A stretch of DNA of 21,659 nucleotides from contig LT649533.1 of NCBI GenBank assembly GCA_900128395.1, positions 1-21,659 of the forward strand, read 5' to 3'. Origin of the DNA: Stramenopiles sp. TOSAG23-2. Lineage: Eukaryota; Sar. Position 1 is the stretch's first letter. The number at the start of each line of letters is the position of its first letter. The notes beneath the pieces are model-generated. The model was given only the letters and a program-made list of their open reading frames with translations, had not been told where the DNA came from and ran no database searches. Position numbers and translations under genes: made by a program. This document shows positions 1-21,659 of this stretch, piece by piece.

Positions 1-323
1 ATAGTTTATTTTAGTCATTTCGGTAAATTAATAATTTATTTAAGTACAAATTTTAGTGTAAAAATTTGATGCCAGAAATTCTGCTATCCCTAATTTCTGA
101 AAACAAGAAATGTCAAAATTATTTTGCCAATTGATAGGAAAAATAGTATACTAGTGGAGCCTAAGTTTAAAAAGGTATTTTCAATGTTTTTCCTTTGTTT
201 TCATGTAATGAAATGAAAAATCCATCATCATAACAATGAATTACTAAAATTTAGGTTGAAAATGTTGAAAATGATGAAATTTGATGGAAAATATGCGCAT
301 TCCTATTGTTATTAGTTATAGTG
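1..323. other. AT-rich flank without recognisable gene
   Basis: This stretch lies downstream of the MFS transporter stop. It is AT-rich with short direct echoes such as gaaaatg/gatgaaa around 250-295. I see no open frame with convincing codon use and no RNA gene. Confidence 0.6.
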
Positions 324-2663
324 TTATTTTATTGAAATTTTATCTCCGCCTTGCTCGACCTTTAAACCGTATACCACTTCGTTTCTACCCAGATACGAAG
401 AAAATTCATAGTTTGATATAAGACAATCGTTAGTATTTGATGTAATATATACACATAGGTCAAGGATTGTATAGATTTTACTTACTGTTAAATACGTTTG
501 GATTTGTTCTATTGTAACCTTCTTATCATGTTCTAACATTTTTGCCGGTTTTACTCGTAAAGTATGATATGTGATCATAACAGCAGAAACACTGACAATT
601 AACAAGCCTATAATTGCAACTGCATCTTTACGTCTACGGCGACTAATGCCATATGCATAAGAACAAGCAGCAAAGAAACAAACAGAAATCCAAAAAATAG
701 AATACCAATATTCACGTAAATCTAAATTATTTGCACAATCACAACAATTTTTGCTAGATGGATAGCGGTCATCATACGTATATAATTCAGATGATGAAGA
801 TTGCAAACTTGTATTTTGCCCAGACAAAAGGCTTTTGCTTTCACCATCATCATCGACATCATCGTTGCCTCGATTTTCAGTATTTCCAATATTATTCCGT
901 TCGGTTTTCTTCTCCATGCGTTTTTTCAAAATAGATAATAATGTTTTTGTACTGAACGTGTCAAACAAACAACTTGGACCCCTGAAAGCTTCTAAAGTAG
1001 ACGGGGCTGGAATGGTCATATCTGTAATCGGATCTATTGCTGATTTACCCTCTGAATGGCATTGTAATCCTGCAACAATTTTAGAATGCATTGCATCTGT
1101 AATGGGATAAAATGCTGAAATAATGCACCAACTTATAATTGAGCAACATGCTGGAACTAAGATGACCATAACCTTTAATGCAAATATAACACCGTCCCCT
1201 TGTACAGTACCTCGTGCACCTCCAGCACGGTAACCAAAACTAGCAAGAATGGACATAGAAACTGCGGAGGATGGTATATGCAACCATCGTGGTATCATTT
1301 CCATATAGCAAACAAATTGAGCTTCTCTACGTAATCCAATATGTAGTTCATCATAATCTATACAATCCGCTCGAATCGGTCGATGTAAATAATGTACACC
1401 ACCAGCTGTAAGACCTATCCATGCATGGCATAATGCAAACAATATCTCATCCCCTTTCCCAACAAAACAATACATTACGATGCTAGCCGGCAATGCTAAA
1501 ACCCACCCGGCCAGCCAAGTAAAACGTTTGTCAACATTCGCTAATGGCCCAGCATTGGATGCATTGCTCATAGCACTTTTGCGAAAGCTTGGATTTGAAT
1601 GCCATTCTTGTGGTAAAAAGAAATAATCATTTATATCTATTTTACGATGCCCACGTCTTAAAATTTCAGCACGTGAGCAAGCACGTGAGCTTTCACAGCT
1701 CACCCACATCCAAAATGGTGTTGCTAACATGGCTGATGATAAACCTACGATTAAAATGATAGATATCCACATTTCATATTGTTGTGGTTGCAACACATTT
1801 TGCACATAAAATGGCAATAAGCCTTCCGAAAACATCCCAGCAAGTGCGCTAACACTATGGCCAATTAATAATACCATAAACGGTATATTTGATATGCAAT
1901 TTCGTAAACCTGGTACGAATGGTAAATCTGGTCGATTTTCATACGTTGGCTGTTCCCATAATTTCCACGGTTGCTTTTCAATACCTTTAAAACGATCAGC
2001 TTCCTTTGGCGTATAATCAGTAAACATTCCTAAAATCCAAAATGATATAATTGTTGCTATCCCACAATACAAAGCAAATTGACCAAAAGCAGAAAAATGA
2101 TCCCCATGATAGCGCGCAACTAAAATTGCTGGTGCAGCTGCACCAAGAATTCTTCCAGCAGCAGAAAAAACAGCACGCCAAGCAAAAACGGAGGATCTCG
2201 TAGCATTATCTTGTGAAACTTCAGCACCAAGTGCCATCCATGGAATACCTAATGGAAACAATCCATGTAAAAGAGCACATACGACATAAGTAGATACAAT
2301 ACTTGTCATAGAAACATGTCGTGGTGGCATGTATAATAATATTAATGCAATAGCTTTGATTGGTGCCCATATTAGATAATACATTCGACGGCGACCTTTG
2401 AAAAATCCTTTTTTAACTGTATATGTATCCATTAAATACCCCCAAAAAGGAAATAATATCGTCTCTATGGCACGCACAGATGCATGTATCATTCCAAATC
2501 GCATAGGTTCTATTCTAACATCATCAACAAAAAACTTGATTTGAAACGTGTTATCAAAAGTTTCCACTGCACGATAGGATAATCCTGGCAATGCATATAT
2601 GATTTTCGCAAATGTTGATACATCATTCAATCTACCTTTGGCAGAAACGGATTGTTCATTCAT
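324..2663 (-). CDS. MFS transporter of the GPH:cation symporter (MFS_2, MelB-like) family
   Basis: About 779 residues from the internal ATG at 2663. The frame stays open to an ATG at 2783, but those 40 extra residues cover a homopolymeric region and look like 5' UTR. The N-terminal half carries the family pattern: a YALPGLSYRAVETFDN segment, a helix ending GYLMD, basic GRRR loop, then a DNATRSS...R..FSAAGRILGAAAP stretch like the D-ERT/G motif. The second half has the repeat signature IRADCIDYDE..IGLRREAQF, matching the 'aD.vDy.E...G.R.eg' motif of GPH carriers. About 12 hydrophobic segments are visible, plus a long hydrophilic loop rich in Asp, Ser and basic residues near residues 580-660 and further C-terminal helices. 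It is probably a membrane symporter for a sugar or similar small solute; the substrate cannot be told. It is larger than bacterial members (about 450-500) because of inserted loops. Divergent from the ATPase gene. Confidence 0.85.
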   Translation of the reverse strand: MNEQSVSAKGRLNDVSTFAKIIYALPGLSYRAVETFDNTFQIKFFVDDVRIEPMRFGMIHASVRAIETILFPFWGYLMDTYTVKKGFFKGRRRMYYLIWAPIKAIALILLYMPPRHVSMTSIVSTYVVCALLHGLFPLGIPWMALGAEVSQDNATRSSVFAWRAVFSAAGRILGAAAPAILVARYHGDHFSAFGQFALYCGIATIISFWILGMFTDYTPKEADRFKGIEKQPWKLWEQPTYENRPDLPFVPGLRNCISNIPFMVLLIGHSVSALAGMFSEGLLPFYVQNVLQPQQYEMWISIILIVGLSSAMLATPFWMWVSCESSRACSRAEILRRGHRKIDINDYFFLPQEWHSNPSFRKSAMSNASNAGPLANVDKRFTWLAGWVLALPASIVMYCFVGKGDEILFALCHAWIGLTAGGVHYLHRPIRADCIDYDELHIGLRREAQFVCYMEMIPRWLHIPSSAVSMSILASFGYRAGGARGTVQGDGVIFALKVMVILVPACCSIISWCIISAFYPITDAMHSKIVAGLQCHSEGKSAIDPITDMTIPAPSTLEAFRGPSCLFDTFSTKTLLSILKKRMEKKTERNNIGNTENRGNDDVDDDGESKSLLSGQNTSLQSSSSELYTYDDRYPSSKNCCDCANNLDLREYWYSIFWISVCFFAACSYAYGISRRRRKDAVAIIGLLIVSVSAVMITYHTLRVKPAKMLEHDKKVTIEQIQTYLTVSKIYTILDLCVYITSNTNDCLISNYEFSSYLGRNEVVYGLKVEQGGDKISIK

Positions 2664-3176
2664 GATGATATCTATGCATGTATATGTTCTATCTTTTGTG
2701 AGTCTCTTCTTATAAACATATACATAATATTTTCCCCCCCCTGCCGTTATTATTTTTTTGTTATAAAAAAGGGCATGCAACAACTTTTTGGCTTTTGGTG
2801 GTGTTTTGGTGCCGCTTTCGCACTTTCCAGCTTTTTTTCCAGCTTTCCCATAAGTGTATTACCAGTCCTCGATAGCATGGGAATACTATTGGAGCCAGCC
2901 GAGAAGAAAGAAAAAAAAACGTTGTTGTGCTTGTTGAAAAAAAAATGCATCAACAACAAACAACGAGCTGTGCAGCTCCCATCCTAATCCCATCCCAGAC
3001 CAGAGCAAGACGACTAGTATTATATTTTCTTTTTTCGTTCTTCCGTAACAAAAAAATAATTTGAAAACAAAAGACATAAACATAAATTGCATAATGGCAT
3101 ATAAGGTACATTTTAATATCCAAAGGATATCAACTTCTATTAACATATAGATTTAGAAATCCTATTGTATGTCATC
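2664..3176. other. Divergent intergenic region with a GC-richer block
   Basis: This sits between two divergent genes, so it should hold both promoters. It has runs of C (about 2734-2740), T and A. From about 2770 to 3005 it is clearly GC-richer than its surroundings, with short open frames on both strands. Neither has start context or similarity I recognise. No TATA-like element can be assigned with confidence. Confidence 0.5.
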
Positions 3177-4973
3177 ATGGCATCATCATCACAACTAAAT
3201 TGTAAAAATATTATCGATCAATATTATGACAATTTGCAAGATGATCCTCAGCAAATTGAGGGAGTATTAAAATTTTTAAAAAGTGGTATTATTAGAATTA
3301 TTGAAAATAATGGTAACAACAGCGAAGGCGCAATAGAAGCTGTGTATAATTTATTAAAAACACAGTATGCGAAGGAACGTTCTATTTCATCATCCTCAAT
3401 TAATGATCGTGATAACATGACATATTGGTTTACAGATCGTCTTAAAGAAATAGGGATACGTGTAAATTGCCCAGTGGAATTATCTTGGAACATTGGTAAA
3501 GGAAGAATGCGTAAAATAATACCACACACATTAAAACCATCTAAACAATTATTAGTAACACAGAAAGAGATTGAACAGTTACGCAGTGCAAAATTGTTAG
3601 TGGTGTCGCAAGCAACCCCAGCTTTTGATAGGGCAAAGAGCACTAATAAATGTGCAATAAAAAAATGCCTTCACCGTTGCACCGTTGGTAGGTCAAACAT
3701 AATTGTAAGAATAGGTAGAATGATAAATCGAGCACGGTTTTCACATTCTTTTTTAAAATTTAAAAAAACACTTTTATTTTTGACAGAGAAAATTTGTATA
3801 GATGGGGAAAGTGTACTAATAACTGGAAAACCTGGTTCAGGAAAAACGTCTCTCTTGAGGGAACTGATTAAAATTACTTCAATAGTTGGTGAGAAGAAAA
3901 ATAGTATGGATGGATCAAACGGTCGTGTAGTAGTCGTTGACAAAAATGACGAAATATTAGGTGGTGTTGAGAATACACTTTTCCCAGCATGGCGTAGCGC
4001 AGATTCAGGGAGAGGTAAAAATACACCTGGTCTATTGAATGCCCTTCAAACTTGCACACCAATGTCAATCGTTGCAGATGAAATTGGCGACCAAGATGAA
4101 GCTTTAGATTTGAAAAATATTAGCGAACAGGGAATTTCAATTATAGCTACGAGCCACTTTAATTGTAGTACTGGAGAAAATGGAATATCAGCTTCTCAAG
4201 CGTTGGTGAAGAAAATATTAAATCACAATTCTCTATCTATGGTGGCAGGAGGAAAGATGTCTATGTTGTTAAGTGCTGAGGAAGCGATCGAGATGAACGT
4301 TAAAAAAAGATTTCATCAAAGTCGTGCGGAGCCCCCATTTCAATGGTGCTTATATATGAGAGATAGCGATCCAAGTCAATGGCCTGTACCCTTTGATGTA
4401 CGGAAAGAAGTTAAATTATATTTTGAAGATATAAATTCTAAAATGGAGAATTTCAATGTTGTGGATTATGAGGCTCCTAATAAGTCACGGAAACGACAAC
4501 GTAGCAGTAGCAATAATAGCAGTAATGGTAATTCTAGAGATAACAACCATCCACAACGACGAAATAGACGGAGAAAAAGACCAAAAAAACACCGCCAACA
4601 AAAGAGCGACATTTCTAATACCAAGTCCAACAGTAGTGGTAACTCAAAAGAATCAAGGATGGCTAAATGGTCGAAACTATTTCCAGAACTGAAAAAAACA
4701 CATCGACAACATAATAATAACAAGAATTCAAATAATACAAACAAAAATAATCCATGGTATAATAGTGTACATCCATGGAATAATAATTTTAATAATAATT
4801 TTAGCAACAATCCCATTTCTTCTTCTACTACTACTACTACTACTACTAAAAAAAATAATAATAATAATGTAAATTATAATTCGAGTCGTAATAATGATGG
4901 TGGTAAAAATAACAAGAATAATGATTACAAAGACAGTTTACCTACTGGTGTATATCTTGATGTTGGACGATGA
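3177..4973 (+). CDS. Ycf45/SpoIIIAA-type AAA ATPase with Asn-rich basic tail
   Basis: 598 residues. The frame opens upstream at a TTG, but the first ATG is at 3177 (atcATGGCA), which I take as the start. Residues about 80-430 follow the SpoIIIAA/Ycf45 family: a WFTDRLKEIGIRV segment, CLHRCTVGRSNIIVRIGR (equivalent of 'LHRIS..R...GLT.RVGR'), Walker A GKPGSGKTS at 217-225, Walker B-like SIVADEIGD near 300, and the C-terminal motif LNHNSLSMVAGG..SMLLSAEEAIEMNVKKR...PPFQWCLY. From about residue 432 the protein is low complexity, rich in Asn, Ser, Arg and Lys, with a Thr run. Family members in cyanobacteria and plastids are P-loop ATPases; the plant relative SPD1 acts in plastid development. No clear transit peptide is visible here. 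The exact role is unknown. Confidence 0.82.
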   Translation: MASSSQLNCKNIIDQYYDNLQDDPQQIEGVLKFLKSGIIRIIENNGNNSEGAIEAVYNLLKTQYAKERSISSSSINDRDNMTYWFTDRLKEIGIRVNCPVELSWNIGKGRMRKIIPHTLKPSKQLLVTQKEIEQLRSAKLLVVSQATPAFDRAKSTNKCAIKKCLHRCTVGRSNIIVRIGRMINRARFSHSFLKFKKTLLFLTEKICIDGESVLITGKPGSGKTSLLRELIKITSIVGEKKNSMDGSNGRVVVVDKNDEILGGVENTLFPAWRSADSGRGKNTPGLLNALQTCTPMSIVADEIGDQDEALDLKNISEQGISIIATSHFNCSTGENGISASQALVKKILNHNSLSMVAGGKMSMLLSAEEAIEMNVKKRFHQSRAEPPFQWCLYMRDSDPSQWPVPFDVRKEVKLYFEDINSKMENFNVVDYEAPNKSRKRQRSSSNNSSNGNSRDNNHPQRRNRRRKRPKKHRQQKSDISNTKSNSSGNSKESRMAKWSKLFPELKKTHRQHNNNKNSNNTNKNNPWYNSVHPWNNNFNNNFSNNPISSSTTTTTTTKKNNNNNVNYNSSRNNDGGKNNKNNDYKDSLPTGVYLDVGR

Positions 4974-5069
4974 TTCTCACAGTTCGAATATGTAGTAAAA
5001 TACTTCGTAATGCGTAAATTAAATTATACGCGTATGATATGTATAAGAGAGTGTATTAGTATAATTAAT

Positions 5070-5150
5070 GCAATAATTTATTTTTTAATTTACTCATGAT
5101 AATTCCTACTCTCCCAGATAGAATACAATAACTGAGACAATAATATCTAT
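5070..5150. repeat. Dispersed repeat, copy 1 (partner 10963-11040)
   Basis: About 80 bp resembling 10963-11040 with roughly three quarters identity by eye. Shared landmarks are aataatttattttt, a ttcactcat/tttactcat block, ataattccta and a terminal ctatct. It abuts the 3' end of the small secreted ORF. No transposase or target duplication is visible. Confidence 0.55.
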
Positions 5151-5386
5151 CTATCATTTAAATTGGCTAACATTACTGTAATTTTCTCGTCTGCTTGTGA
5201 ATATTGACTTGTTGAAAATGTAATTAAATTTGTTGCATCTATCGGCGTTGCACCCATTATCGACGTACGAGTCATAACATTTAATCCACTGCTCGAACCA
5301 ACTAAGTCACACCCAGGTTTATTTGGAAATGCTTGTACAGTACATACCACAATAAAAGTTAAAAATAAAAAAATTCTTAGCAACAT
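5147..5386 (-). CDS. Small secreted protein, possibly a truncated gene
   Basis: 79 residues from ATG 5386 to TAG. The first 19 residues (MLLRIFLFLTFIVVCTVQA) form a good signal peptide with a plausible A/FPN cleavage. The mature part is 60 residues with one Cys (PGCDLVGSSSG) and a Thr/Ser-rich beta-type pattern ending ITVMLANLNDR. The composition of the last part suggests a beta domain cut short, loosely like the first strands of a reeler/DOMON-type fold, but this is weak. The stop lies where a dispersed repeat begins, so the gene may be interrupted. It could also be a complete small secreted peptide. Confidence 0.5.
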   Translation of the reverse strand: MLLRIFLFLTFIVVCTVQAFPNKPGCDLVGSSSGLNVMTRTSIMGATPIDATNLITFSTSQYSQADEKITVMLANLNDR

Positions 5387-5620
5387 TATTCTCTTAAATA
5401 ATTGATTGTATTAATTTTTATATTAAAGTGTTCGTTAGTATTATTATATGATACATTTTTTATATATTTTATACATATATATATATATATATGTGCGTAT
5501 GGCAACTGCTAAAAACTAAAAACTGCTATGCATCATGCATCTAAAGCTTTAGCTTGTAGGCAACCGCTTAGCCAGTTAGCCAGTTAGCACCTTAAAAATA
5601 AATATAAATAGAGAAAAAAA

Positions 5621-5710
5621 ATGAATGGTTTGGAGGAAACCTACCTGAGCATAGCAGGTTACCACCATGATAGCGTGAATCTTCTAAGCTTTACCTACAA
5701 CACAAATTAG
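5621..5710 (+). CDS. Short ORF, possible first exon of the coiled-coil gene
   Basis: 29 codons, beginning MNGLEETYLSIAGYHHDS, preceded by an A-rich start context (gagaaaaaaaATG) typical of this window. A possible GT donor after codon 18 (AGC/GTGAAT) is in phase 0 and could splice to the coiled-coil segment at 5873, removing the inverted repeat as part of an intron. This is inference from phase and start context; the ORF may be chance. Confidence 0.3.
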   Translation: MNGLEETYLSIAGYHHDSVNLLSFTYNTN

Positions 5711-5848
5711 CATACAAATAAAATTAAGTGCTATTTATGCACTTATTACGAAATACTAGTAGGTACATAAATCACACAAATCGATGAAAACCTTAAATAT
5801 TTCGTCACCTATTTAGCATATAAATAGCACTTGATCTTATTTTTATGC
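5710..5848. repeat. Long imperfect inverted repeat (hairpin, MITE-like)
   Basis: The outer arms 5710-5740 and 5816-5848 are near-complementary over about 31 bases (gcatacaaataaaattaagt... against its reverse complement). Inner arms acgaaatactagtaggt (5748-5764) and accttaaatatttcgt (5790-5805) extend the pairing, leaving a loop of about 25 bases. There is no coding capacity. The structure fits a non-autonomous inverted-repeat element or a stable RNA/DNA hairpin. Confidence 0.65.
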
Positions 5849-5872
5849 TCCTCATCCTAACTTTTCCTATAG

Positions 5873-6145
5873 ATTCTGTACCAGGTCATTCAACAACGAC
5901 AGAATGAATTAAGAATAGCTGCAAGGAAAACAGCAGAAGAAAGTAAACGGAATATGGAAGCATATCATAATTTAAAATTAAAGCGCGTACAAGATAATCG
6001 TAAAATACGAGACAAAATACATGCAAAACGACGAAAAGGCACAAGGCGAGCAATGGCATTTCAAAATAAGAAAATTAATGCAGTGATACAATCTAGAAGA
6101 GCAGCTGTGACAAAAGAAAATGAAAAGCACAAGAAGCGACTTTGA
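5873..6145 (+). CDS. Coiled-coil protein fragment 1 (plus strand)
   Basis: An open segment follows a good acceptor-like sequence (ttttcctatag at 5862-5872) and reads to TGA at 6143-6145. It is strongly charged, with motifs such as QNELRIAARK, EESKRNMEAY, RKIRDKIHAKRRKGTRR and VTKENEKHKKRL, typical of a basic coiled coil, and has codon use like its neighbours. It has no N-terminal Met before residue 28 and stops abruptly, so it is a piece of a larger protein. Under an intron model it could end at the GT at 6107 (phase 0) and splice to 6262. Under a rearrangement model it ends at ACAAG 6129-6133. No family is recognised. Confidence 0.55.
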   Translation: MLYQVIQQRQNELRIAARKTAEESKRNMEAYHNLKLKRVQDNRKIRDKIHAKRRKGTRRAMAFQNKKINAVIQSRRAAVTKENEKHKKRL

Positions 6146-6225
6146 TATTTCTAATTGGGATAAAATTAAAGCATTTTCCTCGATAATGGCATCACGTTGT
6201 TCTTTTGTCATCGTATTTGGATTAT

Positions 6226-6256
<31 letters not shown>

Positions 6257-6260
6257 ATTA
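6140..6260 (-). CDS. Coiled-coil fragment 2 (minus strand) with Asn run
   Basis: Reading down from 6260 on the minus strand there is an Asn run (AAT repeats), then NPNTM and an acidic helix TKEQRDAIIEENALILSQLEIS, ending near 6140 where the frame turns hydrophobic. Codon use (GAA, CAA, TTA, AAT, ACA) matches real genes here. No AG acceptor exists between the upstream in-frame stop and the segment, so it is not an ordinary internal exon; it could be a first exon at ATG 6211. It lies between the two plus-strand coil fragments. The plus strand is also partly open here in another frame, so certainty is limited. Confidence 0.4.
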
Positions 6261-6261
6261 G

Positions 6262-6620
6262 CATTTCCATACGAGCGATAACAGTGGAGATCATAGCAAC
6301 AAGGAGGTCAAGCATGTTTTCTTTCATAACACCAAGCTTCAAGCACATGCAACACGTAGGTTTTCTGCTGCTGAAAATAAACGTTTAAAAGGCCGGGTCG
6401 AGCATTTACAACGAAAAGAAGCGAAAATGAAGAAAGAAATATATGATTATTATACGCATATGGAAAAACGAATTAAAATTTTAAGAGATCAAAAACGATT
6501 GCGTCAAGAATTGAATCGTGCAAGGGCAGATACCGCAAAACGAAATACTGAATTAAATAATGCTGCTCGAAATATACATAGAAATTTAGATGCAGCAAAA
6601 GAATGCAAACAATTCACATA
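6262..6620 (+). CDS. Coiled-coil protein fragment 3 (plus strand)
   Basis: Open from a TAG at 6259-6261 with coil-like sequence: NTKLQAHATRRFSAAENKR, VEHLQRKEAKMKKEIYDYY, EKRIKILRDQKRLRQELNRA and RNIHRNLDAAKE. After about residue 114 (AAKECKQF) it passes into a hydrophobic Ile-rich stretch that is plainly not the same protein. The real coding end is therefore near 6603-6620. Possible acceptors are the TAG at 6261 or CAAG at 6303. Like fragment 1, it has no proper start or stop of its own. No family is recognised. Confidence 0.55.
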
Positions 6621-7063
6621 TGAATTGTTCAATTTTATCCATGGATCCTGTTTTCCCACTACTATTATCATCATCATCATTATTATGATTTTTTGTCTTA
6701 TTATTTTTATTATTTACAATTTGTGTTTGCAAATCAAACATCAATCTGTTTAACAATATCATACGATTTTCAGTAGTAAGATTTTTAACAATTTCATCTG
6801 TATTATTCATATTTTTATTATTATTATTACCAATATTATTACTATTATTAGTACTATCATCTTCCCGATTACTATTATTTAAAATATCTTCATGTATTGT
6901 CGATTCAATAATTTTTCCAATAGATAGCACTTAAATTAGATGCCATTGTTGATTGTAAACCAGACGTTTGTGGTCTACCCGTATTCAATGTTGTAGATCC
7001 CGCTATTGAAGTTGTTTTCACACCACTACGATGTCCAATTGAAGCATTTGGTGTATTTGACAT
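6586..7063 (-). CDS. N-terminal part of an Asn-rich, probably coiled-coil protein (frame-broken)
   Basis: It starts at ATG 7063 with MSNTPNASIGHRSGVKTTS and a Gly/Thr/Ser-rich head (GRPQTSGLQSTMASN), then needs a +1 change of frame between about 6949 and 6896. It continues with STIHEDILNNSN, several Asn-rich runs, TTENRMILLNRLMFDLQTQ, and ends near SMDKIEQFICELF before a TAA at 6586-6588. The head resembles disordered N-termini of ciliary coil proteins, but that is only an impression. An in-phase ACAAT repeat at 6945-6949 and 6896-6900 brackets 49 nt whose removal would restore one frame. Its 3' end overlaps fragment 3 tail to tail. Confidence 0.5.
6609..6630. repeat. Perfect 9-bp inverted repeat at the junction of convergent fragments
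   Basis: AACAATTCA and TGAATTGTT flank a 4-base centre, placed where the plus-strand coil fragment and the minus-strand Asn-rich fragment meet. It is suggestive of a rearrangement breakpoint, or chance in AT-rich DNA. Confidence 0.5.
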
Positions 7064-7474
7064 CGAATCTCTGCAAACTAATACTCTGCAAGCATTTGAG
7101 TAGGTTTCTATCCTTCCCTGCGTTCTCGTTGAACGTGTTGGACGTCGGGCTCATTCGAAAAACATAAAATTAATATTATAAAAAATGTATACCAGGTATA
7201 CACACAGCACACATATTTTTTATGATACCATATTTTTAAAAAAAATAATATATTTTTTTAAAAGTTTTTAAAAATTTTATAAGTCGTAATAAAACAAAAA
7301 TAAATTACGATCGTAAATATAATACGTATATATATTAGAGGGGAAACTTTTTTTATTTAACACAGAGAGACGAAATTACATATCATGATAGGATTCCCTC
7401 CTATCTCGTATATTTTATGCATTAAAATATCAAATGTACAGAGTTGTTGCTTTAATTACGGTGTGTTAAATAAT
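7064..7474. other. Gap with dispersed repeat and AT-rich tract
   Basis: It contains dispersed repeat copy 1 (7069-7163), then A/T-rich sequence with (T)n and (A)n blocks downstream of the CAP-Gly/WD40 stop. No gene is visible. Confidence 0.5.
7069..7163. repeat. GC-richer dispersed repeat, copy 1 (partner 14020-14114)
   Basis: About 95 bp matching 14020-14114 in the same orientation at roughly 80% or more by eye. Conserved blocks are ctctgcaaac, gtttctatccttcc, ctcgttgaacgtg and tggacgtcggg. It starts six bases upstream of the ATG at 7063. It is GC-richer than its surroundings. It contains no clear ORF, tRNA or terminal repeat, so it could be a mobile-element remnant, an ncRNA or a shared regulatory module. 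Confidence 0.75.
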
Positions 7475-9488
7475 TTAAAATTCATACACTAAAGCATTAC
7501 CATCATCACCAGCAGCTATCATTTTATTGCCAGTACCAGCAATACATCGAACTGCACCTTGATTAGCACCTAAACCATATAATAATTTACCATTGGTCAT
7601 ATCATGTACTAATAAGATTCCATCACCACCACCACTAAGTAAACAATCACCACAAGACGACATGGTATAGATAAAATCTTTATGATGCTCCATAGTTGTA
7701 AATGGTTGGAAATTTTTTCGTGGATCCAATAAATGTATTTTCGAATCTGCCCCGCATGTAGCTACGAAAGACCCATTGTTGAAATTGATTGGATTTGGAC
7801 AAACTATATCGTTGACTGCACCACCACGATGCAATGGTAATTTAAATATTGGCTTGTTGATACGATTCGCATCCCATACTTGCACAATGCCATCTTGAGC
7901 ACCTGTTAAACAAATTGCATCATTCGCAGATATCCATTCCACTGCGGTTATATGGCCTTTATGTCCTTTCAATATCCGCGCATCTGATCCAACACCTAAA
8001 TCCCAAACCACTGCCATACCATCCCTTGCACCTGATAGCAAATATCCATTCCCATTACCATCACAATCAATAGTGGACCATTCCATGCACATGATCGGAG
8101 CTTGATGCCCCATTAAACATGCAGCTTCCCTGCCATTGCCACTTAAATTCCAAACACGTATGCTTTTATCATAACTACCACTTAAAGCATATTTACCATC
8201 GTTACTAGCCACTATACATGAAACTGAATGCGAATGTCCAGTTAAATCATTGCAACGCGAACCTGCTTTATTCCATAAGCATATTTTACTATCCATACCA
8301 CCAGATAATATCCGACCATCTGGTATATACGTAACACAAGTGACCCATTCAGAATGGCCAAATTTTTTCGTATATAAATTTCTATTCATTTTACATGTTT
8401 CAATATTAAATTCTTTCAAACCATGATCAGCACTACCAATTACACATGACTTCCCGAAAAGACTCATACAAAGTATATTACGATCAGACGCATCAAATAA
8501 ATTCCCAGCAGGGTTTGTCGGGCCACGCTTCCAACCTTGTACCATATGCTTACTAGTAACATCATAAGTGTGACGAAACCCTAATCCTATTTGTCTAGTA
8601 GAACCACTACGACTACGGCGTTGTACTATTTGTTGTTGTTGTTTATTATTATCATTATTATTATTATTATCAGATGTTTTATAGCCATATCCTTGATTAT
8701 TGTTATTATTATTATTATTATTACTATTATTATATTCCAAACTCGTTTTTTCACCGCCATGGGCAAGACGTAATTCCTCAAATCCCTTATCAAAATCATT
8801 CATATAAGCATCATTTAATTCATGCGAACGCGCTTGAGAAAATTTCGAAGGTCCGTTTTGTTCATTATTAACACGTGAAATCACTTGTGTCACAGCTTTT
8901 GGTCGGACAAATATACCATGTCTATCAGGACATTTAAAATATCCTTTTGTCGTATATCATATAAAATGTTAGTATACGTCAATAGAATAATCATAGAATT
9001 CAATAATATTTGTATATATACATATATATGTGTGTGTATACATAAATATAGTTATAAAATTTTTATTAGATACATGTTATCAAAAGTAGTATTGTTAACT
9101 AGGAAGTGTGTGTGTATGTGTGTGTGATGTATAAATTATATATATAAAGCATCAGAAAGAGCTACAATGTCTCCATTGGCTTCCAGAATCTTCTCCGCAT
9201 TATGAAAATTCGGATGTCCCTATCTGAGGTGATCATCATTTGCTTTTTGATATATAAAATATACATTTATTTATATAGTGGATAAAATATATGGTATAAG
9301 TTAAAAGGAAAACATATTGACTTACCTCTTCCATCACTTGTTCCATGTGGTGCTCGTAACTCCACTCCTAAAAATTCCCCATCACCTTTGCCAGTTAATG
9401 GTCCTATATATCGTATTGTTCCTCTATAAGTTGTTCCGCTCCGACCTTTAAATGCAACTCTATCACCAGGTGAAAATGAATTCGACAT
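7475..9488 (-). CDS. CAP-Gly and WD40-repeat fusion protein, two exons
   Basis: Spliced CDS: exon 1 9326-9488, intron 8944-9325, exon 2 7475-8943, giving 543 residues. Exon 1 encodes SPGDRVAFKG..GTIRYIGPL.GKGDGEFLGVEL and GTSDGR. It ends in a strong donor (G/GTAAGTCAA). Exon 2 begins after AAAAG and restores the domain: GYFKCPDRHGIFVRP. Together these form one CAP-Gly domain (residues about 5-70) with the GKNDG-like motif changed to GTSDG. An Asn/Gln-rich linker follows, then seven or eight WD40 blades (about 209-543), with GH...WD units such as SGGMDSKICLWN and TGAQDGIVQVWD. CAP-Gly domains bind the EEY/F tails of tubulin and EB proteins, so a microtubule-linked scaffold is likely. Divergent from the flavoprotein gene. 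Confidence 0.85.
8944..9325 (-). other. Intron (382 nt) in the CAP-Gly/WD40 gene
   Basis: It has a canonical GTAAGT donor and an AG acceptor (caaaag). Splicing is phase 1 and rejoins a split CAP-Gly domain exactly, which is the main proof. It contains (TG)n/(TA)n tracts and a 27-codon same-strand open segment at 9136-9219. Confidence 0.85.
9136..9219 (-). other. Coding-like segment inside the intron
   Basis: 27 codons (GHPNFHNAEKILEANGDIVA then LSDALYI) ending in TAA. It is directly preceded by an in-frame TAG that could act as an acceptor. The AEKILEANGDIV pattern looks like helices 2-3 of a UBA-type fold. It is out of phase with exon 1 through the known donor. It may be an alternative terminal exon of something, a relic or chance. 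Confidence 0.25.
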
Positions 9489-10023
9489 GATTTGTCAATC
9501 TAAATGCACAACAAAGTTGTCCTACTGTACAATATAATATACAATGATAATAATATAGACGTAAGTATATTTGGGATATTTGTTTACAAGTAATTATATT
9601 ATTATTTACAAGTAATTATATTCTTTGTCAATTCAAATACTACATTTTTATACCTGGTATCGATAAAATAATAATAATACCAGCAGGTAATATGAAACAA
9701 AAAGTATGTGGCGGAAAACATCATCCTTAATGCGTAGGGAAGTAGTAATTTTAAGGGATTTTAAAAAAAATATGACATTTCTCTTCAATGCACCCAATCT
9801 AAATCATCGCTGACATTCTAATTCTTCCGTAATACAAAAAATACTTTAACTTAATTAAAATACAATTGCTACGCACGATAGTCAAAGTGATGAATAATAT
9901 ACAGTATAGCTGGATAGATATACCACCACGATTTATTTTTAGATTTATATCTACATCTATTTATTTATCCATCTGTATTATATGGCAGAATTTATATATT
10001 TTTTTAAAGTAGCCAATTAAATA
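9489..10023. other. Divergent promoter region
   Basis: Between the CAP-Gly/WD40 gene (-) and the flavoprotein gene (+). It contains an exact 18-nt direct repeat, tttacaagtaattatatt, at 9583-9600 and 9605-9622. No further gene is seen; a 12-codon ATG frame at 9691 is too short to support. Confidence 0.5.
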
Positions 10024-10758
10024 ATGAAAAAGCCAATAATACCATCAATGGATATTATTGGAAATAAAATTATAGCAGTTGCAAAGAAAGATGGATTAAA
10101 AAATGCATTTGAAAATATTTATACATATATGATTGACGGTACCAAATCATCTAGAAAACCGTTTCATTATTGTACGTTAGCAACTATTGAAAATAATATT
10201 CCACAACAAAGGACAATGGTATCGCAAAAAGTTATTAATGATAAAAACAATGTATATAAGAAAATTCGGTTTCATGCTGATAGTAGATCTCCAAAAATGT
10301 TACATATTGATAATGAGAAAATAAATCCAAAATTTGCTTCATGTATATTTTATGAACCGAAACATAAAATTCAAATTAGAATGATTGGCTTGATAAATAA
10401 AGCTGCTGTGATAGACGTCCAGGATACATGGGAAAATGATATGACCGATCTGTCGAAAAGATGCTATTTCAATCCATTACCACCTTCATCGAGAATAAGC
10501 AGTTTTGATGATTTCAAAATTAACCATGAAAAAATGATTCATAATAGTGGTTCCAATGCAAATCTTTCTTCCTCTTTTGATATTATTGAATTTAATATTC
10601 ACTCAATTGAATTTTTAGTACTTGGTATTCACGGTCACATTCGTGCACGACAATATATTATTGATAATGATGATGAAAATGTTGATCATCATGATGTACA
10701 TCATATCAATTATTATAAAGAAGGATTATATTTATCTGAAGATTGGTTGAGTCCTTAG
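10024..10758 (+). CDS. Pyridoxamine 5'-phosphate oxidase-like FMN-binding protein (Alr4036 type)
   Basis: 244 residues from the ATG at 10024 (aaataATGAAAAAG) to TAG. The central part follows the Alr4036-type flavin-binding split barrel: FHYCTLATIE...PQQRTMVSQ, then KIRFHADSRSPKMLHI, NPKFASCIFYEPKHKIQIRMIGLI, and DTWENDMTDLSKRCYFNPLPPSS. This order (strand with R.MV, H.D.RS.K, FY..K.QIR) is the FMN-binding pattern of the family. Family members are PNPOx-like oxidoreductases of mostly unknown substrate and are not proven pyridoxine oxidases. The C-terminus has HIRARQY and a His/Asp-rich stretch before YYKEGLYLSEDWLSP. Length is normal. Probably cytosolic. Confidence 0.8.
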   Translation: MKKPIIPSMDIIGNKIIAVAKKDGLKNAFENIYTYMIDGTKSSRKPFHYCTLATIENNIPQQRTMVSQKVINDKNNVYKKIRFHADSRSPKMLHIDNEKINPKFASCIFYEPKHKIQIRMIGLINKAAVIDVQDTWENDMTDLSKRCYFNPLPPSSRISSFDDFKINHEKMIHNSGSNANLSSSFDIIEFNIHSIEFLVLGIHGHIRARQYIIDNDDENVDHHDVHHINYYKEGLYLSEDWLSP

Positions 10759-10885
10759 AGTATTTTTGAAATATTCGTACAATATTAAAAATAAATAAAA
10801 TTATTAATTTTATATTTTAAAAATATTAAAATATTTATTTTATAATATCATACGAGTAATGGCCTAAATACTTCTAACTATCATA

Positions 10886-10925
10886 GCAGAATTACCTAAA
10901 TAAACGCTTATATCGGTTTATGATC
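10886..10925. repeat. Dispersed repeat (attacctaaataaacgctta type), copy 1
   Basis: Matches 11218-11252 in the same orientation: gcagaattacctaaataaac and cggtttatgatc against gcattacctaataaacgctt and cgtttatgatc, with small indels. Confidence 0.65.
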
Positions 10926-10962
10926 AATATGTACAATATAAAATTTAAGTTTTTACGCATAA

Positions 10963-11040
10963 TTTATTTTTCAATTCACTCATATAATAATTCCTATACA
11001 CTTCAAAAGAATACACAATAATATTGAAATAATCTATCTC
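10963..11040. repeat. Dispersed repeat, copy 2 (partner 5070-5150)
   Basis: Same orientation as 5070-5150, with shared ataatttattttt, cactcat, ataattccta and final ctatct blocks. The copies lie about 5.9 kb apart and downstream of different genes. Confidence 0.55.
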
Positions 11041-11217
11041 ACACTAGTGTGTGTTGTATATATATACTTTCACATCAATCTAAATCATATATTATTACAG
11101 AGCTCATAAAATACACATAAAACAATAAATCATTTTTTTTTTTCTCTCTCTCTCTATGAATACAATGTATACGCTACAGCTAAATTTCTTTGATACTTTG
11201 ACCTTGAATTACTAGTA

Positions 11218-11252
11218 GCATTACCTAATAAACGCTTAGATCGTTTATGATC
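11218..11252. repeat. Dispersed repeat (attacctaaataaacgctta type), copy 2
   Basis: Second copy of the 10886-10925 repeat, about 330 bp away. The spacing suggests the two may be ends or internal parts of one larger degenerate element. Confidence 0.6.
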
Positions 11253-11870
11253 TTGCTTTAACACACACACACACACACACATGTATATATCAGTAATTAT
11301 AAATTATTAGTACTATGAACATCAAACATCAAACACACATGATGAAGTTCTAGTGCTCTAGCTATAGAATACCAGGGAAATACCACAGGGGAAATAATAT
11401 TATTAATACAGTAAAAGCCTCTTGGTACAGTATTGTGATCGATCTTGACGGCGTGCTAAAACCTGGCTAACTTAAACCAGCTATAATAGATCTACTGTAA
11501 CGTATTAAAACTTATAAACTTCATACTATAACACATGCCTCATACTTTACACTGCTACTTATACTGTATAATATAAAGTAGCTATTAGTATAGTCTACAC
11601 ATATACTTTACCTATAATAATTTCATTCAATAATGGTTTTGCAAGTTGCATATAATATCATAATTCCAATAATAGATTGTTGAAATTATATGATACTTTA
11701 CTACTACAGTAGATGAAAAGTGCAAATGTTTAATAACATCAACAATAATTAATAGATAATTGTCAGAAATCGCAGCATATCGCATGCAAAAACAGTATCG
11801 TTGTCTCTCGAATTTGTTCCCTATGTCCTTCTCCCCGTCATTATCCATTTGTTTTATATCAAGAAAAAAA

Positions 11871-13877
11871 ATGCCAGTTGTTATTATTGTAATAATTATA
11901 TTAATAATATTTTTTGATATTGCATCAATCAAAGCTAATAATCAATATTTAAAGTTACCGAAATATGATCTAGCATTTTCGTTAAATAATAAACCATATA
12001 CGATATCAATGTATTTAAATGATGATCCGAATATTTTAGTCTCTGCTTTTTGTTATGATAATTCTGTAAATAAAAACGATTGTGACAGTATACGTAAAGT
12101 TTTAAAAGAAAAGAAAATACAATTAAGCAGTGCAAGTAGTCAAATTATGAATAATAAAACCAATAACTATGACGATAGTAATAGTGATATCAGTCAATTG
12201 AGAAACATGCCTATAACGTTAGATGAAACAAAATTGGTTCAATTAGATTTATTTGGTGAAAATAGGGATAACTTTTATTATTTAATACAAGATTTTTGTG
12301 AAGAATATGGAATTGCATTGATGGAATGCGATACTTTATTTGATATGGCATTTCAAAAACGGATGGAAGCAGAAGGACAAAATATTTATCAAAAGACGGT
12401 ATCGTCTATAATTGGTGGTAATGATAATAAGGATAAGGACGTGGACAATTTGAATCGTTACGATGTAAAAGATAAAATAAAACAATTTGAGAACAGCTTG
12501 CAAAACATGTTTCATTTATTTATGAGCAATTATGAAACTTTAAGCAATGCATACAAATCTAAAATAGAGCCAACAGCTCGATTATTAGTTGAAAATAGGG
12601 AAATGTATAGTGAAACATTTCGATATTTATTTTTGCTAAGAAAACATGAAAATGATGAAGAAGAAAGAAAAATCATATTGTTTAACAATAATGAATCGTC
12701 ACCACCACTTCCTCATAAACATAACCAATTGTTGCATAATAGAACAAATTCATTAACTTTATCATCGTTTTCATCAGCATTTAATAAAATTTTATCTGAT
12801 ACACAATATGGTATGGCAGATCGACATGGTAGAAATCGTATTGGAGAAGGGTTAAGATTACCAATTGATCGATTTGATGCAAATAATTTCACATATGCTG
12901 AGTATTTACGATATGCAAAGACATCGACACCGGTAATAATCACAGGTATGATATCACAAGTCACGTATGATGGCATTGTTCCAGGATTACCAAATTGGAC
13001 ACTTGAACGATTGAATAAATTATGTTTTAATCGCATTTTTGATTTGAAAAAAATGGTAGTAAATGATACAAACAGTTGGGCAAGAATGAAACTAGAGAAA
13101 AAAATATTAGCGAAAAAATATTTAGATATGATGGAATTTGGTGAAATAACATCTACATCGGTGTTAGAAGATTTATATTTGCATGATGCCTCATTAAAAA
13201 AAGCATGCCCTGAGTTATTGAAAGATGTCATTGTACCAAAATATTTTTCCGAAGATTTAATGCAGCGTTTACCTGCTAGTTTACATTGGCAATATAAGAA
13301 TTACCGAGATTACTGGCCATCTCTTTTTATCAGTGGTAAAAACACATCTTCAGCATTACATGCTGATTGGGCAAATAGCGCTGCATGGATGGGATTGATG
13401 TCAGGAAAAAAACGATGGCGAATTGTGCATCCACGTGATCGTCCTTTATTGTATGAGGATCCTATGAAAAAGAATGTATTTCCTAGCGATCTTTTCAATC
13501 ATGATGATAAAAATTTTCCGACAGTGAAATATGCCAGTGTTTACGAGGCTGTCTTAGAACCAGGTGAAGTCATCTTTATACCATCTGCAGCACCACATCA
13601 AGTTTTAAACATAGGCGAAACTATATCTATTGCGATGAATTTTATTGACATTGCTGCATTTGATTCTTTTAAAAAAGATATAACAAAAAACAAATTTGCT
13701 GGCTCGTTTTCACATTATGTTTGGTTGGATAAGGTATTGGATGCATTTGATAAATTAGATCTTTCTAATGAATATGCTATGTTGACTGCTGCTATGCAAG
13801 GTGATGATTTATTAGTTGAAACAATGAATGTCCCAACACATAAAAGGGTGATTGATTATAAGCTTAAAGTGCATTAA
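11871..13877 (+). CDS. JmjC-domain 2-oxoglutarate/Fe(II) oxygenase with signal peptide
   Basis: 668 residues from ATG 11871 (aaaaaaaATGCCA). The frame is open further up from a TTG, but this ATG has the A-rich context and begins a clear signal peptide/anchor (MPVVIIVIIILIIFFDIASI, then KANN). Residues about 30-330 are a poorly conserved region with Asn/Asp runs. The JmjC (cupin_8-like) part starts near PIDRFDANNFTYAEYLRYAKTSTPVIITGM. Iron ligands are intact: HAD at residues 497-499 (LHADWANSAAWMGL) and His 576 in PSAAPHQVLNIG. SGKKRWRIVHP follows the first pair as in active family members. It probably acts as a protein hydroxylase in the ER or another secretory compartment. No KDEL-type tail is present (ends YKLKVH). 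Convergent with the CoaB-like gene. Confidence 0.82.
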   Translation: MPVVIIVIIILIIFFDIASIKANNQYLKLPKYDLAFSLNNKPYTISMYLNDDPNILVSAFCYDNSVNKNDCDSIRKVLKEKKIQLSSASSQIMNNKTNNYDDSNSDISQLRNMPITLDETKLVQLDLFGENRDNFYYLIQDFCEEYGIALMECDTLFDMAFQKRMEAEGQNIYQKTVSSIIGGNDNKDKDVDNLNRYDVKDKIKQFENSLQNMFHLFMSNYETLSNAYKSKIEPTARLLVENREMYSETFRYLFLLRKHENDEEERKIILFNNNESSPPLPHKHNQLLHNRTNSLTLSSFSSAFNKILSDTQYGMADRHGRNRIGEGLRLPIDRFDANNFTYAEYLRYAKTSTPVIITGMISQVTYDGIVPGLPNWTLERLNKLCFNRIFDLKKMVVNDTNSWARMKLEKKILAKKYLDMMEFGEITSTSVLEDLYLHDASLKKACPELLKDVIVPKYFSEDLMQRLPASLHWQYKNYRDYWPSLFISGKNTSSALHADWANSAAWMGLMSGKKRWRIVHPRDRPLLYEDPMKKNVFPSDLFNHDDKNFPTVKYASVYEAVLEPGEVIFIPSAAPHQVLNIGETISIAMNFIDIAAFDSFKKDITKNKFAGSFSHYVWLDKVLDAFDKLDLSNEYAMLTAAMQGDDLLVETMNVPTHKRVIDYKLKVH

Positions 13878-14296
13878 ATATTCATTTATAATATAATGAT
13901 GGTTAAAATCTAAGTTATAATAATTTTACACTTTCCCGTGTTAAGTACGAAGCAATACTCAATCGCAAGAATAATATTCTATCCTATATACTAGATGATA
14001 TAGTAAAGCTCTAATGCACCTCTGCAAACCAATAATACTCTACAAGCACGAGTATGTTTCTATCCTTCCGTGCGCACTCGTTGAACGTGCTGGACGTCGG
14101 GTTCATTCAAAAACGGTGAGGTTGTCGAAGTGAAAGATTATGTTGTGAACAACAAGCGTAATGGTAATATACTTTGATTTTTTTTTAAAAAATAGATTCT
14201 ACGGTTCGTACACGAATAATTACGAATCGTACTTCGTATATTTTATAATATTTAATTTTCCATTAATACGAATTCGTATAAAAAAATGTACATAAA
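13878..14296. other. Convergent 3' intergenic region with repeat
   Basis: Tail-to-tail gap between the JmjC and CoaB-like genes. It holds one arm of a 21-nt dispersed inverted repeat (13896-13916) and the second copy of the GC-richer repeat (14020-14114). No gene is seen. Confidence 0.5.
14020..14114. repeat. GC-richer dispersed repeat, copy 2 (partner 7069-7163)
   Basis: About 95 bp in the same orientation as 7069-7163. Differences are mostly single-base, with a few small indels. Unlike copy 1, it does not lie next to a start codon. Confidence 0.75.
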
Positions 14297-15048
14297 TCAC
14301 TGTCTCTCTCTCCATTCTAAATATGTCAATGCCATATCCAAAGTAGAAAGATCCCCCTTGTCCGTATAACGTTTGATACGATCTAATTCCAATGGAACAA
14401 TACCAAATTGATTAGGCACCAATGCATTTTGACTATGATTGATAGGCTTCGTATACCATGGCAATCGATGACCAACCATTGTAAAGACCATCTTCATAGA
14501 TTTCATGTTACCATTGACAACATTATATTTTTTATTAAGTGCATCAATGATGGATAGAAAACATCGAGGCAAATGATATGCAGAACAACAGATCGCCCAC
14601 TTATTTCCAGCATTTGGAAGACTAGCAAAATGTTCAACAACACTATAAGCCTCATTTCTAGTATGAATTATATTTTCATCATGTGCATCAATAAACGGTA
14701 CACGAATAAGACGAGACTCTTCAACTCCATATTTCAATAGCTCTTTCGCCGACCATTGATATCCTTTGTAACCCGACAAACCGGGGGTTGAATCTAAAAT
14801 ATGTACTTTTCTTTCCTTGGATACATTACACCATTCAGCTAATTTTGGAAAAACGCTTTCATCCCCACCATTAGCTGGGTAACAATAACAATAAATATCC
14901 TTTATAGCTCTTGTATCATCATTAAAGCATTGCATGAGAAAAGATGTCCATTTTGTATCATGTTGAACATTTGGTAGGGTATCATCTTGATCACTCATTT
15001 TTTTACGCTTTTTTTTCTTTTGGAAGTGTAAATTGTTGATGACATTAT

Positions 15049-15083
<35 letters not shown>

Positions 15084-16084
15084 TTGCCACCAGTATTTTG
15101 ATCCTTATTAGGACTACTACAATATTTGGAATGCAATTCAACCACATTATCCACTAAATCTTTCTCAATTTCAAAATGGTTTTCTTTTAAAACAACAATT
15201 TCTTGTTTGTTCCTATCATGTAAAATAACTTTATCATAACGCGTATGTAATTCATTTGCAATAACTAAATCAACGTTATATTTATCAATTGCTCCATGAG
15301 CTTTTTTGGTTAAGATTCTTATATCCGTTTCTAATTTAAATGATGTTACGTAAGAATTTTTTGCCCAGCTATTTTTAATTTCGCCTAAAAATTTTGGTAC
15401 TTGTTCCAAATCTAGATGCAAACCACCATCTGCTGATTGAATTTTATGTTCCGCCATTTTACTTGCTGGTATGTAAAAATCACTAACAGCAGCAGCTAAA
15501 AATATAATTGCATTTTTTTTATATATATTCAAGGACATTGATATCATTCTTAATAAATGGATATAATCACCTAAGCTTTTAAATTCAACAGTATGCAACT
15601 TCTTCTTTATGGAGAAATCTTTATATTTTTTCAATGCATCAATTGCTTTTGCCGCATTCGATTGTATTTCTGTTGTCATATTGTTGTTCCTATCTGTATT
15701 TATTGTTTCTACACCTTTCCCAAACATTTTTGATAAATATTCCATTTGACTACAACTTAATGCTTTATTACCAATACCGTGACAAAAATGTCGAGCAAAT
15801 GGTTGAACACAGCCTGTACGTGTTAAATGCACGACGGAATACCCATTTTCTAGGAAATATTCAACACACGCAGCTGCCCTTGTACCGGTACTGAAGTTAT
15901 CTATATAACGTACCGTATTTTTTTCCATCGGTATTATTGTTCCACCACCTGTAACTAATATCATTTTATTATTAATATTTTCATTACAAAATGTTTTAAC
16001 ATTTGTTGTTACTTTATTATAATTTTTCGGTAAAGGAGTCTCTTGAATAAAATTTTGTCGCTTTTGCTCCATGTTGTTTATCAT
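14297..16084 (-). CDS. Phosphopantothenate-cysteine ligase fused to a DUF218/YdcF-like domain
   Basis: 595 residues. Residues 40-320 are eukaryotic-type PPCS (CoaB-like): [41 protein letters not shown], then [14 protein letters not shown] at about 193-206 and the late motif [16 protein letters not shown]. It joins phosphopantothenate and cysteine in CoA synthesis. A linker follows with about 11 consecutive Ser (335-345) and a basic KKKKRKK patch. Residues about 375-595 match DUF218 (YdcF/SanA-like): [13 protein letters not shown] and [21 protein letters not shown], equivalent to 'T.eeA' and 'Ts..H.pRa'. The frame is continuous through the linker. The activity of the DUF218 part is unknown. 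A separate gene starting at Met363 is the main alternative, but no stop or intergenic gap separates the parts. Start chosen at 16084; Met5 is also possible. Confidence 0.85.
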
Positions 16085-16324
16085 AGTATATATGTAAATT
16101 AATAAGCATATAGTATTTTTTTTATTTTTTGATATAAAATGTTATTTGTTTACATTCGTAAAAATGATATATGATACGAGGAGTTATTATATGTAAACAA
16201 TACATTAATTTTTTTTATTTATTTATTTATTATTTATTTTCGAATTATATAATTTCAATAATAATATTTATCGTAGTAGCTATTATTAATAGATAGAGCT
16301 ACCCAGGGCTACCATGTTAGTAGC

Positions 16325-16401
16325 ACGTACGTAGAGCGTATATACGCTTCGCTTGCAATGCTAAGTTTATATGCTCAGGTACCCGGAGTACGTAGAGCGT
16401 A
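16325..16401. repeat. Direct repeat gtacgtagagcgta (two copies)
   Basis: gtacgtagagcgta occurs at about 16329-16342 and again at about 16388-16401, 59 bases apart, within the GC-rich block. Between them lies tatacgcttcgcttgcaatg. Confidence 0.6.
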
Positions 16402-16414
16402 GTCTCTATTAGTA

Positions 16415-16438
16415 GCTAGCTGGGCTAGCCCAGCTAGC
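16415..16438. repeat. Perfect 24-bp palindrome
   Basis: It reads gctagctgggct then agcccagctagc and is fully self-complementary. Related gggct/agccc and gagcccagctc words lie on both sides. It could form a hairpin or bind a dimeric factor. Confidence 0.7.
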
Positions 16439-16636
16439 ACACATGGGAAAAGACGAGCCCAGCTCGCCAGATAGCAACATTCTAAAGAAGGGGGGCACAT
16501 CTAAACTTAATTATAGCGCTACACATTACCATCAGAATAGTCGTCATCTATAGCTAATTACATGGCGTAGAACTTTTTAGTCGTCTATATATAATGTATC
16601 AGATTGAATATAGAATAGAAAGGAAAGCAGAGCTGT

Positions 16637-17051
16637 ATGACGACGAATAAAAAAACCGATAGTAATAATGATGATAGAAATAACAAAGGTGATGAAAAGA
16701 TGCCGAATGATGTAAAATTAAATTGCACAGAGCTGAATATACCAGAATCGCCACAAATGTCTTCGATACTACCAAGGAGTCAAAAGAAGAGCACTATTTT
16801 TTAAATACACAATTAATGGAATTGAATATGAAATTGAAAAACGTTCTATGAAACGCAACATTTACATGCAAGTTCTGTTATTTTCTGTTAATGGACTGTA
16901 TGTCATGATTACAGATAAACAGATGAAAAAAATGATGTTTGGGACGGACTCTATATTTAGAGAAACGGGAACAACATCTGAAGTTATTGAAAATATACGA
17001 CATTCAGAAATGTATAGACTGGAATTGAGAAGATCTATAAGTGATAAGTGA
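16637..17051 (+). CDS. Small unknown protein gene, broken or spliced
   Basis: ATG 16637 (gctgtATGACG) opens a 55-codon frame rich in Asn, Asp and Lys (MTTNKKTDSNNDDRNNKGDE, then ELNIPESPQMSS), ending TAA at 16802-16804. In the +1 frame, open across the same place, comes FFKYTINGIEYEIEKRSMKR, VLLFSVNGLYVMITDKQ and MFGTDSIFRETGTTSEVIEN, to TGA at 17049-17051. The second part looks like a folded beta/alpha domain, not a chance frame. The two may be joined by a short intron (for example GTGATG...GAAGAG, phase 1), by a +1 frameshift, or this is a pseudogene. The end AA/GTGAGT also resembles a donor. Not recognised. Confidence 0.45.
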
Positions 17052-17457
17052 GTAGAGAAGAGATATAGAGACTGCTGATAATGAATAAAAAGAATATTAT
17101 TTATTTTTTTATATTTAAACTTAGATTTTAACCATCATAAATTTTACACAAATATTTAAAACTAAAAAAATATTTGATTTATTTACGAATGATTTTACAC
17201 CGTTCGTAAATTTAATAAAAAAATATATACAGTCTGTTGGTTTCATATTATCATATCGTATATATAATGATATAATATACGAGTATATTAAATGTCAGTT
17301 ATTATAATATATGATAATATAAAATTATTAATTTACTTAGATTTTTTTAACCATTTATCATGTGATATGATATAATGCATATATTATGATTAGTAGGATT
17401 GACTATGATATAGGTGATACTTCGTACATTTCTGAGATCCCAGAGATTCGATTTTTT
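17052..17457. other. AT-rich convergent 3' region
   Basis: It holds two related words of the aacttagattttaaccatcat type (17118-17138 and 17335-17361) and long A/T runs. No gene is recognised. Confidence 0.5.
17118..17138. repeat. 21-nt inverted partner of 13896-13916
   Basis: aacttagattttaaccatca plus one base is the exact reverse complement of 13896-13916. A diverged third copy, with a longer T run and an added ttat, lies at 17335-17361. Confidence 0.65.
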
Positions 17458-19242
17458 TTATTTCGCTTCTTGCTGCATTGCTTTAATAGCAGCAATACTT
17501 TGTTTCATAAAAACAAATTTACCTGCAAGCGTTGCAATTTGTTTGTTTGGAATTGTGTATTCTACTTTCTTTTCATTTTTAATCGTTTCGACACATTTAG
17601 CACAATATGTTTCACCCGTTTGAAGAATGCATGGATTATCAAAAATTTGCAAGCATTCCATACATGTCATTTCCCCTTCTACTGCTTCCTCTGCAGCACT
17701 TAATTTTGATAAAGCTGTATTTAATTCTTTCTCCCTTTTCTCTAAATCAATATTATCTTGTGCATTTTTTTCTAATAATTTGTCATTCTCACTTTTTAAT
17801 GCATCACGTTCCCCCATTACTCTTTGGCATTGTTCAGCTAATTCACTAAAACGACTTTCTATCAAACCTCGCATATTTGTTAATCTTTTTGCATCTTCAA
17901 TGGATTTATCACGGTCATTTTTTATTTCTTCAATTTCTTTCAATAATTTATTATTTTCCAAATCTTTCTTTCCCAATTCATTATTGATATTTTCAATTAA
18001 TAGATTATTTTTTGTATTTTCCAATTTCAATTTATTTTCCAAATCAGATATTTCTTTTCGCAATTCCATTTCTACTTCAAGTTTTTCATTTGCGTTTTTC
18101 AATGATTTTTCACGATCAATAGCACTTATTGTTTCGTGATTTTTTAATTCATTTGTCGCTTGGTCTAAATATTGCTTTAAACTATCAATTTCAAGTTTCT
18201 TATCATGTAACTCCGTCGTTAAATTTTTTATTTTTTCACTGGATGTTTTATTTTCCTTTTTCTGTTTTATGAATTCTTTCAACTTGGCATGCAATTCACG
18301 GATTTCTTTCTCGTGATTTGCCATTACTTTTCCAATTCGTGTTTGTAAACTTTGTACTTCGCTTTTTTTTGTATTCAATTTCATATTGAAACCAGATATA
18401 ATTTCATTTTCTTTCAGTTGAAATGTTTTCGTCATTCCATCCATTTCTTTTTGTAATGTTTGTGATTTTGCTTCATACATACCACATTCTTCATCTTTTT
18501 TAAGAAATTTTTCTTTCATTTCTTCATGCAATCTCTTGTATTTCTCCAATTCATGTTCAATGTTGGCAGTATTTGATACAATTTCTTTTGTTGACTCTGT
18601 ACTAATGTCTAATTTTGCATTTAGCATCTTAATTTTCTCTTCATCTTTGTACGATTTATTAGTTAAATGAACAACCGTATTTTGTTTCTCTGTTAATTTT
18701 TGTTCCAACATTTTGTATTTTTCGTTCAATTCTTTATATAAAACATCTTTACGACCGTATCGATCATTTGCCCCGCTTAATTCTTTCCTCAATTTCAACA
18801 CCGCTTCATCTACATTATTTGATGAAGTTTCCAGCTCATTAATTTTTCTGTTGGATTTATTCAAATTAGTAATTAATTCCTGTTTCAAAATATCTTGTTG
18901 TTTTAACAAATTTTGTTGTGTTTCAAGCGCTTCCTTTTGTACTTTTAACTTTTCTTCAAGACTATTTAAAACATCTTTATCATTGATGTATGAATTTTTA
19001 AATTCTTTTATATGCTTAAATAGGTCAGATTCAATTTGTCTATATTTTGCCATAGACATTGATGACGAAGAAGGCAAAGTTGGAGTCATAACTTCCTCCT
19101 GTTGTAGTGGTAAAGTTGTAGTGGATGGCGACGAGATAATTTTTTCAACATGATTATTTGTAATATTACTGTTTTCATCATTCACATTCGTTCTTTCTGA
19201 TTCAACAATAACTTTTAACTCTTTTACACCACCACGAGACAT
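17458..19242 (-). CDS. Long coiled-coil protein with C-terminal RING/U-box-like motif
   Basis: 594 residues from ATG 19242 (MSRGGVKELKVIVESER). The frame is open to an ATG at 19311, but those 23 residues come from a (TATATG)n tract (YTYTYTY) and are probably UTR. From about residue 60 to 510 the sequence is almost continuous heptad-like coiled coil rich in Lys, Glu, Leu and Asn. The C-terminal 70 residues hold MTCMECLQIFDNPCILQTGE, TYCAKCVE and YTIPNKQIATLAGKF. The C..C...GxTYC..C pattern resembles a RING finger, and the PN..L.TL segment resembles a U-box. The usual Cys-x-His before the third Cys pair is missing, so zinc binding is incomplete or the fold is U-box-like. It could be an E3-ligase-like or structural protein. 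Divergent from CDC14. Confidence 0.7.
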   Translation of the reverse strand: MSRGGVKELKVIVESERTNVNDENSNITNNHVEKIISSPSTTTLPLQQEEVMTPTLPSSSSMSMAKYRQIESDLFKHIKEFKNSYINDKDVLNSLEEKLKVQKEALETQQNLLKQQDILKQELITNLNKSNRKINELETSSNNVDEAVLKLRKELSGANDRYGRKDVLYKELNEKYKMLEQKLTEKQNTVVHLTNKSYKDEEKIKMLNAKLDISTESTKEIVSNTANIEHELEKYKRLHEEMKEKFLKKDEECGMYEAKSQTLQKEMDGMTKTFQLKENEIISGFNMKLNTKKSEVQSLQTRIGKVMANHEKEIRELHAKLKEFIKQKKENKTSSEKIKNLTTELHDKKLEIDSLKQYLDQATNELKNHETISAIDREKSLKNANEKLEVEMELRKEISDLENKLKLENTKNNLLIENINNELGKKDLENNKLLKEIEEIKNDRDKSIEDAKRLTNMRGLIESRFSELAEQCQRVMGERDALKSENDKLLEKNAQDNIDLEKREKELNTALSKLSAAEEAVEGEMTCMECLQIFDNPCILQTGETYCAKCVETIKNEKKVEYTIPNKQIATLAGKFVFMKQSIAAIKAMQQEAK

Positions 19243-19753
19243 GTTTGTACTTGTATGTTGATATGTATATGTATATGTATATACATATATATGAATGTAT
19301 GTGGATGACAATATACGTATATGTATATGCCAGTTTATCTATATATATTCAATATAGTACTAGTATATATATAAAAAATAATATATAGATTTAATCACGC
19401 GTATATACAGGTGCTACTGATGTACATCATTGTGGTAACCGACCACCAACACACACACACAGCACTATAACGGCCGGCTGTGATTTTTGTTTACCGGTAT
19501 TACCGAGTAGTTGTGTGCTGGTTGTTGCGATGTTGCTGATGGTGGTTGGATAAAATCAATAAAATAGCTACACAACAAATAATCCTTACAATGAACAATG
19601 ATGGTTTATGCATATAGTACCATATACCAAACAAACACAATATACTAAACCAGTCGTTGTGTAACAGAGTGTGATCGTAACTGTATTTCAATCAAAGAGA
19701 AATAATTTACATAATTAGAACTGTATTTTTTTACTTGATCACAATTCGATAAA
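19243..19753. other. Divergent promoter region between coiled-coil gene and CDC14
   Basis: It contains (TATATG)n and (TA)n near 19261-19375, a (CA)n tract near 19450-19461 and a short GC-rich spot (acggccggctgt) near 19469-19480. No gene is supported. Confidence 0.5.
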
Positions 19754-21367
19754 ATGGCATATCACCCACCAAAACGACCACATCCAGAACAACACCCATC
19801 ATTTTTGCAAGAAATCAGACAAGCTGCAGAGTATATTCCACAACAATTTTATTTTGTCTCGTTGTCTAAAAAACCTGTCGAAGCGAGTGATTTAACTTTT
19901 TTAACAACAGATAAAGATTATTTGTACGAACATTTCTTTGCAGACTTTGGACCGCTTAACTTAGCAAAAGTATATCGATATTGCTACGCTATACGATTAA
20001 AATTAGAGGAATGTGCACAAACTGGGAAAACGTTATATCACTATACGTCGCTAGATCCACATAAACGCGCTAACGGCGCGTTTTTATGCGCAGCCTACAG
20101 TTTGTTGATATTAAAAAGGTCTGTACAGCAAGCTTTTCAACCGTTGTTAGGTTGTTTCCCACCATTATCGGCTTTTAGGGATGCCTCCTACGGCTTATGT
20201 ACATATACTATATCTGTTCTTGATTGTTTAAAAGGACTGCACAAAGCGCAACGTTGTAACTTTTTAAATTTACAAAATTTTGATTGCGAATCGTATGAGC
20301 ATTACGAAAAAATTGAAAATGGAGATATTAACTGGATCATACCAAATAAATTTTTAGCCTTTTCTGGACCACATGACAAAGCGAGACAAATGCAAGGAGG
20401 TTTATATACTTTGTCAGCGATGGATTATTCTAAATTATTTAAGCGTCTCGGTGTAGTTGCAGTGATAAGATTGAATACTCCTACATATGATAAGAATACG
20501 TTTATAAAGGAAGGTATTGAACATTATGATTTGTACTTCAAAGATGGAACTGTACCATCTGGGCATTTACTAAGTAATTTTTTCAAAATTGTAGAAGGAA
20601 ACAAACCAATAGCCATTCATTGTAAAGCTGGTCTTGGAAGAACAGGATCCTTGATCGGTGCATATATGATGAAAGTCCATAATTTTACGCCTAAAGAAGC
20701 AATAGCATGGATGCGTATTGTCAGGCCAGGTAGCGTAATAGGTCCTCAACAGCATTGGTTGGAACAAATACATCCACGAATGAAACGTTTGGGTGATAGG
20801 TATAGAAATGAATTCAATGTGTCCGAAAAAACACGTAAAGAAAGACAAAATCAAGCAGGATATCCAAGAGTTTATGCAGGTGAACCATATCGGGCATCAT
20901 TATCTACACATGGCAATAAATCAAGCCGTGAGTTTATCGGGTTTGTTGTAAGGCCATCTACAGAACAAATTCGTACAAGTAGGAACAATAATACCCATAA
21001 TGACCATAGTGAAACTACAATAAGAAATGCTAGACAAATGCATTCACATGCGCGATTTAATCAAAATTCATTAGCAAGAGTACGAACACCAAATTATAAC
21101 AATAAATACATATATAATTGCAACACCAACACGACGAATTACCAAAATGAATCGTTATCACAATTTAAAAGCAACAGTATTCATGAAAGTGTTGGAGATG
21201 GTAAAAGCAATGATTCAACATCTCTAACCACATCCAATTCTTCAAGTAATAAAAAAACTGGTAGAAATAAATATTCTGTCGATAAAATAAATACTATGGA
21301 AAACGGCAACAAGTTAGTAGTTCGTAGCAATTCTATGCCGGAGTTACTTCCACCTCAAACAAGGTAA
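19754..21367 (+). CDS. CDC14: CDC14-family dual-specificity protein phosphatase
   Basis: 537 residues from ATG 19754 (cgataaaATGGCA). The N-terminal half is the CDC14 A-domain (EYIPQQFYFVSL, YEHFFADFGPLNLAKVYRY, HYTSLDPHKRANGAFLCAAY, FRDASYGLCTYTISVLDCL). The catalytic B-domain follows: WIIPNKFLAFSGP, general-acid loop YFKDGTVP with Asp264, and P-loop HCKAGLGRTGS with Cys290 and Arg296. Then come NFTPKEAIAWMRIVRPGSVIG and PQQHWLEQ, the family hallmark. CDC14 removes phosphate from Ser-Pro sites placed by cyclin-dependent kinases and works in mitotic exit, cytokinesis or cilia depending on lineage. Residues from about 355 on form a disordered Asn/Ser/Arg tail, ending NSMPELLPPQTR. The stop follows AGG and resembles a GTAAAG donor, so an extra 3' exon cannot be excluded. 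Confidence 0.95.
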   Translation: MAYHPPKRPHPEQHPSFLQEIRQAAEYIPQQFYFVSLSKKPVEASDLTFLTTDKDYLYEHFFADFGPLNLAKVYRYCYAIRLKLEECAQTGKTLYHYTSLDPHKRANGAFLCAAYSLLILKRSVQQAFQPLLGCFPPLSAFRDASYGLCTYTISVLDCLKGLHKAQRCNFLNLQNFDCESYEHYEKIENGDINWIIPNKFLAFSGPHDKARQMQGGLYTLSAMDYSKLFKRLGVVAVIRLNTPTYDKNTFIKEGIEHYDLYFKDGTVPSGHLLSNFFKIVEGNKPIAIHCKAGLGRTGSLIGAYMMKVHNFTPKEAIAWMRIVRPGSVIGPQQHWLEQIHPRMKRLGDRYRNEFNVSEKTRKERQNQAGYPRVYAGEPYRASLSTHGNKSSREFIGFVVRPSTEQIRTSRNNNTHNDHSETTIRNARQMHSHARFNQNSLARVRTPNYNNKYIYNCNTNTTNYQNESLSQFKSNSIHESVGDGKSNDSTSLTTSNSSSNKKTGRNKYSVDKINTMENGNKLVVRSNSMPELLPPQTR

Positions 21368-21370
21368 AGT

Positions 21371-21656
21371 TTATATATGTGTTTTTCTCTTACTCATATG
21401 TTATATAAAATTCTTTTACTCCCGTTTATTAACATCTCAAATCAAAAATGATTTATAAATTTTAGTAAAAATTATTTAGTATTCAAAAGATGTTTCCGCT
21501 GTCTGTGATTCAGAGCTAAATGAAAGAGGTCCAAAGTTTATATATATATTATATAATTTAATTATATAATATAAAAATTTTCTCTTACTCATGTATTATA
21601 TATGTGTTTTTCTCTTACTCATATGTTATATAAAATTCTTTTACTCCCGTTTATTA
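21371..21656. repeat. Exact 61-bp direct repeat downstream of CDC14
   Basis: 21371-21431 and 21596-21656 are identical over 61 bases (ttatatatgtgtttttctct... to ...cccgtttatta), 225 bases apart. A partial third unit (ttttctcttactcatgtatt, about 21578-21600) precedes the second copy. The window ends just after the second copy. No other feature is seen in this 3' gap. Confidence 0.85.
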
Positions 21657-21659
21657 GAG

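Follow-up and report, generated by a model that had tools for sequence, protein, structure and literature searches.

Permuted and inverted pieces of one gene in a draft protist genome resemble a broken copy or an artefact more than a reassembled gene

The window analysed here is the whole 21,659-bp contig C300 (LT649533.1) of a 17.45-Mb, 793-contig assembly, G000 (GCA_900128395.1). Its long ORFs are mostly intact and encode an MFS transporter, a SpoIIIAA-like ATPase, a WD40 protein, a JmjC/cupin protein, a DFP-domain (phosphopantothenoylcysteine synthetase-like) protein, a coiled-coil protein and a dual-specificity phosphatase. The SpoIIIAA-like ATPase gene (3177-4973, plus strand) is apparently eukaryotic nuclear and carries a long Asn-rich tail. 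On the minus strand (9488-7475), a CAP-Gly ORF and the WD40 ORF apparently form a single gene split by a GTAAGT intron, a candidate that sits in a contig otherwise nearly intronless. The stop codons of 71 non-overlapping ORFs of at least 200 aa (TAA 43, TGA 18, TAG 10) fit the standard code, which is also used by some ciliates, and the dense, mostly uninterrupted genes do not look like those of a ciliate germline genome.

Five coding-like segments, F1, F2, F3, A2 and A1, occupy both strands of one part of the window (Table 1). Their limits are nearly equal under two coding scores, a codon model trained on the window's own genes and a six-base model trained on the long ORFs of an additional 200 kb plus the window, and neither F1 nor F3 contains a stop. 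The initial annotation had read four such segments on alternating strands. The alternation stands, but the count does not, as the supposed single segment from 7063 to 6586 on the minus strand consists of two ORFs: the frame that opens at 7063 runs to a stop at 6908, and the stretch 6930-6589 is read in another frame (A1 and A2, respectively). An intron linking the two, a 49-nt GT-AG reading made by eye, was rejected because the conserved RPQTS would be lost. A2 has no clear counterpart in the eight relatives described below (best blastp E 0.059, filter off), and a search of its own genome returned A2 itself and two weak matches only (E 0.007 and 0.03); it accounts for 300 coding-like bases.

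Repeats lie on both sides of the pieces. Stretches similar to the MITE-like element on the left occur in contigs C259 and C189, and an 18-nt stretch resembling its end is found at 6920-6937, on the A1/A2 border. The dispersed repeat of about 93 nt on the right matches the genome at 43 or more other places, over all or part of its length, one of them within the window, and its copies are sometimes near each other (contigs C112, C207 and C18); Rfam gave no match in window positions 5000-7500, the copy at 7069 included. A perfect hairpin between F3 and A2 was considered as a mark of end joining and dropped; it carries no weight because hairpins with arms of at least 9 bp occur at seven distinct places in the window, this one among them.

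Table 1. Segments, shared bases and repeats around the jumbled gene. Border bases are those at the located native joins, with the slash marking the break.
Feature	Position	Strand	Codon-model limits	Six-base-model limits	Border bases	Description	Place on relatives
F1	5894..6142	+	5891-6127	5888-6124	TTCAA/CAACGA	Fourth in protein order; QRQNELRIAARK...KHKKRL	P0002 297-380; P0004 60-142
F2	6140..6265	-	6149-6268	6140-6268	AAAG/TCGC	First in protein order; ...EENALILSQLEISK	P0002 120-152; P0003 110-152
F3	6271..6603	+	6268-6612	6277-6612	GAA/TGC	Third in protein order; TSDNSGDHSNKEVKHVFFHNTKLQ...NLDAAKE	P0002 about 187-300
A2	6589..6930	-	6625-6924	6625-6924		Asn-rich coding-like ORF, frame differs from A1	
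A1	6938..7069	-	6926-7150	6926-7069	AGAT/TCGATG	Second in protein order; SMSNTPNASIGHRS...RPQTSGLQSTMAS	P0002 150-185
F1/F2 inverted-fusion overlap	6137..6142	both				CGACTT/AAGTCG, six bases serving F1 (+) and F2 (-)	
13-nt copy	6207-6195	-				CAAAAGAACAACG, inside F2; equals the inferred native F3-F1 junction sequence	
Perfect hairpin	6608..6629					AACAATTCA-CATA-TGAATTGTT; 9-bp arms, 4-nt loop; between F3 end and A2 end	
MITE-like element	5706..5855					Directly left of F1; 30-nt inverted repeats, 90% complementary	
Dispersed repeat, about 93 nt	7069..7161					Abuts A1 start; second window copy at 14020-14113	

A search with the joined pieces gave seven related proteins, a search with P0003 added P0008, and a third search, for further pieces from the same species, returned P0004 again and nothing else. 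P0002 (516 aa), P0003 (515), P0005 (524) and P0008 (608) are full-length, while P0004 (218 aa), P0006 and P0007 are partial. P0004, whose cluster has 10 members, derives from an 809-nt ENA contig that may be RNA or DNA; P0001 (g8774.t1, EukProt), to judge from its name, is an automatic gene model. When P0001-P0007 were searched against the window by tblastn, all four pieces F2, A1, F3 and F1 fell on P0002. The E values are 7e-53 for F3, 2e-32 (P0002) and 9e-50 (P0004) for F1, 8e-5 for F2 (P0003) and 2e-4 for A1, and the homology of F3 and F1 to the relatives is, on these alignments, far beyond chance. Judged by homology, the four conserved segments are thus parts of one protein of about 515 residues, predicted to be coiled-coil-like and with no assigned function, of which the window holds the middle, about 260 residues. 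The Asn-rich upstream part of F2 is without conservation. P0002, P0003, P0005 and P0008 matched no Pfam family, the alignment of these four with P0004 matched no chain in the PDB, and no relative of the protein was found in virus contigs. Two matches below the cut-off were set aside, namely F3 to GAS8/DRC4 (Pfam E 0.0033; the GAS family gave eight weak matches in the genome, none above cut-off) and the pieces joined in the initially proposed order to BRCT (E 0.00047).

The positions of the pieces on P0002 therefore establish the native order as F2(-)-A1(-)-F3(+)-F1(+), set against F1(+), F2(-), F3(+), A1(-) in the window. The permutation that the initial annotation had described, with two pieces inverted and one placed between two others, is borne out by this homology, and a protein search with the translations, as it had suggested, yields one homolog matched by the pieces. 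Its claim that the segments form one protein holds for the four conserved pieces, while A2 has no clear counterpart, and its order, A-F1-F3-F2, is contradicted by P0002 and P0003. The short words that it took for pointers, TGAATT, ACAAG and CAAAAGAA, are indeed present in the DNA where it had placed them, but none lies where the two pieces assigned to it are joined; the end of CAAAAGAA does coincide with the true end of F3, but what follows there is F1 and not, as a pointer between F3 and F2 would have it, F2.

F3 is continuous with F1 in all seven of the aligned proteins P0002-P0008. P0004 reads DAAKE and then QRQNEL, unbroken across this join, and is identical to the window over the last 59 residues of F3 (59/59) and over 83 of 83 residues of F1 (142/142 in total), from which we infer that it comes from the same species. 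At the DNA level, F3 ends in ...AAAAGAA (DAAKE) and F1 starts with CAACGA (QRQN; first codon CAA), giving an overlap of 2 nt (AA), for which the chance probability of at least 2 is 0.19. F2 ends in ...AAAG-TCG and A1 starts with TCG-ATG, an overlap of 3 nt (TCG; chance probability of at least 3, 0.07); this join was judged by homology to P0002 and P0003, from other species, because no same-species sequence spans it. The native join of A1 to F3 falls in a variable stretch with no exact position, so two of the three native joins are located, and neither of these has GT-AG borders (Table 1). The four pieces tile one gene, permuted and inverted, with F2-A1 and F3-F1 fitting within a codon. Two pairs of break points coincide within 3 nt, which has a probability of about 8e-5 if the ends are independent. 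From this close fit at two native joins it follows that the DNA was probably moved, not copied, and three inversions suffice to convert F2-A1-F3-F1 into F1, -F2, F3, -A1.

Among the fusions in the window, that of F1 to F2 is the single one scored, and its overlap of six bases assumes the native F2-A1 join AAG-TCG-ATG. Short shared bases at a fusion are compatible with end joining, and the six bases here fit end joining or an amplification chimera equally. The inferred native F3-F1 junction sequence also recurs as a 13-nt copy inside F2. A match of at least 13 nt across a given point arose in 14 of 3000 random coding draws, and the copy may reflect a codon run (KEQR) that is common in coiled coils or be a vestige of the mechanism.

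P0001 supplies a second observation of part of the arrangement. It consists of the SpoIIIAA-like gene, 11 residues of the intergenic stretch 4998-5030, F1, F3 and 8 residues past the F3 break; F2 is absent from this shared arrangement. Relative to the window, 10 of 352 residues differ in the SpoIIIAA-like part and none of 159 in the F1 and F3 stretches (the 8 residues past the break included), which under equal rates has a probability of 0.024. All 10 differences lie before SpoIIIAA residue 292, and the 231 compared residues that follow, 19 of which are non-coding, are free of differences; the probability of such a run is 0.003, with a cut point picked after the data were seen. The assembly behind P0001 and G000 probably share one haplotype here, and the two may share raw data and so not be independent. 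For these reasons P0001 is weaker support than it looks, and an argument for selection drawn from it is weakened in turn because the stretch of identity extends to non-coding bases and starts within the SpoIIIAA-like gene.

The remainder of the protein was not found. Searches of the 17.45-Mb assembly recovered neither residues 1-119 nor residues 381-516 of the relatives, nor did a search of the same genome recover the last 76 residues of P0004; these searches had no positive control, and the assembly may be incomplete. A contiguous version of the gene, which the initial annotation had proposed to look for in the same genome, did not appear either, as no intact F3-F1 copy was found in the assembly. 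Within the window, ungapped scoring of the ends gave nothing accepted as a piece, against a thin control of one shuffle or none. The N-terminus of P0002 scored at best 40, compared with 42 for its one shuffle. The C-terminus of P0004 scored 39 inside F3, taken as coiled-coil likeness, and then 35, compared with 33 for its one shuffle, and the C-terminus of P0002, for which no shuffle was made, scored 45 inside F3 and then 40 inside the ORF at 10024-10758.

Further scrambled genes were sought at three scales. Segmentation of 200 kb of contigs C1-C3 revealed ordinary genes and no second scrambled cluster. A strand-switch sample of 290,952 bases (the window, C1-C3, loci L003-L019 without L015, and L044-L051, in which L008 and L009 overlap each other, as do L017 and L018) contained 165 segments; the strand switches 90 times, in 12 cases within 60 nt. 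At three of the switches a proper end is missing in both segments, two at this locus and one in L044, a locus included because its kinase was cut short. Across the whole genome, a family survey gave 200 matches (137 kinase, 42 kinesin, 14 AMP-binding and 7 myosin), with 124 of 132 kinase, 40 of 40 kinesin, 14 of 16 AMP-binding and 8 of 8 myosin candidates scored; by a reading of the tables, none of the 200 is a domain with complementary parts on both strands. The closest opposite-strand neighbours, kinases on C63, kinesins on C37 and kinases 1.3 kb apart on C424, read as separate or partial copies with overlapping domain parts.

Eight irregular kinase places, a subset, were examined as well. 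L047 and L049 hold exact tandem copies of about 100 nt, and in our own reading L044, L050 and L045 hold genes fused tail to tail or head to head and L046 a kinase without its first lobe. The survey and these places together therefore indicate a genome, or an assembly, rich in local rearrangements and poor in scrambled genes. Six exact tandem copies of 100-139 nt, artefact or real, were noted in all the stretches compared (L047, 879-1086; L049, 479-696, 1127-1352 and 1743-1947; C3, 35800-35999 and 36560-36837); none is a multiple of three in length, and several lie in gene pieces. L051 (C63:8900-11100) contains at 468-1672 an imperfect palindrome of about 1.2 kb (89% over 1234 nt) that includes two kinase copies facing each other, one of them partial. 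L044 (C642) and L050 (C486) apparently carry the same two converging genes, in versions 94% alike, cut mid-way at different points. Identical match scores occur on the contig pairs C18/C644, C163/C209, C189/C259 and C216/C583, with identical coordinates as well in the first three, and C118 has a nearly identical inverted pair of kinesins at 6491 and 26756.

The jumbled pieces, though of real homology, resemble a broken copy or an artefact more than a reassembled gene. Our leading interpretation, at a probability of about 0.5, is a recent, non-functional broken copy or allele that arose by breakage and end joining, with the intact gene elsewhere in the species. The gene would have been cut into F2, A1, F3 and F1 by physical breakage and re-joined, either three inversions or one local shattering producing the order, and end joining at short homologies would have made a recent non-functional allele or copy; the intact gene would be retained elsewhere in the species, with an intact copy in the same cells. 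A young end-joined copy explains why the pieces tile closely, why the overlaps are short and why the ends are missing, the overlap at the F1/F2 fusion is compatible with it, and the genome contains another partial inverted gene copy, in that case diverged (L051). Set against this, amino acid changes are absent relative to both P0004 (142 residues) and P0001 (159 residues), and the same assembly yielded no intact copy. Since the pieces are without decay, a broken copy must be young or kept by conversion, or else the gene is not broken. The main rival, which we hold to be rather unlikely, is an amplification or assembly artefact in a draft genome made perhaps from amplified single cells, through phi29 template switching or misjoined short contigs. 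In PMC4595205, amplification chimeras have inverted joins, an overlap peak of 6 nt and a distance peak of 250-300 nt, so that the 6-nt overlap and inverted joins seen here, typical of such chimeras too, count for an artefact and against a broken copy. The six exact tandem copies, the duplicated contigs, the kinase genes apparently fused to other genes or without a lobe (L044, L045 and L046), the unfound protein ends and the identity of P0001 through non-coding bases, perhaps from shared raw data, all point the same way. An artefact would account for the missing ends and the absent decay, but not for the tiling: copying gives no cause for the coinciding pairs of break points, the overlapping ends expected of mis-ordered graph contigs would seem to be absent, and P0001 has F1 then F3 with the same 8 residues past the break and the same SpoIIIAA-like neighbour, in which 10 of 352 residues differ.

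A functional scrambled gene, in which F2-A1-F3-F1 and ends located elsewhere would be united by programmed DNA rearrangement, as in ciliates, or by RNA joining, is improbable. Close tiling in a permuted and inverted order and undecayed pieces would follow from it, none of the 10 differences of P0001 falls in the 159 F1 and F3 residues, a contiguous form exists in P0004 (as RNA or DNA), and the overlaps, at 2 and 3 nt, fall inside the range of 2-20 bp given for canonical ciliate pointers in PMC9797194. Nevertheless, a shared haplotype explains the identity of P0001 as well as selection does, no other case emerged from the 200 domain matches or the 200-kb survey, and GT-AG borders are lacking at both located joins. 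Programmed joining would thus explain the tiling and the absent decay, but not the rarity or overlaps no longer than chance allows. The scrambled germline gene with pointers envisaged by the initial annotation is not supported: the overlaps at the true joins do not exceed chance, the sample shows no second case and searches of the assembly did not turn up the protein ends. These facts are explained by a broken copy or an artefact as well. Capture of gene fragments by templated insertion, in which the pieces would have been copied here from an intact gene with repeats at their edges, has little to recommend it: transposon-like sequences (the MITE-like element and the dispersed repeat) do lie on both flanks and the 13-nt junction copy in F2 could be templated, but copied pieces should overlap or leave gaps, and two of the joins fit closely. 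A pair of ordinary genes that contain introns and overlap on opposite strands, their segments unrelated, would agree with the P0001 gene model, in which the SpoIIIAA-like gene is followed by F1 and F3 joined as they lie in the genome; this reading is already contradicted by the placement of all four pieces on one relative in another order, and we give it almost no credence.

The meaning of the locus depends on whether the pieces are still used. That a nuclear gene still functions in permuted and inverted pieces, which the cell of an intron-poor and probably non-ciliate protist rejoins in DNA or RNA without long pointers or splice sites, is a proposition we doubt strongly. If true, it would place gene unscrambling outside ciliates, at single loci, where it is not known; among the matches listed in a full-text literature search for gene scrambling and both-strand splicing, none by title concerned scrambled nuclear genes outside ciliates. 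If the pieces are unused, the locus is a clean case of a gene that inversions have broken at matching points and that has yet to decay, and a warning that a draft genome can yield a convincing "scrambled gene".

Several known systems resemble parts of this arrangement. Nuclear trans-splicing of the mod(mdg4) type uses exons of both strands, whereas the two joins examined here have no GT-AG borders. In spirotrich ciliates (Oxytricha, Tetmemena and Euplotes woodruffi), as here, the pieces of one gene are permuted and lie on both strands, with a contiguous form elsewhere; here, however, the overlaps are not beyond chance length, no second case appears in the sample, the ends were not found and the remainder of the contig carries intact genes. 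Inverted chimeras of MDA share the inverted joins, the 6-nt overlap at the one scored fusion and pieces of about 120-330 nt, and the F1/F2 fusion conforms to their overlaps of mostly 5-8 nt within a few hundred nucleotides; they differ in that the break points here coincide pairwise and a second assembly shows some of the same arrangement. A known route to pseudogenes is local shattering, or serial inversion, followed by end joining. Although the pieces here are undecayed and no intact copy was found in the assembly, the locus shares with this route conservative reshuffling, short overlap and the loss of ends.
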